Source: Bacteroidetes bacterium GWF2_40_14
GTDB taxonomy: Bacteria; Bacteroidota; Bacteroidia; Bacteroidales; UBA932
Reading direction: 5' to 3'
Length of the DNA stretch: 64,000 nt
NCBI GenBank assembly: GCA_001769195.1
Contig: MEOK01000005.1
Coordinates: forward strand, 1-64,000
The position numbers were made by a program, and so were the translations under genes. Each line of letters starts with the position of its first letter. Position 1 is the stretch's first letter. This document shows, piece by piece, positions 1 through 64,000 of the stretch. Below the pieces are notes generated by a model that was not told the DNA's origin, ran no database searches, and worked only from the letters and a program-made list of their open reading frames with translations.

Positions 1-78
1 GCTGTATACGAGACCCGTACGTACAGTGGTGTGAGAGGCTCTCCCCGTCAGGTCAACTGACGGGGCAGTCTACTCGAT
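1..78 (+). ncRNA. 3' end of a group II intron (domains V and VI), truncated by window start
   Basis: Bases 1-30 can fold as domain V: GCTGTA pairs with TACAGT, TACG pairs with CGTA, and a CG bulge sits on the 3' side, as in catalytic domain V. A GTGAGAGG linker follows, then a 9-bp hairpin at 43-51/57-65 as domain VI, ending in CTACTCGAT, a 3' end compatible with intron termini of the AY type. The body and any reverse transcriptase ORF would lie upstream of the window. The AGC catalytic triad is cut by the window edge, so the call rests on fold and resemblance to bacterial introns I remember; it is an inference. Confidence 0.65.
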
Positions 79-123
79 AACAAATGTATTGTGGGTAAAT
101 GCGGTTGCACGCCCTTGCAGGCT

Positions 124-159
124 AGAGCACTTCAAGTTTGAACTTGAAATATATGCTCT
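124..159. repeat. Inverted repeat between intron end and haem-binding gene
   Basis: AGAGCA...TGCTCT flank an inner TTCAAGTT/AACTTGAA pair with a 2-nt centre. The hairpin lies just past the stop of the minus-strand haem-binding gene, so it may be its terminator, but no T-run follows on either strand. I see nothing else in the 79-170 gap. Confidence 0.45.
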
Positions 160-170
160 ACCTATGTCTT

Positions 171-626
171 TTAATAAAATTTGTGGTTTTTCTCACGGTG
201 AAGAGTAATCCACTCTAAAATAATATCTCCCTCTTTAGAGTTGACGGCTGATCCAAGTCTGACGATTGAATAGGAGAGGGGGGGCATTGAGTGGTCCTTC
301 ACAACGTTTTCTACTCTGGTAAGTACGCTGTCATCTACAAGATCGCCCGTTTTAATTGCCTCAAATGAAGGCTCGAGGTCAATACTTGAGAATGCACTTG
401 CTGCATCTCTTTTGATTTTAATACCGATAAGGGGCCATTTTGAGTAAAAAGGCAATTTCTGCGTTTGTCCGTGACAAACTATACAACCTGAATTATCTAT
501 AATTGCAACTACTTTGGCATCTATAAGCAGGTTGTCTGTGGGTTCCTGATTTATGGCCCTGAAAGTAATAATAAGGGCTGCTGAAGTTATCAGCAACCCT
601 AATACGATTTTAGAAAACTTACTCAT
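171..626 (-). CDS. Haem-binding domain protein (single CxxCH), membrane-anchored
   Basis: This 151-aa protein starts with a hydrophobic segment at residues 7-23 that should anchor it in the inner membrane or export it. One c-type haem motif, CIVCH, is at residues 48-52, and a Met-Pro-Pro near 114-116 fits the Haem_bd (PF14376) family layout, where Met is a likely distal haem ligand. It should act outside the cytoplasm as a small electron carrier or sensor. It lies 12 bases downstream of the FMN-binding gene on the same strand, so the two are probably one operon passing electrons between flavin and haem. The partner enzyme is not visible. Confidence 0.8.
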   Translation of the reverse strand: MSKFSKIVLGLLITSAALIITFRAINQEPTDNLLIDAKVVAIIDNSGCIVCHGQTQKLPFYSKWPLIGIKIKRDAASAFSSIDLEPSFEAIKTGDLVDDSVLTRVENVVKDHSMPPLSYSIVRLGSAVNSKEGDIILEWITLHREKNHKFY

Positions 627-638
627 TTCGCAGTTTTA

Positions 639-1151
639 TTATTGCGCTGCCTTATTAAGAATAATTTCCACATTTTTAGAAAGTGCAGTTGCTGAAATTG
701 TAGCGCCGCTATAACTGTCAACAGAGGCTTTTTTCTTTGATGCTTCACCTATTTTTAATCCGTCCCAGCTATTAAAATATTTTTGTCTCTCAAGCTTCTT
801 TAAAAAACCGGGACTCTCCCAATTGCTCAGAATTGCCACCTTTTTAATTATCTTGCTTTTGTCTGTTACTACTATTACAGGTGTCGTGTTATGATATCCA
901 ATTATGCCGTCTGAATAAGGCTTGCTGGATAAACAGTATCCTAAAACCTTTTTTTTGGCATCCACTACGTTGAACCATACACCATTACCTTTTTCAACTG
1001 CAACTGCTTCCGGATATATGCTTTGTACTACTTCCAGCCCTGAAACCTCTTTTAATACCGCTACCTCGCCTTTCGCCTTTCCGTTTGCCTGGGAAAATGC
1101 AGTTGTTACGCATGTGAAGATAATAAATAATAGTGAGATGTGCTTTTTCAT
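639..1151 (-). CDS. Exported FMN-binding domain protein (covalent flavin type)
   Basis: The 170-aa product has a signal peptide (residues 1-20, ending TAFSQA) followed by an FMN_bind domain like that of RnfG/NqrC. The C-terminal DSYSGAT at 145-151 matches the [D/N]xx[S/T]GA[S/T] site at which ApbE links FMN to the final Thr in this family. A GYHNTT stretch around 85-90 also fits. It is expected to be a periplasmic flavoprotein in an electron-transfer chain. It is followed at 12 bp by a haem-binding protein; together they suggest an extracytoplasmic flavin-haem relay. The upstream gap to ppdK contains a strong hairpin. Confidence 0.85.
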   Translation of the reverse strand: MKKHISLLFIIFTCVTTAFSQANGKAKGEVAVLKEVSGLEVVQSIYPEAVAVEKGNGVWFNVVDAKKKVLGYCLSSKPYSDGIIGYHNTTPVIVVTDKSKIIKKVAILSNWESPGFLKKLERQKYFNSWDGLKIGEASKKKASVDSYSGATISATALSKNVEIILNKAAQ

Positions 1152-1190
1152 TTCTTTAAATTGTTTTTTATATTTTTTTTAGACAACAAA

Positions 1191-1218
1191 GGCCGGCAAA
1201 AGTTTATTTTGTCCGGCC
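1191..1218 (-). terminator. GC-rich hairpin terminator after ppdK
   Basis: GGCCGGCAAAA pairs with TTTTG(T)CCGGCC around a short loop, with a single bulged T. On the minus strand it is followed by TTTGTTGT. It sits between the ppdK stop and the FMN-binding gene, so it should end the ppdK transcript. Confidence 0.65.
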
Positions 1219-1243
1219 ATTGTTTATTCATAAATTCTATATG

Positions 1244-3961
1244 CTATTTGTAATCTCTGATAGCAGACTGAGCAGCAGCCAGACGTGCTATCGGAACGCG
1301 GAACGGAGAACAAGAAACATAATTCATGCCAATTTTATGACAGAACTCGATTGAGTCAGGATCACCACCGTGTTCGCCGCAAATACCAATTTTGAGTTTT
1401 GAATTGGTACTACGTCCGCCTTTGATACTCATCTCAACAAGTTTGCCTACTGTAGACTGGTCGAGGGTCTGGAATGGATCTGCTGGAAGGATCTTCTTGG
1501 CAAGATAATCACCCATGAATGCTCCAATATCGTCACGTGAAAATCCAAATGTCATCTGAGTAAGGTCATTTGTTCCAAAAGAGAAGAACTGTGCTGTCTG
1601 TGCCATCTCTTCCGAAAGCAGTGCTGCGCGAGGAATCTCAATCATGGTGCCATAAAGATAAGGAATCTTAAGAGCGTACTTCTTCTCAACCTCTGCATGT
1701 ACTCTATCGCAAATGACTTTCTGATGGTCAAGTTCCTTAACAGATACAGTAACAGGAATCATGATCTCCGGCTGTGGCTGGAAGCCCTCTTTCATAAGTT
1801 CTGCAGTTGCTTCAAAAATTGCCCTGTACTGAGCTTCACTAATCTCAGGGTATGTGATTCCGAGACGTACTCCACGGTGACCCATCATAGGGTTTACTTC
1901 ATGAAGGTTTTCGCCACGTTTCTTGATGTCTTCAACTGATATTCCCAGTTCATCGGCAAGTTCCTGTTGCTTGTCATGAGTCTGAGGTACAAACTCATGC
2001 AAAGGTGGGTCAAGTAGACGGAATGTAACAGGTTTGCCGTTCATTACCTTCATAGTGCCTTTAACTGCCTTTTTAACAAATGGCTCAAGTTCTTTGAGAG
2101 CAACAATGCGCTCCTCTTCTGTTTTTGACAGAATCATCTTGCGCAGTTTTGCAAGTGGTTGTTCAGAATTTGTTCCGTAGAACATATGCTCGATTCTGAA
2201 AAGGCCAATTCCCTCTGCTCCAAAGTTGATAGCATTCTGTGCATCCTCAGGAGTGTCGGCATTTGTTCTTACACCTAACACCCTGAACTTGTCCACGATT
2301 GACATATACTCCACAAAACGAGGATTTTCTGTTGCATCCATTGTAGAGATAGCCTGGTCATAAACGAACCCTTTGGTTCCGTTCAGACTGAATACGTCGC
2401 CCTCTTTGTATATTTTACCATTTACTGTAAGTGTCTTTGCATGAAGGTTAATGTGGAGCGTATCGCAACCTACTATGCAGCATTTACCCCATCCGCGGGC
2501 AACAAGGGCAGCATGAGAGGTCATACCTCCACGGGCTGTCAGAAGACCATCAGCTGCGCGCATACCTTCTACATCTTCTGGATTTGTCTCTTCACGTACC
2601 AGAATCACCTTTTTGCCTGCTGCGTTCCACTCAACAGCGGTCTCAGCAGTGAATGCGATCTGACCAACTGATCCGCCCGGGCCTGCAGGAAGTCCTTTTG
2701 CAATGACTGTTGCAGCTTTTTCAGATTTAGGATCAAGGATAGGATGCAAAAGCTCATCAAGCTGGGCAGGAGCCATTCTCATGACTGCTGTCTTTTCATC
2801 TATAAGACCTTCTGAAAGCATATCCATTGCCATGTTAAGGGCAGCCATACCAGTTCTCTTTCCAACGCGGCACTGAAGCATCCATAGCTTACCGTCCTGA
2901 ATTGTAAATTCTATGTCCTGCATATCGTGGAAATGTTTTTCAAGACTTTTCTGGATAGCATCAAGTTCCTTATATACAACCGGCATACCTGTCTCAAGAG
3001 AAGCAAGGTGCCTGTTATGGTCGTTCTTTGTTGATTCGTTAAGAGGGCTTGGTGTGCGTATACCGGCAACCACATCTTCTCCTTGTGCGTTGATCAGCCA
3101 CTCACCATAAAACTTGCCTTCGCCTGTTGCAGGGTTACGTGAGAAAGCAACACCTGTTGCAGAATTTTCTCCCATGTTTCCGAATACCATTGCCTGAACT
3201 GTAACAGCTGTTCCCCACTCGTCAGGAATGCTCTCAATTCTGCGATATGAAATAGCCCTTTTTCCGTTCCATGATTTGAAAACGGCACTTATACCTCCCC
3301 AAAGTTGCTCGTAAGCATTATCTGGGAATGATTTTCCAAGAACTTCCTGAACTTTCAGCTTGAAATCGTCGCAAATCTTGATAAGCTCTTCTGCTGTAAG
3401 GTCAGTATCATTTGTATAACCTCTTTTTGTCTTAACCTCGTGCAGCATCTTGTCAAGCTGTACACGTATTCCTTTTCCTTCTTCAGGTTCGATTCCCTCA
3501 GCCTTTTCCATAACAACATCGGAGTACATCATGATAAGACGACGGTAAGCATCATAAACGAAGCGTGGATTAGATGTCTTTTTAATAAGACCAGGAATTG
3601 TTTCTGAACAAAGGCCGATATTAAGAACGGTCTCCATCATACCCGGCATTGAGCTTCTGGCTCCTGAACGGCAAGATAGTAGTAAAGGATTCTCTTTTCC
3701 GCCGAACTGCATACCCATTATTGCCTCAGTTTTTGCCAAAGCAGCATCTACTTCTGCCTTAAGCGCTGCAGGATACTGCATCTTGTTTTTGTAATACTCG
3801 TTACAAGTATCTGTAGTGATTGTAAAACCTGCGGGTACAGGAATTCCTAAAGTACACATTTCTGCAAGGTTGGCACCTTTGCCACCAAGCAAATTCTTCA
3901 TTGAGCCATTTCCGTCGGCAGTTTTGCCTCCGAATATGTAAACTCTTTTAATGTCTGACAT
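1244..3961 (-). CDS. ppdK: Pyruvate, phosphate dikinase
   Basis: At 905 aa this has the usual length of PPDK, which interconverts pyruvate + ATP + Pi and phosphoenolpyruvate + AMP + PPi in the cytoplasm. The N-terminal nucleotide-binding domain begins at once (VYIFGGKTADGNG, then LLGGKGANLAEM). The swivelling phosphohistidine domain carries GGMTSHAALVARGWGK near residue 460, with the phosphorylated His. The C-terminal PEP/pyruvate barrel shows GLFRIEHMF, MGHRGVRLG, SFGTNDLTQMTFGFSRDD and the GICGEHGGDP motif. It has its own terminator and a likely -7 box upstream. In Bacteroidota it links glycolysis and gluconeogenesis. No defects seen. Confidence 0.98.
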   Translation of the reverse strand: MSDIKRVYIFGGKTADGNGSMKNLLGGKGANLAEMCTLGIPVPAGFTITTDTCNEYYKNKMQYPAALKAEVDAALAKTEAIMGMQFGGKENPLLLSCRSGARSSMPGMMETVLNIGLCSETIPGLIKKTSNPRFVYDAYRRLIMMYSDVVMEKAEGIEPEEGKGIRVQLDKMLHEVKTKRGYTNDTDLTAEELIKICDDFKLKVQEVLGKSFPDNAYEQLWGGISAVFKSWNGKRAISYRRIESIPDEWGTAVTVQAMVFGNMGENSATGVAFSRNPATGEGKFYGEWLINAQGEDVVAGIRTPSPLNESTKNDHNRHLASLETGMPVVYKELDAIQKSLEKHFHDMQDIEFTIQDGKLWMLQCRVGKRTGMAALNMAMDMLSEGLIDEKTAVMRMAPAQLDELLHPILDPKSEKAATVIAKGLPAGPGGSVGQIAFTAETAVEWNAAGKKVILVREETNPEDVEGMRAADGLLTARGGMTSHAALVARGWGKCCIVGCDTLHINLHAKTLTVNGKIYKEGDVFSLNGTKGFVYDQAISTMDATENPRFVEYMSIVDKFRVLGVRTNADTPEDAQNAINFGAEGIGLFRIEHMFYGTNSEQPLAKLRKMILSKTEEERIVALKELEPFVKKAVKGTMKVMNGKPVTFRLLDPPLHEFVPQTHDKQQELADELGISVEDIKKRGENLHEVNPMMGHRGVRLGITYPEISEAQYRAIFEATAELMKEGFQPQPEIMIPVTVSVKELDHQKVICDRVHAEVEKKYALKIPYLYGTMIEIPRAALLSEEMAQTAQFFSFGTNDLTQMTFGFSRDDIGAFMGDYLAKKILPADPFQTLDQSTVGKLVEMSIKGGRSTNSKLKIGICGEHGGDPDSIEFCHKIGMNYVSCSPFRVPIARLAAAQSAIRDYK

Positions 3962-4011
3962 AAGTTATTGATTATTTCGGTTTATATTTCAGAATATTAT
4001 CTAATGGGGGG

Positions 4012-4019
4012 CAAATATA
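4012..4019 (-). promoter_or_regulatory. Possible -7 box for ppdK
   Basis: CAAATATA on plus is TATATTTG on minus, an exact TAnnTTTG box, in the 66-bp gap before ppdK. No good TTTG -33 element lies at 19-21 bp, so the call is tentative. Confidence 0.4.
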
Positions 4020-4027
4020 ATAAATTT

Positions 4028-5371
4028 TCATAAAAGTTTGCCTGCAAGTTCAGATAGTTCACTACGCTCTCCCTTGACAAGGTTGATGTGTGCAAAAATC
4101 TCCTGCCCGTATAGTTTTTCCCCAAGATGTGTCAATCCGTTTGAGTGAATGTCCAGATAAGGCGAATCAATCTGCTGGATGTCACCTGTAAATACCAGCT
4201 TGGAGCCTTCTCCGGCTCTCGTTATGATTGTCTTTACCTCGTGAGGGGTAAGGTTCTGAGCCTCGTCAATAATAAAGAAGACATTGGAGAGGCTTCTGCC
4301 TCTTATGTAGGCCAGAGGAGAGATCTGCAACTTTTCATTCTTCAACATCTCTTCAATTCTATACGCCTCTTTACTGGTGGGCTTGAATGCCTTTTTTATT
4401 ACAGCCAGGTTATCATATAAAGGGAGCATGTATGGTCCCATTTTCTCTTTTACATCTCCAGGCAGAAAACCCATCTCCTGATTCTTTAACGGAATTACGG
4501 GTCGCGCAAGAAGTATTGTGTCATATTCCTGTTCAAGTTCCATTGCAGCAGCCAGAGCAAGAAGGGTCTTCCCTGTTCCTGCTGTTCCGGTAAGCGAAAT
4601 AAGCTTGATTGCCGGGTTGAGGAGTGCATCTATTGCAAAGGTCTGTTCGTCGTTTCTGGAATCTATGCCGTATGCCTTGTGTTTCTTTACACCAATGAGA
4701 GATTTGCCTGCTGCACTGTAACGGGCTAGTACCTTATTGCTGCCGGTTGTACTCTTGATTGAGTAGAGTTGATTTGCCAGCTGATTGCTAAGCTTGAACT
4801 CCTCAACAGGAACACCTCCATCCTGATAAAACAGCCGGTCTATTACATTCTGCGGTATCTTCTCGAGGTTTATCACCTCTTTCTTTATATTCTCTACCCT
4901 CTCTTCGGTTATTTTATCTGTCAGATAATCCTGTGCATCTATATGTAGTGCTTTTGCTTTAAGCCGCAGATTCATATCTTTGGTTACCAGTGCCACAACC
5001 CTGTCGGGATTCTTGTCCTTTACCCACTGTGTTGTTGCCAGTATCCTGTGATCCTGGGTGTCCTCAAAGAAGGACTCTGCCATCTGGTCGCTGAATGGAT
5101 GTCCTAACTCAATCTTAAGAAGTCCTTTGCCTTTTCCTATGCTTACACCCTTGTCAAACAGCTGGTTGTCTGTGATTTTGTCCATGTCACGAACAAACTC
5201 CCGGGCATTGTAGTTTATTGAGTCATCGCCCTTTTTAAACTTGTCCAGCTCTTCAAGTACTGCAATGGGAACAACTATGTCATTCTCCTGAAAATTGTGT
5301 ATTGCACGGAAATCGTGCAAAATGACATTTGTATCTAATACAAATATCTTAGGTAACTTTTTTACTTTCAT
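4028..5371 (-). CDS. PhoH family protein (PIN domain + PhoH ATPase)
   Basis: I start this at ATG 5371 (MKVKKLPKIFVLDTNV) rather than the upstream in-frame ATG at 5407, because that one lies inside purL and the shorter start falls 4 bases after the purL stop. The 447-aa protein has an N-terminal PIN nuclease-like domain (LDTNVILHD near residue 10, conserved acidic residues, LVTKDMNLR) and a C-terminal PhoH NTPase with Walker A GTAGTGKTLLAL and Walker B FFIIDEAQN. The PhoH2 type (PIN-PhoH) is linked to RNA unwinding and cleavage in other bacteria. Its substrate here is unknown. It is probably cotranscribed with purL. Confidence 0.92.
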   Translation of the reverse strand: MKVKKLPKIFVLDTNVILHDFRAIHNFQENDIVVPIAVLEELDKFKKGDDSINYNAREFVRDMDKITDNQLFDKGVSIGKGKGLLKIELGHPFSDQMAESFFEDTQDHRILATTQWVKDKNPDRVVALVTKDMNLRLKAKALHIDAQDYLTDKITEERVENIKKEVINLEKIPQNVIDRLFYQDGGVPVEEFKLSNQLANQLYSIKSTTGSNKVLARYSAAGKSLIGVKKHKAYGIDSRNDEQTFAIDALLNPAIKLISLTGTAGTGKTLLALAAAMELEQEYDTILLARPVIPLKNQEMGFLPGDVKEKMGPYMLPLYDNLAVIKKAFKPTSKEAYRIEEMLKNEKLQISPLAYIRGRSLSNVFFIIDEAQNLTPHEVKTIITRAGEGSKLVFTGDIQQIDSPYLDIHSNGLTHLGEKLYGQEIFAHINLVKGERSELSELAGKLL

Positions 5372-5375
5372 AAAT

Positions 5376-8300
5376 CTATGATTTAATCTGGATCCATTTT
5401 CTTGCATTTATGAAGATTTCTATCCAAGGAGTCACTTCGTCCGACACTCTGTTGCGAGTGTAGTGCGCCCAGTTATGTGGATAGATGCATCGTTCCGGAT
5501 GAGGCATCATTGCCAGGTGTCTTCCGTCATTGCTGCAAACTCCTGCTATGCCTTCCGGTGAACCGTTAGGATTTGCAGGATAATCTTTGTAATTGAACCT
5601 CACTGCTATATTGTATCTGGATATATCCTGCGGGAAATGGAACTTACCCTCCCCGTGGGCAACCCAAATGCCAAGTTTTGACCCTTTTAGTGTAGAAAGC
5701 ATTACAGAGGGTGAATCTTCTACTGTAACGCCAACGAAAGCACTTTCATATTTATGGCTGTCGTTGTGCTTCATTTTTGGCGAGTTATCTCTGTCTTCCG
5801 GAGTTATAAAGCCAAGTTCGGCCATAAGCTGGCACCCGTTGCAGATACCAAGACTGAGTGTATCCTCTCTTGCATAGAAATTTTCGATTGCACTCTTAGC
5901 CTTTTCATTATAAAGAAAAGCTCCGGCCCAGCCCTTTGCCGAACCTAACGTGTCTGCATTTGAGAATCCTCCCACAAACACAATCATCCTCACCTCTTCC
6001 AGGTTCTCCCGGCCGGTTATAAGGTCGGTCATGTGCACATCCTTTACTGCAAATCCTGCTAAATAGAGTGCCCATGCCATCTCCCTGTCGCCGTTGGAAC
6101 CCTTCTCCCTTATAATTGCTGCAACCGGTCTGTTGCTGTTGTTGTCAACCGGAAGGTTGTAATCCGATAATTTGCCAGAGAATGCTGCCGGGAAAGAGAA
6201 TTTTAGAGGTTGGTTCATGTAGTTTGCGAACCTTTTTTCTGCAAGTTTCTCACCTGACTGCAATCTGTCAAACAAATATGATGTTTTGAACCATAAATCC
6301 CTATAGTGGTCTATGTCAAGTTCAAGATCAAGCTTGTAAGACCTTATATTCAATTTTCTCTGCTTTTGCCACTTACCGATATTATAGATTGCAATTGAGT
6401 TTTCTTTTACCAATTGTTCAAATTCCTCTTTTTTGCCATCCTGTACCTGTACCAGAATACCGGCGGCTTCAGAAAACAAAAGACGGACAGGATCCTTTTC
6501 ATTCAATTGTTCAAGGTTGATTTTAATACCTCCATCGCTGTTAGCAAAATTCATCTCCAGAAGAGCAGTAACAAGACCGCCGGCAGAGATATCGTGTCCG
6601 GCTGTGATAAGCTCTTTTTCAATCATTTTCTGAACTGTATCGAAACATTCGGCAAAATACTGTGGATTGTTTATGTCCGGTACCTCGTTCCCAAGCTGGT
6701 TTGTGACCTGTGCAAATGCAGAGCCGCCAAGAGCAAGGCTATCTTCGGTTATTGCAGTGAACGGAACATAGTAAAGTGAAGCATCACTCTCTTTTGAGAG
6801 TACAGGCCTGACAACCTTTCTGATATCCTTGCACTCGCCTACAGTAGATACAATAAGTGTTCCCGGTGAGAGTACTTTTTCTCCGTCGGGATACTTCTGT
6901 GTCATGGACATTGAGTCTTTCCCTGTAGGTATGTTTATTCCCAGCTCTATTGAAAAATCGCTGGCTGCTTTTACTGCTTTGTAAAGACGGGCATCCTCTC
7001 CAATGTTTCTGCATGGCCACATCCAGTTGGCAGAGAGGGATATACCCTTAATGCCTCCTTCAATCGGGGTCCAGACTACATTTGTAAGAGCTTCGGAAAT
7101 TGCCATCCTGCTTCCTGCCTCAGAGTCTATCATTGCTACTAAAGGGGCATGTCCTATTGAAGTGGCGATTCCTTTTTTATCGCCGAATCCTATTGCTGTT
7201 ACTCCCAGATTATTGAGCGGTAATTGAATCTCTCCTGCGGTTTGCTGTGTGGCAATAAGACCACTTACGGAACGGTCGACCTTGTTTGTGAGCCAGTCCT
7301 TGCATGCAACAGATTCCAGCTGCATTACAAGCTCTATATAATATTCGAGTTCTTCTGTGTCATACTCGAGAAGATCCCAATTCTGGGCCACTGTAAAGTC
7401 TTCCATTATAGTCTTGGGAGCAGATCCGAACATATCCTCAATGGCCAGGTCAATTGGTTTTTCGCCAGTTTGTTTGTTTTCAAGCGTAAAGTTGTCTCTG
7501 CCTGTGGTCTCTCCTATAACATACATCGGGGCCCTCTCCCTGGCAGCTATCTTTTGCAGTTCTTCTACATCTGATGCTTTGATTACAAGGCCCATGCGTT
7601 CCTGAGATTCGTTCCCTATTATCTCTTTGGCAGATAAAGTAGGGTCACCTACAGGAAGTTTGCTGATGTCTATGTCGCCACCGGTCTGTTCAACAAGTTC
7701 GGAAAGACAGTTAAGATGTCCCCCTGCACCATGGTCATGAACTGATATTATTGAGTTGTTGTCGCTCTCGGCCAGTGTACGTATTGCGTTGTATGCCCTT
7801 TTCTGCATCTCCGGATTGGAGCGCTGTACGGCATTAAGTTCAATTGCGTTTTCGAATTCTCCTGTGGCAACAGAGGATACTGCGCCTCCACCCATACCTA
7901 TACGATAGTTGTCACCTCCAAGCAGGATTACTTTGTCTCCTACCGAAGGTTTATCTTTTTGGGCATATCTCTTTTTTGCATAACCTACTCCTCCGGCCAT
8001 CATAATCACCTTGTCGAATCCAAAATCCCTCATCTTCTCTGAATGTTCGAATGTGAGAAGTGAACCACAAATTAGTGCTTGTCCGAACTTGTTTCCGAAA
8101 TCACTTGCTCCGTTGGATGCCTTTATGAGAATTTCCTGTGGTGTCTGATAGAGCCACTCACGCTCAGGCGTGTTCTCCCAATCCCTGCCTTCCACGTCAA
8201 ATCTTGGATAAGAGGTCATGTAGACAGCAGTTCCGGCTATAGGAAATGAGCCCTTGCCTCCTGCAATACGGTCACGGATCTCTCCTCCGCTACCTGTGGC

Positions 8301-9092
8301 TGCTCCGTTGAAAGGCTCTACCGTTGTTGGGAAATTGTGAGTTTCAGCTTTAAGTGAGATTACTGTCTCCTCCTTCTGTACCTTGAAAAAGTCTGGTTTG
8401 TCGCCACTTTGCGGGTAGAACATTGTAACCTCCGGGCCCTCAAGAAATGCGCAATTATCTTTATAGGCAGAGACTATACGGTTAGGATTCTCCTTTGATG
8501 TCTTTTTAATCAGCTTAAACAGACTGGATTCCATCTCCCTTCCGTCTATGACAAATGTGCCGTTGAATATTTTGTGCCGGCAGTGCTCGGAGTTTACCTG
8601 TGAGAAACCAAAGACTTCTCCATCTGTAAGGGGACGTCCCAGTTTTTTACTAAGTTCGTCGAGATAGCTTATCTCCTCATCGCTGAGTGCAAGTCCCTCT
8701 TCTTTATTGTAAGCAGCAATGTCGGTTATCTGAATTACAGGATCTGGTTTGCGGTTTATTTCAAAGATCTCCTGACCAAGGCCGTCATACATACGCTGAA
8801 GCATTTTGTCATGCTCTGCTTCCATTGACGGTACCTCAAAAAACTCCTCGATCCGCTCTATGCCGGAAATGTTCATGTTCTGAGTAATCTCAACAGCAGT
8901 TGTGCTCCATGGTGTAATCATCTCTCTTCTAGGGCCGGCAAAATAACCGGTAACTGACCTATCGGGATGTAAATGAGCACCGTCGAAAAGCCATTTGAGA
9001 GCATTAATATTGTCTGAAGAGAGTTCCTTGTTTGTTTTTACAGCAATTACGCTGTTAAGCTGAGATCTAAAGAATAGGATCATATATGACAA
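5376..9092 (-). CDS. purL: Phosphoribosylformylglycinamidine synthase (large, single-chain)
   Basis: The 1238-aa enzyme makes FGAM from FGAR, glutamine and ATP in purine synthesis. The synthetase half contains VNSEHCRHKIFNGTF, the LKAETHNFPTTVEPFNGAATG motif split over residues 260-285, and a DHGAGGHLN stretch. The C-terminal class I glutaminase shows VFVGGFSNADTLGS, SLGICNGCQLM with the catalytic Cys, and MMPHPERCIYPHNW with the His-Glu pair. Fusion of synthetase and glutaminase is the form found in Proteobacteria and Bacteroidota. An alternative start at 9083 (MILFFRS) is possible. It is divergent from folC across 76 bp and followed by phoH. Confidence 0.97.
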   Translation of the reverse strand: MSYMILFFRSQLNSVIAVKTNKELSSDNINALKWLFDGAHLHPDRSVTGYFAGPRREMITPWSTTAVEITQNMNISGIERIEEFFEVPSMEAEHDKMLQRMYDGLGQEIFEINRKPDPVIQITDIAAYNKEEGLALSDEEISYLDELSKKLGRPLTDGEVFGFSQVNSEHCRHKIFNGTFVIDGREMESSLFKLIKKTSKENPNRIVSAYKDNCAFLEGPEVTMFYPQSGDKPDFFKVQKEETVISLKAETHNFPTTVEPFNGAATGSGGEIRDRIAGGKGSFPIAGTAVYMTSYPRFDVEGRDWENTPEREWLYQTPQEILIKASNGASDFGNKFGQALICGSLLTFEHSEKMRDFGFDKVIMMAGGVGYAKKRYAQKDKPSVGDKVILLGGDNYRIGMGGGAVSSVATGEFENAIELNAVQRSNPEMQKRAYNAIRTLAESDNNSIISVHDHGAGGHLNCLSELVEQTGGDIDISKLPVGDPTLSAKEIIGNESQERMGLVIKASDVEELQKIAARERAPMYVIGETTGRDNFTLENKQTGEKPIDLAIEDMFGSAPKTIMEDFTVAQNWDLLEYDTEELEYYIELVMQLESVACKDWLTNKVDRSVSGLIATQQTAGEIQLPLNNLGVTAIGFGDKKGIATSIGHAPLVAMIDSEAGSRMAISEALTNVVWTPIEGGIKGISLSANWMWPCRNIGEDARLYKAVKAASDFSIELGINIPTGKDSMSMTQKYPDGEKVLSPGTLIVSTVGECKDIRKVVRPVLSKESDASLYYVPFTAITEDSLALGGSAFAQVTNQLGNEVPDINNPQYFAECFDTVQKMIEKELITAGHDISAGGLVTALLEMNFANSDGGIKINLEQLNEKDPVRLLFSEAAGILVQVQDGKKEEFEQLVKENSIAIYNIGKWQKQRKLNIRSYKLDLELDIDHYRDLWFKTSYLFDRLQSGEKLAEKRFANYMNQPLKFSFPAAFSGKLSDYNLPVDNNSNRPVAAIIREKGSNGDREMAWALYLAGFAVKDVHMTDLITGRENLEEVRMIVFVGGFSNADTLGSAKGWAGAFLYNEKAKSAIENFYAREDTLSLGICNGCQLMAELGFITPEDRDNSPKMKHNDSHKYESAFVGVTVEDSPSVMLSTLKGSKLGIWVAHGEGKFHFPQDISRYNIAVRFNYKDYPANPNGSPEGIAGVCSNDGRHLAMMPHPERCIYPHNWAHYTRNRVSDEVTPWIEIFINARKWIQIKS

Positions 9093-9106
9093 GATAAGTT
9101 AGGCTC

Positions 9107-9114
9107 CAAAAATA
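9107..9114 (-). promoter_or_regulatory. Possible -7 box for purL
   Basis: CAAAAATA on plus reads TATTTTTG on minus, an exact TAnnTTTG box 15 bp ahead of the purL ATG in the purL-folC divergent gap. A -33 TTTG at the expected distance is lacking, and I see no purine-riboswitch-like fold in 76 bp. Confidence 0.35.
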
Positions 9115-9168
9115 CTGCTTTTTTGAGCAAAAAGGAAAATTATTTGTTATTTTGTACAAAATTGAATT

Positions 9169-10470
9169 ATGACGGATCAAGCTTTATACGACAAAGAGAT
9201 TGAATATATTTTCAAACAGTTTCCATCTTATCAGAAGGTTGGAAAGGTAGCATACAAGCCCGGGATTGAAACTATGAAGGAGTTTGACAAGGTTCTGGGC
9301 TATCCTCACAAAAAGTTTCTTTCTATTCATATTGCCGGAACAAACGGAAAAGGATCGGTATCGCATATGCTTGCAGCAGTATTGCAGAAGACGGGCGCAA
9401 AGGTGGGTTTGTACACATCGCCTCATCTTGCAGACTTCAGAGAGAGAATAAAGGTTAACGGAGAGATGATTGATAAGGATAGTGTACTGGATTTTCTTAC
9501 TACATGGAAGCCATATATGCTAGATAAAAAACCATCCTTCTTTGAAATAACCACTGCAATGGCGTTTGATTATTTTGCAAAACAGGGGGTGGATATAGCT
9601 GTCATTGAGACGGGACTTGGCGGCAGGCTGGATTCTACAAACGTTATAACACCTCTTCTGAGCATAATTACAAACATCGCTCTGGACCATTGCGAACATC
9701 TTGGATTTACTCTGGGTGAGATAGCAAGGGAGAAGGCCGGCATTATTAAGCCCGGTATTCCTGTAGTAGTGGGGGAGGCGCTTCCGTCTACAAAATACAT
9801 ATTTGAACAATTTGCCAGAGAAAACTCATCAAGGTTGGTTTTTGCCCAGGAGTCTCTTTTCAGGGAGATTCTGGCATCTGATTATGAACTTGACCTAAAG
9901 GGTGATTACCAGACACATAACATAAGAACCGTTCTCACTTCCCTTTCGCTGCTCTCGGAAAACAACAAGTTCATGAAGGTTGTGGAGCGGGGGTGGAGCG
10001 ACAGTAATATAAGGCTGGCGTTAAAGACTGCAGCAGCAACAACAGGGCTAAGGGGCAGATGGGAGTACCTTTCTCATGATCCTCCTGTTATATGTGATAC
10101 CGGTCATAATGCAAATGGTCTCAGGATTGTTTTTTCTCAGCTTCGCCGTCAAAAGGCAAACCGATTGTTTCTGATTCTCGGATTTGTTGCAGAGAAGGAT
10201 CTTGAGAAGATTCTTGGACTCTTTCCAAAACAGGCTTATTACTACTTTACTCAGGCAAAAATTGATAGGGCACTGGATGCAACTGCACTTGCAAAGAGAG
10301 CATTGTCGCAGGGATTCGAGGGAGAGATAAAAACGTCGGTTGAACAGGCGATAAAGGATTATAAGAATGTGTATAAGGATGGGGACCTGCTTTTTATTGG
10401 GGGGTCAACATTTATTGTTGCTGAGGCAATAGAATTTTTCGAAAAAAACAGGAATTTTTTTGCAAATTAA
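9169..10470 (+). CDS. folC: Bifunctional folylpolyglutamate synthase/dihydrofolate synthase
   Basis: The 433-aa Mur-ligase-type enzyme adds glutamate to dihydropteroate and to reduced folates. The P-loop GTNGKGSVSHML is near residue 60, followed by LYTSPHLADFRERI, the ETGLGGRLDSTN motif near 145 and the loop ITNIALDHCEHLG. The C-terminal domain carries CDTGHNANGL. Length and motif order are normal. The -33 box of the downstream tRNA promoter lies inside its last codons, so folC and tRNA-Val are transcribed at least partly separately. Confidence 0.96.
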   Translation: MTDQALYDKEIEYIFKQFPSYQKVGKVAYKPGIETMKEFDKVLGYPHKKFLSIHIAGTNGKGSVSHMLAAVLQKTGAKVGLYTSPHLADFRERIKVNGEMIDKDSVLDFLTTWKPYMLDKKPSFFEITTAMAFDYFAKQGVDIAVIETGLGGRLDSTNVITPLLSIITNIALDHCEHLGFTLGEIAREKAGIIKPGIPVVVGEALPSTKYIFEQFARENSSRLVFAQESLFREILASDYELDLKGDYQTHNIRTVLTSLSLLSENNKFMKVVERGWSDSNIRLALKTAAATTGLRGRWEYLSHDPPVICDTGHNANGLRIVFSQLRRQKANRLFLILGFVAEKDLEKILGLFPKQAYYYFTQAKIDRALDATALAKRALSQGFEGEIKTSVEQAIKDYKNVYKDGDLLFIGGSTFIVAEAIEFFEKNRNFFAN

Positions 10471-10489
10471 AAAATTGCGAATATCTTTG
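10459..10489 (+). promoter_or_regulatory. Bacteroidota promoter of tRNA-Val
   Basis: TTTG at 10459-10462 and TATCTTTG at 10482-10489 are separated by 19 bp, a perfect match to the phylum's -33/-7 consensus (TTTG-N19-21-TAnnTTTG). Transcription should begin near 10496, ahead of the tRNA. Confidence 0.8.
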
Positions 10490-10521
10490 CACTTCCAATC
10501 GAAAAGAACGGGGCCTCAAAA

Positions 10522-10596
10522 GGGAGCATAGCTCAGTTGGTTTAGAGCATCTGCCTTACAAGCAGAGGGTCGGGGGTTCGACTCCCTCTACTCCCA
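10522..10596 (+). tRNA. tRNA-Val (anticodon TAC)
   Basis: A full cloverleaf is present: acceptor GGGAGCA/TACTCCC with one C-A mismatch, D stem GCTC/GAGC, anticodon stem TCTGC/GCAGA with loop CTTACAA (anticodon TAC), and T arm GGGGG-TTCGACT-CCCTC. CA is partly encoded after the discriminator. A bidirectional terminator follows after 7 bases. Confidence 0.95.
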
Positions 10597-10603
10597 CAAA
10601 AAA

Positions 10604-10632
10604 AGCGGTTACTGAATTGTAGCCGCTTTTTT
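10604..10632. terminator. Bidirectional intrinsic terminator
   Basis: AGCGGTTAC (10604-10612) pairs with GTAGCCGCT (10619-10627) and is flanked by an A-run on the left and a T-run on the right. It ends the tRNA-Val transcript on plus and, overlapping the last codon and stop of the YceI gene, the YceI/porin operon on minus. Confidence 0.85.
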
Positions 10633-11226
10633 GCATATAAGATGAAACCGTATATCTATCCACTCGCTCACCTTTATGATTCCCATCAAGGTGACGGGTG
10701 GTTCCAGTCCGAAATCGCGGATGCTTAGTCTTAAATTTCCGTCGGCATAATATGTGTCGCCATCTCTGCACCATGTAAGCGGAATACAGTACTGTCTCTT
10801 TACTCCGGCAATTGTGATGCTCCCGTATGAATTTGCAGATACATCAATATCAGAAAATTCTGTTTTTTCATTATCGGGTTGTAATTCCAGAGAATTAAGC
10901 TGGACATGCATTTTAGGATAAATATCAGATTTTATCAGTTTTAAGAAATCCCTTAAGGCCATTTTATTACCTGATGTAAAGTTCTTTACTTCAATTGAGA
11001 GGTTGTTCTGACTGATATTTATTCGATTTTGATTACGGGTTGTTGTAAGAGAAAATAAATTTCCCGGAATATGTTCTCCTTTCAGAAGCAGATCAAACGA
11101 AAGCAGATTTGATGTTCCATGTATGGTAAGGAAACTGCTTTTTTGAATTGCGAATGATACTGCTGTCTGCGAAAACGATTTGACAAACACCAACATCAGG
11201 AGTAATATTCCGGAAAATAATTTCAT
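10609..11226 (-). CDS. YceI family protein, exported (second copy in operon)
   Basis: The 205-aa protein has a signal peptide (about residues 1-19, cleavage after SFS) and a divergent YceI-like beta-barrel lipocalin fold: FAIQKSSFLTIHGTSN at the start and PPVTLMGIIKVSEWIDIRF at the end. YceI proteins bind polyisoprenoid or similar amphiphilic lipids in the periplasm. It is the last gene of the Rrf2-YceI-porin-YceI operon, 8 bases after the porin gene. It is weaker in the family consensus than the first copy, so its ligand may differ. Confidence 0.7.
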   Translation of the reverse strand: MKLFSGILLLMLVFVKSFSQTAVSFAIQKSSFLTIHGTSNLLSFDLLLKGEHIPGNLFSLTTTRNQNRINISQNNLSIEVKNFTSGNKMALRDFLKLIKSDIYPKMHVQLNSLELQPDNEKTEFSDIDVSANSYGSITIAGVKRQYCIPLTWCRDGDTYYADGNLRLSIRDFGLEPPVTLMGIIKVSEWIDIRFHLICKKAATIQ

Positions 11227-11234
11227 TTTTTTAA

Positions 11235-12521
11235 TTAAAAGCCTACTACTGCTTCAAGTACGAATCCGTTGAACTTTGCACCGTTACGTATGTCTGACGA
11301 AAGAAATCCGGTGTAGTTCTGGTTTACGTATTCTAATTTAGCCATAATATTTTTAGTAACAAACCAACCACCACTGAAGGCCAACCTTTCAAGGTCCACA
11401 TCTGCTCCATTTATATTGCTTGACACTGTATTGTAGCGACCACCCAACCAGAAATTTTCTGTTTTTCCAAATCTGTAAACAAGGTCAGTGGCAAATTGAT
11501 TTGCAGTACGTTCTGCTTGTTCTGTACGATTACGTCCCTTTGAGGTTTCAAGTGTGGTAAACCATTCAAGACCTCCCACTTTAACAAATGCATTGCCCAT
11601 TAACGAGCCAACTTTGTCTGAGAAGCCAGGGTTAAAACGTCCGGAGAATGCCGCACCAGTGGAGATTGCATTTTCAATCACTCCAAAATAGTGAGAGCCA
11701 CTACGGTCGCCGCCATATAGTGTGTTACTGATAGAGCCGGCTGTATAATATCCTGAACCTGTTATACGTAAGCGGATTTTGTCGTTTAGTTGTTTATCAA
11801 AACCAATCTTGCCTATTATTGCAGGATGATGCTTTCCGTCACTTGCACCTGCAACAGGAGTCGCTTCTGCTATGTCACCTTTTATCTTGCCGTTTGTTAT
11901 AGCTGCAACAGCAAGAAAGCCTTTGTGTTGTACATCAATTTCTGCTCCTATCTCGGTAGCAAAGCCATCCATGATGTAATTCTCAACAAATGGATTGTAT
12001 ATTGAATTCCCATTGTCTGACCTGCGGAAGTGGGCGTCACCGTAGTTAATTTCCATATGTCCAACCTTGATGGTTGTGTATTTCATAACCTTGTCAAGAA
12101 TGCCGCTCTTTATGAATGGTATTTTGTCAAACTGAATGAATCCGCCTTTAACCCAGGTCTCATTATGGTGACGAGATGATAGGTAAAGTGTCATGTTTAA
12201 AGTCACACCTTCGCCCAGTAATACGTCCAGATAAAGGTTTGCATTAGCAGTATTAAATCCCGGAACAATAGCCACTAGCTTGTTCTGGTCCACAACAGGA
12301 GTTCCTCCCATCTTTGGATCGGCGGTGTTGCTTTGAGACAGTGTCTGGAATGATTGAGTGAAACTGCCGCCTATTTTAAGCTTTAGCTTGTCAAATGCAG
12401 CAGGGTCTACTTTTGCCGGTTCAAAGACATTTAATCCGGATTTGTCATAGGGACGAATCTGTCCGAAGGTGATGCTGGAAATAAAGAGAAATGCAATAAC
12501 TGCGATAATTGTCTTGTTCAT
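11235..12521 (-). CDS. Outer-membrane porin-like beta-barrel protein
   Basis: The 428-aa protein has a signal peptide (residues 1-20, ITFGQ) and then alternating amphipathic strands ending in the aromatic VLEAVVGF, a typical C-terminal outer-membrane barrel signal. The pattern (NLYLDVLLGEGVTLNMTLYLSSRHH, split around residues 96-118, and FWLGGRYN) resembles Bacteroidota porins of the phosphate-selective OprP/O type. Substrate cannot be read from sequence. It is sandwiched between two YceI genes under an Rrf2 regulator, which suggests an envelope stress or respiration-linked role. Confidence 0.75.
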   Translation of the reverse strand: MNKTIIAVIAFLFISSITFGQIRPYDKSGLNVFEPAKVDPAAFDKLKLKIGGSFTQSFQTLSQSNTADPKMGGTPVVDQNKLVAIVPGFNTANANLYLDVLLGEGVTLNMTLYLSSRHHNETWVKGGFIQFDKIPFIKSGILDKVMKYTTIKVGHMEINYGDAHFRRSDNGNSIYNPFVENYIMDGFATEIGAEIDVQHKGFLAVAAITNGKIKGDIAEATPVAGASDGKHHPAIIGKIGFDKQLNDKIRLRITGSGYYTAGSISNTLYGGDRSGSHYFGVIENAISTGAAFSGRFNPGFSDKVGSLMGNAFVKVGGLEWFTTLETSKGRNRTEQAERTANQFATDLVYRFGKTENFWLGGRYNTVSSNINGADVDLERLAFSGGWFVTKNIMAKLEYVNQNYTGFLSSDIRNGAKFNGFVLEAVVGF

Positions 12522-12568
12522 GTTAAGTTGTTATTAGTAATTAATTTATTTGTCTGTTAATTATATTT

Positions 12569-13180
12569 TTAGTTAAGTGACGCCAGGCTCTGTGCCGATA
12601 TTGTAACGTTGAATGAAATTGTGACAGCATCGCCTGTCTTTAACAAGCCAAACATTGCAGTAGGCGTCTTCATTTTGAAATCGGATAACTTTAAAGGAAT
12701 CGTACCTTTAAGCTGATAACCCCCGCCGCCTGTCTTCTTTCCTGATGATTTAAAGCTAATTGGTTTGGTAAAACCGGCTACAGTAAGATTACCGGTTAAC
12801 GTCACCTGAACGTTACCATCGTCACTTATAACTGGTGTTGCAGGTTCTGTAAGTTGAAACAGTATGGTTGGATTTTTGTCTGCATTAATTGTTTCATAGG
12901 TCTTCTTGTCCATAAGCTTGTCTCCGCTTTTCATTGCCTTTACAGGAATTTTTACGGTAAGCGTCTGAATCTGTTTTGAACTGTTTAATGCAAATTCTCC
13001 TGTTAACTGTTCAATTTTGGTATCCCAGTCATGCAGGTTTGAAGTTCCATTAATGATAACACTTGATGTGAACGAACTTGCTTTTTCACTCTGGGCCTGT
13101 ATTAAATTAAAGTTCAGCATTAATGAACTCACAAAAAGTATCATTAGAAAATTAGATAATCTTGCCTTAATCATTTTCAT
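12569..13180 (-). CDS. YceI family protein, exported (first copy in operon)
   Basis: The 203-aa product begins with a hydrophobic signal segment (residues 9-29, ending IQAQS) and has clear YceI features: SVIINGTSNLHDWDTK near 40-55, LTGNLTVAGFTKPISF in the middle and a C-terminal FGLLKTGDAVTISFNV. It should be a periplasmic lipocalin-like lipid carrier. It sits 50 bp downstream of the Rrf2 gene and 47 bp upstream of the porin, all on minus, so regulation by that Rrf2 protein is likely. Confidence 0.85.
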   Translation of the reverse strand: MKMIKARLSNFLMILFVSSLMLNFNLIQAQSEKASSFTSSVIINGTSNLHDWDTKIEQLTGEFALNSSKQIQTLTVKIPVKAMKSGDKLMDKKTYETINADKNPTILFQLTEPATPVISDDGNVQVTLTGNLTVAGFTKPISFKSSGKKTGGGGYQLKGTIPLKLSDFKMKTPTAMFGLLKTGDAVTISFNVTISAQSLASLN

Positions 13181-13230
13181 TGTATCAATTTGGTTTAATT
13201 ATTTGATTTAATTATTTGGTTTATTTAGTA

Positions 13231-13635
13231 TTATGCTTTTCTTTCAACTATTTGGGCCAGGGTTTTATTAAGCAGCATAGCTTCGAAACCCTTTTTCATT
13301 TCAATCCAGTAGTCCCTTCCCGGGCAATCCTCGGAGCGGTCACAGAACTTTTTATTACAGATGCAGTCTACAAATGTTATTTGCTCAAAGGCTGTGTATA
13401 TATCAAGTATCGTTATCTCCTCGGCTGCTCTGGATAACTTGTATCCACTCCCTTTTCCTTTGGAATTTGTAATTAATCCTTTAAGTTTTAATGACAGAAT
13501 TATGCTGTCCAGATACTTCAACGATATGCTCTGGTTTTTTGCAATGTCTTTTTGCAAAACCCCATTTACATCATTTGCTGAGGCAATTTCTATCATTGTC
13601 CTAAGTCCGTAACGTATTTTTGAATTTATTTTCAT
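13231..13635 (-). CDS. Rrf2 family transcriptional regulator, probably Fe-S
   Basis: At 134 aa it has normal Rrf2 length. The winged helix lies at residues 1-60 (YGLRTMIEIAS, QKDIAKNQSISLKYLDSII, KGLITNSKGKGSGYKL). A Cys cluster follows: C-x-C-x4-C-x5-C in DCICNKKFCDRSEDC near residues 90-104, similar to IscR/NsrR ligands, so it may sense iron-sulphur state or NO. It heads the YceI/porin operon. A palindrome and a -7 box just upstream suggest autoregulation. Which signal it reads cannot be told. Confidence 0.88.
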   Translation of the reverse strand: MKINSKIRYGLRTMIEIASANDVNGVLQKDIAKNQSISLKYLDSIILSLKLKGLITNSKGKGSGYKLSRAAEEITILDIYTAFEQITFVDCICNKKFCDRSEDCPGRDYWIEMKKGFEAMLLNKTLAQIVERKA

Positions 13636-13657
13636 AACCTTTAGTTTATTGTCGGTG

Positions 13658-13698
13658 CAAAGATATAAAAAATATTAATCCTATAACATTAGTAGGAT
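13658..13698 (-). promoter_or_regulatory. Rrf2 operon promoter with putative operator
   Basis: TATCTTTG on minus (plus 13658-13665) is a perfect -7 box 23 bp ahead of the Rrf2 ATG. Upstream, ATCCTA (13678-13683) and TAGGAT (13693-13698) form an inverted repeat with 9-bp spacer over the -33 region, where a repressor would block transcription. Operator function is an inference. Confidence 0.55.
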
Positions 13699-13709
13699 AA
13701 AAAAGTTTA

Positions 13710-13758
13710 TTGCCTAATGCCTATTGCCTAATGCCTAATGCCTATTGCCTAATGCCTA
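13710..13758. repeat. Seven tandem copies of a heptamer WTGCCTA
   Basis: Seven perfect 7-bp units alternate TTGCCTA and ATGCCTA (order T,A,T,A,A,T,A). They occupy the divergent gap between the Rrf2 operon and the S9 peptidase gene. Such a microsatellite could vary in copy number by slippage and shift promoter spacing. Confidence 0.85.
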
Positions 13759-13811
13759 TTAAACCTAACGCATCTCGGTAAGTCTAATAAAAACTATCCA
13801 ATACCCCAAAA

Positions 13812-16394
13812 ATGAAAAAAATACTATTTGTTACCATTCTGTTATTCTCGATCAATGCTGTAAATGCTCAGAAAAAATCTTTAGATGAATCTGTTTATGA
13901 TAAATGGATGACCGTTGAAAAATTCGTGATTTCTGATGATGCAGGCTGGACCTTTACAGAATACAAAAACTTCACTGATAAGTCGGTACTTGATATAAAA
14001 ATTAAGAAAGTTCCTTTCAGAGTAAGCATAAAGGGCGGTTCAGGTGTACAGCTGTTCAACAATCAGATGTCAGCTTTTTTTTATAAGAAGGACACTCTTT
14101 ATACAATCCAGAGAAAGACCGGTAAAATTGATTCAATAGGCATTTATAAAAATCCGGAAACCAAAGATGACTCTCCATACTTAACCTTTAAAAAGGGGAA
14201 GACCTTATTTATAAGAGGAACAGACATGACAAGAACAGACTCTGTGGGTTTAGTTGCCAAAAGCATGTTTATTACTCATGAACGTATTGCTGTGTTACAA
14301 AACGAAAACGGAAGAAGCTCTTTAATTGTTATGGATTTAAAAGGGAAAAATGGATATAAAGCTGATACTGTATATAGGACTGATAAATATATAGCAGATT
14401 TCTCGGGGAGTAAAAGCGGGAACTCTCTAGTTTTCTTCCAGAGTAAGGATACTCTGTTCAATGATACAGAAACAGTATTACTAGACTTAAAAAGTAAGGA
14501 ATACAAGATTCTGACGCTTAATAAAGATTTGCTGCCTGCAAATATGGAATTCAATGTTAAAAAGGGGATTACATTCTCATCTTCTGATAAATATTTAAAG
14601 TTTGACATTTCTCCATGGAAACCGAAAGAGGCAAAATCTAAAGTAAAAGCTAAAGCACCCAAAAACGCATACGAATTTGAGCTCTGGAGATGGAACGACA
14701 CTCTGTTACCAATTCAAAAGGATAATAGTACTAAAGTTTTCGAGAACAGCCAACGATGCTCATTTTATCCGGAAAGCGGACAATTCGTTCGACTCACTCA
14801 AGGTTATGGTGTTTTTTTGCAACCCGACGACAACTCTCCGTATGGGTTTGAATTTAACGACAAGCCATACATGTACAACTCTTCATGGGAAGATCCTACA
14901 CCAAAGGACCTACATTGTGTGAATGCATTGACTGGCGAGAGAAAACTACTTATTAAAGGTTTTTTTGGCGCATTTGCCCTTTCACCATCTACTCCGCAGA
15001 TCTTTACTTACAATCCTATAGAAGAGGGTTGGTATGTCACAGATTTGAATACAATGAATAAAACCCTGATATCATCGAAACTACCATATCCTGTTAAGGA
15101 ACAGGATTTTGACAAGCCACAACCAGCAGGTGCATATGGACAGGCCGGTATGACTTTAGATATGAAATATTTTATTGTTTATGACCAGTTTGACGTGTGG
15201 GCACTGCCTGTTTCCGGAGTAGGAGAACCATTTTGTATTACAAATGGTTTTGGAAGAAGGAACAATATAAGGTTCAAAGTACTTAAATTGACAGAAAGGG
15301 GAGAGAAAACAATTGGTGTCGACCTTAAATCAGAAATTTTGCTTGAAGCTGTAAATAAAAACAACATGAATTCCGGTTTTTACAAGGTTAAAAGTGGTAA
15401 CGATCCTGTTAAACTTATTGAAAATGAGTATAAATATTCATTTGTAAAACAGCTTGGAAAAGACAAATACATCATCAAGAGAGAGAGCTTCAAGGAGGCT
15501 CCCGATTACTGGCTCACAAACAAAAACTTCCAGCTCTCCGAGAGGTTGACAGATATGAACGATCAGCTGAAGGATTATAAAGTAGGCGATTCAAAAGTTA
15601 TAAGGTGGAACGATAAAACCGGTATGCAACAGGCAGGTGTTCTTTACACCCCTGAAGGTTATGATTCCACCAAAAAATACCCTGTGATAGTCTATTTTTA
15701 TGAAACGATGAGTCAGAATGCATTTGTATTTTATCCCCCGGCACCTACTACATCTACAATAAATCCTGTGATGTTTGTAAGCAGAGGGTACGTAGTATTC
15801 ATGCCGGACATTACTTATGAGATTGGTTGGCCGGGAAAAAGTTGTGTGAATACTGTAATAGACGGAACCAGACATTTGATAAATACCGGAATTGCCGACC
15901 CTGAAAAGATAGGTGTTGAGGGTCACAGCTGGGGCGGATATCAGGTTGCATTTCTTATAACTCAGACAGATCTGTTTACATGTGCTTGTTCTGAGGCTGC
16001 AGTGGCAAACATGACATCTGCATATACAGGAATAAGAGCAGGTGCAGGAAAACCAAGAATGTTCATGTACGAGTCATCACAAAGCAGGATAGGGGGGACA
16101 CTTTGGGACAAGCAGGAGAATTACATAAAGAATTCTCCTGTATTTTATCTTGATAAAGTAACCACTCCTCTTCTTTCCAGACATAGCGACGGAGACGAAG
16201 CAGTTCCTTATTCTCAGGGTATAGAGTTGTTCCTTGGTCTTAAGAGACTCGGCAAGGAGGTTTGGATGTTCAACTACAAAGGAGACGGACACAATATCAA
16301 AAAGAGAGAGATAGCCGTAGACTGGTCACGAAGGATGGATGAGTATTTTGACTATTATCTTATGGATAAACAAAAGCCGAAGTGGATGAATTAA
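13812..16394 (+). CDS. S9 family serine peptidase (prolyl oligopeptidase-like), exported
   Basis: The 860-aa protein has a signal peptide (residues 1-19, AVNAQ), a long beta-propeller-like region and a C-terminal alpha/beta-hydrolase domain. The nucleophile elbow GHSWGGYQ lies near residue 705, SDGDEAVPY supplies the Asp and GDGHNIKKRE the His. It should cleave peptides in the periplasm. The last four bases overlap the convergent esterase gene. Confidence 0.9.
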   Translation: MKKILFVTILLFSINAVNAQKKSLDESVYDKWMTVEKFVISDDAGWTFTEYKNFTDKSVLDIKIKKVPFRVSIKGGSGVQLFNNQMSAFFYKKDTLYTIQRKTGKIDSIGIYKNPETKDDSPYLTFKKGKTLFIRGTDMTRTDSVGLVAKSMFITHERIAVLQNENGRSSLIVMDLKGKNGYKADTVYRTDKYIADFSGSKSGNSLVFFQSKDTLFNDTETVLLDLKSKEYKILTLNKDLLPANMEFNVKKGITFSSSDKYLKFDISPWKPKEAKSKVKAKAPKNAYEFELWRWNDTLLPIQKDNSTKVFENSQRCSFYPESGQFVRLTQGYGVFLQPDDNSPYGFEFNDKPYMYNSSWEDPTPKDLHCVNALTGERKLLIKGFFGAFALSPSTPQIFTYNPIEEGWYVTDLNTMNKTLISSKLPYPVKEQDFDKPQPAGAYGQAGMTLDMKYFIVYDQFDVWALPVSGVGEPFCITNGFGRRNNIRFKVLKLTERGEKTIGVDLKSEILLEAVNKNNMNSGFYKVKSGNDPVKLIENEYKYSFVKQLGKDKYIIKRESFKEAPDYWLTNKNFQLSERLTDMNDQLKDYKVGDSKVIRWNDKTGMQQAGVLYTPEGYDSTKKYPVIVYFYETMSQNAFVFYPPAPTTSTINPVMFVSRGYVVFMPDITYEIGWPGKSCVNTVIDGTRHLINTGIADPEKIGVEGHSWGGYQVAFLITQTDLFTCACSEAAVANMTSAYTGIRAGAGKPRMFMYESSQSRIGGTLWDKQENYIKNSPVFYLDKVTTPLLSRHSDGDEAVPYSQGIELFLGLKRLGKEVWMFNYKGDGHNIKKREIAVDWSRRMDEYFDYYLMDKQKPKWMN

Positions 16395-17230
16395 TACCCT
16401 ATCCCCTCATTGCGGACTATGCGTGAAAACATGTAAAGGTGAAGGTCCAGTGAATATATCCAGTATTTCCATGAATGAACTCCCGGGCTTAGAATCAGAA
16501 TATTTGGAATTTTAAGCTCATCGCAGCGTTTTGTAAAATCTGTGGCACTTTTAGCCAGCCCGTCCTGGGCTCCGCAAGTGATAAGCATGATTTTATCAGT
16601 ACCTTTTATAGATTCAAGACGGTTTAACGCCGAAGCATTTATGAAGCTGGGTGCATCATCTGCATAAGGGCCCAGTACCTCTGTTATCTGACTGCTTTTA
16701 AGTCTGGTATCCATAAGGTTGAGTACCCCTGACATGCTTCCTGCTGCGCGAAACCTTTTTATGTCATCAAGAAAGATGTTAATAGCTCCGTGTCCACCCA
16801 TGCTTAGGCCGGTAATGAAGGTTTTTTCCGGATCCAGCTTGTAATCCTTTGCCATCATGGGATATAGCTCTTGATCAAAAAATGTTCGCCATTGCATTTT
16901 CGCAGTGTCTACATTATTCAGGTACCATCCATTATAAAATCCGTCTGGTGTAATAATTATAAAACCATATTTATCGCTGAAAGACTGTATATCAGTCTTG
17001 TCACTCCAGTTTCTCCAGCAGCCGCTCCAACCATGAAGAAGGTATAGTGCAGGGGTTGTCTCCTTGGAATTTTCACTCCACCCGTTTGGAGTAAAAACCA
17101 GAATAGTGTCGGTTGTTTTTAAATTTTTTGAATCAATTACATATTTTTTTTGTCCATAAACCAGATTCACTGCAAGAAGCAGCATGACGGTATACATTAT
17201 TCTTGATTTAACTGGCTGATCCTTTTTCAT
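16391..17230 (-). CDS. Exported esterase (alpha/beta hydrolase, esterase D/feruloyl type)
   Basis: I place the start at ATG 17230 (MKKDQPVKSRIMY), since this gives a proper signal peptide ending NLVYGQ and avoids an implausible 53-residue extension that runs through the divergent pgpH promoter. The 279-aa protein shows LYLLHGWSG (oxyanion region), TGLSMGGHGA with the nucleophile Ser, and a C-terminal SPGVHSWKYW with the His. The family (Esterase, PF00756) hydrolyses acyl esters such as feruloyl or acetyl esters. Stop codons of this gene and the S9 peptidase overlap. Confidence 0.88.
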   Translation of the reverse strand: MKKDQPVKSRIMYTVMLLLAVNLVYGQKKYVIDSKNLKTTDTILVFTPNGWSENSKETTPALYLLHGWSGCWRNWSDKTDIQSFSDKYGFIIITPDGFYNGWYLNNVDTAKMQWRTFFDQELYPMMAKDYKLDPEKTFITGLSMGGHGAINIFLDDIKRFRAAGSMSGVLNLMDTRLKSSQITEVLGPYADDAPSFINASALNRLESIKGTDKIMLITCGAQDGLAKSATDFTKRCDELKIPNILILSPGVHSWKYWIYSLDLHLYMFSRIVRNEGIGY

Positions 17231-17257
17231 AAACAGATGTTTTATATAAATTTTTAT

Positions 17258-17276
17258 CAAAAATAGCTTATTTTTG
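17258..17276. promoter_or_regulatory. Divergent -7 boxes for esterase and pgpH-like gene
   Basis: TATTTTTG occurs on minus at 17258-17265 and on plus at 17269-17276, both exact TAnnTTTG boxes. The plus box would put the start of transcription almost at the ATG at 17282, so that mRNA may be nearly leaderless. No good -33 boxes were found. Confidence 0.4.
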
Positions 17277-17281
17277 TCATT

Positions 17282-19309
17282 ATGAATAATATTGAGCTCA
17301 TAAAAAGAAACCGCTTTCTCATAAGTATCTTTGTTGCGACACTCATAATTGCAGCAATTATTCCCATCGAAGGTAAATTCAAGTACCAATATGCCAAAGG
17401 GAGACCATGGTTATATGAGACTTTGATTGCTCCGCTTGATATACCTATACTTAAAAGTGAAACGGAACTGAGAACTGAGCGCAACTCTAAAGCAGCTCAG
17501 ATTATCCCTTATTACACATTTGTAACAAAAATAAAGACAGAGCAACTCGTTGCCTTGGCAGAGATGATGGACAACGGGGTAGATTCATTGTTGGCAACCA
17601 ATTTAAACAACTCCTTCCAAAAGATATTCGAAAGGGGGTTGGTTAATGAATTTCCAGACACATCTCTTCTGGACAAGGTTATAATTATTCAGAGAGGCAA
17701 AGAGAATTATGAAACTCCTGCACTAGAGGTTTTTACAAAAGAAAGTGCTGTAAACTATATCAAAAGGAGAATCAGGGAAGAGTTTTCAAACATGGGGATC
17801 AATGAATTGATTAATGACTCAAAAGTATATCAGCTCCTGGTTCCTAACCTTATTCCTGACATTAACACTACCCAAATTGCTCATAAAAGTGCAATAAATT
17901 ATATCTCTCCTACAAAGGGGATACTGTATACCGGACAGTTGATAGTTGCAAAGGGAGAAACAGTCACAGCTGAGATTGAACAACTACTGGATTCATACAA
18001 AGCAGAATATGAGCTAAGTATGGGTTTTTCCGGAAGTGTATATCTACTGAAGCTTGGTCACTTTCTTTTCATTTCAGGAATCCTGGTTTTATTTATAATC
18101 TTATTGTTTTTCCTTAAAAGAGAGTTGCTTTTGGATCAGAATAAATTGAATTTCTTGCTGTTACAGTTATTTTTAATTGTCATTATAACCGTACTCGTAA
18201 AAAATTTAAATCCTTCATATCTTTATGTAGTACCATATTCAGTTTTTGCACTTTTTATAACTTCCTTCTTCACCTCAAAGATAGTCTTGCCAATTTATCT
18301 ACTGTTCTTGTTACCTATTGTGATTATTGCACAGAGTGGATATGAATTGTTCTTTTTGAATGCTTTGGCAGGAGGTGTTGCTATTTATACATTCACCAAT
18401 TGGAACCGAGGTTGGCAGCAATTTGTAAATTCAGTAGTTATATTTGTCTGTCTAATAATATCATATACTACATTCAAACTTATTGAGGATGGCTCTTTTA
18501 CAGGAATAAGTTCATCATATGTCCTCTATTTTCTGTGGAATTCAATACTTATAATTGCTGCATATCCGACTCTGTTTTTGTTTGAAAAGGTATTCGGACT
18601 GGTATCAAACCTGCGTCTGAGAGATTTGTCAGACACGACATCGCCTCTTTTGCAGGCTTTGTCAGAAAAAGCCCCCGGCACCTTCCAACACTCACTTCAG
18701 GTTGCAACTCTTGCCGAGAGTGCTGCAAGGGGTATAGGTGCTTATGCATTGCTGACAAGGGTAGGGGCTCTTTATCATGACGTGGGTAAAATGAACAATC
18801 CTCAGTTCTTTATAGAGAACCAACGCCGGGGTGAAACTAATGTACACTCCACTTTTACCCCTGAGGAGAGTGCCAGACTTATCATTCAGCATGTAGACGA
18901 AGGGGTGGAACTTGCAAAAAAGGCCAGACTGCCGCAAATAGTTATCGATTTTATTCTCACGCACCACGGAAGATCGCGGACAATTTACTTTTATAATCAG
19001 TTTGTAAATAGTGGGGGAGACCCTGCCCGAATTGAAGATTTTTCATATAAAGGAGTTCTTCCAATATATAAGGAACAGGCAATTGTAATGATGGCCGATG
19101 CTGTTGAGGCTGCATCGCGCTCTCTTACAGATTATTCAGAAGAGAACATCTCTGCACTGGTAGAAAAGATGGTAGATATCAGAATATCGGAAAATCAGCT
19201 TGCAGATGCAGAAATCTCAATTAGAGATATAAGAAAGGTGAAGGAGATATTCAAACAGAAACTCTTAGAGGTGAACCATTCAAGAATCTCTTATCCTGTT
19301 CTAAAATAA
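17282..19309 (+). CDS. PgpH-like 7TM-HD phosphodiesterase (predicted c-di-AMP hydrolase)
   Basis: The 675-aa protein has one N-terminal membrane segment (residues 11-28), an extracytoplasmic 7TMR-HDED-type domain to about 250, seven hydrophobic segments at about 257-440, and a cytosolic HDIG domain. That domain shows GTFQHSLQVATLAE, the metal-binding LYHDVGKM, an Arg-Gly-Glu-x-Asn-Val-His stretch with another ligand His, and LTHHGRS. PgpH proteins cleave cyclic di-AMP to pApA. The order matches full-length family members. Confidence 0.9.
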   Translation: MNNIELIKRNRFLISIFVATLIIAAIIPIEGKFKYQYAKGRPWLYETLIAPLDIPILKSETELRTERNSKAAQIIPYYTFVTKIKTEQLVALAEMMDNGVDSLLATNLNNSFQKIFERGLVNEFPDTSLLDKVIIIQRGKENYETPALEVFTKESAVNYIKRRIREEFSNMGINELINDSKVYQLLVPNLIPDINTTQIAHKSAINYISPTKGILYTGQLIVAKGETVTAEIEQLLDSYKAEYELSMGFSGSVYLLKLGHFLFISGILVLFIILLFFLKRELLLDQNKLNFLLLQLFLIVIITVLVKNLNPSYLYVVPYSVFALFITSFFTSKIVLPIYLLFLLPIVIIAQSGYELFFLNALAGGVAIYTFTNWNRGWQQFVNSVVIFVCLIISYTTFKLIEDGSFTGISSSYVLYFLWNSILIIAAYPTLFLFEKVFGLVSNLRLRDLSDTTSPLLQALSEKAPGTFQHSLQVATLAESAARGIGAYALLTRVGALYHDVGKMNNPQFFIENQRRGETNVHSTFTPEESARLIIQHVDEGVELAKKARLPQIVIDFILTHHGRSRTIYFYNQFVNSGGDPARIEDFSYKGVLPIYKEQAIVMMADAVEAASRSLTDYSEENISALVEKMVDIRISENQLADAEISIRDIRKVKEIFKQKLLEVNHSRISYPVLK

Positions 19310-19346
19310 ATACAGAGTAAAGAAATTAACAAATTAAGTTATACAA

Positions 19347-20036
19347 ATGAAGAAATTATTAATCGCATTTTTAATTATTATCTCAACATCCTGCAAAAAG
19401 GATGAAATCGATCTCACTTATCCGGGCACTGCTCGCTTAGCTGTAGTTGTTTCTGGCATAACATGGGCTCCGGTAAATGCCGGCTATACAACTGAACGTC
19501 CGAATGGATTATTGTACCAGTGGGGAAGAATGTACGGTCAGGAGTATATCAGCACAGACACAATTCCTGGACCGGTTGCTTTGAGTGTTGGTAACAATTC
19601 ATCTAATTCATCTAATTTTTTCACTGTACAAGCCACACCATTTAACTGGTGTACAACATCTTTTACATTATGGGACATGACCTCATACAACCCATGTCCT
19701 GAAGGCTGGCGAGTTCCAACCACTACCGAACTGGCTGTATTGAATGCTGCCGGCAGCACATGGTTATATTCACCAACTGATAATCCTGATGGTCTTCCCG
19801 GCAGATGGTTCGGTGGTAACCACGGAACCGACCATGTAGGGAGTGTTTTCCTGCCTGCAACAGGTTTTCGCAACGTAAGTAAAGGTGCAGCAACCATACG
19901 TGGCACAATGGGTGACTATTGGTCAAGTGAAGCCTCTGGAATTTACTCATCATCTCTCTTCTTCACCAGCAGTGGGGCAAACATGGCATCCGACTATCGC
20001 GCGGGTGGGTTGCCGGTGAGGTGTGTGAGGAAATAG
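19347..20036 (+). CDS. FISUMP-domain lipoprotein
   Basis: The 229-aa product has a lipoprotein signal (IISTSCKK, lipidated Cys at residue 16). The rest is a Fibrobacter succinogenes major paralogous (FISUMP) domain, with NPCPEGWRVPTTTEL and a C-terminal YWSSEASG...GLPVRCVRK. These are surface or periplasmic lipoproteins of unknown function common in Bacteroidota. It is the last host gene before the prophage. Confidence 0.85.
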   Translation: MKKLLIAFLIIISTSCKKDEIDLTYPGTARLAVVVSGITWAPVNAGYTTERPNGLLYQWGRMYGQEYISTDTIPGPVALSVGNNSSNSSNFFTVQATPFNWCTTSFTLWDMTSYNPCPEGWRVPTTTELAVLNAAGSTWLYSPTDNPDGLPGRWFGGNHGTDHVGSVFLPATGFRNVSKGAATIRGTMGDYWSSEASGIYSSSLFFTSSGANMASDYRAGGLPVRCVRK

Positions 20037-20077
20037 ACACTTGTATAAACATCAAATTGACAGAGTTTTACTAACTT

Positions 20078-20195
20078 CCTTGAAGTTTTTTGCAAGTATC
20101 AGATAGGTAGACCTATGCAAAAATTTTTCATAAAAATTTTTCGGGGTAAATTTTATAAGTGGCTGTATGATAATCGTGTATGAAAAACTTCAAGG
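20078..20195. repeat. Structured intergenic region with 13-bp inverted repeat
   Basis: CCTTGAAGTTTTT (20078-20090) is the exact reverse complement of AAAAACTTCAAGG (20183-20195). Inside are a small palindrome ATAGGT-AG-ACCTAT (20103-20116) and two direct copies of AAAAATTTTTC (around 20120-20145). It has no ORF. It could be a small RNA, a MITE-like remnant or a processing structure; I cannot decide between these. Confidence 0.5.
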
Positions 20196-20215
20196 GAATT
20201 ATTTTTTTGAGATGC

Positions 20216-20253
20216 AAAAACGCCCGATATCAGTTGTAATACCGGGCGTTTTT
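20216..20253. terminator. Bidirectional terminator beside attL
   Basis: AAAAACGCCCG (20216-20226) pairs with CGGGCGTTTTT (20243-20253), extended by TAT/ATA after one mismatch. On minus it directly follows the tRNA/tmRNA 3'-end fragment, so it is probably the original terminator of that RNA gene. Confidence 0.85.
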
Positions 20254-20254
20254 G

Positions 20255-20272
20255 TGGAGATGGGCGGACTCG
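20255..20272 (-). other. Putative attL: 3' end of a tRNA or tmRNA
   Basis: On minus this reads CGAGTCCGCCCATCTCCA then CA, i.e. the end of a T loop, the 3' T stem CCGCC, an acceptor strand CATCTCC and discriminator A, followed by a terminator. Upstream on minus the sequence is not tRNA-like, so the gene is cut here. With an integrase gene 128 bp away this is what integration into a tRNA/tmRNA 3' end leaves. The acceptor would suit a GGGGATG- or GGAGATG-starting RNA, tmRNA (ssrA) being one option. Confidence 0.65.
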
Positions 20273-20373
20273 CAGAACGAAATCAGATAAATCCTTTGAC
20301 TTATGTTTGAGTCAATTAGAATCAAAATTGGATAAAACATATAACGTAATGTTTGATTTGGTTTATTGATTTT

Positions 20374-20420
20374 GGTACTGCAAATGGTACACAGCCCTTT
20401 TATTGTGTTCTTGCAGTACC
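20374..20420 (-). repeat. Inverted repeat spanning the integrase stop codon
   Basis: GGTACTGCAA (20374-20383) and TTGCAGTACC (20411-20420) are perfect complements flanking the int stop, with a further GGTAC copy inside. No long T-run follows on minus. It may be a terminator or an arm-type integrase site. The rest of the 20273-20399 gap shows nothing recognisable. Confidence 0.45.
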
Positions 20421-21740
20421 ATTTTTGTTGTTAAAAAACTTGCTTTTCCTTGCCCTCTCTGCGTTTTGCTTCTGTGTAGACCTGATATATTTGATTGTTG
20501 TGGTTAGTTTGGAATGTCCAAGCATTTCAGATATAATGTCAATTTGCAGGTCGTTTAGTGAGGCATTTGTTGCAAAGGATCTTCTAGCGGTATGTGTTGA
20601 TACAAGTTTCCATTTTGGTTGTATAATTTCGATCTGCTCTCCGGCAATATGCTTGTTCACTGCAATTGGTTTTGTCAATCCGGCCAAAAGTGCAATTTCC
20701 TTAATATGTCCGTTGAGTTTTTGTTCTGATATCGTATTGCTGAGATCAAATCCACTTTCAAGAATTTCTTTGACAACCCAGTGAATCGGAATTGTAACCC
20801 ATTTTTCTGACTTCTGGGTTTTTTTGTACACATAGTCGCTGTCAAAATTGTACTCATTGAGTCGTTTGAAGTCAGAAACCCTGAGAGCAGTGTAGCATCC
20901 GATTATGAACAGGTTCTTGCTGTGGGTTAATGCTATTGATTTTTGAAGTGCCTGATTGTTGTCAAGTGTTGGCCAGTGTTCCTTAATCAACTCAGTAGTG
21001 ATATTCATGTTGTGAATTTTGAGCAATTCCTCTTCGTCAAGGTATACAAAATCTGTATCTTTTCGTGGGCCGATGAATTCAGTCACCCCGGGCAATTCAA
21101 GATTGTGTATTTTGTCAACTGTCTTTGCCTGTTTGTAAAGGAATTTTAGGCTGTTTACAATGTTCCCGAAATAATTTGTTGAGAACAGGTTGGTTTTAGA
21201 AATCGGTATTGACGGATCTTTTGGAATAGAGAAAAACCACTTCCGGAAATTAGAATAGAAATCAATGTCGATATCTATGAAATTGATCGTTGTCTTTTTG
21301 AACTGTTCGTATTCTTTAAGCTTGTTGAGAGTATTTGTATACTTCTGCGTTGACGGTCTCTTTTTAACACCGGTGTTTCGTGCCAGGTATATTTCTATGT
21401 ACTTGCAAACAGATATTGTAGTCTGTTCGTCTGCTTTTTCTCTTTTGTATAGAAATTGGTCAAGTTTCTCAAAAAAATCTTTCTCTGATGGTGTTTCTTT
21501 AAAGTCTTTGAAGAATTCTACAGCCTTGTCTGCAGCAGAGATCCATTTGCTGATCTGTTTGTTTATGTATTCTCCTTCCGGATTCTGTGCTGTTACGCGT
21601 ACCCTTTTCTTTGCCAAACTCCAGAGCCTTGGCTCAACAGATTCAGAGATGCTTTTTTTGTATTTCTTTCCGCGAAAATTGACCAGTATTGCTATTGGTG
21701 ACTTTGATCTACTTTTATTTGTAAGAATGAAAGTTGCCAT
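20400..21740 (-). CDS. Tyrosine-type site-specific integrase
   Basis: The 446-aa protein has an arm-binding-like N-terminus (1-100), a SAM-like core-binding domain (about 110-205) and a catalytic domain with TALRVSD (Arg287), THTARRSFAT (His383, Arg386), GHS (His409) and the Tyr418 nucleophile in TTTIKYI. It should integrate and excise this element at the adjacent tRNA/tmRNA end. Its ATG overlaps the stop of the lipoprotein gene (TAATG), so it is the last gene of the lysogeny operon. Confidence 0.95.
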   Translation of the reverse strand: MATFILTNKSRSKSPIAILVNFRGKKYKKSISESVEPRLWSLAKKRVRVTAQNPEGEYINKQISKWISAADKAVEFFKDFKETPSEKDFFEKLDQFLYKREKADEQTTISVCKYIEIYLARNTGVKKRPSTQKYTNTLNKLKEYEQFKKTTINFIDIDIDFYSNFRKWFFSIPKDPSIPISKTNLFSTNYFGNIVNSLKFLYKQAKTVDKIHNLELPGVTEFIGPRKDTDFVYLDEEELLKIHNMNITTELIKEHWPTLDNNQALQKSIALTHSKNLFIIGCYTALRVSDFKRLNEYNFDSDYVYKKTQKSEKWVTIPIHWVVKEILESGFDLSNTISEQKLNGHIKEIALLAGLTKPIAVNKHIAGEQIEIIQPKWKLVSTHTARRSFATNASLNDLQIDIISEMLGHSKLTTTIKYIRSTQKQNAERARKSKFFNNKNGTARTQ

Positions 21741-22114
21741 TATTGAAGATTATACTCATAAGTTATCCCTCTTGAATCTGTCATTCTAAAGGTACTTTCT
21801 GATATAAATGTAAATGGTAATAATAGTTGTCCACTGCTGTTGTGCATTGTCATTGATGGATAGGCGAGTGTGTAAGTGTATGTTTCTGGGCTTCCCATTA
21901 TTCTCCCGCTTGGTGATCCCTCTCTCCCTGTGTATTCAACCTGTGTTTTTGAAGTGAATCTATAAACATCGTAGATATCACTATTACTAATTACACTTTT
22001 ATACGCAAATGCAGCATAGGTTTTCCCAGTTGGGCTGAATTCTTTTGGTTGTTCCTGTTTTGAGCATGCAGAAAACAATAAAAGGATGGTTGATAAAATT
22101 AGTAGATGTTTCAT
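21740..22114 (-). CDS. Prophage lipoprotein of unknown function
   Basis: The 124-aa product has a clear lipoprotein signal (LLLFSACSK, Cys at residue 17) followed by a small beta-rich domain I do not recognise. It lies between a small HTH-like gene and the integrase inside the operon expressed in the lysogen, with a 1-base stop/start overlap to int. That position suggests a lysogenic-conversion or superinfection-exclusion factor at the cell surface; this is inference. Confidence 0.75.
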   Translation of the reverse strand: MKHLLILSTILLLFSACSKQEQPKEFSPTGKTYAAFAYKSVISNSDIYDVYRFTSKTQVEYTGREGSPSGRIMGSPETYTYTLAYPSMTMHNSSGQLLLPFTFISESTFRMTDSRGITYEYNLQ

Positions 22115-22122
22115 AGTGTGAT

Positions 22123-22386
22123 TTATTTAAACATTTTCCCGAAACCGGTTAACAACCATTCGGCGTTAATCTTGTAATCTCGCACAAGATAGGTAAGATA
22201 TTCTACTTTTATAACTCTCTTGGATGGTTCGTCACGTACACTAATCAGGTTCCAGCGGTTAATCTGCCATTCACGTGTCAATGTTTGCAGCCCCCGGATC
22301 TCTTTCTGGTCCTTCAGAGTTTGTACGGCCAGAAAGAAGCGGTTGTTAATTTCAACAGCGGTTTGCGATATGTTAATCGGTGGCAT
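22123..22386 (-). CDS. Small HTH-like DNA-binding protein
   Basis: The 87-aa protein ends in a pattern typical of phage Cro/CI-type folds: INRWNLISVRDEP, then VEYLTYLVRDYKINAEWLLTGFGKMF. The usual recognition helix is not obvious, so it is a divergent member. It lies in the repressor-integrase operon, 1 base after a 58-aa gene. It may be a second lysogeny regulator or directionality factor. Confidence 0.6.
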   Translation of the reverse strand: MPPINISQTAVEINNRFFLAVQTLKDQKEIRGLQTLTREWQINRWNLISVRDEPSKRVIKVEYLTYLVRDYKINAEWLLTGFGKMFK

Positions 22387-22387
22387 C

Positions 22388-22564
22388 TTAGTTGAAAATA
22401 AGATCGTTTAGCTCGTTTATGTATTCCTGAATATCTGTAACACCAGTTTGGTTTACAAATGCCATATCAAGCTCTTTTCTGGCACTATCAAGGCACTCCT
22501 GGGCTTTGTCTTTATCATGGCTCTTATATAGAGACAGAATTATTTTGTGTTGATCGATAGTCAT
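22388..22564 (-). CDS. Small hypothetical protein, 58 aa
   Basis: An intact minus-strand frame starts at ATG 22564 and ends 1 base before the HTH-like gene and 2 bases after the membrane-protein gene, fitting the tight spacing of this operon. It is acidic and helical (MTIDQHKIILSLYKSHDKDK at the start, ELNDLIFN at the end). I do not recognise a family. Confidence 0.7.
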   Translation of the reverse strand: MTIDQHKIILSLYKSHDKDKAQECLDSARKELDMAFVNQTGVTDIQEYINELNDLIFN

Positions 22565-22566
22565 TA

Positions 22567-23106
22567 TTATTGTAGTTTAGAAAGTCGTTTTATCCAGTCT
22601 TGACACTCTTTCTCGTTTTTGTATCTGGTTATCAATTTTGAAAGGAATCCTTTTAGAACTTCATGTTGATTAGTTTTACTATATAAAATTATTGCCCTGT
22701 TAATATCGTGAGCGTAATTATTATAATTAAGTTTTGTTGCCTTGTTTTCGCAGAAATCAATATTTTCTAAATAGATTTTAAGAGCATTGAGATTTTCTCC
22801 GTTTTTTTCTAGGATTGTAGCATTTTCTCTTTTCGAACACACAAAGCTGAATTTCATTTCCCAAATCTTGTTTTCTTTTTCGAGCTTCTCAATATCATGT
22901 TCTAGTTTTTCAATGTCAGAGTCAAAGGCCTCCCCTTGGTAGTAAATTCCTTTTTCATCTTTCAGCATATCTATGGTATTTTGAGACAGTGTTCCGCTTG
23001 ACTTCCGCTGTTTTCCCTCATTCGCTTGTTTCCTGGTCTTTGCACTAACGATAAGTGTTGCAATTATCAGTATAACTGAGATTAATAAAAAACCGTATCC
23101 TATCAT
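22567..23106 (-). CDS. Membrane-anchored coiled-coil protein beside repressor
   Basis: The 179-aa protein has one N-terminal membrane helix (residues 3-21), a Lys/Gln-rich linker, a coiled coil at about 62-85 and a helical C-terminus resembling tetratricopeptide helices. Its ATG overlaps the repressor stop by one base (TAATG), so the two are translationally coupled. Function is unknown; a membrane protein coexpressed with a repressor could act in superinfection exclusion. Confidence 0.7.
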   Translation of the reverse strand: MIGYGFLLISVILIIATLIVSAKTRKQANEGKQRKSSGTLSQNTIDMLKDEKGIYYQGEAFDSDIEKLEHDIEKLEKENKIWEMKFSFVCSKRENATILEKNGENLNALKIYLENIDFCENKATKLNYNNYAHDINRAIILYSKTNQHEVLKGFLSKLITRYKNEKECQDWIKRLSKLQ

Positions 23107-23414
23107 TAATTTTTATTTTTTGTTAAATCATGAATAGTTGTTGTTTGATTTTCAATTGTACGTTGTTGGCTTTCAATGATTGATAGTAGCCTCTCTACTA
23201 TATCCTTATTTTGGGTGTGTTCTTTGACTACATTTATGGTTGATATACCCAAATAATTGGCCAAAATTTTCAAACTATTCCCTTTGGGCTTGGTTTTTCC
23301 AGCCTTATAATTAGCAATTGTTTGGTCACTAATGCCTGTATCTTGCATTATTTTATAATTTGATAAATCACTATTCATCAAATACTTAAGAACCCTATCA
23401 GCTAAGTCAGACAT
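23106..23414 (-). CDS. Phage repressor, HTH_3/XRE type
   Basis: I take the ATG at 23414 (MSDLADRVLKYLM) instead of 23450, since the upstream extension runs over operator DNA. The 102-aa protein carries an XRE helix-turn-helix at about residues 18-57 (NYKIMQDTGISDQTIANYKA) and a helical tail, likely for dimerisation. There is no S24 autoprotease domain, so RecA-driven self-cleavage is unlikely. It diverges from a Cro-like gene across a palindromic operator region, the classical lysis-lysogeny layout. Confidence 0.85.
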   Translation of the reverse strand: MSDLADRVLKYLMNSDLSNYKIMQDTGISDQTIANYKAGKTKPKGNSLKILANYLGISTINVVKEHTQNKDIVERLLSIIESQQRTIENQTTTIHDLTKNKN

Positions 23415-23431
23415 TAATTTATAAAAATAAT

Positions 23432-23474
23432 TACACAAATGTTTGGTCAATACACAAATATTTGTGTATATTTA
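23432..23474. promoter_or_regulatory. Genetic switch: two operators and early rightward promoter
   Basis: A perfect 20-bp palindrome at 23450-23469 contains ACACAAAT/ATTTGTGT. A second, imperfect site with the same ACACAAAT half lies at 23432-23449, 19 bp away centre to centre. Between and over them is a plus promoter: TTTG at 23442-23445, 21 bp, TATATTTA at 23467-23474 (7/8 to TAnnTTTG). Repressor binding would cover both boxes. Confidence 0.65.
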
Positions 23475-23517
23475 CATGTCAATTTAAACCACATTCAATG
23501 TAAAAATAAACAAAAGT

Positions 23518-23757
23518 ATGGAAGAGACAAATTCAAGCACAAAAAAAGATGTAAAAATAAACCTTGCGGGCTATTATGATAATCTGCCAGAAAAGACATC
23601 ACCGAAGACTGATTTTGTTAGAGAATTAGCCTGGGCATGCAATGTTGATGCCTACACTGTACGCAACTGGTTAAAGGGAAGAACTAAGCCTCTTAATCCA
23701 AAGCACGTTGAAATTATCAGCTCTATAACAGGTATTAACGCTGAAGACTTGTTTTAA
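23518..23757 (+). CDS. Cro-like HTH regulator
   Basis: The 79-aa protein carries an HTH in residues 34-78 (FVRELAWACNVDAYTVRNWL then VEIISSITGI). It is the first gene of the rightward early operon, opposite the repressor, as Cro is in lambdoid phages. One base separates it from the LuxR-type gene. Confidence 0.8.
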   Translation: MEETNSSTKKDVKINLAGYYDNLPEKTSPKTDFVRELAWACNVDAYTVRNWLKGRTKPLNPKHVEIISSITGINAEDLF

Positions 23758-23758
23758 T

Positions 23759-24307
23759 ATGGAACGGACTGAGTTTTATCAATTTGAGAATGAAGCTTGG
23801 TTTAGATCAGCAGATGGTACCTGTTCTAAACTTCAAGAAAACAACAGGGAAGAAGTCAAATATCTGCTGGATAAAATAGAAAACTTCTATCCGGAAGCTT
23901 TTGCTGCTCTATCTAATCATTATGCAGGATGCAAACATAACCTGTCCTACCATCAGTTTCTAATCGTTCAGCGCTTTATCAAATGCAACTTTGGTAATAT
24001 TGACAATATAAAAGATATAGACTGCAACGGAGAATTTCATTTTGAGCATGTCTCTTGTCCGCTTCGTGGAGAGGATTTGTTAGAAAATATTGTTTGTCAT
24101 CCGAAATTCTCAAGTAAGATTTCACCTGCAGAAATGAGGGTTCTAAAGCTTGTATATGAGGGAATACCAGTTAATCAAATAGCTGAAAGCCTTTACCTAT
24201 CTCCTTTTACAGTTACTAATCACATAAAAAACGCATACAGAAGAATCGGAATTCATAAAGAAGCTGATTTCATTAAGTATGCTAATAATCACAATCTATT
24301 CAAATGA
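23759..24307 (+). CDS. LuxR-type HTH transcription regulator
   Basis: The 182-aa product has an unrecognised N-terminal domain (1-120) with Cys/His residues and a C-terminal LuxR/GerE helix-turn-helix: SPAEMRVLKLVYEGIPVNQI, then LYLSPFTVTNHIKNAYRRIG. It lacks a receiver domain. As the only clear activator-type protein in the early operon it is a candidate for switching on the later promoters that share a palindromic -33 motif. It overlaps the next gene by 4 bases. Confidence 0.85.
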   Translation: MERTEFYQFENEAWFRSADGTCSKLQENNREEVKYLLDKIENFYPEAFAALSNHYAGCKHNLSYHQFLIVQRFIKCNFGNIDNIKDIDCNGEFHFEHVSCPLRGEDLLENIVCHPKFSSKISPAEMRVLKLVYEGIPVNQIAESLYLSPFTVTNHIKNAYRRIGIHKEADFIKYANNHNLFK

Positions 24308-24612
24308 GTACAGCAGAAGTCATATCTGAGATATTACAGATTTCATCTGAAAAAGAGCAGCTCAAAATGGAGAACGACCATTTAAAGGCCAATTCTGTAA
24401 ACGCTCAGAAATTCTACAATTCAGCACTAACCACGGAAGCAGTTGCATCACTGCATTCTGTTTCTACGGCACTGGTCAGAAGATATGTAAAACTCGGTTA
24501 CATAGAGCAGCACCCGAACAGTACAGATGCAAAAATATTGGTAAGGGCATCAACGGCTCTTTTGCTTGATTTTAAGAACCTAAGGTATAATTCTAAACAC
24601 AATATCAATTAA
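24304..24612 (+). CDS. Excisionase/MerR-like small DNA-binding protein
   Basis: The 102-aa protein has a coiled coil (14-32) and a region like a helix-turn-helix_17/excisionase fold (TTEAVASLHSVSTALVRRYV, then KLGYIEQHPNS). It could be the excision directionality factor for the integrase; no direct evidence beyond fold resemblance. Confidence 0.5.
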   Translation: MSTAEVISEILQISSEKEQLKMENDHLKANSVNAQKFYNSALTTEAVASLHSVSTALVRRYVKLGYIEQHPNSTDAKILVRASTALLLDFKNLRYNSKHNIN

Positions 24613-24614
24613 TA

Positions 24615-24890
24615 ATGGAAAAGTTAATCACTCCGGAAGTCAGGTCTGAAATACTGGAAAAATTATCAGAGATTCTGCCTGCAGATTATGAACTCAATGA
24701 AATGACTTACCGCTGTAACGAAAGGACCCAGATAGGTAATTTTCGTATCGGTGTAGCAGTAAATGGAAAAGTGATGTTTGCAAGCAAAGACAGCATCAAC
24801 AAAGTATGTGATGAAATAAAGAAACAATGGATTGAGCAAAATGATCCGGTTTCATCTGAGCATAAATGCTTTGAGTTAGTAGAAGCATAA
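24615..24890 (+). CDS. Hypothetical phage protein, 91 aa
   Basis: Unrecognised 91-aa acidic protein with a short central beta segment (IGNFRIGVAVNGKVMF). It lies 2 bases after the excisionase-like gene and 20 bases before the SMC-like ATPase gene in the early operon. Confidence 0.65.
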   Translation: MEKLITPEVRSEILEKLSEILPADYELNEMTYRCNERTQIGNFRIGVAVNGKVMFASKDSINKVCDEIKKQWIEQNDPVSSEHKCFELVEA

Positions 24891-24910
24891 ACAATAATAA
24901 TTATAAGCGT

Positions 24911-26866
24911 ATGAAAAGATTTTCAATTAAGAGAATGTACATTGAGAATTTCAAAGGCATAAAAAAAATGTCTATTGATTTCTCTGAAATTACAAGAATT
25001 TCCGGAGCAAATGCTACATGCAAGACCAGTGTTCTGGATGCTTACATGTGGTGCCTTTTAGATGTTGATTCGTTTGGGAAAAGCAACTTCAAGGTTCAGC
25101 CTTTAGATGAAAAAGGCAATGTCATTGATAACCTTATAACATTTGTTGAAGTACAGACATTCGTCGACAATCAACAATATAACTTCAAGAGAAAATACTA
25201 TCAGAACTGGATTAAACCACGTGGTAAGACAGAACCGATCAACACTGGTAACCTATCTGAATATTACTATAATGATGTTCCATGCATGCAGACGGAATTT
25301 CAGGCAAAGCTGAATAGTATTGTTTCTCTGTCAGATTTCAAACTTGTTTCAAGTGTTACAGCGTTCAACAAACTTAACACAGAACAAAAAAGAGCTGTAT
25401 TGATAGACATTTCCGGCATCAAGGACATTGACAAAGAAGTGGCGACAGAATTCCCTCTTTTAAGGGTTCAGTTGGAGGAATACAACAAAAGCGTAAAAGA
25501 ATACTCTGCAGAAGTGAGGATGAAAATATCAAAGCTTAAGGATGATTTAAAATCAATTCCGATAAGGATTGACGAACTTGAAAAGCAGAGGCCGGAGAAA
25601 CTGGATTTTGAGGCACTTAAAATCAAAGAAAGCAGACTCAAAAAGGAGATTGAGGAAATAACAACATCGCAACAGAGCAGCTCTGGAAACGATCTGTTTC
25701 TTGACAATAAGAAGACGGATCTGAAAAAGAAAATGAACGAACTGCAGGGGCAGATGAATGACATAGAGCTAAGCTTGAACAAACAGTCAAACTCATTATC
25801 TCTTGAATTGTCGAAAGAACTCTCAGGGGTCACTAATGACAAAAACATTTCAAAAGAAAAGATTGACAGCCTGGTCAAGCAGATTGAAGAGTTATACTCA
25901 AAACAAGAGAAATTAAACAAAGAATTCAACGTAGTAAAAGAGGAATGGAAAACTATCAACAACCTTGAGTTCTCTGTAGAATTAGAGCCGGTTTGTTCAC
26001 AATGTAACAGACCATTCAGTAATGAAGATCTGCAGAATCAGAAGCATTCAGCTGTAGAATTGTTCAACAAAAACAAGCTCGACAAACTGAGTAAGATTGA
26101 TGAAAAAGGAGACGAGTTATCTAAAGAGATCAAGGAAATCATTTCAAAAATTGATAATAAGAACGAAGAAAGAAGACTTGAAACGGAGCGGTTCAATTCA
26201 TCTTGTGAAAAGGTCAAAGATGTTGAAAGCAGGCAAAACAATCTTCCAACTCTTGCAGCTCTTCAAGAAGCAAACAAAGAGTATCAAAAGCTGAAATTAG
26301 AGTATGATCAGACAAAAGCACAACTTACATCTCTTGATGCTCCGATTGAGGAAAATAAGGACACTCAGGATGCCCTAAAACAGGAAAAGGAGTTATCGCT
26401 TAAGGAAATCCGCACCTCTCTGGCAAAAGAACAGCAGATTATCAATATAGACCTTAGAAAAGAAGAGCTAAGAGAACAAGAAATAAATATTTCACAGCTA
26501 ATAGCGGAGCTTGAAGAGGCAGGCAATCAAATCATGCTGTTCAACAAAAAGAAAATTGATTTGATAGAATCACGTATATCCGGAATGTTCAGCATCGTAA
26601 AGTTCAAGATGTTTGAAAAGAACATCACAAATGATGGAGAGAAAGAAATATGTGATTGCATGGTTGATGGTGTTCCGTATGAAAATCTCAACACGGCAAT
26701 GAAAATCAATGCAGGTCTTGATATCTGCAATACGTTATCAAGAAGCCTTGGAATCATTGCTCCGATATGGATCGACAACAAAGAATCTGTAACAGACCTT
26801 ATACAATCAGACAGCCAGTTAATAACATTACAGGTTGTAGAGGGTCTGAGCCTGACAATAAATTAA
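24911..26866 (+). CDS. SMC/SbcC-like ATPase with altered Walker A
   Basis: The 651-aa protein has an N-terminal ATPase lobe, two long coiled-coil arms (about 190-345 and 385-560) around a zinc-hook-like CSQC near 361-364, and a C-terminal lobe ending IAPIWIDNKESVTDLI. It resembles SbcC/Rad50-like proteins in Bacteroidota phages, which sit beside recombination genes. The P-loop reads SGANATCKTS: the glycine before the lysine is Cys (TGC for GGC), and Walker B has Asp-Asn instead of Asp-Glu. Either ATP turnover is altered or the protein is a structural variant. It precedes a RecT-like and an MBL-fold gene. Confidence 0.85.
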   Translation: MKRFSIKRMYIENFKGIKKMSIDFSEITRISGANATCKTSVLDAYMWCLLDVDSFGKSNFKVQPLDEKGNVIDNLITFVEVQTFVDNQQYNFKRKYYQNWIKPRGKTEPINTGNLSEYYYNDVPCMQTEFQAKLNSIVSLSDFKLVSSVTAFNKLNTEQKRAVLIDISGIKDIDKEVATEFPLLRVQLEEYNKSVKEYSAEVRMKISKLKDDLKSIPIRIDELEKQRPEKLDFEALKIKESRLKKEIEEITTSQQSSSGNDLFLDNKKTDLKKKMNELQGQMNDIELSLNKQSNSLSLELSKELSGVTNDKNISKEKIDSLVKQIEELYSKQEKLNKEFNVVKEEWKTINNLEFSVELEPVCSQCNRPFSNEDLQNQKHSAVELFNKNKLDKLSKIDEKGDELSKEIKEIISKIDNKNEERRLETERFNSSCEKVKDVESRQNNLPTLAALQEANKEYQKLKLEYDQTKAQLTSLDAPIEENKDTQDALKQEKELSLKEIRTSLAKEQQIINIDLRKEELREQEINISQLIAELEEAGNQIMLFNKKKIDLIESRISGMFSIVKFKMFEKNITNDGEKEICDCMVDGVPYENLNTAMKINAGLDICNTLSRSLGIIAPIWIDNKESVTDLIQSDSQLITLQVVEGLSLTIN

Positions 26867-26886
26867 CAACTAACAATTTTAAGCGT

Positions 26887-27633
26887 ATGAGTAAAAATGA
26901 AAATGGACTTCAGGTACTTCCGGAACAAAACGACAACATGCTTGTGTTCGGGAGCCTGGCAAATTTTGAGAACGCCCAGAGAATGGCGAAATCTCTTTGT
27001 TCCAGTACAATTGTTCCTAAAAATTATCAAGGTGAGACTAATCTTGCAAACTGCATTGTAGCTCTCGAGATGGCAAACAGAATCAGGATGTCTCCGCTTA
27101 TGGTAATGCAGAATCTCTACATCGTGAATGGCAATCCAGGATGGAGCAGTAAGTTTTTGATTGCAGCCCTAAACGTAAGTGGAAGGTTCTCCCCACTAAG
27201 ATATGAATGGAAAGGAGAAGAGCCAAAAGACAACTGGGGATGCAGGGCGTGGGCCACTGACAAAGAGGGAGAAAAACTATTAGGTGCATGGGTTACTATC
27301 GACATGGCAAAAAAAGAGGGATGGTTCGGTAAGGCCGGAAGCAAATGGCAGACAATGCCACAGTTGATGCTCCAGTACAGGGCAGGTGCATTTTTCGCTC
27401 GTACCTACGCACCTGAAATCGGAATGGGTTTGCAGACAGCAGAGGAGCTTGCAGATGTTGGTGAGGTAGTAGAGTCTACATACATAGACATGTCTGAAAA
27501 GGTCCAGAGAGAGATTGATCAGAATGCCAACTCGGAATCTTTGAGCATGAAGGAATCTGCTCAGGAAAAAGAGGGAGTAAAAGAAACGTCTCCAGTTGGC
27601 GAGCAGAATAAACCTAAGTGGATGCAAGACTAA
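26887..27633 (+). CDS. RecT-like single-strand annealing protein
   Basis: I start at ATG 26887 (MSKNENGLQVLPEQ), 20 bases after the ATPase stop; an earlier in-frame ATG lies inside that gene. The 248-aa protein resembles phage proteins annotated as RecT-like: IVALEMANRIRMSPLMVMQN, NGNPGWSSKFLIAALN, then PQLMLQYRAGAFFARTYAPE. Such proteins anneal single strands during phage recombination. The family link is from memory of related phages and not as firm as for canonical RecT. Neighbours (SMC-like ATPase, MBL-fold hydrolase) fit a recombination module. Confidence 0.6.
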   Translation: MSKNENGLQVLPEQNDNMLVFGSLANFENAQRMAKSLCSSTIVPKNYQGETNLANCIVALEMANRIRMSPLMVMQNLYIVNGNPGWSSKFLIAALNVSGRFSPLRYEWKGEEPKDNWGCRAWATDKEGEKLLGAWVTIDMAKKEGWFGKAGSKWQTMPQLMLQYRAGAFFARTYAPEIGMGLQTAEELADVGEVVESTYIDMSEKVQREIDQNANSESLSMKESAQEKEGVKETSPVGEQNKPKWMQD

Positions 27634-27644
27634 AGACAGAAAAG

Positions 27645-28382
27645 ATGAAATTGACTGTATTGGCGAGCGGCAGCAAGGCGAACTGTTATGTACTGCAGAA
27701 TGAAAATACTGCATTGATAATAGAGGCCGGTGTTCCAATGTCTCAGGTTTATGAGTGCATAGGATACAACATTAAGAAAGTTGTCGCTTGTCTTGTCAGT
27801 CATGAGCATAAGGATCATTGCAAGTATGTTGGACAGTACTTAGATGCAGGGATTGATGTATTTGCATCAAGTGGCACGATAGAGGCTATTGATATAGCTG
27901 GTTTTAGAAAGATGAAACCATTGATTGGCAAAAAGGTGGTAGTGATGAAAGAGTGGTCAATAATGCCTTTTGATGTCGAGCATGACTGCAATGATCCTTT
28001 TGGTTTTCTGATATACCACAATGAGTGTGGGAATCTATTGTTTGCAACAGACACCTATTATCTGAAATACAGGTTTGATGATCTGAACCATATACTGATT
28101 GAGTGCAATTATCAGGACGAGGTTCTTAAGGAAAGCGTTGAAAAAGGGTTGTTGCATCCTGTGGTAAGGAGAAGAACCCTGCAATCTCACATGTCACTTA
28201 GAACATGTATCAAGACTTTGGCCGAAAACAAGCTCTCTAATGTAGTCAACATCGTTTTGCTACACTTATCCTCTCTCAACTCAGATGAAGATCACATGAA
28301 GACAAAAATAGGCCTTAACACGGGGAAAAGGGTGTTTATCGCAAAGAAAGGTTTGGTAATAGATATTAATAAAGATTTTTGA
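27645..28382 (+). CDS. MBL-fold metallohydrolase (YycJ/VicX-like)
   Basis: The start is set at ATG 27645 (MKLTVLASGSKAN), after the RecT-like stop at 27633. The 245-aa protein has the metal motif SHEHKDH (His53, His55, Asp57, His58), a second His in VEHDCND and an FATDTYY stretch with an Asp ligand. The group includes DNA 5' exonucleases of the YycJ type. Placed after a RecT-like gene it could supply the resecting exonuclease, an inference from position. Confidence 0.85.
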   Translation: MKLTVLASGSKANCYVLQNENTALIIEAGVPMSQVYECIGYNIKKVVACLVSHEHKDHCKYVGQYLDAGIDVFASSGTIEAIDIAGFRKMKPLIGKKVVVMKEWSIMPFDVEHDCNDPFGFLIYHNECGNLLFATDTYYLKYRFDDLNHILIECNYQDEVLKESVEKGLLHPVVRRRTLQSHMSLRTCIKTLAENKLSNVVNIVLLHLSSLNSDEDHMKTKIGLNTGKRVFIAKKGLVIDINKDF

Positions 28383-28383
28383 A

Positions 28384-28773
28384 ATGGAAACAACTAAAGA
28401 AGAAGTAACAGAAAAAGAACTTAGCGACATGCAGAGTTATCTTGAAACAACACTCTCGGATGATCCAGCGGAGCTAACAGAAAGACTGGCATCACTGAAT
28501 GTCTATTTGGCCAGAAGCGGATATCTGTTGGCCGTTGCTAAAAACAAAAGAGATAAAGCTGTCAACGGAGTTTTTTCTGAATATCAGAAAATGATACTCA
28601 AGATGCCGGCAACTGTAGCGAACAAGTTCATTGACTCTTGTGTGGAAAAAGAAAACATGAATGTTAACTGGCTTGATCGGATGAACAGGACATGTGTCCA
28701 TCAGGGTGATAACATCAGAACACTTGTCTCGTTCTCAAAAGAACAATTACGTTTGACCAAATCAGGATATTAA
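28384..28773 (+). CDS. Hypothetical helical phage protein, 129 aa
   Basis: Unrecognised, almost wholly helical, acidic N-terminus. It follows the MBL gene by one base, so it belongs to the same transcription unit and perhaps the same recombination module. The following 85-bp gap is AT-rich and shows nothing firm. Confidence 0.65.
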   Translation: METTKEEVTEKELSDMQSYLETTLSDDPAELTERLASLNVYLARSGYLLAVAKNKRDKAVNGVFSEYQKMILKMPATVANKFIDSCVEKENMNVNWLDRMNRTCVHQGDNIRTLVSFSKEQLRLTKSGY

Positions 28774-28858
28774 TATAATTATTTGATAGTCAATGAAATA
28801 ATATTTGGTCAATTAAAATATTTAGAACAGTTTTACAATCAATTAGACAATTAAGAGC

Positions 28859-29092
28859 ATGAATATCAATGAAAACGGAGTTAGTAGCACAACGCAATGC
28901 GCTCTAATCAAACGACATTTACTTGCAGGTGGAAGCTTAACACCCCTGGAAGCGGAACAGGCTCCATTCAGATGCATGAGACTTGGAGCAAGGATTTATG
29001 ATCTAAAGCAGGATGGTCTCAAAATAGACGGACAGATGATTAAGGTCCCCTCAGGAAAAAGGGTTAAGAGATACAAACTTTCACAATCGTAG
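28859..29092 (+). CDS. Small winged-helix protein (HTH_39-like)
   Basis: The 77-aa protein resembles the helix-turn-helix domain seen in many phage replication regions: QCALIKRHLLAGGSLTPLEA, then RCMRLGARIYDLKQDGLKI. It lies just before the replication initiator gene and may act in replication or its control. Confidence 0.7.
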   Translation: MNINENGVSSTTQCALIKRHLLAGGSLTPLEAEQAPFRCMRLGARIYDLKQDGLKIDGQMIKVPSGKRVKRYKLSQS

Positions 29093-29107
29093 CAAAACAA
29101 AAAAGCT

Positions 29108-29911
29108 ATGGCACGACCAAAACGAAACAATGCGGACTATTTCTCACATGATGCAGATATGAGAAACGACCTCAAGATCAAAGCTCTCCGTAATAAGTTC
29201 GGACTAGATGGGTATGCTGTCTGGTGTATGATACTGGAAGTGTTGACAGACAGAGATGATTTTGAGTATGAGTGGAACGATTTATCAGCTGAATTAATGT
29301 CAGCAGACTTTGGAATAGATGCCGGTAAATTGCGTGAGACAATTGAATATTGCATCAAGTTAAATTTATTGGAATTATCTGAAGGAAAAATATTCAGTCA
29401 AAAACACAAAGATAGGTTTGATAGCCTGTTAACGAAGCGACAAAGAGACAGAAACAGGTTTATCGTCAGCGATAATCCCATACAATCACAAGTTTCCGTC
29501 AGCGATAATCCACATAGTAAAGTAAAGTATAGTAAAGTAAAGGAGAGTATAGTAAAGTATAGTAAAGAAGATAATAATAGTAAGAGTATAGAAGATAAAT
29601 CTTCTGCTGCTGAAGCAGCCACACTCAAAAGGGGTGATGAGTTTTATAAAATACTTTTAGCTTTTGTTCCGACTTATGGAAAAGACATGCTGAGATCCTT
29701 TTTTGATTACTGGTCTGAAATGAATAAGAGCAAAACAAAAATGCGTTTCGAAATTGAAAAAACGTGGAATCTGGCCGGACGACTAAGGACATGGGAAAGA
29801 AATGAGAAAAAATTCAATAAGGGTTCTCAGATACAACAGAAAACGACAATCAAGGATGTGCTCAGTATTGCCGGTAATACAATGCCAAACAAATTAATTC
29901 AACAGAGCTGA
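29108..29911 (+). CDS. DUF4373-type phage replication initiator
   Basis: The 267-aa protein starts with a DUF4373 (Lin1244/Lin1753-like) domain: DYFSHDADMRNDLKIKALR, then KFGLDGYAVWCMILEVL. Phage proteins of this type bind origins and are analogous to lambda O/DnaD-like initiators. The linker after residue 115 is low-complexity (Ser/Lys/Val/Tyr repeats) because the DNA underneath carries iteron-like repeats. A conserved C-terminal helical region ends at KLIQQS. One base separates it from the next gene. Confidence 0.8.
   Translation: MARPKRNNADYFSHDADMRNDLKIKALRNKFGLDGYAVWCMILEVLTDRDDFEYEWNDLSAELMSADFGIDAGKLRETIEYCIKLNLLELSEGKIFSQKHKDRFDSLLTKRQRDRNRFIVSDNPIQSQVSVSDNPHSKVKYSKVKESIVKYSKEDNNSKSIEDKSSAAEAATLKRGDEFYKILLAFVPTYGKDMLRSFFDYWSEMNKSKTKMRFEIEKTWNLAGRLRTWERNEKKFNKGSQIQQKTTIKDVLSIAGNTMPNKLIQQS
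29464..29570 (+). repeat. Iteron-like repeats inside initiator gene, candidate phage origin
   Basis: A 15-bp direct repeat CGTCAGCGATAATCC occurs at 29464-29478 and 29497-29511 (33 bp apart). It is followed by six copies of AGTAAAG starting at 29516, 29521, 29531, 29536, 29551 and 29561 in an A-rich tract. Repeats within the initiator gene are how lambda O carries its origin, so this may be the origin. Confidence 0.55.
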
Positions 29912-29912
29912 T

Positions 29913-30587
29913 ATGGATGCGAAAGTAATCGAAGGCATAATCAAGGTTTCGCCCCTTGCAAGAAAAGATGAAAAAGCATTTTCAGAAATCAGAAGCGCAA
30001 TTTACGTTGTCTATGTTCAAACAGGCAGTTATAGAAATATTGAAAAGTCTGCTCTTGATGATGAAATTGACCTTTATACATCTATGCTTATCAATGACCT
30101 TAATGATGACAGAAAGCTGAAAACAATACATACTTCAGAGATTGGATATTGCTTTAACAACGGCATAAAAGGAAGACTTTCAACTGACAAAGACATGATT
30201 GTCTCTTATAAGACATTGGTCAGGTGGCTGGATGCTTATGTTGATCATTCAGAAAGACGAATTGCTTTTACGAACTCATCAAGAATATCAGAAGCAAAGA
30301 GAATAGAACAAAGAACATCACCGGAAGAGCGCAGAATATCAATGGAGAAAATGATTAATGAAGCTTATCAGGATTATGAAAAGTTCTATTCTGCTCCTAA
30401 AGTCAAGATCACAGGACGTATAAAAATGATAGGAGAAGTAATGAGTGATACACTCCCTTTCTCTGTCAAGGACTACGGTGGAATAAAACGTGCTTATTTA
30501 GCAAGCACAAACAAAATTAAAAACGAAAAAAATCTTGTTGAATATTTCGACAAGTGCATAGCAGAAAAAGTGAAGACAATTTTCTAA
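29913..30587 (+). CDS. Hypothetical protein after initiator, possible helicase loader
   Basis: The 224-aa protein is not recognised. It is helical and charged, with WLDAYVDHSERR in the middle. It directly follows the initiator gene (1-base gap), the place where many phages encode a helicase loader; no AAA+ motif is visible, so this is position only. Confidence 0.6.
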   Translation: MDAKVIEGIIKVSPLARKDEKAFSEIRSAIYVVYVQTGSYRNIEKSALDDEIDLYTSMLINDLNDDRKLKTIHTSEIGYCFNNGIKGRLSTDKDMIVSYKTLVRWLDAYVDHSERRIAFTNSSRISEAKRIEQRTSPEERRISMEKMINEAYQDYEKFYSAPKVKITGRIKMIGEVMSDTLPFSVKDYGGIKRAYLASTNKIKNEKNLVEYFDKCIAEKVKTIF

Positions 30588-30612
30588 GATAAAATCAAAA
30601 CAAAAAAAGCGT

Positions 30613-31023
30613 ATGAAAGCTACAGAAACATTTAAAAAAACAATTTTGGATTATCTCGAGAGTAGAGCCAAGACAGACGAACTTTTTTCTGTCTCATTCG
30701 GGAAACTCAACAAAAACATTGACGACTGCATCACTTACATTCTAAACGCTGTCAAGGCTTCAGACTGTAATGGTTTTGCTGACGAAGAAATCTTCTCCAT
30801 GGCAGTACACTATTACGATGAAGATAAGATCGAAGTCGGCAAACCTATCAACTGCAATGTTGTTGTGAACCACGCTGTAGAACTGACAGAAAAAGACAAG
30901 CAAGAAGCAAAGCAGAAAGCTATTGATAGTCTTATAGATCAGGAGCGTAAAAAGATTGTGTCTAGGCCAGTCAAGACAAATCTAAAACCTGCATTGGAAG
31001 TTCAACAAGCAAGCCTGTTTTAA
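30613..31023 (+). CDS. PcfK-like family protein
   Basis: The 136-aa product matches the PcfK-like family: ETFKKTILDYLESRAKTDEL, then DDCITYILN and the typical C-terminal QASLF. The family was named from the pCF10 conjugative plasmid and is common in Bacteroidota mobile elements, where it pairs with PcfJ. The pair is intact here, with the pcfJ-like gene starting 2 bases later. Function is unknown. Confidence 0.85.
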   Translation: MKATETFKKTILDYLESRAKTDELFSVSFGKLNKNIDDCITYILNAVKASDCNGFADEEIFSMAVHYYDEDKIEVGKPINCNVVVNHAVELTEKDKQEAKQKAIDSLIDQERKKIVSRPVKTNLKPALEVQQASLF

Positions 31024-31025
31024 AG

Positions 31026-32342
31026 ATGAAACCGCGTACTAAACTACAATTTGAAGTTTTAAGTTGCAGCAAGGGCCTTATTGACTACGAACATGAAATA
31101 TTATCCTTTGCTAAGGATAAATGTTTAGAGAATAAAGGTTTTGCAACAAAAAAACGTGTCGTTTGCATGAACTGTGGAGAGCGTTTTTCTACAGACGTGG
31201 TAAAGAAAAAACGTGCAGAATGCCCACATTGTCAAAAAAAGCTGACAATAATTAGCTCACGTTGTACAACAGACAAGCAGCATATATTTATAGGCTTTGC
31301 TCAAATATATAGTGAGTTCCAGGTTATAAGATATTTTGAGATTTATTCCCATCATTCTGAAAACAAAGCACCAAAGTATTACTGCAGCGAAATATTGCAG
31401 CAATGGTTTTCGGATAATGGAAAGCTTACAATAGTCTCAAGGAAGCATAATCTAAATGCCTACTGCGACTCTTGGGGTGGAGACATGGAGATCAGAAAAG
31501 AAATTACCCATTACTATAGTTACACTCCAAATAAATTCGATTGTTTAGCAGACTTTTGGTTCCCGGAATCAGTATTTATGCACAAATACTCAAAGTATGG
31601 TATTAACGGCAACTTAAGGTCCATAACCTTTAAACAAGCAGTTAGATCTATTCCTATTAACCCAAGGCTGGAAACTCTTCTCAAAGGCAAGCAATATGAG
31701 TTATTGTCATACTATTACAGCAAAGGTATTTCAAACGATATATGGGCGTCTATAAAGATTTGCATGCGCAATAATTATTCAATAAAGGATGCTTCAATAT
31801 GGTCAGATTATGTTGATCTTCTCATGTATTTCCAGAAGGATACTCACAATGCGTTTTATGTTTGTCCAAAAAACCTCAAAAAAGCCCATGACCGACTTGT
31901 TGAGAAGAAACGCAAAATTCAAACAATGCAACAGGCTGAACGTAAACGCAAGCAAGCCAATGAATGGGAGAAGCAATTTAATAAAATGAAGGCACATTTA
32001 CTGGGTATTCGTTTCTCTGACGGCAAGATCACTATCAAGACACTGGATAGTGTGCAGGAATATCTGGAAGAGGGCGATGCGTTACATCATTGCGTTTTTA
32101 CAAACGAATATTTCTTGAGGAAGGATTCTATTTGCCTGTCTGCAAGGATCGATGAAAAACCGGTTGAAACAATAGAACTATCCCTGTCAAAAATGGATAT
32201 CGTGCAGTGCCGGGGACTGCATAATGCAATTACTCCATATCATGATGCTATAGTCAGTCTTGTAAAGGACAATATCAATGTCATCAAGTCAAGATACCAT
32301 ACAAGCCATAAAGTTAAAACAGTTAAACAGATAAACAATTAA
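31026..32342 (+). CDS. PcfJ-like protein
   Basis: The 438-aa protein has a zinc ribbon near its N-terminus (CMNC at 47-50, CPHC at 66-69) and a C-terminal PcfJ-like domain with a conserved GDALHHCVFTNEYF motif and ARIDEKPVETIELSL. PcfJ-like proteins accompany PcfK in conjugative elements and phages and are thought to bind nucleic acid; activity is not established. Confidence 0.85.
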   Translation: MKPRTKLQFEVLSCSKGLIDYEHEILSFAKDKCLENKGFATKKRVVCMNCGERFSTDVVKKKRAECPHCQKKLTIISSRCTTDKQHIFIGFAQIYSEFQVIRYFEIYSHHSENKAPKYYCSEILQQWFSDNGKLTIVSRKHNLNAYCDSWGGDMEIRKEITHYYSYTPNKFDCLADFWFPESVFMHKYSKYGINGNLRSITFKQAVRSIPINPRLETLLKGKQYELLSYYYSKGISNDIWASIKICMRNNYSIKDASIWSDYVDLLMYFQKDTHNAFYVCPKNLKKAHDRLVEKKRKIQTMQQAERKRKQANEWEKQFNKMKAHLLGIRFSDGKITIKTLDSVQEYLEEGDALHHCVFTNEYFLRKDSICLSARIDEKPVETIELSLSKMDIVQCRGLHNAITPYHDAIVSLVKDNINVIKSRYHTSHKVKTVKQINN

Positions 32343-32346
32343 AACA

Positions 32347-33078
32347 ATGGACAAACAACAAATTTTACAGCAATGCACAATTTCTGGTAACATCGTAAAG
32401 CTCCCAGAAATTCAGTTAGACAGAAAGCTATATCAAGAGGTAGCAAAAGCTCTTGAACTGATCGGTGGTAAATGGAAGGGCGGAAAAACAGCAGGGTTCG
32501 TTTTTCAAGAAGATCCAACAGAGCTGCTTGAGCAAATTGCTAACGGAGAAAACCGAAATATCAAAAAAGAGTATCAGTTTTTTGCAACACCAAGTGATAT
32601 AGCAGACTGGTTGGTAGAATTAGCTCAAATTAAAAGCGATGACATTATTCTTGAACCAAGTGCAGGACAAGGTGCCATTATTGAGGCAATTTTAAGAACC
32701 AATCCACAAGCAAGCGTCTTTGCTATTGAGCTTATGGACACAAACTCTATTATACTCAACAGAAAGGGATTTAACCACGAAAAAGGAGACTTTTTAGCAA
32801 TACCGAATCAACCTGTCTACGATAAGATTATTGCTAATCCTCCGTTTTCAAAGAATCAGGATATTGACCACATAAGAAGAATGTATGACTTACTAAAGTT
32901 TGGTGGGCGTATTGTTTCAGTTGCTTCTAAGCACTGGCAATTTGCTTCCGGAAAAAAAGAAACGGAGTTCAGATATTGGCTATCAAACATGGGAGCTACA
33001 GTTCATGAAATTTCTGAAGGATCATTCAAGGATAGCGGAACAATGGTAGCATCATGCATAATCATAATTGATAAATAG
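32347..33078 (+). CDS. N6-adenine DNA methyltransferase
   Basis: The 243-aa protein has a SAM-binding motif EPSAGQGA (103-110), the acidic strand FAIELMD (125-131) and the catalytic NPPF (164-167) of gamma-type adenine methyltransferases. The first 75 residues form a small extra domain with a KWKGGKTAGF stretch. No restriction endonuclease gene adjoins it, so it is probably an orphan, protecting phage DNA or acting in regulation. Confidence 0.88.
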   Translation: MDKQQILQQCTISGNIVKLPEIQLDRKLYQEVAKALELIGGKWKGGKTAGFVFQEDPTELLEQIANGENRNIKKEYQFFATPSDIADWLVELAQIKSDDIILEPSAGQGAIIEAILRTNPQASVFAIELMDTNSIILNRKGFNHEKGDFLAIPNQPVYDKIIANPPFSKNQDIDHIRRMYDLLKFGGRIVSVASKHWQFASGKKETEFRYWLSNMGATVHEISEGSFKDSGTMVASCIIIIDK

Positions 33079-33080
33079 TC

Positions 33081-33392
33081 ATGAGCACAAAACACACAGG
33101 AGGTAACTGGAAAGTCGGAAGACCTGGTACCGTAGTAACTGACACAATACCAGAATGGCTTATGAATAATACTGGTCATGATGATATTGAATATTATGGA
33201 GGCTACCTAATAGCTGAAAGTATCTCTACCAAAACAGATGCAAATTTAATGGCAGCAGCACCAAATATGCTTGAGGCATTAAAGGGAGCAAAAGCAGTAT
33301 TGGATGCTCAAGGAATAAACGAAGACCATTGTATTGTTGGTCTGCAATACAAACAAATTATTAACGCAATCAATCAAGCAGAACAATCATGA
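33081..33392 (+). CDS. Conserved phage hypothetical protein
   Basis: The 103-aa protein shows a pattern common to many phage early proteins: HTGGNWKVGRPG at the start and DANLMAAAPNMLEALKGA in the middle. Function unknown. It overlaps the next gene by 4 bases. Confidence 0.75.
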   Translation: MSTKHTGGNWKVGRPGTVVTDTIPEWLMNNTGHDDIEYYGGYLIAESISTKTDANLMAAAPNMLEALKGAKAVLDAQGINEDHCIVGLQYKQIINAINQAEQS

Positions 33393-33652
33393 AAACTGAA
33401 ACATTACAACAGGCAAAAGAGCTTGAAAAACAAATCAAAGAGCTTAAAGAGCACTATGAGTATATAAAGATGGACAAACCTGACCCATACGATGGCTTAT
33501 CACGCATTTATGTTGAAAGTAGATATTCTAGTGCTAATAAAGGCTTAAAGAAAGAATACCTACCTATATCTATCGCGGAATACGTTGAGTTATACCTTGC
33601 TAGAGTGGACAAGGAGATAAAGAGGCTTGAGAAAGAACTTGAAAAACTTTAA
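33389..33652 (+). CDS. Small coiled-coil phage protein, 87 aa
   Basis: Two charged helices (residues 1-28 and 65-87) with coiled-coil spacing flank a central loop. No family recognised. It is in the early operon with a 4-base overlap upstream and an 11-base gap downstream. Confidence 0.65.
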   Translation: MKTETLQQAKELEKQIKELKEHYEYIKMDKPDPYDGLSRIYVESRYSSANKGLKKEYLPISIAEYVELYLARVDKEIKRLEKELEKL

Positions 33653-33663
33653 TCCTTAAACTA

Positions 33664-33888
33664 ATGAGTGCAAATTCAGGATATCTGGTTGAGTACATCA
33701 ATAAATATGATGTTTTACAAAAAGGCATTATTAGACACAAGGACCAGTATAAAGAGATAAGAGAAAAAAATAAGGTCTTGGTAGAGTTGTATGATGATGA
33801 ATTCAATCAGAAAAAGGATGCCTCATGCAATCCGGTAAAGGTTCTAAAAAGTACAGAAACGCTCAAAGTAATTGGATTTATAGATTAG
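33664..33888 (+). CDS. Small hypothetical phage protein, 74 aa
   Basis: Lys/Glu-rich protein with a helical centre and a KVLKSTETLKVIGFID end. No family recognised. A 78-bp AT-rich gap follows, in which I see no clear promoter. Confidence 0.6.
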   Translation: MSANSGYLVEYINKYDVLQKGIIRHKDQYKEIREKNKVLVELYDDEFNQKKDASCNPVKVLKSTETLKVIGFID

Positions 33889-33966
33889 TGAAACACAACG
33901 CTATACACAAGGATAAATATTTTACCCGTCTTTTTATTAAATAATTTAAACACTAAAAGCACAAAA

Positions 33967-34398
33967 ATGGAGAAACAATTAGGAAAAAAGCTATCACAAA
34001 ATGAAAGGATAGCATTGCTTCAGGACAACTGTAGCAAAGTAGAGCCCCAGGGCTACATGAGGTCATTCACAGAGGATGAAATCGCTGAAAAGAAAGACCA
34101 GCTGGCTGATCAATCAATCGAATTGAATAACATTCAAGACGAGAAGAAAGCTGCCATGGATAAATTCAAAATACGGATGAAACCCATTTCTACAAACATC
34201 AGCAAACTCCTGCTTAACATCAAGAATAAAGCAGAGTATGTAACAGAGGATCTGTACAAGTTTATAGACCTTGATGAGAAGATGGTCGGATACTATGACT
34301 CAGATGGTAAACTGGTAGATTCTCTTACTCGCAGGGCAAGACCGGATGAGCTTCAGGGTACAATTTTCCACATACCAAGAACAGGCACTCACAGCTAA
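33967..34398 (+). CDS. Hypothetical phage protein, 143 aa
   Basis: The protein has a coiled-coil centre (residues 40-90) and a conserved-looking C-terminus, LIDLDEKMVGYYDSDGKLVD-type strand pair followed by RRARPDELQG. I do not recognise the family. It precedes the HU gene. Confidence 0.65.
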   Translation: MEKQLGKKLSQNERIALLQDNCSKVEPQGYMRSFTEDEIAEKKDQLADQSIELNNIQDEKKAAMDKFKIRMKPISTNISKLLLNIKNKAEYVTEDLYKFIDLDEKMVGYYDSDGKLVDSLTRRARPDELQGTIFHIPRTGTHS

Positions 34399-34463
34399 AA
34401 TTCACACTTTTTTAATATTAATCAAACAATTAAAGCACCAAACAAATTAAAATTCAATTTATT

Positions 34464-34766
34464 ATGACAAAACAAGATTTAGTGAACGCAGTATCAGAGC
34501 GTTCAGGACTCAAAAGAGCAGTTGTTGAAAGCATTATCAACACAACATTGAATGTTTCAAAAGAATCCGTTGTTGGCGGTCAAACAATCTACTTACGTGG
34601 ATTTGGCACCCTTGGCCCTAAGACCAGAAAAGCAAAAACGGCACGAATCATTGCCACAGGAGAGGCCTGTCATGTGCCAGAGCGTACTGTTCCGGCATTC
34701 AAGCCATGCTTCAGCTTCAGACAGGAAGTTGAAATAGGAAAACTTCTAAAAGGTAACCAGTTGTAA
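34464..34766 (+). CDS. HU family DNA-binding protein
   Basis: The 100-aa protein has the HU/IHF layout: helices at 3-40 (KQDLVNAVSERSGLKRAVVE), a beta saddle with VYLRGFGTLGPKTRKAKTAR-like arms, and a C-terminal helix. It bends DNA and could help integration, excision or packaging of the prophage. The PERTVPAFKPCFSFRQEV ending fits phage-encoded variants. Confidence 0.9.
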   Translation: MTKQDLVNAVSERSGLKRAVVESIINTTLNVSKESVVGGQTIYLRGFGTLGPKTRKAKTARIIATGEACHVPERTVPAFKPCFSFRQEVEIGKLLKGNQL

Positions 34767-34784
34767 TCCTTAAACATCAATACA

Positions 34785-35543
34785 ATGCAAAACGAAAAAA
34801 TGCAAATTGTCTTCGGAGAGGGCGAATCAGTAAAAGAGTTAATAATTCGTGAAGGTGATGCAGCGAAGATTCTCGATCCGATGCCTCCTGTAAAAACAGA
34901 TCTTTCCGGAGTTATTGGAGCACCGGTAGAGTTTTTAAGAAAGAGACTTGATGGATTGGTAAAAGCAGAAATTGGGCAGATAATCCCTGAGCGTTGCCAT
35001 GTTATAGTGGACAGAGAGAATATTACCCTCGAACTTGTCATAAATGAGCATGACGAATATCTGAAAGGCAGTGTTGTAGGAACCCTTATTCAACACCCTA
35101 AGTTCTCGGAATTTGGCATCAATTCGAAGAAGAACTGGACCCCTAACGATCTTGGCCAGTATTTCAAGATGAACAGGGCGTTCTTTAATGACATGGAAGA
35201 GAACATGAAACTTGTTAGTAATCTGAAAAATTTCATTGCAGATGTCAATGCAAAAATTGAGAAGCAAAAAGACGATTCAGGAAGCTTTAAAGACAACTTC
35301 TCAGGTGTTGTTACCTCAAACCTACCGGGATCATTTAAACTCCATATTCCGTTGTTCAAGGGTACTCCTCCGGAAGATATTGAGGTTGAATTCTATGCAA
35401 ATGTTAGCGGAAGAGAAGTAACCCTACAGTTGTTCTCTCCGGGAGCATGTCAGCTCACAGAAGAAATCAGAGACAAGGTGATTGACGACCAAATCTTTGA
35501 AATAAGAACCCTGTCTCCTGGAATAGCAATAATTGAGAAATAA
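34785..35543 (+). CDS. Conserved phage hypothetical protein (DUF2303-like)
   Basis: The 252-aa protein has alpha/beta segments around a central EDLGQYFKMNR-like helix and a C-terminal beta region ending IRTLSPGIAIIEK. It resembles DUF2303 proteins seen in phage early regions, which is a weak recollection. It is followed by a GC-rich hairpin at 35557-35578. Confidence 0.5.
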   Translation: MQNEKMQIVFGEGESVKELIIREGDAAKILDPMPPVKTDLSGVIGAPVEFLRKRLDGLVKAEIGQIIPERCHVIVDRENITLELVINEHDEYLKGSVVGTLIQHPKFSEFGINSKKNWTPNDLGQYFKMNRAFFNDMEENMKLVSNLKNFIADVNAKIEKQKDDSGSFKDNFSGVVTSNLPGSFKLHIPLFKGTPPEDIEVEFYANVSGREVTLQLFSPGACQLTEEIRDKVIDDQIFEIRTLSPGIAIIEK

Positions 35544-35556
35544 ACTAACCATTCAG

Positions 35557-35578
35557 CCACTCCTCTCCGGAGGGGTGG
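35557..35578 (+). terminator. 9-bp GC-rich hairpin with TCCG tetraloop
   Basis: CCACTCCTC pairs with GAGGGGTGG around TCCG, a stable UNCG-type tetraloop. Only TTTGAT follows, so termination may be partial. It would attenuate or process the early transcript between 35543 and 35599. Confidence 0.5.
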
Positions 35579-35598
35579 TTTGATAAATCGTTAATAAA

Positions 35599-35925
35599 AT
35601 GAATGACAATAAAGAAATCAAAGCAGAAGAACCTGTAAAAGTATCAAGTAGTTGGAATGCAAAAGCGAAGAAGCATGCCATTTATACTCAAACAAAAGAT
35701 GGTATTAAGAAGTCAATGCCGGCAATGGTTTATCTAAAGCAAGTAGCATTATCACTCCCTCCGATGAAGCGAGGTAAACGCAGAATTGTTCACTTCGAGG
35801 AACTAAGGCGCAAATTCATGTCAGGAACTACAAAGGAGGAAAGCATGAAAGCAGTAAATGACTATTGTGCTGAAGTTATTGATATCTGGAACAAGGCTAT
35901 TGAAGCAGCCAAAGAGAAGAAATAG
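35599..35925 (+). CDS. Hypothetical basic phage protein, 108 aa
   Basis: Basic, helical protein with KSMPAMVYLKQVALSLPPMK in the middle and a YCAEVIDIWNKAIEAAKEKK end. No family recognised; its charge suggests nucleic-acid binding. Confidence 0.6.
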   Translation: MNDNKEIKAEEPVKVSSSWNAKAKKHAIYTQTKDGIKKSMPAMVYLKQVALSLPPMKRGKRRIVHFEELRRKFMSGTTKEESMKAVNDYCAEVIDIWNKAIEAAKEKK

Positions 35926-35936
35926 GAGATATTCTA

Positions 35937-36221
35937 ATGAATAACAACATAATAGAATCTGTAATTATATACAATGAGAATAAACTTGTTGGATATATCG
36001 ATGGCACAAGTAGTCTTTCTGAGAAACACGCTAAAGAAACAACGTCCTTAGAGGAGATTAAAAAGCAAATCCTTTCCTGTGCAAATAGTACGGATAATCC
36101 AGGCTTTGATTATGGTTTTCAGGTTGAATGTATGAAAGACTGGGACAAGGTCCATGTATTCAAATTTATGAGGATTGACGGAAAAGAATTATCCGTTTCG
36201 TATCAAGGTACAATGAAGTAA
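35937..36221 (+). CDS. Hypothetical phage protein, 94 aa
   Basis: Small alpha/beta protein with paired strands at the ends (SVIIYNENKLVGYIDG and KELSVSYQG). It has an AGGAG-like stretch about 8 bases before its ATG, rare in this window. Function unknown. Confidence 0.6.
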   Translation: MNNNIIESVIIYNENKLVGYIDGTSSLSEKHAKETTSLEEIKKQILSCANSTDNPGFDYGFQVECMKDWDKVHVFKFMRIDGKELSVSYQGTMK

Positions 36222-36238
36222 AACAAAATAGAAGTAAA

Positions 36239-36850
36239 ATGAAAATAGGAACTAAATCGGTTTTATTCGGAGCGCACTGCTTCTTTATTCACCCAGTGTT
36301 TGTGTTTTTGGCATGGTGGAAACTTTACGGATTCCCATATGATCCTCGTTTATGGATAGCATTTTTCGTGCATGATTTAGGATATTTTGGAAAACCAAAT
36401 ATGGATGGTCCGGAGGGTGAAACTCATGTCATTTTTGGAGCAATGGTCATGCTGAAATTATTTGATAAGAAAAGAGAAAACGGTACACCGGATGATTTAA
36501 CGTGGTACGAGTTTTCTCTTTTACACTCAAGATTCTATGCTAAGAAGTTAAAGAAAAAGCCATCCAAACTATGCTATGCAGACAAGCTTGCAATTTGTTT
36601 AGAGCCTTACTGGTTATACCTACCGAGAGTCAACGCAACAGGCGAGATCAAGGAATACATGCAAGCAGCCAAAGCAGAAGATGGAAAATATAAGAAAATG
36701 GAAATCTCAGTTAAAAATCAAAAAGCATGGTTTTATGATGTCTGTAACTATTTAAATGCGTGGGTTTATGAGCATTATAACGGAAAAGAGGACACCTGGA
36801 CACCAAGCAGAAATGCCATGAACATCACTAACGAAACAAAAGAATTATGA
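36239..36850 (+). CDS. HD-domain-like phage protein
   Basis: The 203-aa protein shows a spaced set of likely metal ligands: His13, His18, the HD pair His45-Asp46 in FFVHDLGYFG, His63 in GETHVIFG, His96 in LLHSRFY and Asp115 in YADKLA. This order (H...HD...H...H...D) matches HD phosphohydrolases, which often cleave nucleotides. A hydrophobic stretch at 15-30 is part of the fold. It might be a nucleotidase altering dNTP pools or degrading a signal nucleotide. It overlaps the next gene by 4 bases. Confidence 0.6.
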   Translation: MKIGTKSVLFGAHCFFIHPVFVFLAWWKLYGFPYDPRLWIAFFVHDLGYFGKPNMDGPEGETHVIFGAMVMLKLFDKKRENGTPDDLTWYEFSLLHSRFYAKKLKKKPSKLCYADKLAICLEPYWLYLPRVNATGEIKEYMQAAKAEDGKYKKMEISVKNQKAWFYDVCNYLNAWVYEHYNGKEDTWTPSRNAMNITNETKEL

Positions 36851-37125
36851 AACTCTCAAAATTTCAAATCGTTCAAATAGATGTTGCACACGATAGAGCC
36901 GTTGATTTAGAAAACGAAGCACAGGGAGCCGCGCAGGCCCTCAGTAATTTAATCACAAAAATAACAGGAATTGATGGTTTTGTTGACCACCTGCAAGGGG
37001 ATGGATTTGGATTTACTCCTGCATCAAATAATGATACCCATATCTATATTCCAGACTTAATTAAACTTGCTGAGCAAGGGGAAGATATAACAGAAAAATT
37101 AATATTAAACAACCTATCTCTATAA
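36847..37125 (+). CDS. Small hypothetical phage protein, 92 aa
   Basis: Acidic protein with a helix at 12-42 and GFGFTPASNNDTHIYIPDLI in the second half. Unrecognised. It is translationally coupled to the HD-domain gene by an ATGA overlap, so they may act together. Confidence 0.6.
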   Translation: MKLSKFQIVQIDVAHDRAVDLENEAQGAAQALSNLITKITGIDGFVDHLQGDGFGFTPASNNDTHIYIPDLIKLAEQGEDITEKLILNNLSL

Positions 37126-37171
37126 ACCATTTTCCCGACATGGGGAAATTGGTGAGAAAAATAAAAACGAA

Positions 37172-38011
37172 ATGGGTAAAACAGAACGAGCAATAGAAAC
37201 TATACAGAAAGCTGAATCTTTAGCACTGAAATATCAGGATTATGGCTTTCATTTAGCTTTTTCAGGTGGAAAGGATAGCCTTGTTATTTACAAACTTGCT
37301 CAAATGGCAGGTGTTAAATTTCGTCCGGTTATGCAAGTCACAAGTATTGATCCTCCGGAATTAATGAGGTTTGTGCGGTTAAATTATCCGGATGTAATTA
37401 TGGAAAGACCGGAGATGAATTTTTATAAATTGATTATAAAATATATGTCTCTTCCAACAATGAATAGAAGATTTTGCTGCAAGGAACTTAAAGAGGGTTC
37501 TGGTTCAGGAACGGTTACTATTATAGGCATAAGAAAAGCAGAAAGTAGTAAAAGAGCAAAGCGCAACGAATTAGAAATAAGTGGAAGAAAATACTCGAAT
37601 AGTCTTGATCAATTTAATATTGATAACGAGAATCAGGTATTATGCATTAAAGGAAAAGACAAAATACTACTTTCTCCAATTATTGACTGGTCTCATGCAG
37701 ATGTGTGGAGTTTTATTAGAAAGAACGATATGGAATATTGTAGTCTTTATGATATGGGTTATAATAGAATAGGGTGCATGTTTTGTCCATATAGTTCAAA
37801 AAAATCAAAACAAAGGGATAGGCAAAATTTCCCTGGGGTTGAAAGAGAAATCAAGAAATCTATTTACGAGTTGTGTAAAATGGGCAAATATACAGAGTTT
37901 AATATGGATGTTGACGAAGTATTCAATTGGTGGGTATCAGGTGTAAGTGTTGCTAAATATAAGGCAATGAAACAAAATTATACAATAGACTATAATTTTA
38001 ATAAGCAATAA
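37172..38011 (+). CDS. PAPS/APS reductase-like (adenine nucleotide alpha hydrolase) enzyme with Fe-S signature
   Basis: The 279-aa protein has the PP-loop SGGKDS (31-36), a paired Cys102-Cys103 (RRFCCKEL) and GCMFCPYSS (Cys202, Cys205). CC...CxxC is the [4Fe-4S] signature of assimilatory APS reductases, and DndC-like enzymes share it. Many phages carry such proteins, whose substrate is unknown. No dndB, D or E neighbours are present, so DNA phosphorothioation is not supported by context. It sits 9 bp before a radical SAM gene, suggesting a two-enzyme sulphur- or radical-based step. Confidence 0.85.
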   Translation: MGKTERAIETIQKAESLALKYQDYGFHLAFSGGKDSLVIYKLAQMAGVKFRPVMQVTSIDPPELMRFVRLNYPDVIMERPEMNFYKLIIKYMSLPTMNRRFCCKELKEGSGSGTVTIIGIRKAESSKRAKRNELEISGRKYSNSLDQFNIDNENQVLCIKGKDKILLSPIIDWSHADVWSFIRKNDMEYCSLYDMGYNRIGCMFCPYSSKKSKQRDRQNFPGVEREIKKSIYELCKMGKYTEFNMDVDEVFNWWVSGVSVAKYKAMKQNYTIDYNFNKQ

Positions 38012-38020
38012 AAAAATAAT

Positions 38021-38860
38021 ATGAAAACATTTAAAGGAAAAGCAATTTATCAACCGGCAGGCAAGGCAAAAGAGTATGCTGAATGGGCCTGTAATTTCTA
38101 CGTAGGCTGTTCAAACGGCTGTGATTACTGCTACCTGAAAAAAGGCAGGGGAGCCGCTATTTTAGGCGGAAATGTCCCTACACTAAAGAAGTGCTTCAAG
38201 GATGAAGTACACGCCTTAGAGGTGTTTGAAATGGAACTAAAAGCGAATCTTCCGGAACTGCAAAAACACGGTTTGTTTTTTAGTTTCTCCACTGATCCAA
38301 TGTTGCCGGAAACAATTGCAATGACTTATCAGGCTTTAGTAGTTTGCTCTAAGTTTAAGATTCCTGTCAAGATTTTAACTAAGGTTGAAAAATTCATTGA
38401 TCTGAAAATATTTGAAATTGACGGCAATAAAGGCTGTTCAATATTCGACCTTCCAAATAATGCAAAATGCAATATTGCTTTCGGCTTCACCCTTACCGGA
38501 CACGATGAACTGGAACCCGGAGCATCGACCAATCAGGAGCGAATTGAGGCAATGAAAAAACTACACGATGCAGGGTTCAAGACATTCGCAAGCATAGAGC
38601 CGGTTATTGATTTTAAGAGCAGCATTGAAATGATTGTACGCACAGCAGGGATATGTGACCTGTTAAAAATAGGGCTTGAGTCGGGCAAGAAATATGATAA
38701 AAACGAACTTTTTAATTTCATGAATGCAGTAATCTTTATAGCAAGAAGAACACGAAAAGTGTATTTTAAAGACTCTCTTCTCAAAGCTGCCTGGATAGAG
38801 AGGTCAGAACTTCCTGCAAATTGCGTAAACAGGGATTATAACATATTTAAAGAACTATAA
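38021..38860 (+). CDS. Radical SAM protein (SPL-like family)
   Basis: The 279-aa protein has the canonical CX3CX2C cluster motif (Cys30, Cys34, Cys37 in VGCSNGCDYCYL) and a TIM-barrel-like body with FFSFSTDPMLPE and TFASIEPVIDF stretches, resembling the spore-photoproduct-lyase-like radical SAM group. The C-terminus has no extra cluster. Substrate unknown. It follows the PAPS-reductase-like gene and precedes a small Cys-rich protein by 1 base. Confidence 0.85.
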   Translation: MKTFKGKAIYQPAGKAKEYAEWACNFYVGCSNGCDYCYLKKGRGAAILGGNVPTLKKCFKDEVHALEVFEMELKANLPELQKHGLFFSFSTDPMLPETIAMTYQALVVCSKFKIPVKILTKVEKFIDLKIFEIDGNKGCSIFDLPNNAKCNIAFGFTLTGHDELEPGASTNQERIEAMKKLHDAGFKTFASIEPVIDFKSSIEMIVRTAGICDLLKIGLESGKKYDKNELFNFMNAVIFIARRTRKVYFKDSLLKAAWIERSELPANCVNRDYNIFKEL

Positions 38861-38861
38861 C

Positions 38862-39086
38862 ATGGAAGCTTGTGAACAACATAAATGGGTGTTCAGTAGG
38901 TCAGATTCCTACTGGAGATTTTGTGGTAGAAACTCAAGAGAATATTACCACGCAGACTATTATTTCTGTGAAAAATGCTTAAAGGAAAAGGTAATAGAGA
39001 AACGGCATTCTTGTTGTGATTCTGAGAAGTGGAACTTACCAGATTGGGCAAGATTAATAACAAAAAAAGTTGCAGGATATGAATGA
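38862..39086 (+). CDS. Small Cys/His-rich protein (zinc-finger-like)
   Basis: The 74-aa protein has Cys and His in CEQHKW, CGRNS, FCEKCLKE and HSCC, enough for one or two zinc sites. It is coupled to the radical SAM gene and might bind nucleic acid or act as its partner. No family recognised. Confidence 0.65.
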   Translation: MEACEQHKWVFSRSDSYWRFCGRNSREYYHADYYFCEKCLKEKVIEKRHSCCDSEKWNLPDWARLITKKVAGYE

Positions 39087-39267
39087 ATTAGATTGTTTGG
39101 AAAGAAGAATAATATCTGCAATATCTCAATGCTCTCCGTATCCATTTGGCACATGTGAAACGGTTTATAGAAGATGCAAGTCGTATGATAAAACGATAGA
39201 GATACTTAGGCTATCAAGAACCCTTGCCATTGATACTGAAACAGCAATGAATAAGTTAGGAATTTAA
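39079..39267 (+). CDS. Small helical protein, 62 aa
   Basis: I use ATG 39079 (MNELDCLERRI), overlapping the previous gene by 8 bases; an ATG at 39070 is also in frame. Helical with the ending DTETAMNKLGI, like a small HTH or helicase-loader segment, but unrecognised. Confidence 0.6.
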   Translation: MNELDCLERRIISAISQCSPYPFGTCETVYRRCKSYDKTIEILRLSRTLAIDTETAMNKLGI

Positions 39268-39282
39268 TTAACTAAAAACAAG

Positions 39283-39699
39283 ATGGGATACGAAGAAAGC
39301 AAAATACAACAAGCCTGTGTAATGTGGTTCAGGTACCAGTACTCTCCTTTGGCAAAGCTGTTGATCGCTGTGCCGAATGCAGGAAAAAGAAGCACAAAGG
39401 TTATCTCTACACGAAACGGATACAAGACAGTATGCATAGGAGGAAAGAGAGCTAAAGATGAAGGTATGGTGGCAGGTGTCTCTGATCTGATTTTACTCAC
39501 TCCCAAAAAAGGTTACGGTTGTCTGTGTATAGAAATGAAGACTGAAGATGGAGATCAGTCCAAGGCTCAAAAAGAATGGCAGGCAGCTTCTGAAAAGGGA
39601 GGAAACAAATATGTAGTTGTTCGAAATTACGACGAATTTAGGTCGGAAATCGAAGATTATTTAGGCAAAATAGATGAAAAAATGCCAAATTTTCAATGA
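39283..39699 (+). CDS. VRR-NUC domain nuclease
   Basis: The 138-aa stand-alone VRR-NUC protein has the PD-(D/E)xK-type residues: AGVSDLILL (Asp68) and CLCIEMKTEDG (Glu84, Lys86), with Q92 near the expected place. Phage homologues are Holliday-junction resolvase- or repair-like nucleases. It closes the early operon; the next gene has its own promoter. Confidence 0.88.
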   Translation: MGYEESKIQQACVMWFRYQYSPLAKLLIAVPNAGKRSTKVISTRNGYKTVCIGGKRAKDEGMVAGVSDLILLTPKKGYGCLCIEMKTEDGDQSKAQKEWQAASEKGGNKYVVVRNYDEFRSEIEDYLGKIDEKMPNFQ

Positions 39700-39704
39700 T
39701 TATG

Positions 39705-39736
39705 TGTTTGTATAACAAACATTATTTGTAGATTTA
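39705..39736 (+). promoter_or_regulatory. Promoter P1 with palindromic -33 motif
   Basis: TGTTTG (39705-39710), five bases, CAAACA (39716-39721) is an inverted repeat covering the -33 TTTG; TAGATTTA (39729-39736) is the -7 box, 18 bp away. The same arrangement recurs at 48940 and 51403. It should drive DUF488 through ParB and perhaps terminase. Confidence 0.65.
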
Positions 39737-39758
39737 CAATGTCAATTATTAGAATAGT

Positions 39759-40169
39759 ATGAAGATTTACACGTCTTATTTCGGAAATTTAAGGAACCTG
39801 GCAAAGAGTGGGATATGTCCTATAAACATTGCTTTGTGGCAACCAAAGTTCTTTGGTGGTTTTTCCATATTGATACTTGCACCAAAGAGATACATGCTTA
39901 ATGACAGCCTTACAGAAGAGCAGTATACGAACATGTACAAAAAGGATGTTCTGGCTCAGGTCAACCCCTCTCAGATAATATCAATGATCAAAGCGTATGG
40001 AAATGGAAACGATGTCGCTTTGTTATGTTATGAAAAGCCAAGTGACTTTTGTCACAGGCACATATTTGCAGAATGGTTTACAAGGACCACAGGTATTGAA
40101 GTAACGGAATTTGGTGTTTCTGCAGTCAAGGAAGAAAAGCCAAAGATTATTGAACAAACACTTTTTTAG
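39759..40169 (+). CDS. DUF488 family protein
   Basis: The 136-aa protein matches the DUF488 layout: MKIYTSYFGN at the start and LLCYEKPSDFCHRHIFAEW with the conserved Cys and His near the end. DUF488 proteins occur in phages beside ParB-like and modification genes; biochemical role unknown. It is the first gene after promoter P1. Confidence 0.8.
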   Translation: MKIYTSYFGNLRNLAKSGICPINIALWQPKFFGGFSILILAPKRYMLNDSLTEEQYTNMYKKDVLAQVNPSQIISMIKAYGNGNDVALLCYEKPSDFCHRHIFAEWFTRTTGIEVTEFGVSAVKEEKPKIIEQTLF

Positions 40170-40170
40170 T

Positions 40171-40632
40171 ATGATAATTAAAGTAAAACCCTTAACGTCA
40201 TGCCTTGGCAATCTGCTGAGCATCATTCGTATTGAAAGAGAATTTATAAAAGAGGAAAACACTTGCTTTAGGTCTTCGAAGTCAGATATTTCAAAATGTC
40301 TCAAGTCCATGGCAAGTGTTGGGCTGTACGAAAACAACAAGCTAATAGGCTTTGTTCTGGCACACTTCACGGAATACGGAACAGGATACATTGAAAAGGT
40401 CTTTGTAGTTCCTGAACTTCGCAACAAGGGATGCATGAAGCAGATGATGAATGAGTCTATGTCACTTCTTTTCAAGAACGGAGTAAAAGAGGTTTATACC
40501 ATGGTCTCTCCTGAAAACGAAGTAAGCCTTAAGGGTTTCGTTGATTGTGGATTCTGGTACTCATGGGGAACAGTGTATAATGGAAAGAAAAGACTGGTAT
40601 TAAAACGCATAGACAATGAAGCTTGTTATTAA
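40171..40632 (+). CDS. GNAT family N-acetyltransferase
   Basis: The start is ATG 40171 (MIIKVKPLTSC), one base after the DUF488 stop; the upstream frame overlaps that gene. The 153-aa protein has the GNAT acyl-CoA motif A at about 76-95 (IEKVFVVPELRNKGCMKQMM) and a motif B-like VDCGFWYSWG. It transfers an acyl group to an amine, target unknown. The gene overlaps the racemase-like gene by 17 bases. Confidence 0.85.
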   Translation: MIIKVKPLTSCLGNLLSIIRIEREFIKEENTCFRSSKSDISKCLKSMASVGLYENNKLIGFVLAHFTEYGTGYIEKVFVVPELRNKGCMKQMMNESMSLLFKNGVKEVYTMVSPENEVSLKGFVDCGFWYSWGTVYNGKKRLVLKRIDNEACY

Positions 40633-41479
40633 CAAAGCAGCACTGGAAAGCAATATCCAGCAAGCATCATTATTGACGAGTTGTCAGAACATCTCTTTGA
40701 TGATGAAAAGCTTTTACGATTATCTCTCAAAGGAAGCCGGGCTGAACATGATCAATTGCAACATGTTTGGCAACACAAAAAAACTGTGTGTGGGAAATAC
40801 TATCAACTATGTCATTAATGAAGAGTCAGAGGGTTATGAGGGATCATATATAACAAACATGGAAGCATTGTCAAGGTGTAAGACAGATATTGTTTACATA
40901 CCGGTAAACTTTCATGATGACAGGGAGGGTATAAATTCTGACTACATAACCCTTGCAAGGAAAGCGAGCATGGACAAATCTGTATATCTGTCAATCACAT
41001 CAGGTTGTATCAATGATCGCGGTCCTACCATGTTGGAGTTGGAGAATTTCTGTTCATACATACAGAAGACATATGGTTTTATTCAAGGAATAAGCCTTGG
41101 AGGAAGCTACTATCTGCAATTCAGGAAACTTCCTGAATTTGTCTACGAAATACGCATTGGTGAGTATATGCTGTTTGGCACTATCCCTTATTGTGACACT
41201 CCAGAATTAAACGGATTCAACGCATTAGAGGTTGAGCTTGAGGTTGTTGAGACATACAGAGAAAGGCAGCACATACTTGTAAGAGGAGGTTACGCCAATC
41301 TTGACGCAAAATATTGTTATTTATTATCAGGTGGAGCTCTTGAATATGTTGACAGTTCGAGCGAATACACTATTTACAAAGACAGGTTTTCGATCTATAA
41401 AACAGGTAGCAAGATCCGTCTTATTCCTAACTACAAATCATTAGTAAAGCTTCAATATGTGGAACGAGAATATAAGTAA
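40616..41479 (+). CDS. Alanine-racemase-like PLP-dependent (fold type III) protein
   Basis: The 287-aa protein looks like the amino-acid/ornithine racemase group. INKAALESNIQQ opens the barrel. ISLMMKSFYDYL places Lys31 where the PLP lysine falls. GISLGGSYYLQF and YEIRIGEYMLFGTIP match the phosphate-binding and IRIGE stretches. It would racemise or otherwise activate an amino acid for the amidoligase next door. The C-terminal domain is shorter than in alanine racemase, so activity may differ. Confidence 0.65.
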   Translation: MKLVINKAALESNIQQASLLTSCQNISLMMKSFYDYLSKEAGLNMINCNMFGNTKKLCVGNTINYVINEESEGYEGSYITNMEALSRCKTDIVYIPVNFHDDREGINSDYITLARKASMDKSVYLSITSGCINDRGPTMLELENFCSYIQKTYGFIQGISLGGSYYLQFRKLPEFVYEIRIGEYMLFGTIPYCDTPELNGFNALEVELEVVETYRERQHILVRGGYANLDAKYCYLLSGGALEYVDSSSEYTIYKDRFSIYKTGSKIRLIPNYKSLVKLQYVEREYK

Positions 41480-43505
41480 AAGAACGTTTGGCTTTGAGTT
41501 GGAGTTTGCTGACTCTGACAAGACAAAAATAGTTCTCCCGGAGGGATATAAGTGGACAGACAACAATCTGACACTTATGAATAACTCAGATGGAAGTGCT
41601 GTCACTCACAATGGCCAGTTTGGAGGAGAGATCAACACACGTCCGTACTTGTACAACAAAGAAGACCTGAAGGAGCTGAAGAACTTCATAAATCTCCTGA
41701 AAGAGACTGGTGGGTACCTGATGTGGAACGAGGGCTTCGATGCTCATTTTTACGTTAGGGACCTTGGGTTAGATGTAATCAAGAGAATCTTTGCATTGTC
41801 CTATTATGTGGCCAAACCCATAAAAGAGATTTTTGATTTTCCGGAATGGTGGGACACAAAGTACCTTGCACCAACACCAACCTATGACGTAGTAAAGAAA
41901 GCACTTGCCACAGACAGCGAGGAGAACTTCATAAAGATATTCTGCAATGGTTCTGATCGTGGACATATCCGGTACTGGCTTAATTGTGTTCCGATTGAAA
42001 AGATAGGAACAATAGAGTTCCGGATATTCAACTCCTCGTGGGATTTTGAAAAGACTCTTGAGACTATAAAGTTCATGTATTCATTTGTCGATTATGCATA
42101 TATGAATGAAGACATTGAAAAATACATAGAGCTCAATAGTATTGAAAAATGTCTACAGGCATTCAATATAGACAGAGACAAGGTTCCAGGAAGACACAAG
42201 CCCCTCTTGTGGGCAGCTGAGATGTCTGATAATACAACGGTTGTTGGCGAGATGTTCAAGAAGTCACAGCGTATGTTGTCCTACATAAGCAAATCGGTAA
42301 AGCAGTTTGATACTGTTCGTGTTGTCAACTCCTTTTACATGGATATTGAGCAGGTTGTTTTCAATAAGATGGTTGTCTACACAAAGGAGTATTTCATCTA
42401 TGTCCTTTACAAAGCAATCAGGGGCGAAATAAAGGAATTAAGCTTCAATGATGAATACAGATTTCTCGACATATCCACAGACAAAGAGAGTGAGATTATA
42501 GCCACTCTTTTCTTGTTTAACTCCATTAAGAAGCACAAGAACTCAGCGGACATTTATCATAAATCCCTGTATGATGATTATCTTAACAAACTGGAGCATT
42601 ACAGGAGCAAATATGCAGAAAAGTACCAGAAGCTTGTTGACAATCTTTCCAAGAAAGATATTGAAATTGTTTATTGTGGAGATCTGGCCGATGCAATAGC
42701 GGACAGCACTGAGAAAGACGTTATAGTTTACCAGAATGAATTCAATTCAGGACTAAGAGCAGCCAGTAATGCATTAATGCGTGTTCTTGAAGAAGATTTC
42801 GGGTTTCAGGAAAGGAACAGAACAAAGTATGCAGATATTGACGAAGATCAGATCAATTACATTGCTATCTCACAGCATCAGTTTATGGGCCGAAAAAAGG
42901 TGTTTAAAGACAATAGAACCTGTCTTTACTCAAACATATCTGAATCAGGTGATAATGTCTTCACTAAGCGTTTTCTCACTCAACTAAAGTACAAACGTCT
43001 TCCGGATGGATATGAGCTTACTGAAAATAGCCGTCTTATGTTCATTCGTGCCTCGATGAGTGAGATTGACTACCTGAGAATGTTCTATCTGAAAAAGGAT
43101 ATCATCTTAGGATCTGCTCCGTTCTGTTATCTCTGGTTCCTGGACAAGTATGTGATAGGAGCCTGTATGGTCGATTTTTTCAAGATGTCTTCGTTTGGTG
43201 TGGACAATGCAAGCCTCAAGAGTGATTTTGTTATTGACAGCGATTTTCCGAAGCTGAGCAAGCTTCTGCTCATGGGCATTCTTTCAACCGAATTCAAGGA
43301 AGAAATTGACATTCGGTTCAAGAGAGAAATAAACTCATTTTACACGTCGGTTTTTACAGATAAACCAGTATCAATGAAATACAGGGGAGTGTTTGAGCTA
43401 TATGACAGGCAGATCGGAAAACTACACTACAGGCAGGAGTCAGGAAAGCTTGGATCATTGGAAGAAATAATAAAGGACTTTTTAAAACGAAATTACAAGA
43501 AATAG
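41457..43505 (+). CDS. Amidoligase family protein with large C-terminal extension
   Basis: Residues 1-240 match the Amidoligase_2 (glutamine-synthetase-fold) family: FGFELEF (Glu14, Glu16), SDGSA (45-47), GGEINTRPY (Glu58), FDAHFYV (His97), Arg172 and Asn176 in IRYWLNC, and TIEFRIF (Glu187, Arg189). Such enzymes form amide bonds between an amino acid and an acid or peptide using ATP. The remaining 440 residues include a region at about 540-655 (YVIGACMV, PKLSKLLLMG, TDKPVSMKYRGVF) that recalls GNAT/Mom-like DNA-modifying domains; this is tentative. It overlaps the racemase-like gene by 23 bases. Confidence 0.8.
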   Translation: MWNENISKRTFGFELEFADSDKTKIVLPEGYKWTDNNLTLMNNSDGSAVTHNGQFGGEINTRPYLYNKEDLKELKNFINLLKETGGYLMWNEGFDAHFYVRDLGLDVIKRIFALSYYVAKPIKEIFDFPEWWDTKYLAPTPTYDVVKKALATDSEENFIKIFCNGSDRGHIRYWLNCVPIEKIGTIEFRIFNSSWDFEKTLETIKFMYSFVDYAYMNEDIEKYIELNSIEKCLQAFNIDRDKVPGRHKPLLWAAEMSDNTTVVGEMFKKSQRMLSYISKSVKQFDTVRVVNSFYMDIEQVVFNKMVVYTKEYFIYVLYKAIRGEIKELSFNDEYRFLDISTDKESEIIATLFLFNSIKKHKNSADIYHKSLYDDYLNKLEHYRSKYAEKYQKLVDNLSKKDIEIVYCGDLADAIADSTEKDVIVYQNEFNSGLRAASNALMRVLEEDFGFQERNRTKYADIDEDQINYIAISQHQFMGRKKVFKDNRTCLYSNISESGDNVFTKRFLTQLKYKRLPDGYELTENSRLMFIRASMSEIDYLRMFYLKKDIILGSAPFCYLWFLDKYVIGACMVDFFKMSSFGVDNASLKSDFVIDSDFPKLSKLLLMGILSTEFKEEIDIRFKREINSFYTSVFTDKPVSMKYRGVFELYDRQIGKLHYRQESGKLGSLEEIIKDFLKRNYKK

Positions 43506-43506
43506 C

Positions 43507-43665
43507 ATGAGTAAGGAACGTAAGGTGGTTTTCACCCCTAAAAGAAAAGGTCTTCCACTCAATTCGAGGCGCGAATCAAAGAACACTCTTTGCCCTTGTG
43601 GAAGTGGTTTAAAAGCAAATAAATGCTGTGGCTCAGAAACAGAATTTTATACTAAAAGCAAATAA
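43507..43665 (+). CDS. SEC-C motif miniprotein, 52 aa
   Basis: A complete frame from ATG 43507 encodes a basic N-terminus (VVFTPKRKGLPLNSRRESK) and the zinc motif CPCGSGLKANKCCG, an exact C-x-C-x8-CC SEC-C knuckle (Cys29, 31, 40, 41). It begins 1 base after the amidoligase stop and ends 1 base before ParB, so it belongs to the module, probably as a nucleic-acid or protein adaptor. Confidence 0.85.
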   Translation: MSKERKVVFTPKRKGLPLNSRRESKNTLCPCGSGLKANKCCGSETEFYTKSK

Positions 43666-43666
43666 G

Positions 43667-44359
43667 ATGTCGAGATTTAAAATCAAAATAGTACAGATTT
43701 CAGAGATTGATCTGATTGACAAAAATGCTCACTATATGGAGCAGGCCACATTCAGGCAACTTGTCGCAAACATAAAGAGGGACGGAGAATTGTCTTCTGT
43801 TCCTTTTTGTATAGAGAAAGAAAATGGAAGATACCTTGCTGTATCAGGAAACCACAGGGTACAAGCAGCAAAGATGGCCGGACTTACACAAATACCAGTA
43901 ATGTACGCACTGGAACAGGATATCACACATGACGAGATGAGGGCGATACAACTTTCCCACAACTCCATAAAAGGACAGGATGACGCTGAAATACTGAAGG
44001 AACTGCTCGATGAAATAAAGGACACGGCAATGAAAGAGTATGCACACATCTCTCAGGAATACCTTGCCGAGATGGAAAGAATGGACTATACCATTGAAAT
44101 GCCATCAAACGAGATTGTACCTGTCACGTTTATGTTCATAGATACAGCAAAGGCGAACATGGACAAGATATTTGCACAGCTGGATATCCTTACTCCGAGA
44201 GAGCTGGAGAACGTTACCTTGTTGCCTAAGGAAACACTAAAACGACTAAATGAAGTAAGCGCAAAGGTACAGGACAAATACAAGATCAAGGCACAAGTGC
44301 TTAGTATATGCAAGATGATTGAACTGGTAGATTATACATTGAACAATGGAGACGATTAA
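43667..44359 (+). CDS. ParB-like nuclease/CTPase-fold protein
   Basis: I start at ATG 43667 (MSRFKIKIVQISEID), directly after the SEC-C gene. The 230-aa protein has the ParB N-terminal fold: QLVANIKRDGELSSVPFCIE and the SGNHRVQAAKMAGL motif (GNHR at 61-64). Phage ParB-like proteins often accompany DNA-modification or packaging genes instead of partition systems, and no ParA is present. It overlaps the terminase small subunit gene by 14 bases. Confidence 0.88.
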   Translation: MSRFKIKIVQISEIDLIDKNAHYMEQATFRQLVANIKRDGELSSVPFCIEKENGRYLAVSGNHRVQAAKMAGLTQIPVMYALEQDITHDEMRAIQLSHNSIKGQDDAEILKELLDEIKDTAMKEYAHISQEYLAEMERMDYTIEMPSNEIVPVTFMFIDTAKANMDKIFAQLDILTPRELENVTLLPKETLKRLNEVSAKVQDKYKIKAQVLSICKMIELVDYTLNNGDD

Positions 44360-44765
44360 GAAAGAGCTTCCTGTTAACGTGGAAAACGCTGAGAAGAAGA
44401 AAGCAGAGACAACAAGGCAGAAGAAGAAAAGGTTTATAAACACCTTTAAACTAAGACTTTGTAATGTATCGAAGACATGCGAGGTGGTAGGCATATCACG
44501 TCAGACTTTTTATAGATGGTGTGACGAAGATGACAAATTTAAAAAAGGAGTCGCAGATGAGCAGGAAATGTTCTATGATGACATTGAAACTACGATGTAC
44601 AGCAAGGCGATTACGGACAAAGACACGGTAATGCTGATATGGATATCAAAGACAAAGATGAAGCACAGGGGATATGTTGAAAAGATCGAACAGGATGTCA
44701 CCGTCAACCCATTTTATGAGTTAATGAAAGAAACAAGTCAGGTAGTAGCAGATACAAAACAATAA
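44346..44765 (+). CDS. Terminase small subunit
   Basis: The 139-aa protein has a basic N-terminus and an HTH at about 35-60 (FKLRLCNVSKTCEVVGISRQ, then TFYRWCDED), the DNA-recognition part of phage terminases. It lies directly upstream of the large subunit. Confidence 0.85.
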   Translation: METIKKELPVNVENAEKKKAETTRQKKKRFINTFKLRLCNVSKTCEVVGISRQTFYRWCDEDDKFKKGVADEQEMFYDDIETTMYSKAITDKDTVMLIWISKTKMKHRGYVEKIEQDVTVNPFYELMKETSQVVADTKQ

Positions 44766-44766
44766 G

Positions 44767-46290
44767 GTGTTTAATGCAAAGGAAAAAAATGTATTTCTGT
44801 CATGGCAGGGTGACTGGAACCGGTTTGTAAGAGATGTCCTGAAAGCAAGGTTAGACAATGAGCAGCAGGATATCATTACATCTGTACAGCACAACTTAAT
44901 GACAGCGGTTGCAAGTGGCACAGCGAGAGGAAAAGACTTCGTAGCAGCTTGTGCCTCTCTTTGTTTTATGTACCTGACACCTCGCTTTGACAGCAGGGGA
45001 AACATGATTGAAAACACCAAGGTTGCAATGACGGCACCGACAGGCAGACAGGTAGGCAACATTATGACACCTGAGGTAAGGCGACTTTTCAGACAGGCCC
45101 GTTTTCTCCCGGGAAGAACTGTTTCAAACGACATAAGGACAGACAATGAGGAATGGTTTCTCACAGGTTTCAAGGCCGGTGATGATGCTACAGAGGCATG
45201 GTCAGGATTCCACGCAGCAAATACGATGTTCGTAGTTACAGAGGCAACCGGTATAAGTGAGGTTACATTTAATGCTATTGAGGGTAACCTGCAGGGAAAT
45301 TCAAGATTGCTGATAGTGTTTAATCCGAACATAACTTCAGGATATGCTGCACGAGCTATGAAGTCTGATCGATTCAACAAATTTCGTCTTAACTCTCTCA
45401 ATGCTGAGAACGTGGTAAAAAAACAAATCATAATCCCGGGACAGGTAGACTATGCATGGGTTAAAGACAAGGTTTCAAACTGGGCTTCTCCTATCATAGA
45501 AGACGAATTCAACGACGGAGAGGGAGACTTTAAGTTTGAAGATGGATTGTACAGACCAAACGACCTGTTCAGGGTAAAGGTTCTTGGAATGTTCCCGAAA
45601 GTAGCAGAAGATGTATTGATCCCTTACGAATGGATCGAGATTGCTAACGCCAAGTGGTTGGCTTATGACCAGCAAGATGTTCAGAAAGTCTACAATGGTG
45701 CAAAGACCATTGGAGCAGATGCTGCCGGTATGGGAAGAGACGAAAGCGTTATTTGCCACAGGTGCGACAGTTATGTATGGCCGTTTAAAACACATCAGAG
45801 CGCAGGTAAGGCAGATCACATGCATGTTGCTGGAATGTTGGTTCCGGACCTGAAAAAAGGCAAGAATAAGGTTTTTATTGATACAATAGGAGAGGGAGCC
45901 GGTATATACTCGAGACTCAGGGAGCTTGGTTACTTTAATGCCATATCCTGCAAATTCTCAGAGGGAGCAAAGGATCTTTCCGATATCACAGGAGTATACA
46001 CTTTTGCAAACATGAGAGCATATCTTTTTTGGTGTGTACGGGACTGGCTTAACCCAAAGAACGGCTTCAATGCAAAGTTGCCTCCAGATGACAAGTTCAT
46101 GGAAGAAGCAACAGACATTCACTACAAGTTCATGAGTAACGGAAGCATCATAATTGAACCGAAAGAAGACATTAAAAAAAGAATACACAGGTCAACAGAT
46201 AGATTTGATTCACTTGCAAACACGTTTTACCCTCATGTAGAGGAAACACAATCTTACTCTGAGGATAGTGTATTAAAAGACTTTTCATAA
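44767..46290 (+). CDS. Terminase large subunit
   Basis: The 507-aa protein starts with GTG one base after the small subunit. The ATPase P-loop is ASGTARGKDF (Lys56), with Asp after Lys as in some terminase subgroups. FVVTEATGISE and LLIVFNPN follow. The C-terminal nuclease shows TIGADAAGMGRDESVICHR and DTIGEGAG, with DSLANTFYPH near the end. It packages DNA into the prohead. Confidence 0.93.
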   Translation: MFNAKEKNVFLSWQGDWNRFVRDVLKARLDNEQQDIITSVQHNLMTAVASGTARGKDFVAACASLCFMYLTPRFDSRGNMIENTKVAMTAPTGRQVGNIMTPEVRRLFRQARFLPGRTVSNDIRTDNEEWFLTGFKAGDDATEAWSGFHAANTMFVVTEATGISEVTFNAIEGNLQGNSRLLIVFNPNITSGYAARAMKSDRFNKFRLNSLNAENVVKKQIIIPGQVDYAWVKDKVSNWASPIIEDEFNDGEGDFKFEDGLYRPNDLFRVKVLGMFPKVAEDVLIPYEWIEIANAKWLAYDQQDVQKVYNGAKTIGADAAGMGRDESVICHRCDSYVWPFKTHQSAGKADHMHVAGMLVPDLKKGKNKVFIDTIGEGAGIYSRLRELGYFNAISCKFSEGAKDLSDITGVYTFANMRAYLFWCVRDWLNPKNGFNAKLPPDDKFMEEATDIHYKFMSNGSIIIEPKEDIKKRIHRSTDRFDSLANTFYPHVEETQSYSEDSVLKDFS

Positions 46291-46307
46291 CTAAAAACAT
46301 TACTACG

Positions 46308-47738
46308 ATGATTGACATTAACAAAATTATTACGCCGGAAAGAAAATATGCCGACATTATTTCAGACTTGAAGAAGAAGTCTGTGGTTATTCCTGCATGG
46401 TCAGATCTGGAGAAGCTGTATATTCCAAAACAGCACAGAATCATTACCGACAAGAGTCTAAGGCCAAAGCCAAAGATAAAAGACGGTCAAAGAGAGATAC
46501 CTGCAAAAGTCACCTATGCTGCAGAGATGATCACAACAAACAGGATGACTCAAATGGCATTCTCTATACCTGTAAAAAGGATTTACAAAACAGACAAGGA
46601 TAAGACGAAAAAGGAACAGGCAGCTGCAATGGAAGCAATTTACAAACATGCAAGGATTGACGGTGTAAACATGAATCGTTGGAAAGCATATTTTGCATGT
46701 TGTGAGGTTATGACAATCTGGTACACAGTTGAAGAAGAGAACAAGCTTTATGGATTTGACAGTAAATTCAAGCTGAAATGCAGGAGTTATTCTCCGATGC
46801 CTCAGAAAACAAGCAAGATTACACAGGCTTCTTTATATCCGATCATTGATGAATATGAGGATATGATAGCAATGTCTTTTGAGTATGTTGTAGACAACAA
46901 TGGCGTTAAGAGTACATATTTTGAAACATATACGAAAACAGCCCATTACAAATGGGTGACAGAGGGAACAAAAGAAACTGATGTTGTAATTGATGGAGAG
47001 GTAATCAAGATAAAAAAGCATCCTCTTTTTTACGCATGGAGACCTGCTCCTATATATGAGGATATTTCAGATGATAGGGATGAGATTGAATTCACTTTGT
47101 CAAGGACCTCAGATATCATTCGCAGAAATTCTGCTCCGATTGTCAAGCTCATAGGTAAAACGATTGGTGAAACACCAGTTGGTGATAGAGCAAGGGAAGT
47201 CTATCAGATGGAGCTGGGTGGTGACGTTGACACAGTTTCTCCATCAATCTCTCCGGAATCTGCAAAGTACTACGTTTCTACTCTCAAGCAGAACATGGAA
47301 GAGTATACGCAGCTTCCTAACCTGTCATTGGAGAACATCAAGTCAATATCTGCAATCAGTGGAGAGGCCAGAAAGACTTTACTTACAGATGCACACTTGA
47401 AAGTAGGAGAGGAGAAGCATGATATCATCTATGCTCTTGACAGGGAATGTAACATCATAAAAGCATTCCTTGGTGAAATGAATACAGCATGGAAAGAAAG
47501 CATCAAAGACCTGTCTGTAGAGCATGTTATCACTCCGTTTATTCAAAATGATGAAGTTGCTGAAATAGACAAGACGATGAAAGCAACTGGAGGAAAGGCA
47601 GTCATGGCTCAAAAAACAGCAATATCCATGCTTGGAATGGTTGAAGATCCGGAAGCAGAAATGCTACTCATAAAGGCAGAAGAGGATGCTGATGCAGAAA
47701 GAACAAGAAAAACAGATGTCTTTACTAATGCTGAATAG
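46308..47738 (+). CDS. Portal protein
   Basis: The 476-aa protein has a portal-like layout: KVTYAAEMITTNRMTQMAFS near the N-terminus, a middle wing domain, QLPNLSLENIKSISAISGEA near 345 and an acidic C-terminus. It sits between terminase and the minor head protein, the usual place. It forms the dodecameric DNA gateway. Confidence 0.85.
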   Translation: MIDINKIITPERKYADIISDLKKKSVVIPAWSDLEKLYIPKQHRIITDKSLRPKPKIKDGQREIPAKVTYAAEMITTNRMTQMAFSIPVKRIYKTDKDKTKKEQAAAMEAIYKHARIDGVNMNRWKAYFACCEVMTIWYTVEEENKLYGFDSKFKLKCRSYSPMPQKTSKITQASLYPIIDEYEDMIAMSFEYVVDNNGVKSTYFETYTKTAHYKWVTEGTKETDVVIDGEVIKIKKHPLFYAWRPAPIYEDISDDRDEIEFTLSRTSDIIRRNSAPIVKLIGKTIGETPVGDRAREVYQMELGGDVDTVSPSISPESAKYYVSTLKQNMEEYTQLPNLSLENIKSISAISGEARKTLLTDAHLKVGEEKHDIIYALDRECNIIKAFLGEMNTAWKESIKDLSVEHVITPFIQNDEVAEIDKTMKATGGKAVMAQKTAISMLGMVEDPEAEMLLIKAEEDADAERTRKTDVFTNAE

Positions 47739-47746
47739 TTGATCAA

Positions 47747-48805
47747 GTGAACAAAAATGATGCATACGCATCTCACTTTGAACGAGTAGATGCCTATATA
47801 AGACAAATCAACAGGTTGTTTTCAAGTGCTAACAAACAATATGCGAAGTTGGCACTTGAAACCTCTTTTGATGGCAGCAAGACATTTGTATTCTCTGATT
47901 TTCCGGAATTGAAGAAAAGGGTAGACGAGATTACCGAAAAGTTGTCTAAAGAACTATATTCAAATATTGTCAAAGGCGTTCAAGTGGAGTGGGACGAAAG
48001 TAATTCTGACAATAACGAGTATGAGAAATATATCATTGAGAATGTCTTCAAGAAGAATTTCCGCGACATAGGCCAAAATAAGGCATGGTTTGACGAGAAT
48101 AAGAAAGCTTTGCAATCATTCCTATCAAGAAAGCAGAAAGGTCTTAATTTAAGCCAAAAAGTATGGAAAATAGGTGGCATGTATCAGGAGGATGTTCAGG
48201 TCGCCCTCAGTGATTCTTTGGCCGATGCCATTACAAACGGAACAAGTGCAGCAGATCTTAGCAGAACAATTCGAAAGAATCTCATTGATCCAGATAAGCT
48301 GTTCAGGAGAGTAAGGGATAAGTATGGAGAATTACAGTTAAGCAGAGCTGCCAAATCATACAACCCTGGTCCCGGGAGATACAGGTCATCCTACAAGAAT
48401 GCAATGAGATTGGCAAGAACAGAAATCAACATATCATACAGAACAGCTGATCAGGTAAGGTGGAATGATCTTGATTTTATAGTAGGTTTTGAAGTAAAGA
48501 GGTCAGCAAATCCTTATCCTTGTCCACTCTGTGACGCGTTGGCCGGCAAGTATCCTAAGAAGTTTGTCTTTACTGGATGGCACCCTCAATGCAGATGTTA
48601 TGTCACTTCTATACATTGCACAGATAGAGAGTTTGAGAGCATCTTAAATGATGAACCGGTAACAAGTGCTAATGAAATAAAAGAGGTACCTGGTAACTTT
48701 AAGGATTGGATAATCAAGAATCAGGATAGGATACAAAAAGCAGATGAATCCGGTACTTTGCCGTATTTTTTGAAAGATAATAACTTTGATAGGTATCTGA
48801 AATGA
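47747..48805 (+). CDS. Phage minor head protein (SPP1 gp7-like)
   Basis: The 352-aa protein starts with GTG at 47747. It has the head-morphogenesis domain (MRLARTEINISYRTADQVRW) and the metal-binding-like CPLCDALAG and WHPQCRCYVTSI motifs typical of SPP1 gp7-type proteins. It acts in head assembly or DNA ejection. A terminator follows. Confidence 0.88.
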   Translation: MNKNDAYASHFERVDAYIRQINRLFSSANKQYAKLALETSFDGSKTFVFSDFPELKKRVDEITEKLSKELYSNIVKGVQVEWDESNSDNNEYEKYIIENVFKKNFRDIGQNKAWFDENKKALQSFLSRKQKGLNLSQKVWKIGGMYQEDVQVALSDSLADAITNGTSAADLSRTIRKNLIDPDKLFRRVRDKYGELQLSRAAKSYNPGPGRYRSSYKNAMRLARTEINISYRTADQVRWNDLDFIVGFEVKRSANPYPCPLCDALAGKYPKKFVFTGWHPQCRCYVTSIHCTDREFESILNDEPVTSANEIKEVPGNFKDWIIKNQDRIQKADESGTLPYFLKDNNFDRYLK

Positions 48806-48830
48806 TTTGTAAATGACTGATATATAGTTG

Positions 48831-48857
48831 AAAGAGTGGAGAAATTCACTCTTTTTT
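48831..48857 (+). terminator. Intrinsic terminator after minor head gene
   Basis: AAAGAGTG pairs with CACTCTTT around an 8-nt loop and is followed by TTT ATT. It closes the P1/terminase unit before the next promoter. Confidence 0.75.
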
Positions 48858-48939
48858 ATTGCCCTTGCAAAATTATTCTGACTATCAATCAATGTTTTAG
48901 TGCTTTAGCTTACAATACAATGTAAATTAACAGGTTATA

Positions 48940-48973
48940 TGTTTGCATAATAAACACAAACTGAGTAGCTTTA
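48940..48973 (+). promoter_or_regulatory. Promoter P2 with palindromic -33 motif
   Basis: TGTTTG (48940-48945), CATAA, TAAACA (48951-48956) is the P1 motif with one substitution; TAGCTTTA (48966-48973) is the -7 box at N20. It precedes the 59-aa gene at 49001. Confidence 0.65.
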
Positions 48974-49000
48974 CATCATAAAATATTAACAGACAGTACA

Positions 49001-49180
49001 ATGATACAGGTTACAGAAACAAGAGACGAACTAGAATTCATTTTCATTCAGGAAGCAGACTATGTTGTAGGTTACATCAATGGTTCTGAAATTAGTAGAG
49101 ACCATAAGTCTCTATGGGAGAAAGACCAGAAGATGATGATTGACCTTAGCATTGCAGAGTATTTGGATAATCAATTTTAA
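49001..49180 (+). CDS. Small hypothetical protein, 59 aa
   Basis: An intact frame follows promoter P2: an acidic protein with EFIFIQEADYVVGYINGSEI and an MMIDLSIAEYLDNQF end. It resembles the small protein at 35937 (both have a VGYI-G strand), a possible paralogue. No known family. Confidence 0.7.
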   Translation: MIQVTETRDELEFIFIQEADYVVGYINGSEISRDHKSLWEKDQKMMIDLSIAEYLDNQF

Positions 49181-49192
49181 TTAAATAAAGCA

Positions 49193-49465
49193 ATGAAAAC
49201 AGTAACATTCAACACAACTATTGAGGAAGACGACCTTATTTCAAAAATAGTCAAAAGAGCACAATCAGAACTTCACATTGAAGACGGTCTTAGTCTTTCA
49301 ATGGACCTGTCAGCAACACATAGCAATGGAACTCCAATTGACTTTGTAAAGCTACTCGGATTTGATCAATTCAATTTTGCCCATGATATAACAGGAATAA
49401 TGAATTGTATTGACCGCACTGATGGAACGCTTCAGAATTTCTTTCTACCAAGGTCTTCAAGATAA
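49193..49465 (+). CDS. Hypothetical phage protein, 90 aa
   Basis: Acidic protein with VTFNTTIEEDDLISKIVKRA at the start and GFDQFNFAHDITGIMNCIDR. Unrecognised. It lies between the 59-aa gene and the RadC-like gene. Confidence 0.65.
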   Translation: MKTVTFNTTIEEDDLISKIVKRAQSELHIEDGLSLSMDLSATHSNGTPIDFVKLLGFDQFNFAHDITGIMNCIDRTDGTLQNFFLPRSSR

Positions 49466-49477
49466 AACAGCAACAGA

Positions 49478-49921
49478 ATGCAAACACAACTTAAAGAACT
49501 AAAGGTTGTCCCTACTGGTAATACCTTTGAAAGTGTGAAAATAATGTCTTCAAAAAATGCTGAAACAGTTATAAGACAATTCTACTTTGAAGATATTGAT
49601 ATTTATGAATCGTGCTTTATTCTGTTATTGAACAGGGCAAACAGAACAGTTGGTTATGCAAAGATAAGTCAAGGTGGAGTGGCTTGCACAGTAGTTGATA
49701 CCAAAATAATCATGAAATATGCTGTTGACACACTTGCCTCTGCCATAATATTGGCACATAACCATCCATCTGGGGAGCTTCGTCCATCTGCAGAAGACAA
49801 ACATCTTACAAATAGAGTTGCAGAAGCAGCAAAAATTCTTGAAGTTACGCTTATGGATCATATTATTATAACTTCTGATGGCTACACTTCAATGGCAGAT
49901 GAAGGGTTAATTAACGTATAA
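49478..49921 (+). CDS. RadC-like JAB/JAMM domain protein
   Basis: The 147-aa protein carries a complete metal site: His94 and His96 in AHNHPSG, then Ser104 and Asp107 at the H-x-H-x7-S-x2-D spacing. RadC-like JAB proteins are frequent on mobile elements; peptidase or isopeptidase activity is possible, and the role is unknown. Its place among late genes rather than recombination genes is notable. Confidence 0.9.
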   Translation: MQTQLKELKVVPTGNTFESVKIMSSKNAETVIRQFYFEDIDIYESCFILLLNRANRTVGYAKISQGGVACTVVDTKIIMKYAVDTLASAIILAHNHPSGELRPSAEDKHLTNRVAEAAKILEVTLMDHIIITSDGYTSMADEGLINV

Positions 49922-49933
49922 AAAAGCAATATA

Positions 49934-50125
49934 ATGGCAACAGAAAATCAAAAACAGTTCCTTGTTTCGATTGAATTAGAAACATTTGAAGTACATATCT
50001 CGGCAAAGAATAGTACAGAGGCGCGAAAGAAAGCACTAGATAGGCTTTCCAAAAAGAATCCAACTAATTTGATTCGTATAAGTTGGCCGAAAAACAGGAA
50101 AGAAATCAACATTGACGAATTTTAA
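49934..50125 (+). CDS. Small hypothetical protein, 63 aa
   Basis: Short beta-alpha protein: FLVSIELETFEVHISAKNST then EARKKALDRLSKKN, similar to small DpnD/PcfM-like phage proteins. Function unknown. Confidence 0.65.
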   Translation: MATENQKQFLVSIELETFEVHISAKNSTEARKKALDRLSKKNPTNLIRISWPKNRKEINIDEF

Positions 50126-50137
50126 AACAGCAGCGAC

Positions 50138-50512
50138 ATGGTATCAACTAAACAATATCCAGACATGAGCAGAACAGCAGTAGCTTCTTGTCTGAAATGC
50201 GAAAAGCTGCACACTTCATGCTATTCGTTTATACGAAGATCAATTCTATCACCAGACGTAGTAGTCAGCGACTATGCTCGCTGGGGCTGTATCAAGTACA
50301 AAGGCCCCGGACAACTGATGCACAAGAATGCACGCATAGCTGTATTCGAAGCCCTGAAAACAGGAGAATTACTTTCAGTAAAAAGGCTGACTGAGGCCTT
50401 GTTTCTTGAAAGGCAGATCATTCTAAACAACATTTCGCGCCTGAAGAAGAAAGGTGTTCCGGTTCTGAAGCAGATCAGAAATGGCGAAGTGTACTATCAA
50501 ATTGCGAAATAA
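50138..50512 (+). CDS. Winged-helix-like phage protein, 124 aa
   Basis: The N-terminus has a Cys/His cluster (CLKCEKLHTSCYS) that may bind zinc. The C-terminal half is a winged helix (NARIAVFEALKTGELLSVKR, NNISRLKKKGVPVLKQ). It may be a DNA-binding regulator of late genes. Confidence 0.65.
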   Translation: MVSTKQYPDMSRTAVASCLKCEKLHTSCYSFIRRSILSPDVVVSDYARWGCIKYKGPGQLMHKNARIAVFEALKTGELLSVKRLTEALFLERQIILNNISRLKKKGVPVLKQIRNGEVYYQIAK

Positions 50513-50531
50513 CTAAAATCAAACAATAATC

Positions 50532-51056
50532 ATGGAAGCATTAGAATTCAAACAGCAGATGAAAGCCGGTAAAGAGACCGGTAGTTTAACCAACCACATT
50601 ATGGGTAGAAATGCAACCCTGCCAAAAGTTGGAGAAGGTGCAACTATTCTACATTGGACAGACAGAAGTGCATACGAAGTCATGGAAGTAAGCAAAGACT
50701 ATAAGACAGTTGTAATTCAGAAGTATGAACCAGAGAGAATAGATAACAATGGAATGAGTGAGTCTCAGGAATACAAGTATGAAAAGCTGAATGGATGCAA
50801 TGAAGAAATTGTCTGGAAGTATGGAGCATGGAGAAAAATAATTAAGACAATTGAATATACGAATGAAACCTTTGAATTGATAGTTAAAGGAAGAAAGGAC
50901 GGAACATATAATGACAAATGTGATCTGTTTAAAGAAATCCATGATGAAAACGGAGAATTTAGGTTTGTTGCAGGTAAGACAATAGTTCGAACCAAATTCT
51001 CAAAGGTTAATATAGTCTTTGGAATTAGACAAGAGTATTATGATTACAGTTTTTAA
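50532..51056 (+). CDS. Hypothetical phage protein, 174 aa
   Basis: Beta-rich protein with TNHIMGRNATLPKVGEGATI and a repeated Tyr/Lys pattern. A short part (VGEGATILHWTDRSAYEVME) recalls small phage proteins of unknown role. No family assigned. Confidence 0.65.
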   Translation: MEALEFKQQMKAGKETGSLTNHIMGRNATLPKVGEGATILHWTDRSAYEVMEVSKDYKTVVIQKYEPERIDNNGMSESQEYKYEKLNGCNEEIVWKYGAWRKIIKTIEYTNETFELIVKGRKDGTYNDKCDLFKEIHDENGEFRFVAGKTIVRTKFSKVNIVFGIRQEYYDYSF

Positions 51057-51067
51057 ACTAAGAAGAC

Positions 51068-51373
51068 ATGACAACCATTCAAGTAAAGTTTTATTATTCA
51101 GAGTCCGGGTTTTGTTACGATGTTTACAAGATAGTTAATAGCAAAAGGATGCTATGCAGACAAGACGAGGGCAAAGGTCTTATTACGTGGACCACTTTCA
51201 CAGGAGAGCCTGATTGCCCGGTAAGAGATGATATCCTGATTGAGGTAATCGAAAATAAAGAAGTCATTGCAGTTGAGCATAACGTTAAGGGAAACGGATA
51301 TTTTTATGCAGAAAAGAAGTTCCCATTCAGCTGGGAGATTGAAAGGGAGAAAGCAGCTCTAAGAAATAATTAG
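51068..51373 (+). CDS. Hypothetical phage protein, 101 aa
   Basis: Beta-rich, with VKFYYSESGFCYDVYKIVN and FTGEPDCPVRDDILIEV. Unrecognised. It is the last gene before the P3 promoter-terminator. Confidence 0.65.
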   Translation: MTTIQVKFYYSESGFCYDVYKIVNSKRMLCRQDEGKGLITWTTFTGEPDCPVRDDILIEVIENKEVIAVEHNVKGNGYFYAEKKFPFSWEIEREKAALRNN

Positions 51374-51398
51374 AAAAGAATCAAAAATATTTTATCAC

Positions 51399-51436
51399 AA
51401 AGTGTTTGTTTTGCAAACACTTTTTTTATACATTTG
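51399..51436 (+). promoter_or_regulatory. Promoter P3 overlapping a terminator hairpin
   Basis: AAAGTGTTTG (51399-51408) and CAAACACTTT (51414-51423) form a 10-bp hairpin followed by a T-run, a good terminator for upstream genes. The same palindrome is the P1/P2 motif (TGTTTG-N5-CAAACA), with TACATTTG at 51429-51436 as a perfect -7 box at N20. So one element ends one unit and starts the capsid genes. Confidence 0.7.
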
Positions 51437-51496
51437 TTCGAGCTATTGCGGACAGCATAGTTACAAGAATGCTTCATACGCTTCTATTGTTTAAAA

Positions 51497-51528
51497 AAAA
51501 GTCTGCTGCTCTGTAGTAGCAGACTTTT
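51497..51528. terminator. Leader hairpin before scaffold gene
   Basis: AAAAGTCTGCTGCT pairs with AGTAGCAGACTTTT around CTGT (one G-T pair), preceded by A-run and followed by AATAA. It lies between the P3 start and the scaffold ATG, so it may attenuate or stabilise the late mRNA. The rest of the 51374-51549 gap has no ORF. Confidence 0.6.
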
Positions 51529-51549
51529 AATAAACTAACATACAGAGTA

Positions 51550-52203
51550 ATGAAGACAAAAGTTCTTAAAAAATTGAAACCCGAAATCGCATCATTGGGG
51601 TTCAGTGACGAAGACCTGACAGAAGCAGTTGATACAATTGCAGCAGGGCTTAAAGACGATGCAAGTGACGATGACATTGCCAATGCAGTAAAGTCAATCG
51701 TTCCGTTTCTAAAGGTGTCTCAAAAGGCGGTCACAAGAATAGTGAACGCAAAGAAAAAAGAAGAGAAACCAGATCAACACAAACCAGAACATGCAGAAGA
51801 GCCAACAGATCTTCAAAAGCAGATTGAAGCAACAATGAATAAAGTTGTAGCTCCGATTACAGAAGAGTTGAGAAAGCTCAAAACTGAGAAAGCTAATAAC
51901 GATTATCTCGGTAATCTCAGAACTAAGTTCAAAGATGTTGATAAGGAGTATTTTGAAATGGCAATTGATGGACGGACATTCAATTCTCAAGAAGAAGTGG
52001 ATGCTTTTTCCACATCACTTGAAACAAAATGGACTGCTTACTCTCAGAGACTTGCTAATGATGGTCTAGCCAGACTATCAAAGCCTGCAGGTGGTACAGA
52101 TTCTCCAAAAGACGACAAACCAAACGAACAGGTCTTGAAAAGAATCGAAGATAGAAAGACCGAAACTGTGGCCCCGGTCATTAAAGGGCTCGAAACAAAA
52201 TAA
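51550..52203 (+). CDS. Capsid scaffolding-like protein
   Basis: The 217-aa acidic protein has a coiled-coil middle (about 85-120, EATMNKVVAPITEELRKLKT) and low-complexity ends, with no catalytic motif, as in phage scaffolds placed just upstream of capsid genes. No protease Ser/His pair is visible. Identity is by position and composition. Confidence 0.6.
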   Translation: MKTKVLKKLKPEIASLGFSDEDLTEAVDTIAAGLKDDASDDDIANAVKSIVPFLKVSQKAVTRIVNAKKKEEKPDQHKPEHAEEPTDLQKQIEATMNKVVAPITEELRKLKTEKANNDYLGNLRTKFKDVDKEYFEMAIDGRTFNSQEEVDAFSTSLETKWTAYSQRLANDGLARLSKPAGGTDSPKDDKPNEQVLKRIEDRKTETVAPVIKGLETK

Positions 52204-52212
52204 TCAATCGAA

Positions 52213-52959
52213 ATGAATGTAAAATTCAAACACACCCCTGCTGAAGCCAAAGATCCTGTTGTATTTGAACAGATCCTTGGTGAAAAACCAGGTGGTGGAA
52301 TTGTTTTAAACCCGAGCTTTGATGTTCCTGCGTCAACAGCTGTTGGTTTGAATTCTGATGGTAAGCTTGTTCCTATCAAGGCTTACAGATTGCTTAAAGA
52401 TGTTGCAGCAGATGATGATTCAATTGAAATAGCCAAGGGCAGCGGTGTTGTTGTTGGTGACATAATTGGTCATGAAACTGTTGCTGTAGCATGTTCAGCA
52501 GTTGATGCTACTAACGCAGAAAAGGATGTTGTTACTGTTACACTTGGTGTCGTTATTAAAAGTGATACTGTTCTATTCCAGTCTGCGGTTGCCAGTGTTG
52601 AAGCAGTTGAAGAAATTGCCTATGGCTACTATGATGCTGTTGAAGCCACTCCAGATTCACTTAAGGTTGTTGCCGCTGATGCCGGAGCAGGAGAGATCTT
52701 GCTTGCATCCGTTGAACCATACAAAGGCATCAAGAATCTTGCTGCTGATCATTATGTGGTTCTTAAGGCTTCTGTTGCCGGCGTTGTCGGTGTACCTGCT
52801 TACCCTAAGTATGTGCCTAAATATCTATTAGGTGACAAGATTTACACAGGTCTTGGTGATCAGTTGGTGAAACTGGTAAATGCTGCTAATGTACGGAAAG
52901 AGACTGTTAACGCATCTCTTGAGGTTATTGCCTTATTGAAAAATATTGAACTGGTTTAA
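52213..52959 (+). CDS. Head decoration/stabilisation protein
   Basis: The 248-aa protein is rich in Val/Ala beta segments (GKLVPIKAYRLLKD, GVVVGDIIGHETVAV). Such proteins between scaffold and major capsid are often head-fibre or decoration proteins. The family is not firmly recognised. Confidence 0.55.
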   Translation: MNVKFKHTPAEAKDPVVFEQILGEKPGGGIVLNPSFDVPASTAVGLNSDGKLVPIKAYRLLKDVAADDDSIEIAKGSGVVVGDIIGHETVAVACSAVDATNAEKDVVTVTLGVVIKSDTVLFQSAVASVEAVEEIAYGYYDAVEATPDSLKVVAADAGAGEILLASVEPYKGIKNLAADHYVVLKASVAGVVGVPAYPKYVPKYLLGDKIYTGLGDQLVKLVNAANVRKETVNASLEVIALLKNIELV

Positions 52960-52961
52960 TT

Positions 52962-52967
52962 AGGAGG
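52962..52967 (+). promoter_or_regulatory. Strong Shine-Dalgarno of major capsid gene
   Basis: AGGAGG lies 8 bases before ATG 52976. Nearly all other genes in the window lack such a site, as expected for Bacteroidota. It fits the high expression a major capsid gene needs. Confidence 0.8.
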
Positions 52968-52975
52968 AAATTATT

Positions 52976-54079
52976 ATGAATAAACCGTTATTTGATTTAG
53001 ATATCCCCGGGATGCAAGCCGAAGTTAGTTCTTACCAGCCAGGAAGAGCTTTCGCATGGCCTGTTCTGTTCCCGTTGAAATACACTCCTAAATTCGATAT
53101 CAAAGGTATCGAGGGTGAGGATGGAATTCCAATCGCAGCTGACAGGGTTGCCTTTAACGTTAAGTCACCGCTCAAGACTCGTAAAAAAGTCGGCTCATGG
53201 AGTGGAGAACTTGATAAGTTGTCTGTTTCTCAAGAGAAAGACGAGAAGAAAATCAATGAGTATGAGGATCTGAAAACTATTGCCGCTGCTAATACAGAGG
53301 ACAAGGAAGCTGCTCAGTACCTTGTTGACATGGTGTACGATGACATCAAATTTGTAAATGATGGTATTGATGCAAAGGTTGAGATTGATGCGCTTCGTAT
53401 CGGCTCACTTGCGAAGAAGACCTATCCTGCAAGTATCGAGGGAGATACAGCAACAGAAGATGTCATTGACTTCAACGTACCTGAAGGAAACTTCAAGTTT
53501 TCGAAGTGGAGTGGTGTAAATGCTGATCCTATTGCAGATGTTAAGACATGGCAAAAGTACATATCCGGCAAAGGTCTTAAAAAGCCTATGTTCGCATTCA
53601 TTGACGAAGACATGCTTGACGTTGTTCTGCAGAAAGATAAAACTTTGAAAAGAGTTTCTACTATCGTTCTTAACGCAACTGGTTTGCAAGCATCCGATAT
53701 CCTTACAATAGAAAACCTTAACAGATACATGAAACAAAAGGGTTTCCCTCAGTTCGTGTCTCTTGACAGCACTGTTCTTATACAGGATAAAAAGGGCAAT
53801 GAAACAACAGTAAGGCCATGGAACAAAAACGTTGTTGTTCTCTCTCCTGTCCCTCGTTTGGGATATACTTACTTCAAGCCAGTTCCGATCATAAAGAACA
53901 CTGATGCAATGCAAGTAAGAGGAGCATTTTCTAAAACTACTGTATACTCAGAGCTGAACCCTATGCTTGAGGTTACAATGTGTGAAGCTTATGTTCAACC
54001 GGCTCTCTCGAACAGGGCTTCTCTGATATTTGCAAATGTGGACAATGCTGCTGCGTGGGCAGATGGTGTAAGCGCATAA
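52976..54079 (+). CDS. Major capsid protein
   Basis: The 367-aa protein is of normal major-capsid length and in the expected place after scaffold and decoration genes. It has an N-terminal arm (FDLDIPGMQAEVSSYQPG), a helical P-domain region near 95-150 (KEAAQYLVDMVYDDIKFVND) and a C-terminal VRGAFSKTTVYSELNP. Its AGGAGG ribosome site supports high expression. Subfamily unclear. Confidence 0.8.
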   Translation: MNKPLFDLDIPGMQAEVSSYQPGRAFAWPVLFPLKYTPKFDIKGIEGEDGIPIAADRVAFNVKSPLKTRKKVGSWSGELDKLSVSQEKDEKKINEYEDLKTIAAANTEDKEAAQYLVDMVYDDIKFVNDGIDAKVEIDALRIGSLAKKTYPASIEGDTATEDVIDFNVPEGNFKFSKWSGVNADPIADVKTWQKYISGKGLKKPMFAFIDEDMLDVVLQKDKTLKRVSTIVLNATGLQASDILTIENLNRYMKQKGFPQFVSLDSTVLIQDKKGNETTVRPWNKNVVVLSPVPRLGYTYFKPVPIIKNTDAMQVRGAFSKTTVYSELNPMLEVTMCEAYVQPALSNRASLIFANVDNAAAWADGVSA

Positions 54080-54091
54080 CAAAGTAGTCTC

Positions 54092-54409
54092 ATGAAGGTT
54101 ATCGACGCACTTAAGCACAAGGTGAAATATCCTCTTTCTGACGGCTTTTTCGAAACAGTCGTTATTGAAAGAGGTTTATCACCTGATGCTGAGTTTACGG
54201 CACAGATAGGAACTAGCAAACAATTTAATCTTGCAAGAGCAGATAGTCTTGCTTCTCTTGTTGATGCTATAAACGTAGGAGAAGGACAGCTTAATATCAG
54301 TTTGTCACAACAAGAGCTGATACTGAATGTTGCCAACTCCATATATGAGAGGTACGGAGAGCCTTTATTAGGCGGTGAAAAACAACCTGCTATAAAAATC
54401 TTAGAATGA
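54092..54409 (+). CDS. Head-tail connector-like protein
   Basis: The 105-aa protein begins MKVIDALKHKVKYPLSDGFF and is followed by short connector and tail genes with 4-base overlap. By position it is a head-completion adaptor under the portal. No strong motif. Confidence 0.5.
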   Translation: MKVIDALKHKVKYPLSDGFFETVVIERGLSPDAEFTAQIGTSKQFNLARADSLASLVDAINVGEGQLNISLSQQELILNVANSIYERYGEPLLGGEKQPAIKILE

Positions 54410-54729
54410 TTAAGCTTAGGCCACATAAGATAAGTTTTAAAACGACCACTGGAGGTGGTTTTGATGTAAACAGAATTCCTTTGCCTGTAGTACCGTCATG
54501 GACAGAACCCATTCCATGCAGATATGAGACAGAGGGAAAAAGCAATATCAAAACCCTGTCAGATGGAACGTTCAAGAGTTATCCTTATGTAGTGTTTTTA
54601 GGTCCATCAAGTGAAGATTATACAGCAAGGTTTGTAAAGTTGTTTGACGAATTTGGAAATATCGTAATTGAGGGCCAGATACAGCATGCTGTACGCTATC
54701 AATTGAGCACGATGCTATATGTACAATAA
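54406..54729 (+). CDS. Head closure-like protein
   Basis: A 107-aa beta-rich protein (KISFKTTTGGGFDVNRIPLP, then YVVFLGPSSEDYTARFVKLF) placed like stopper/head-closure proteins of siphoviruses. It overlaps the next gene by 1 base. Identity by position. Confidence 0.5.
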   Translation: MIKLRPHKISFKTTTGGGFDVNRIPLPVVPSWTEPIPCRYETEGKSNIKTLSDGTFKSYPYVVFLGPSSEDYTARFVKLFDEFGNIVIEGQIQHAVRYQLSTMLYVQ

Positions 54730-55178
54730 TGGCAATAGTTAGAGTAACACCGTTATCAGACATTAATGGCTACTTGGAAGATCAGTTGAAAAAGCAAAAG
54801 AAGAAATTTGTTTTACTGCTCACAAAAGTAGGCGAGGAATGTGTCAATGTAGCAAGAAACCTTAATCCCTCAGAGGGTTCATATACGGACCAGACAGGAA
54901 ACTTACGAAGTTCTATCGGTTACGTTGTCATTGATGACGGCGTGATTATACGAAAAGGTGGTTTTCAACAGGTTCACACAGGATCAGAGGGTGTTATGAA
55001 AGGTAGGCTTACAGCAGACGAATTGGCGATTAGTTATTCTGATGGCTTGGTTCTTATAGTAATTGCTGGCATGAAGTACGCGGCCTATGTGGAAGCAATG
55101 AATTACGATGTTTTGACTTCAAGTGAGTTATATGCAAGAAAGAGAGTTCCTGAATTGATTGAAAAGCTCAAATTATAA
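54729..55178 (+). CDS. HK97 gp10-like neck protein
   Basis: The 149-aa protein shows the gp10-type pattern: CVNVARNLNPSEGSYTDQTG, NLRSSIGYVV and IVIAGMKYAAYVEAMNYDVL. Such proteins join head and tail. Confidence 0.7.
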   Translation: MAIVRVTPLSDINGYLEDQLKKQKKKFVLLLTKVGEECVNVARNLNPSEGSYTDQTGNLRSSIGYVVIDDGVIIRKGGFQQVHTGSEGVMKGRLTADELAISYSDGLVLIVIAGMKYAAYVEAMNYDVLTSSELYARKRVPELIEKLKL

Positions 55179-55181
55179 GTC

Positions 55182-55598
55182 ATGGAAAAAACTGGTGCAG
55201 AAATCGAAAACGACATATTTAACCTGATCAACCATTCTGCAATATCAAGCAGTATAAATGGATCGGTTTACAGAGAAGGGACGAGACCTCTAAACTCTAA
55301 AAAGGAAGATGCTTTGGTAATGTTTCTAAAAGGCAATCCTGGACAGATACAAGAGGGGTTTTTGAACATCAATATTTATGTTCCGGACATTGATGCAGGG
55401 TTAGGGTTTCCGGTTAAAAACATCACTCGTTTGACACAGCTTCAGCGTATAGCTCAAAATGTAGTCGACTCACTCAATCCAAATGCGGACTACAAATTCA
55501 GACTGGACTCAACAATAACAACTTTTAAATTAGAGGAGGATGGCGTTAAGCAGCACTTTGTCAATGTCAGACTTTTTTATGAATATGTAACGTTTTAA
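55182..55598 (+). CDS. Tail terminator-like protein
   Basis: The 138-aa protein (EIENDIFNLINHSAISSSIN, FLKGNPGQIQEGFLNINIYV, end NVRLFYEYVTF) lies where tail-terminator/completion proteins of siphoviruses are found, before the tail tube gene. Confidence 0.65.
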   Translation: MEKTGAEIENDIFNLINHSAISSSINGSVYREGTRPLNSKKEDALVMFLKGNPGQIQEGFLNINIYVPDIDAGLGFPVKNITRLTQLQRIAQNVVDSLNPNADYKFRLDSTITTFKLEEDGVKQHFVNVRLFYEYVTF

Positions 55599-55609
55599 AT
55601 ACTAATATT

Positions 55610-56068
55610 ATGTCAAAATTAACATGGGGTAAACCCAAACTCGAAACCACTCCGTTAACAGACGGAGCCATTCCGGCAACTCCTACATGGGTTGTTTTGC
55701 CAGATTCAGAGAAAGACACTTCTCAGCTTGAGCCAAAACCGGGTCCTGAAAGAGAGGCAGTGAATGAAGGTAGTGAAACTATTGACTTTGCTGCAAGCAA
55801 GGACGGTTACACATTTACTACAGATATCTTTTTAAAGAAAGGTATGACAAGACCGTTCACTGACAATGATGGACTTATAGCCGGTGAACATGCAATCCGT
55901 CTTACTCCTGAGGATGACACAAACGAAGGGTGGTTGATCTCTCGTAGTGTTGTAAAGTGCGAAACAAGATGGAACTCCGCAAAGGGTACCATGCTCCGTT
56001 ATATCTTTCGCGCTCTTAAACCTGAAACAGGTAACACATTGCAGCCGTACACAAAGCCAACTACATAG
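55610..56068 (+). CDS. Major tail tube protein
   Basis: The 152-aa beta-rich protein sits between tail terminator and tail chaperones, the standard place of the tail tube gene. It starts LTWGKPKLETTPLTDGAIPA and ends KPETGNTLQPYTKPTT. Identity mostly by order. Confidence 0.7.
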   Translation: MSKLTWGKPKLETTPLTDGAIPATPTWVVLPDSEKDTSQLEPKPGPEREAVNEGSETIDFAASKDGYTFTTDIFLKKGMTRPFTDNDGLIAGEHAIRLTPEDDTNEGWLISRSVVKCETRWNSAKGTMLRYIFRALKPETGNTLQPYTKPTT

Positions 56069-56075
56069 TTGGCAA

Positions 56076-56144
56076 GCAGGGTAGCTTAATGGCAGAGTGC
56101 TTGTTTAACAAACAGGAGGCATGAGTTCGATTCTCAACCCTGCA
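56076..56144 (+). tRNA. Phage tRNA-like gene, anticodon AAC (Val), atypical
   Basis: Acceptor GCAGGGT pairs perfectly with ACCCTGC, D arm GCTT-AATGGCA-GAGT, anticodon stem CTTGT/ACAGG with loop TTAACAA, T loop TTCGATT, then ACA. The RNA is 69 nt: either there is one base between acceptor and D stem and a 4-bp T stem, or a 6-bp acceptor with an A-A mismatch in the T stem. It lies 7 bp after the tail tube stop and overlaps an unlikely upstream ATG of the chaperone gene. Confidence 0.7.
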
Positions 56145-56162
56145 CAAATCAATATCAAAACA

Positions 56163-56699
56163 ATGAAGAAAAATAGTATTGAAAGCAAGATAGTTAAGGC
56201 TGTTTTACAGGGTAAGACGGTTTTAACTATTTGTGGTGAAAAGTATGAAGTTGCGACACCTCTTGTAGCTACTATAATGAAAGTATCAGAGCTGATTGCT
56301 GAAATGCCGGTTATTGATTCCTCACTGGAAAACGAGGAAGCAAAAATGGAAGTATTGAGAAAAGCAAGGGAATGTAGTGTTCTTGGTGAAATCTGTGCCG
56401 TGATGATGCTTGGTTACAAGGAAAATTACGTTGACACAGTTGTCATAAGGCCTGAAAAACGATTATTCGGAGTTGTGATAAACAAACCTAAAGTTCAAGA
56501 AATTGACAGGTTAAAAGAGTTGTCAGACAAACTACTTACAAAGATTGGTCCTCGTGATTTGAGTATGCTCATGAGAGGACTCTTAGATGATATGGAGATA
56601 GAAGCTTTTTTTGGTTTAACCACTTCCCTGAGCGACATCAATCTAGTGAAGAAGACGGTGGAAGTGGTAAAGAACAAAACGACAGCATCTGGGCAATAA
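56163..56699 (+). CDS. Tail assembly chaperone, short form (gpG-like)
   Basis: I start at ATG 56163 (MKKNSIESKIV), because the earlier ATG at 56121 is inside the tRNA. The 178-aa zero-frame product ends ASGQ. A slippery T TTT TTT at 56606-56612, in the right frame, is followed after 6 bases by a 9-bp stem, so part of the ribosomes should shift to -1 and make a longer protein. It assists tail tube assembly around the tape measure. Confidence 0.8.
   Translation: MKKNSIESKIVKAVLQGKTVLTICGEKYEVATPLVATIMKVSELIAEMPVIDSSLENEEAKMEVLRKARECSVLGEICAVMMLGYKENYVDTVVIRPEKRLFGVVINKPKVQEIDRLKELSDKLLTKIGPRDLSMLMRGLLDDMEIEAFFGLTTSLSDINLVKKTVEVVKNKTTASGQ
56606..56668 (+). promoter_or_regulatory. Programmed -1 frameshift signal
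   Basis: Zero-frame GC T TTT TTT GGT gives the heptamer T TTT TTT (56606-56612). ACCACTTCC (56619-56627) and GGAAGTGGT (56660-56668) form a 9-bp stem starting 6 bases downstream. Slippage yields a 248-aa fusion. Confidence 0.75.
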
Positions 56700-56908
56700 T
56701 AGCATCTGTTTGCAAGGCTTATAACCTCACTCCGGAATATGTGCTATACAAGATGAGTTTCGTGAACATGATAATGTATTGCAAGGTATTACCGGAATAC
56801 AAAAAGACAGACAAAGACGACAAAAACGGAGACAAAGAAGATGTTATAAATGCTGATGATCCAGCTAATCAAGAGATAGTACAACAAATGTTATTCGGAA
56901 AAAAATGA
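56612..56908 (+). CDS. -1 frame extension of tail chaperone (gpT-like part)
   Basis: The -1 frame is open for 98 codons from 56612 to TGA 56906-56908. It encodes a linker (SSEEDGGSGKEQND) and a conserved-looking domain (IWAIIASVCKAYNLTPEYVL, then YKMSFVNMIMYCKVLPEY), typical of the second half of tail-assembly chaperones. It has no good start of its own, so it is expected only as a fusion to residues 1-150 of the gpG-like protein. Its TGA overlaps the tape measure ATG. Confidence 0.8.
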   Translation, partial: WFNHFPERHQSSEEDGGSGKEQNDSIWAIIASVCKAYNLTPEYVLYKMSFVNMIMYCKVLPEYKKTDKDDKNGDKEDVINADDPANQEIVQQMLFGKK

Positions 56909-59900
56909 ACAGAGACGGATCGATATGGTATGCACAGAGGCTCGATAATGACAAGCTTAACGCAGATATTGAACAAAGCAACAAGCTGTTCAAATCTCTT
57001 GGTGATAAAGCTGAGATAGAGGGTGCCAGGATCGACAATGCATTTGGCAAGAAGTTGGGTCTTGCAGCAGGGTTGGCAGCAGCTACAGCAGCTGCAACTG
57101 GTCTTGTTAAGAAAATGATTGATGTCCGTTCAGAGTTTCAGAATACAGAGGCGGCTTTCAAGGTGTTTCTTGGATCGGAGGAAAAGGCGGCAAAATTCAT
57201 GCAGGACATGCAGAAATATGCTTACTGGAATGTCTTTGAATTTAAAGATCTGACAACAGAGGCAGCAAAGTTACTTGCATTCAGGACTGATGTAAACGAT
57301 GTCATTGATGTTATTGATCAGTTGTCAAATGTTGCGAGTGCCACATCAAAACCACTTACGGAATTCATAGACCTGTACAACAAGGCAAAGTCAAGAGACA
57401 AACTAATGTCAGAGGACATAGAGCAGTGGGCCACAAAGGGTGTCGATATCATCTATGAATTGGCAAATGCTTCAGGAAAAAGCGAACAGGCTATATGGGC
57501 GATGGTTAAAAACAGCGAGGTTCGTTTCACTCATCTGCAAGGTGTGTTGAAAGGACTGACTTCTGAGGGTGGCCAGTTTTATGGTATCATGGAGGAGAAG
57601 ATGAAAACCCTTGGTGATAGCATAGGTCTGCTTAATGATACGATCACAGCAACAATCAATGATTTGGGTAAGGATTTTCAAGAGGTGCTTAGAGGTGGCA
57701 TTTTAGCAGCTAACTGGGCAATAGAGAACTATCAGGAGATTGGTAAGGTATTGCTTGAACTGGTTGCAGTGTATGGCACCTATAAGGCTACATTGATAGT
57801 TATGATGGCTCTTGGAAGGCTCAACAATGCAATTTTAAGACAGGCTGTTTTAGAGAAAGCACTTGCAGCAAAAGCAACTATTACACTTTCAAATGCTGAA
57901 GCTATTGCAGCTGCCATGACAAAACTCTTTATGGTAGCACAGCAAGGGTTGATTGCCACAACCAAGAAGTTGACTGGTGCACTCCTGGCAAACCCTTATG
58001 TTATGTTGGCCGCTGCTGTGGCTGCTCTTGGTTTCACTATTTACAAACTGGCTACTTATAAGAGCGAGGCAACAATTGCAGCAGAAGAGCTTCAGCAGGC
58101 AGAGATGGACCTGCAAGTAGAAGTTATCAAAGAGACGACACAGTTGGACTTGTTATATACAAGGCTCAAGGCCGCAAAAGAGGGCACAGACGACTGGAAA
58201 AAGGCAAAGAATGCAATACAGAAACAGTATGCTGACTACTTTGAAAAGCTAAAGAAAGAGGGTAAGGACGTTAATGATCTTGCTGCTGCATACGATGGTC
58301 TCAAAAAAAGTATAGAGGAAGCTGCAAAGGCAAAAGCCTATAACGCATACGTCAGTAATGAATCTGATGTTTTTGCAGAGTCAATCGGCGATCTGCGCGA
58401 GAAACTGAAAAGCAAGCTCACAGGTAAGTTTGGAGAGGTAAAGGGAGAAGAGCTTTTCTTGAAATTCGTTCCAGTGCTTGAGGGAAAAGAGAAACTGACA
58501 AAGGAGCTTAGTTCTGTTGTTTCTCAGTTTGATCAGAAAGATGTTTTTTCAGGACAGGGTAATTTGTCACTTGCTCCGGCTCAGTCCACAACATCGAACT
58601 TCATGAAGACAATCTTTGCAAGGTATAAAAATGCAAAGGACACATTCGATGCTGCGTTAAAGAATGCTGAGACAAAGTTTGGAAAACCACAGGAAGAAGA
58701 TGTTCCTGAAACAGTCAATGACGAGGTAAAACTCGAAACCCTCAATTCCATAACAGAGAGTATCAGAAACACAAGCAAGAATCTTGCTGACCTCAGGCTG
58801 AAGGCCCAAAAGGGAATGTCAGAAGAGTTGACTCAAAGCATCAAGGAAGAGGAAGACAAACTCAAAGCACTTGAAGATAAATATGAGATGCTTACTGGTA
58901 AGAAGTTTGGTTCAAAAACACAAGAAACTGATGCAGATAAAGCGAAAAAGAAATACGATGATGAAGTTCTGAGTCAAGAGGAAAAGCTACATCAGGATAA
59001 GTTTACTCTTAAAAAGGAATCGACAGAGGATAATATCGAGTTGATTAAAATTGAAAGAGACGAGGCAATCGATGCAATCAACAAAGAAGCAAAAGCATAT
59101 AAGGATTTAGCGAAAGAAGCCGGTATAAAATCTCCGGACATGTCTGTATTTGACAACAGGGTTGCAACTACAAAAGATGCATATCAGAAGCAGATTGACA
59201 AGAAGACTGCTGAAAACAAAAAAAAGGACAAAGAAACGCTGGAAGAACTGCTGAAGGATTATGAAACTTTTGAAGAGCAAAAAACCTCAGTAAACAAGAA
59301 GTATGATGATGAAAGGAAGAAGATTGAAAAAAGTGGGTTGTCAGAAGACGTTATTGCAGGAAAGGTTGCTGTTTTAGAGAAGAAGAGAAAAGAAGCCCTT
59401 AAGGGAGTATCTGATTCAGAGCTAAATTCAGTAAGGGATAATGCAGACCTGCTGATCAGGATTTTCTCCAACACATCAGATATGAGCAGAAAGAGACTCA
59501 AGGAGACTCTTGAATCAACAAAGCAGCTTGTAAACTATTTGACAGGCGTAAATCAGGCCTTGCCGGAGGGTATCACTAAAGAGTCTGCAGATAAGATGAA
59601 GTTATCAGCAGAAGAGATAAAGGCGGTACTTGATCAATTGGATGAACAGCAGACAGCATACGATAAGCAGACAAACTATCCATTCGCTGGTTTCATAAAA
59701 GGATTTGAAGCCCTCAAAGAATCAGCTGGGTATGCAAAAAAAGCTCTTGCTGAAACAGATGAAAAGAAAAAGAAACTTCTTAATGATCAGGCAGATGCAA
59801 AACAAAGTCAGGGTGTCAATTACATAGTTGACGGAGCGGTTCAAGCATCCGGATATCTTACAGAAATATCTGATAAGTTCATGGATCTGGCAGAAGTCAT

Positions 59901-61302
59901 GGGCGATTCAAGGTTCAAGTCTTTTGCAGAGCAATTCCAGGCCATGACAAAGGTAGTTTCTGCTGCAGCACAGGGAGCGGCAAGCGGTGGATGGATTGGA
60001 GCCGTTGTTGGTGCTGCCACAAGTGTGATCACTCAGACTATAGAGGCGTTCACTATAGCAAAGGCAGAAGAAAAAGAGTTTGAACAGAATCACATTGATT
60101 TCTTAAATGCCTATCAGGATCTGCTATTTCAAATAAAGAACGAGGATTTTGAATCTGTATTTGGTGTCAAAGCATTGAGTAAGGCTGCTGCTGCGGCCAG
60201 TAATGCGAGGGATGCTATAAAACGATATAACGATGAACTTTCAGGAAGAACACTTCCGGAAATTGAAAAGGAAAACCGAAACAGCGGTTTAGCTTTCAAT
60301 TTTGGACTACCGGGAGGTAGAATGAAAGAGTTGACAAATGAGTATAAAACTCTTATTGAATCTTATAAGAAGGGTTATTCCGATATACAAGGAATGGCTG
60401 TCAAGACTAAGGATCAGTCTGGATGGGCTAATTTTTGGGGATTCAAGGATGAATACAAATCATTGTTTGATCTTGCTCCAGAGTTGTGGAACAAAGATAT
60501 AAACGGAGAATTTGACATCGATGCTGCAAAGGCATTTCTTGAGACTAACACTCAGATTTCTGATGAGCAGAGAAAGCAAATACAGAACATCATAGATTTG
60601 AAAGATGCTTATGATGAGAATGTAAGTATCATAAAACAAGATATCGAGGACACATTTGGGGACCTTGGTAAAAGCGTTGTAGATATTCTTGTTCAGGCTG
60701 TAACCGAAGGTGCAGATGCGTTTGATCTGTTTGAAGATGCAGGAGCGGCAGCAATAGAGAGGCTTGGAGAAAAACTTGCTTACGAACTGTTTTTTGCAAA
60801 GAAGTTTGAGAATTTTGAAAAGGATATTCTAGACAGTTATGATTTAGCCGATCCACAGGCTATTGCAAATAAGCAATTGGATTTGCTGAACCAATTCTTT
60901 TCCACAATAGGTACAGACATGGACAATGCTCAGGATTGGATGGACATGTGGAAGAAAAAAGCAGCTGAAAAGGGCTTTGATATTTGGGACACGGAAAGAA
61001 CGGCTACATCAAGAGGCATTGCAACGGCAAGCCAGGACAGTGTTGACCTTAATAATTCATTGCTTACAACTCAGACTTCTCTTATCAGAGACAGCAATGA
61101 CAACATCAAGTCATTGCAAAGTATAGGCGCAAATATTCATAATGAGATAATAGGGCTGCATAAGAACAGTTCTGCCATACTGGAAAAAGTAAGCGGAATC
61201 AAAGAGGACACGGCAAGACTTGAGAATATTGAGAATACTATGGAAAGTGTAAATACTACTCTTGGACTTATGGAGACAAGAGGAATTAAAGTAAGGATGT
61301 AA
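56905..61302 (+). CDS. Tail tape measure protein
   Basis: The 1465-aa protein has the usual features: an N-terminal helical region, hydrophobic segments (LGLAAGLAAATAAATGLV near 50-68, YVMLAAAVAALGFTIYKLA near 365-385, AASGGWIGAVVGAATSVITQ near 1030), and long coiled coils at about 600-870. At roughly 0.15 nm per residue it predicts a tail near 200 nm. It starts with an ATGA overlap to the chaperone frame, as in many siphoviruses. Confidence 0.93.
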   Translation: MNRDGSIWYAQRLDNDKLNADIEQSNKLFKSLGDKAEIEGARIDNAFGKKLGLAAGLAAATAAATGLVKKMIDVRSEFQNTEAAFKVFLGSEEKAAKFMQDMQKYAYWNVFEFKDLTTEAAKLLAFRTDVNDVIDVIDQLSNVASATSKPLTEFIDLYNKAKSRDKLMSEDIEQWATKGVDIIYELANASGKSEQAIWAMVKNSEVRFTHLQGVLKGLTSEGGQFYGIMEEKMKTLGDSIGLLNDTITATINDLGKDFQEVLRGGILAANWAIENYQEIGKVLLELVAVYGTYKATLIVMMALGRLNNAILRQAVLEKALAAKATITLSNAEAIAAAMTKLFMVAQQGLIATTKKLTGALLANPYVMLAAAVAALGFTIYKLATYKSEATIAAEELQQAEMDLQVEVIKETTQLDLLYTRLKAAKEGTDDWKKAKNAIQKQYADYFEKLKKEGKDVNDLAAAYDGLKKSIEEAAKAKAYNAYVSNESDVFAESIGDLREKLKSKLTGKFGEVKGEELFLKFVPVLEGKEKLTKELSSVVSQFDQKDVFSGQGNLSLAPAQSTTSNFMKTIFARYKNAKDTFDAALKNAETKFGKPQEEDVPETVNDEVKLETLNSITESIRNTSKNLADLRLKAQKGMSEELTQSIKEEEDKLKALEDKYEMLTGKKFGSKTQETDADKAKKKYDDEVLSQEEKLHQDKFTLKKESTEDNIELIKIERDEAIDAINKEAKAYKDLAKEAGIKSPDMSVFDNRVATTKDAYQKQIDKKTAENKKKDKETLEELLKDYETFEEQKTSVNKKYDDERKKIEKSGLSEDVIAGKVAVLEKKRKEALKGVSDSELNSVRDNADLLIRIFSNTSDMSRKRLKETLESTKQLVNYLTGVNQALPEGITKESADKMKLSAEEIKAVLDQLDEQQTAYDKQTNYPFAGFIKGFEALKESAGYAKKALAETDEKKKKLLNDQADAKQSQGVNYIVDGAVQASGYLTEISDKFMDLAEVMGDSRFKSFAEQFQAMTKVVSAAAQGAASGGWIGAVVGAATSVITQTIEAFTIAKAEEKEFEQNHIDFLNAYQDLLFQIKNEDFESVFGVKALSKAAAAASNARDAIKRYNDELSGRTLPEIEKENRNSGLAFNFGLPGGRMKELTNEYKTLIESYKKGYSDIQGMAVKTKDQSGWANFWGFKDEYKSLFDLAPELWNKDINGEFDIDAAKAFLETNTQISDEQRKQIQNIIDLKDAYDENVSIIKQDIEDTFGDLGKSVVDILVQAVTEGADAFDLFEDAGAAAIERLGEKLAYELFFAKKFENFEKDILDSYDLADPQAIANKQLDLLNQFFSTIGTDMDNAQDWMDMWKKKAAEKGFDIWDTERTATSRGIATASQDSVDLNNSLLTTQTSLIRDSNDNIKSLQSIGANIHNEIIGLHKNSSAILEKVSGIKEDTARLENIENTMESVNTTLGLMETRGIKVRM

Positions 61303-62219
61303 TGACAGGGAAACTATACATAGACGGTATTGATGCTTATTCATCGTGGAAGATTTATCTTACAAGAGGAGGGTACAAAGACCTTGCAATGTTTGCACCG
61401 TTGAAAGATGTTGAGTTTAATGACTGGCCGGACGAAGACGGTATAGAGGTGGACCTGACAGAATCGGTTCTTGACAGCAGGGAAATTGAACTCGAGTTTA
61501 ATTGTGGAAACACTGATCGGTTCAGTTCCTTCATTGCAGCCCTTTCAGATGGATCGTTCCACACTTTCAACTTTGCTTTTCTTGGAATTTCTCTTTCCCT
61601 GCGTATGGTTGATATGCCGGATTTGTCGACTTTCAAAAAGCTTGGAAACTATACAATAAAATTTGCTGACGACAACCCTCTTAAGGATTATGTATATCAG
61701 GAACCTGTTTCAATTGGTGTGTCACAACAATACATTAAAGTTGACGACTTAGACTTATCCGCATATGGATTTATGGTTGTTAAGGGAACAGCTGACAGCA
61801 TAGAAAAGATGCCTGCTGTAAAGAAAAATCTGATTAAAGAAAACAGTGTAACAAAAGGATTGGAGTATGATGGGCAGAAAGTGGTATTTCAGCACAAAGA
61901 GGCGGTTTTAAAACTTCATTTCAAAGGGCAAAACAGCGCGTTTTGGCGCAACATGTCATCGTTTCTATACAACCTTTCAAAGCCAGGTGAAAGATCGTTA
62001 TTCTATGGTAAAAAAGTCATGACAATCCCTTTTTACTATAAATCAGCAAGCGTTTCCGTTTTCGACGATATAGGTAATGATAATGTATGGTGTGACTTTT
62101 CAGTTACCCTTGTTTTCACCTCTTTCAAAGTGAGCGGATCAGACAAAATATACATTCTTATAGCCGAGAGCGGCAAAACGATAATTACAGAAAACGGAAT
62201 CAGAATAAAATTGAGATAG
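61302..62219 (+). CDS. Distal tail protein-like
   Basis: The 305-aa protein follows the tape measure with 1-base overlap and has a distal-tail-like start (LYIDGIDAYSSWKIYLTRGG) and a beta-rich body. It would form the tail-tip hub. The family resemblance is moderate. Confidence 0.7.
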   Translation: MTGKLYIDGIDAYSSWKIYLTRGGYKDLAMFAPLKDVEFNDWPDEDGIEVDLTESVLDSREIELEFNCGNTDRFSSFIAALSDGSFHTFNFAFLGISLSLRMVDMPDLSTFKKLGNYTIKFADDNPLKDYVYQEPVSIGVSQQYIKVDDLDLSAYGFMVVKGTADSIEKMPAVKKNLIKENSVTKGLEYDGQKVVFQHKEAVLKLHFKGQNSAFWRNMSSFLYNLSKPGERSLFYGKKVMTIPFYYKSASVSVFDDIGNDNVWCDFSVTLVFTSFKVSGSDKIYILIAESGKTIITENGIRIKLR

Positions 62220-62221
62220 AT

Positions 62222-64000
62222 ATGGAAGAGGAAATTAAAGTCAGTGATATGCCGGTAGCGGAAACTCTTGTTGGGCTTGTGGTTTTGGGAGTTAGTGAGA
62301 GCCAGAGCGTTCAGGTGCCTATTGCGTTGCTTAAAGGCAATGTAGGAGCTACACCGAACTTGACAATTCAGGTTACTGCCCTTGCATCAGGAGCCACCCC
62401 GACAGTGCAGAAATCCGGAACGGCTGAAAATCCTATCTTGGTTTTGGGAATTCCAGCAGGACCAGCAGGAGCTACTGGTGCTACAGGAGGTGTGGGTGCC
62501 ACGGGTGCCACAGGAGCAACCGGAGGGGTTGGAGCCACAGGTGCCGCAGGTGCGACTGGCGCTGCAGGTGCAACTCCTATTTTACGTGCAGGTGCTTCCG
62601 GCATTGAGTGGAAGTATACTAATGAGGCCGATACAGCCTACAGGCAAATAGTAAGTTTTGCCTCTTTGAAGCTGAATTTCTCTGACCTGACTCAGGAAGA
62701 AAAAGACTCTTTGAAAGGTGCAGATGGAGCACCCGGTGCTCCTGGCGAAGCGTTCACGTTCGACATGCTCACAGAGGAACAGCTTGCTACTCTACGTGAG
62801 GGCATTGTAACATCCGTTGACATAAAACCTGCTGAAACCAAGATAGGCAAAATAACCCTCTTTGGCACTCAGTACGACTTATTCCAGATGTTAGTCGAGG
62901 TTACAGAAAATATTCCGGTCATTGCCAATGCGGAAGCCACTTTTGTTTTAAGTGACATCCCGATCGGCTTTAATCTGTTTCTTGATGTGAAGTCGTTCAT
63001 CGCAGCAGCTGACTCTCAGGTAGTGGTTGCTGACTACTATAATCATCTATATAAATTCCAGCGAATTTTTGTTGATACCGACCTTGCCACAAAGGTTACC
63101 ATTAAATGTCTTGAAACGGTTCCTGTTGCAGTAAAAGTAAATCTGCAGGTTCAGTACATCAAAGATCCGGGTGATATTCTTGAACTGAATGTTACAGTAC
63201 CTGCAGGGATAGATCCTGCTGACGTGAATTTGACATTTCCATCTCTCAAGTATAACAAGAAAAATGTGGCCTCTTTTTCTATGGATGACACAAAACCGGC
63301 CTGGAATAATGTTTTTGCTCCTATCAACAAGAAGTGGGTTGATAACGAACTTAAACAAGATCTTGGTTTGGCTAATGGAACAATCATTATACATAAAGAC
63401 TGGACAGAAACAATTAACGGACGTTATTACGACAGGTCAACAAATTATACTGTAGGAGGTGTTCCTCATGTCAATGGACATGTTCCAAGTAAGTTTTGTG
63501 AATATTCCGACGGCGCTGGAGGAAGACGGCGTTATGGTTTTGGTATTGCTGGTTCTTGGTGGTGGTTGGCCGAAAATACAGGCGCAAACTCTAATGTCAC
63601 AGATCCGGCATGGTTGGTAACGGCAAGGGATCAGCAGGTAAGTTATGCTTTTCCGGCATCATCCGCAAGAGAAATAAGGTATATGTCGGATTTCGGAGTC
63701 GCCTATGAAATTCACGATATGTATATTCCCTATAGTGAGAGTAAAAACAATTATGACAGTATGACACAGCAGGAGTTTGATGCTGCTGTTCTAATAGAAA
63801 GGGAGAGATATTTTGCCCTACTTGACAGGAAGCCGATTATAGGCACGAGACCGGGCGGGAACGATATTTATTATAGGTTCTTAAATTGTCCTCATGTCTT
63901 ATTCAACTATATTGCAACCAATCAGGATGGTCAGTATGGAAATAACGGGTATTATTACAAGCCATTTGCTGATTCTCTTCCGTTGTCGAGGAAAGACCTG
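62222..64000 (+). CDS. Tail fibre/receptor-binding protein with collagen-like repeats, truncated by window end
   Basis: The frame opens at ATG 62222, 2 bases after the previous stop, and stays open to the end of the window (593 codons). An N-terminal domain (residues 1-78) with VSDMPVAETLVGLVVLG is followed by about 13 G-A-T/G-x-x triplets (80-118), a second short GAPGAPG stretch near 168, and a C-terminal region with VASFSMDDTKPAWNN near 347 that recalls the start of polysaccharide-deacetylase-like domains. It probably binds or trims capsule or surface glycans. Confidence 0.8.
   Translation, partial: MEEEIKVSDMPVAETLVGLVVLGVSESQSVQVPIALLKGNVGATPNLTIQVTALASGATPTVQKSGTAENPILVLGIPAGPAGATGATGGVGATGATGATGGVGATGAAGATGAAGATPILRAGASGIEWKYTNEADTAYRQIVSFASLKLNFSDLTQEEKDSLKGADGAPGAPGEAFTFDMLTEEQLATLREGIVTSVDIKPAETKIGKITLFGTQYDLFQMLVEVTENIPVIANAEATFVLSDIPIGFNLFLDVKSFIAAADSQVVVADYYNHLYKFQRIFVDTDLATKVTIKCLETVPVAVKVNLQVQYIKDPGDILELNVTVPAGIDPADVNLTFPSLKYNKKNVASFSMDDTKPAWNNVFAPINKKWVDNELKQDLGLANGTIIIHKDWTETINGRYYDRSTNYTVGGVPHVNGHVPSKFCEYSDGAGGRRRYGFGIAGSWWWLAENTGANSNVTDPAWLVTARDQQVSYAFPASSAREIRYMSDFGVAYEIHDMYIPYSESKNNYDSMTQQEFDAAVLIERERYFALLDRKPIIGTRPGGNDIYYRFLNCPHVLFNYIATNQDGQYGNNGYYYKPFADSLPLSRKDL

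Follow-up and report, generated by a model that had tools for sequence, protein, structure and literature searches.

What might genes for a racemase-like protein and an amidoligase be doing next to a terminase? The question is raised by a locus in a 64,000-nucleotide stretch of contig MEOK01000005.1 from Bacteroidetes bacterium GWF2_40_14, which we refer to as the window.

Gene order and companion proteins

The genes for a DUF488 protein, a GNAT, a PLP racemase-like protein, a 682-aa amidoligase fusion, a SEC-C protein, a ParB-like protein and the terminase formed a single compact row on the plus strand (Table 1). A sequence-only reading of the same DNA had described this row as tightly packed up to the terminase, and the coordinates and spacings confirmed it. 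The DUF488 and GNAT genes were separated by 1 base, the GNAT and racemase-like genes overlapped by 17 bases and the racemase-like and fusion genes by 23 bases. Gaps of 1 base followed between fusion and SEC-C and between SEC-C and the ParB-like gene (ATG start), then an overlap of 14 bases between the ParB-like gene and TerS, and a 1-base gap between TerS and TerL. The gene order was maintained in relatives whose fusion identity fell to 27-31%; the row exceeds a chance arrangement since its order is conserved across distant relatives. The reading had also named conservation of the neighborhood as a check, and the gene set was indeed conserved together, with the exception of the SEC-C protein. 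The latter was present only in two loci, L001 and L002, which represent the window's own sequence or a near-copy, and had no relative in the 13 loci L003-L015; we therefore rejected it as a conserved part.

Table 1. Positions of the genes and protein domains of the locus in the window
Feature	Position	Strand	Evidence
DUF488-N3a protein, C...CHR motif	39759..40169	+	Pfam PF22751 E 1.4e-10
Free-standing GNAT N-acyltransferase	40171..40632 (best start ATG 40171)	+	Pfam PF00583 E 1.2e-11
Racemase-like protein, shortened PLP fold-type-III, Orr-like, putative PLP lysine K31	40616..41479	+	Predicted fold, motifs
682-aa fusion: amidoligase + DAM-like-derived + GNAT-phage-like	41457..43505	+	
Amidoligase domain, residues 1-218	41457..42110	+	PF12224 (Amidoligase_2) E 4.4e-9, residues 56-210
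Middle domain, residues about 222-505, DAM-like-related	42120..42971	+	PF22555 weak, E 0.0084
GNAT-phage-like domain, residues 525-678, PVSMKYRG motif	43029..43490	+	PF22559 E 7.5e-27
SEC-C miniprotein, 52 aa	43507..43665	+	PF02810 E 3.6e-5
ParB-like protein	43667..44359 (ATG 43667; alternative start GTG 43628)	+	ParB_N PF02195 E 4.5e-5
Terminase small subunit (TerS)	44346..44765	+	PHROG 4044 4.4e-11
Putative large terminase subunit (TerL)	44767..46290	+	Size and position; PHROG 5902 2.5e-20

Among the companion proteins, the C and CHR residues of DUF488 were aligned in all 25 DUF488 proteins of the amidoligase-type contigs, and a free GNAT profile match was found in 16 of the 26 contigs. The ParB-like protein scored 23.9 bits for ParB_N against a Pfam cut-off of 26.3; it matched a ParB in the PDB (1e-5) and the unnamed PHROG 7405 (3.8e-55). 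The survey PMC12704722 describes two kinds of ParB-fold fusion, one with an acetyltransferase, which binds GTP, and one with DUF488-HTH, which binds CTP. Neither Pfam nor NCBIfam assigned the putative TerL to a terminase family, and PHROG 5902 has no named function; the protein sits between TerS and an SPP1-type portal, and its size and place suggest the large subunit. Among the 18 window ORFs scanned with Pfam, no hmU synthesis or kinase enzyme of the thymidine hypermodification pathway was named.

A three-domain fusion protein

The N-terminal domain of the fusion scored 37 bits for Amidoligase_2, well above the Pfam cut-off of 22. Seven residues (E14, E16, E58, H97, R172, E187 and R189) were conserved in 27/27 aligned fusions, a set that includes both the window and its near-copy L002. 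These acidic, His and Arg positions are presumably the functional residues expected from the amidoligase fold family. None of the 13 annotated phage records with a match covered 80% of the window fusion. The UniProt entry A0A8S5SJK3 (Siphoviridae sp. ct4Uy2) was 65% identical to its C-terminal 461 residues, and PHROG 2443 ('amidoligase enzyme') matched the middle and GNAT regions of two relatives (L029 and L144). The name of these entries reflects an amidoligase alone, unlike the three-part fusion that we describe. PHROG 2443 amidoligases are listed in C. clostridioforme prophages in PMC11318856, with a gamma-glutamyl cyclotransferase (PHROG 2520) listed nearby. A motif pattern for this cyclotransferase flagged none in eight loci of our set, and we rejected it as a partner.

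At the other end of the protein, both Pfam and structure comparison found a GNAT fold in the C-terminal region, indicating that the protein is a ligase-acyltransferase fusion, as the sequence-only reading had proposed. The 24 PDB matches with E <= 0.001 in Foldseek were acetyltransferases by title, or Mom, which ranked 22nd (8bv8_B, E 8.6e-4). The same reading had suggested that this region may be Mom-like. The region does hold a GNAT domain with a GNAT fold, but the link to Mom failed by sequence: Pfam did not match the Mom family PF25680 at E <= 1, no Mom PHROG was matched at E <= 0.1, and hhalign against nine Mom proteins gave a probability of 11.2% over 29 columns (pairwise E 0.0027). We therefore rejected Mom membership, the resemblance being one of fold. 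When the GNAT profile was compared with PDB sequences, only weak matches to antitermination protein Q (E 0.53-1.1) were obtained. Phage Mu Mom is likewise a phage protein with a GNAT fold; on the other hand, it is a single GNAT-type protein that lacks a ligase domain and has no significant sequence-profile link to the fusion. A Mom-like gene adjoins ParB in phage Antuna, and one gene lies between the two in phage Sonny. SDF was kept in 27/27 aligned fusions and SxKYRG in 26/27, the remaining sequence being incomplete. Read by eye, the GNAT domain has no obvious classic CoA loop.

The domain between amidoligase and GNAT went unnoticed in the sequence-only reading. In the window it gave a match to PF22555 under the cut-off; in L029 it matched PF22556 (E 1.5e-18), and in L033 Pfam matched neither family. 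The 'DAM-like' label was taken from Pfam. No methyltransferase was found when the DAM-like profile was compared with PDB sequences, or among the 50 PDB fold matches listed by Foldseek. The viral fold matches include the adenine-specific DNA methyltransferase of cyanophage S-TIM5, a weak match at rank 32 (E 8.5e-4). The fusion profile gave a single weak colicin match in the PDB (E 0.051). In one relative (L183), the Pfam DAM-like domain was split into two stretches by an insert that looked intein-like by eye; Pfam lists no intein family there, and we do not regard it as a proven intein.

A core without amidoligase and a branch that has it

The DAM-like and GNAT domains also occur without an amidoligase, in a core that consists of a [DAM-like + GNAT] protein and ParB, in many loci accompanied by DUF488 and in many followed downstream by terminase; this core, too, had gone unnoticed in the sequence-only reading. 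All core counts given here refer to the best 80 of 380 in our survey. A ParB profile match on the same strand and <=600 bases from the core protein was present in 84/85 core loci, while amidoligase and racemase were each found in 0/85. DUF488 profile matches occurred in 63/85 loci, of which 10 were on the other strand and 10 were >2 kb away; the 22/85 stretches from which DUF488 was absent include incomplete ones. A TerL-like protein lay <=3.5 kb downstream in 41 of the 79 loci with room for it, and four single-sequence TerL queries gave no match in the other 38. Adjacency to terminase is thus not a universal rule, and Mycobacterium phage Megabear has no terminase annotated within 18 kb around its core.

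The core domains are already in Pfam (PF22555, PF22559 and PF22751; PHROG 7858), with Gordonia phage Soos gp26-27 and Megabear gp70-71 as examples. The core resembles the window in its C-terminal GNAT, its ParB-like neighbor, a DUF488 relative and homology that appears to extend into the middle domain; it differs in lacking the amidoligase and racemase-like genes and in keeping the CSG and GYE motifs. Nucleic-acid-modifying systems with DUF488 are reportedly predicted in a 2023 comparative-genomics study of the rhodanese-phosphatase superfamily, and the core may be among these published predictions. Our full-text literature search, which covered few subscription papers, returned no paper joining DUF488, DAM-like, GNAT, amidoligase and racemase.

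Alignment of the fusion with the core protein by hhalign gave an E of 3.9e-33 over 411 columns, with the clear signal mostly in the GNAT half as judged by eye. SMKYR was present in 80/81 core proteins. The GYE loop (PP[YT]/GYE) was found in 81/81 core proteins vs 0/26 fusions and CSG in 78/81 vs 0/26, the 78/81 being inflated since one search pattern of the survey contained the CSG motif. Conversely, V-N[SPA] was found in 26/26 fusions vs 6/81 core proteins. In the tree, 14 fusions formed one branch with a support of 98/97. The amidoligase contigs carried the racemase-like gene in 25/26 cases, ParB in 25/26, DUF488 in 25/26 and TerS in 24/26, the missing ParB and DUF488 being at contig ends, and all 20 loci found via the racemase alone (20/20) carried the fusion. 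The only amidoligase contig without the racemase-like gene, L184, carries an alanine-dehydrogenase-like gene; six-frame reading and tblastn revealed no hidden racemase gene there. D-Ala-D-Ala-ligase-like genes were present in L151/L152 and L207, i.e. over the cut-off in 3/26 amidoligase contigs, and absent from the window. The gene content of this branch is well supported, and comparison of the sequences suggests that one branch lost methyltransferase-type motifs and gained the amidoligase and the racemase-like enzyme.

The identity of the racemase-like protein, a putative racemase, rests on predicted fold and motifs. Searches of Pfam and of NCBIfam with its Orr model at E <= 1, and of PHROGs at E <= 0.1, gave no match, and the only two matches among PDB sequences (E 0.25 and 0.4) were at chance level. 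Its AlphaFold model (pLDDT 88.3) was matched by Foldseek to D-serine dehydratase (1.1e-12) and alanine racemase (5.2e-12). The barrel plus beta-domain fold was shared with 153 PDB chains at E <= 0.001, and the 50 chains listed were PLP fold-III-type racemases, dehydratases, aldolases and decarboxylases. K31 was found in 25/25 racemase-like proteins, at the alignment position of the lysine in the Orr-type proteins that are their cellular kin. The protein thus resembles the group of ornithine racemase Orr and alanine racemase in PLP fold III and in motifs that include the PLP lysine; it differs in length, with 287 aa vs 365 and 367 aa in two cellular proteins scanned. The sequence-only reading had proposed amino-acid chemistry for this locus, which is strengthened by the PLP fold-III model and by the D-Ala-D-Ala-ligase-like or alanine-dehydrogenase-like genes of a few relatives.

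Possible targets of the cassette

Which substrate would such enzymes modify? We tentatively favor, at slightly less than an even chance, phage DNA modification around the start of packaging, in which an amino-acid amide has replaced a SAM-type donor; the target, the donor and the product of this reaction are all inferred. The PLP enzyme would make or interconvert an amino acid, perhaps in its D-form, which the ATP-dependent amidoligase would attach by an amide bond. The DNA base would still be bound by what was once a methyltransferase-type domain. Of the two GNATs, the fused domain would perform an acyl or transfer step and the free protein would cap an amine, while ParB would act as a clamp that tethers the enzyme to phage DNA. 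Bases would end up carrying an adduct derived from the amino acid, which would shield the DNA from host nucleases. Speaking for this proposal are the domain matches, the fusion-core homology, the GNAT fold, the S-TIM5 methyltransferase fold match, the ParB linkage, the TerL-like proteins downstream of many core loci, the Mom-like genes near ParB in Antuna and Sonny, the ParB-fold fusions of PMC12704722, the motif swap, the single branch, the co-occurring racemase, the PLP fold, and the D-Ala-D-Ala-ligase-like and alanine-dehydrogenase-like genes. Counting against it are the failing kinship with Mom by sequence, the Pfam origin of the DAM-like label, the lack of a methyltransferase among the PDB matches listed, the weak viral fold match, the concentration of the hhalign signal in the GNAT half, the inflated CSG count, the ParB_N score under the cut-off, the inconstant DUF488 of the core, Megabear with no annotated terminase in the 18 kb around its core, the small number of contigs with D-Ala-D-Ala-ligase-like genes, and a surface role suggested for PHROG 2443.

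That last point leads to the envelope. The cassette could modify a peptide, wall precursor or surface protein and so cause superinfection exclusion. PMC11318856 likens such prophage factors, PHROG 2443 amidoligases included, to surface modifiers, and the racemase-like protein with its Orr-like kin, along with the D-Ala-D-Ala-ligase-like genes, would fit peptidoglycan chemistry. However, the parts held in common with the core (DAM-like-related, GNAT and ParB) do not suggest the envelope, and the core occurs without racemase or amidoligase; we consider an envelope target unlikely.

The rhodanese-type group that includes DUF488 has links to sugar and RNA-end chemistry, and GNAT and amidoligase folds are in wide use. 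A target such as RNA, a nucleotide or an NAD-like cofactor instead of genomic DNA would agree with this; it appears quite unlikely, as both ParB and the DAM-like label speak for DNA. It is also conceivable, if rather improbable, that the DAM-like/GNAT/ParB core modifies DNA while the amidoligase and racemase-like protein, merely fused or linked to it, act on a separate substrate. Domain placing was unsure in a fusion model made without the amidoligase domain (pTM 0.63), which leaves room for such a division, but the racemase-like gene, the amidoligase and the loss of core motifs coincide on one branch. Finally, inactive methyltransferase-type and GNAT domains serving as a DNA-binding or packaging scaffold would suit the absence of CSG and GYE from 26/26 fusions and a GNAT domain in which no clear classic CoA loop was seen by eye, but this is very improbable given the retention of SDF, SxKYRG and the seven amidoligase residues in the fusions and of SMKYR in the core proteins.

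Within the favored reading of DNA modification, a narrower version would have a SAM-dependent DNA-methyltransferase-type protein become a DNA modifier that depends on ATP and an amino acid. The fused amidoligase, supplied by the PLP racemase and in some phages also by a D-Ala-D-Ala-ligase-like enzyme, would attach the amide of a D-amino acid or a small D-peptide to DNA bases before packaging. We regard this version as doubtful. If the favored reading were true, amide-linked amino acids would join the known decorations of phage DNA, and a concrete enzyme set would be in hand, with a possibly new means of nuclease evasion by phages and a tool for DNA labelling. The cassette would also illustrate evolution by a swap of the donor group, in which methyltransferase-type motifs were lost, a ligase was gained and an amino-acid enzyme was recruited on one branch of the tree.

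Gene order and the fusion protein

The six genes named by the sequence-only reading and the terminase gene downstream of them are real and all on one strand, and their packing was as tight as claimed, with 1-base gaps or 14-23-base overlaps. DUF488, GNAT, Amidoligase_2 and SEC-C were each confirmed by Pfam, and the GNAT and ParB-like genes were given better starts. The ParB_N score of the ParB-like protein was under the Pfam cut-off; a PDB sequence search supports ParB. The large terminase subunit (TerL) is a putative assignment from size and place; Pfam found no terminase family in it, and it matches a PHROG without a named function. Just upstream of the cassette are PAPS-reductase-like and radical-SAM genes, and relatives of the latter are also present in several further survey loci. 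A tyrosine integrase is perhaps near one prophage end. A viral contig (L002, IMG/VR 3300025154_002776) is near-identical to the window across the cassette, with compared proteins 99.6-100% identical.

The 682-aa product consists of an amidoligase (PF12224), a middle domain and a GNAT-phage-like domain (PF22559; residues 525-678, E 7.5e-27) by Pfam. Amidoligase residues E14, E16, E58, H97, R172, E187 and R189 were present in 27/27 aligned fusions. With an AlphaFold model of residues 222-682 (52 sequences; pLDDT 88.9, pTM 0.63), Foldseek against the PDB gave 24 matches at E <= 0.001, all acetyltransferases by title or Mom, the latter (8bv8_B) at rank 22. The top match among viral models, 65% identical, carries the name 'Amidoligase enzyme' and comes from Siphoviridae sp. 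ct4Uy2; weaker matches included a Mom at rank 20 and, at rank 32 (E 8.5e-4), a DNA methyltransferase named as adenine-specific. The C-terminal part had been proposed to be Mom-like. Its GNAT fold was borne out by Pfam and Foldseek, but kinship to Mom was not: hhalign of the GNAT domain against Mom reached a probability of 11.2% across 29 columns, with a pairwise E of 0.0027, and since sequence-profile searches listed no Mom family for the fusion, we keep the GNAT fold and do not regard Mom membership as established.

The racemase-like protein received no name from any sequence library searched. Its model (pLDDT 88.3, pTM 0.86) has a predicted PLP fold, matching D-serine dehydratase, alanine racemase and D-threonine aldolase. 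K31, found in 25/25 racemase-like proteins, aligns with a lysine of two cellular proteins of ornithine racemase (Orr) type; REG and GGS were also in 25/25 and R-x-GE in 24/25. Relatives occurred in 39/395 same-phylum genomes, the window's own counted, and the two cellular relatives scanned reached 1e-83 and 5.9e-75 against the Orr model, under its cut-off in both cases.

Coordinates of features in the window and in surveyed loci
Feature	Locus	Position	Remark
GNAT gene	window	40171	better start, ATG
ParB-like gene	window	43667	better start, ATG
PAPS-reductase-like (PHROG 424) + radical-SAM (PA0069-like)	window	37172-38860	
Tyrosine integrase	window	20400-21740	- strand
PcfJ-like protein	window	31026	
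SPP1-type portal	window	46308	
Capsid E	window	52976	
Split DAM-like domain	L183	4303-6492	insert at PPTY loop
Alanine-dehydrogenase-like	L184	7108-8325	between ParB and TerS; PF05222, 1.6e-20
D-Ala-D-Ala-ligase-like ATP-grasp	L151	10577-11464	between ParB and TerS; 6.4e-22
D-Ala-D-Ala-ligase-like ATP-grasp	L152 (near-copy of L151)	8261-9145	between ParB and TerS; 6.4e-22
D-Ala-D-Ala-ligase-like ATP-grasp	L207	7165-8058	between ParB and TerS; 6.8e-18
GCGWxCC protein	L004	4222-5121	
GCGWxCC protein	L028	4225-4656	
GCGWxCC protein	L029	1652-2074	
GCGWxCC protein	L032	7487-8284	
Mom-like gene	L227 (Microbacterium phage Antuna)	3469-4621	overlaps ParB
Mom-like gene	L229 (Arthrobacter phage Sonny)	1-861	ParB one gene away

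A core without amidoligase

Relatives without the amidoligase are proteins of ~430-470 aa, for example Gordonia phage Soos gp26 and Mycobacterium phage Megabear gp70; in the four core loci scanned first (L014, L015, L038, L039) both PF22555 (DAM-like-phage1) and PF22559 were matched. Fusion and core aligned by hhalign over 411 columns (E 3.9e-33), most clearly in the GNAT half by eye. The window middle domain matched PF22555 under the cut-off (E 0.0084), its relative L029 matched PF22556 (DAM-like-phage2, E 1.5e-18), and L033 matched neither by Pfam.

The core survey covered 85 loci, of which 80 were the best of 380 viral matches and five came from elsewhere. A ParB match was present in 84, always on the strand of the core gene and no more than 600 bases from it, and 63 had DUF488, on the other strand in 10 and >2 kb off in 10; the racemase-like gene and the amidoligase were found in 0/85 each. 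A survey with the GNAT domain (best 80 of 310 retained) gave 67 new loci, many on contigs of the first survey: 45 start-to-stop DAM-like and GNAT frames, 11 amidoligase fusions and 11 cut short or split. PF22559 was rare in genomes (4/395 in the phylum and 1/60 near relatives, the window's own included in both). TerL-like proteins lay <=3.5 kb downstream in 41/79 core loci with enough sequence, using four query types, three named terminases by Pfam and the fourth the window's unnamed protein. Mom-like genes near ParB were seen in two phages (Table). A published survey (PMC12704722) reports GTP binding by a ParB-fold/acetyltransferase fusion and CTP binding by a DUF488-HTH fusion.

The middle domains differ in their motifs. 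A CSG motif was present in 78/81 full-length core proteins, a count partly selected because the motif sat in one core search pattern, as against 0/26 fusions, and a P-x-GYE loop, in neither pattern, in 81/81 versus 0/26. V-N[SPA], conversely, was in the matching stretch of 26/26 fusions, as against 6/81 core proteins that have it among their first 120 residues; N291 was kept in 27/27 aligned fusions. The DAM-like domain of L183 shows up in Pfam as two pieces with an insert between them. By eye this insert is intein-like, and Pfam listed no intein family there; active sites are favoured intein positions.

The amidoligase-racemase branch

The 26 fusion-bearing viral contigs, one a near-copy of the window, collapsed to 19 groups at an identity of 95% and to 16 groups at 80%. 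The neighbourhood proved conserved, with racemase-like, ParB and DUF488 genes in 25 contigs each, TerS (small terminase subunit) in 24 and a free GNAT, by profile, in 16; the ParB and DUF488 absences (L012, L010) fall at contig ends. A search with the racemase alone returned 20 loci, all with the fusion. In a tree of 58 sequences 14 fusions fell on one side of a branch (support 98/97), L033 being a long branch of unsure position. The one contig without a racemase, L184, carries an alanine-dehydrogenase-like gene; three others have D-Ala-D-Ala-ligase-like genes (Table), and L033 a match under the cut-off (0.00054). Both gene types are in relatives and absent from the window. A conserved GCGWxCC...GYKPIQCRTYPLW protein, standalone or GNAT-fused, was in 15/26 contigs; Pfam matched no family to this portion at cut-off.

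Novelty and proposed function

DAM-like-phage1 and 2, GNAT-phage-like and DUF488-N3a are already in Pfam, so the core domains were recognised before. A 2023 comparative-genomics paper on the rhodanese-phosphatase superfamily reportedly predicts DUF488 nucleic-acid-modifying systems. Full-text literature searches found no account of the amidoligase-racemase branch, and 0/13 annotated phage records matching part of the fusion reached at least 80% coverage.

The domain make-up, the gene order, the joint occurrence of the genes, the contrast in motifs and the predicted PLP fold are what the analysis shows directly. The cassette may modify DNA with an amino-acid-derived group, a tentative reading to which we give somewhat less than an even chance; its bolder version, a D-amino acid on DNA, appears unlikely. 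DNA would be the target and an amino acid, perhaps in D-form, the donor, ParB may serve as a clamp, and protection would be the outcome.
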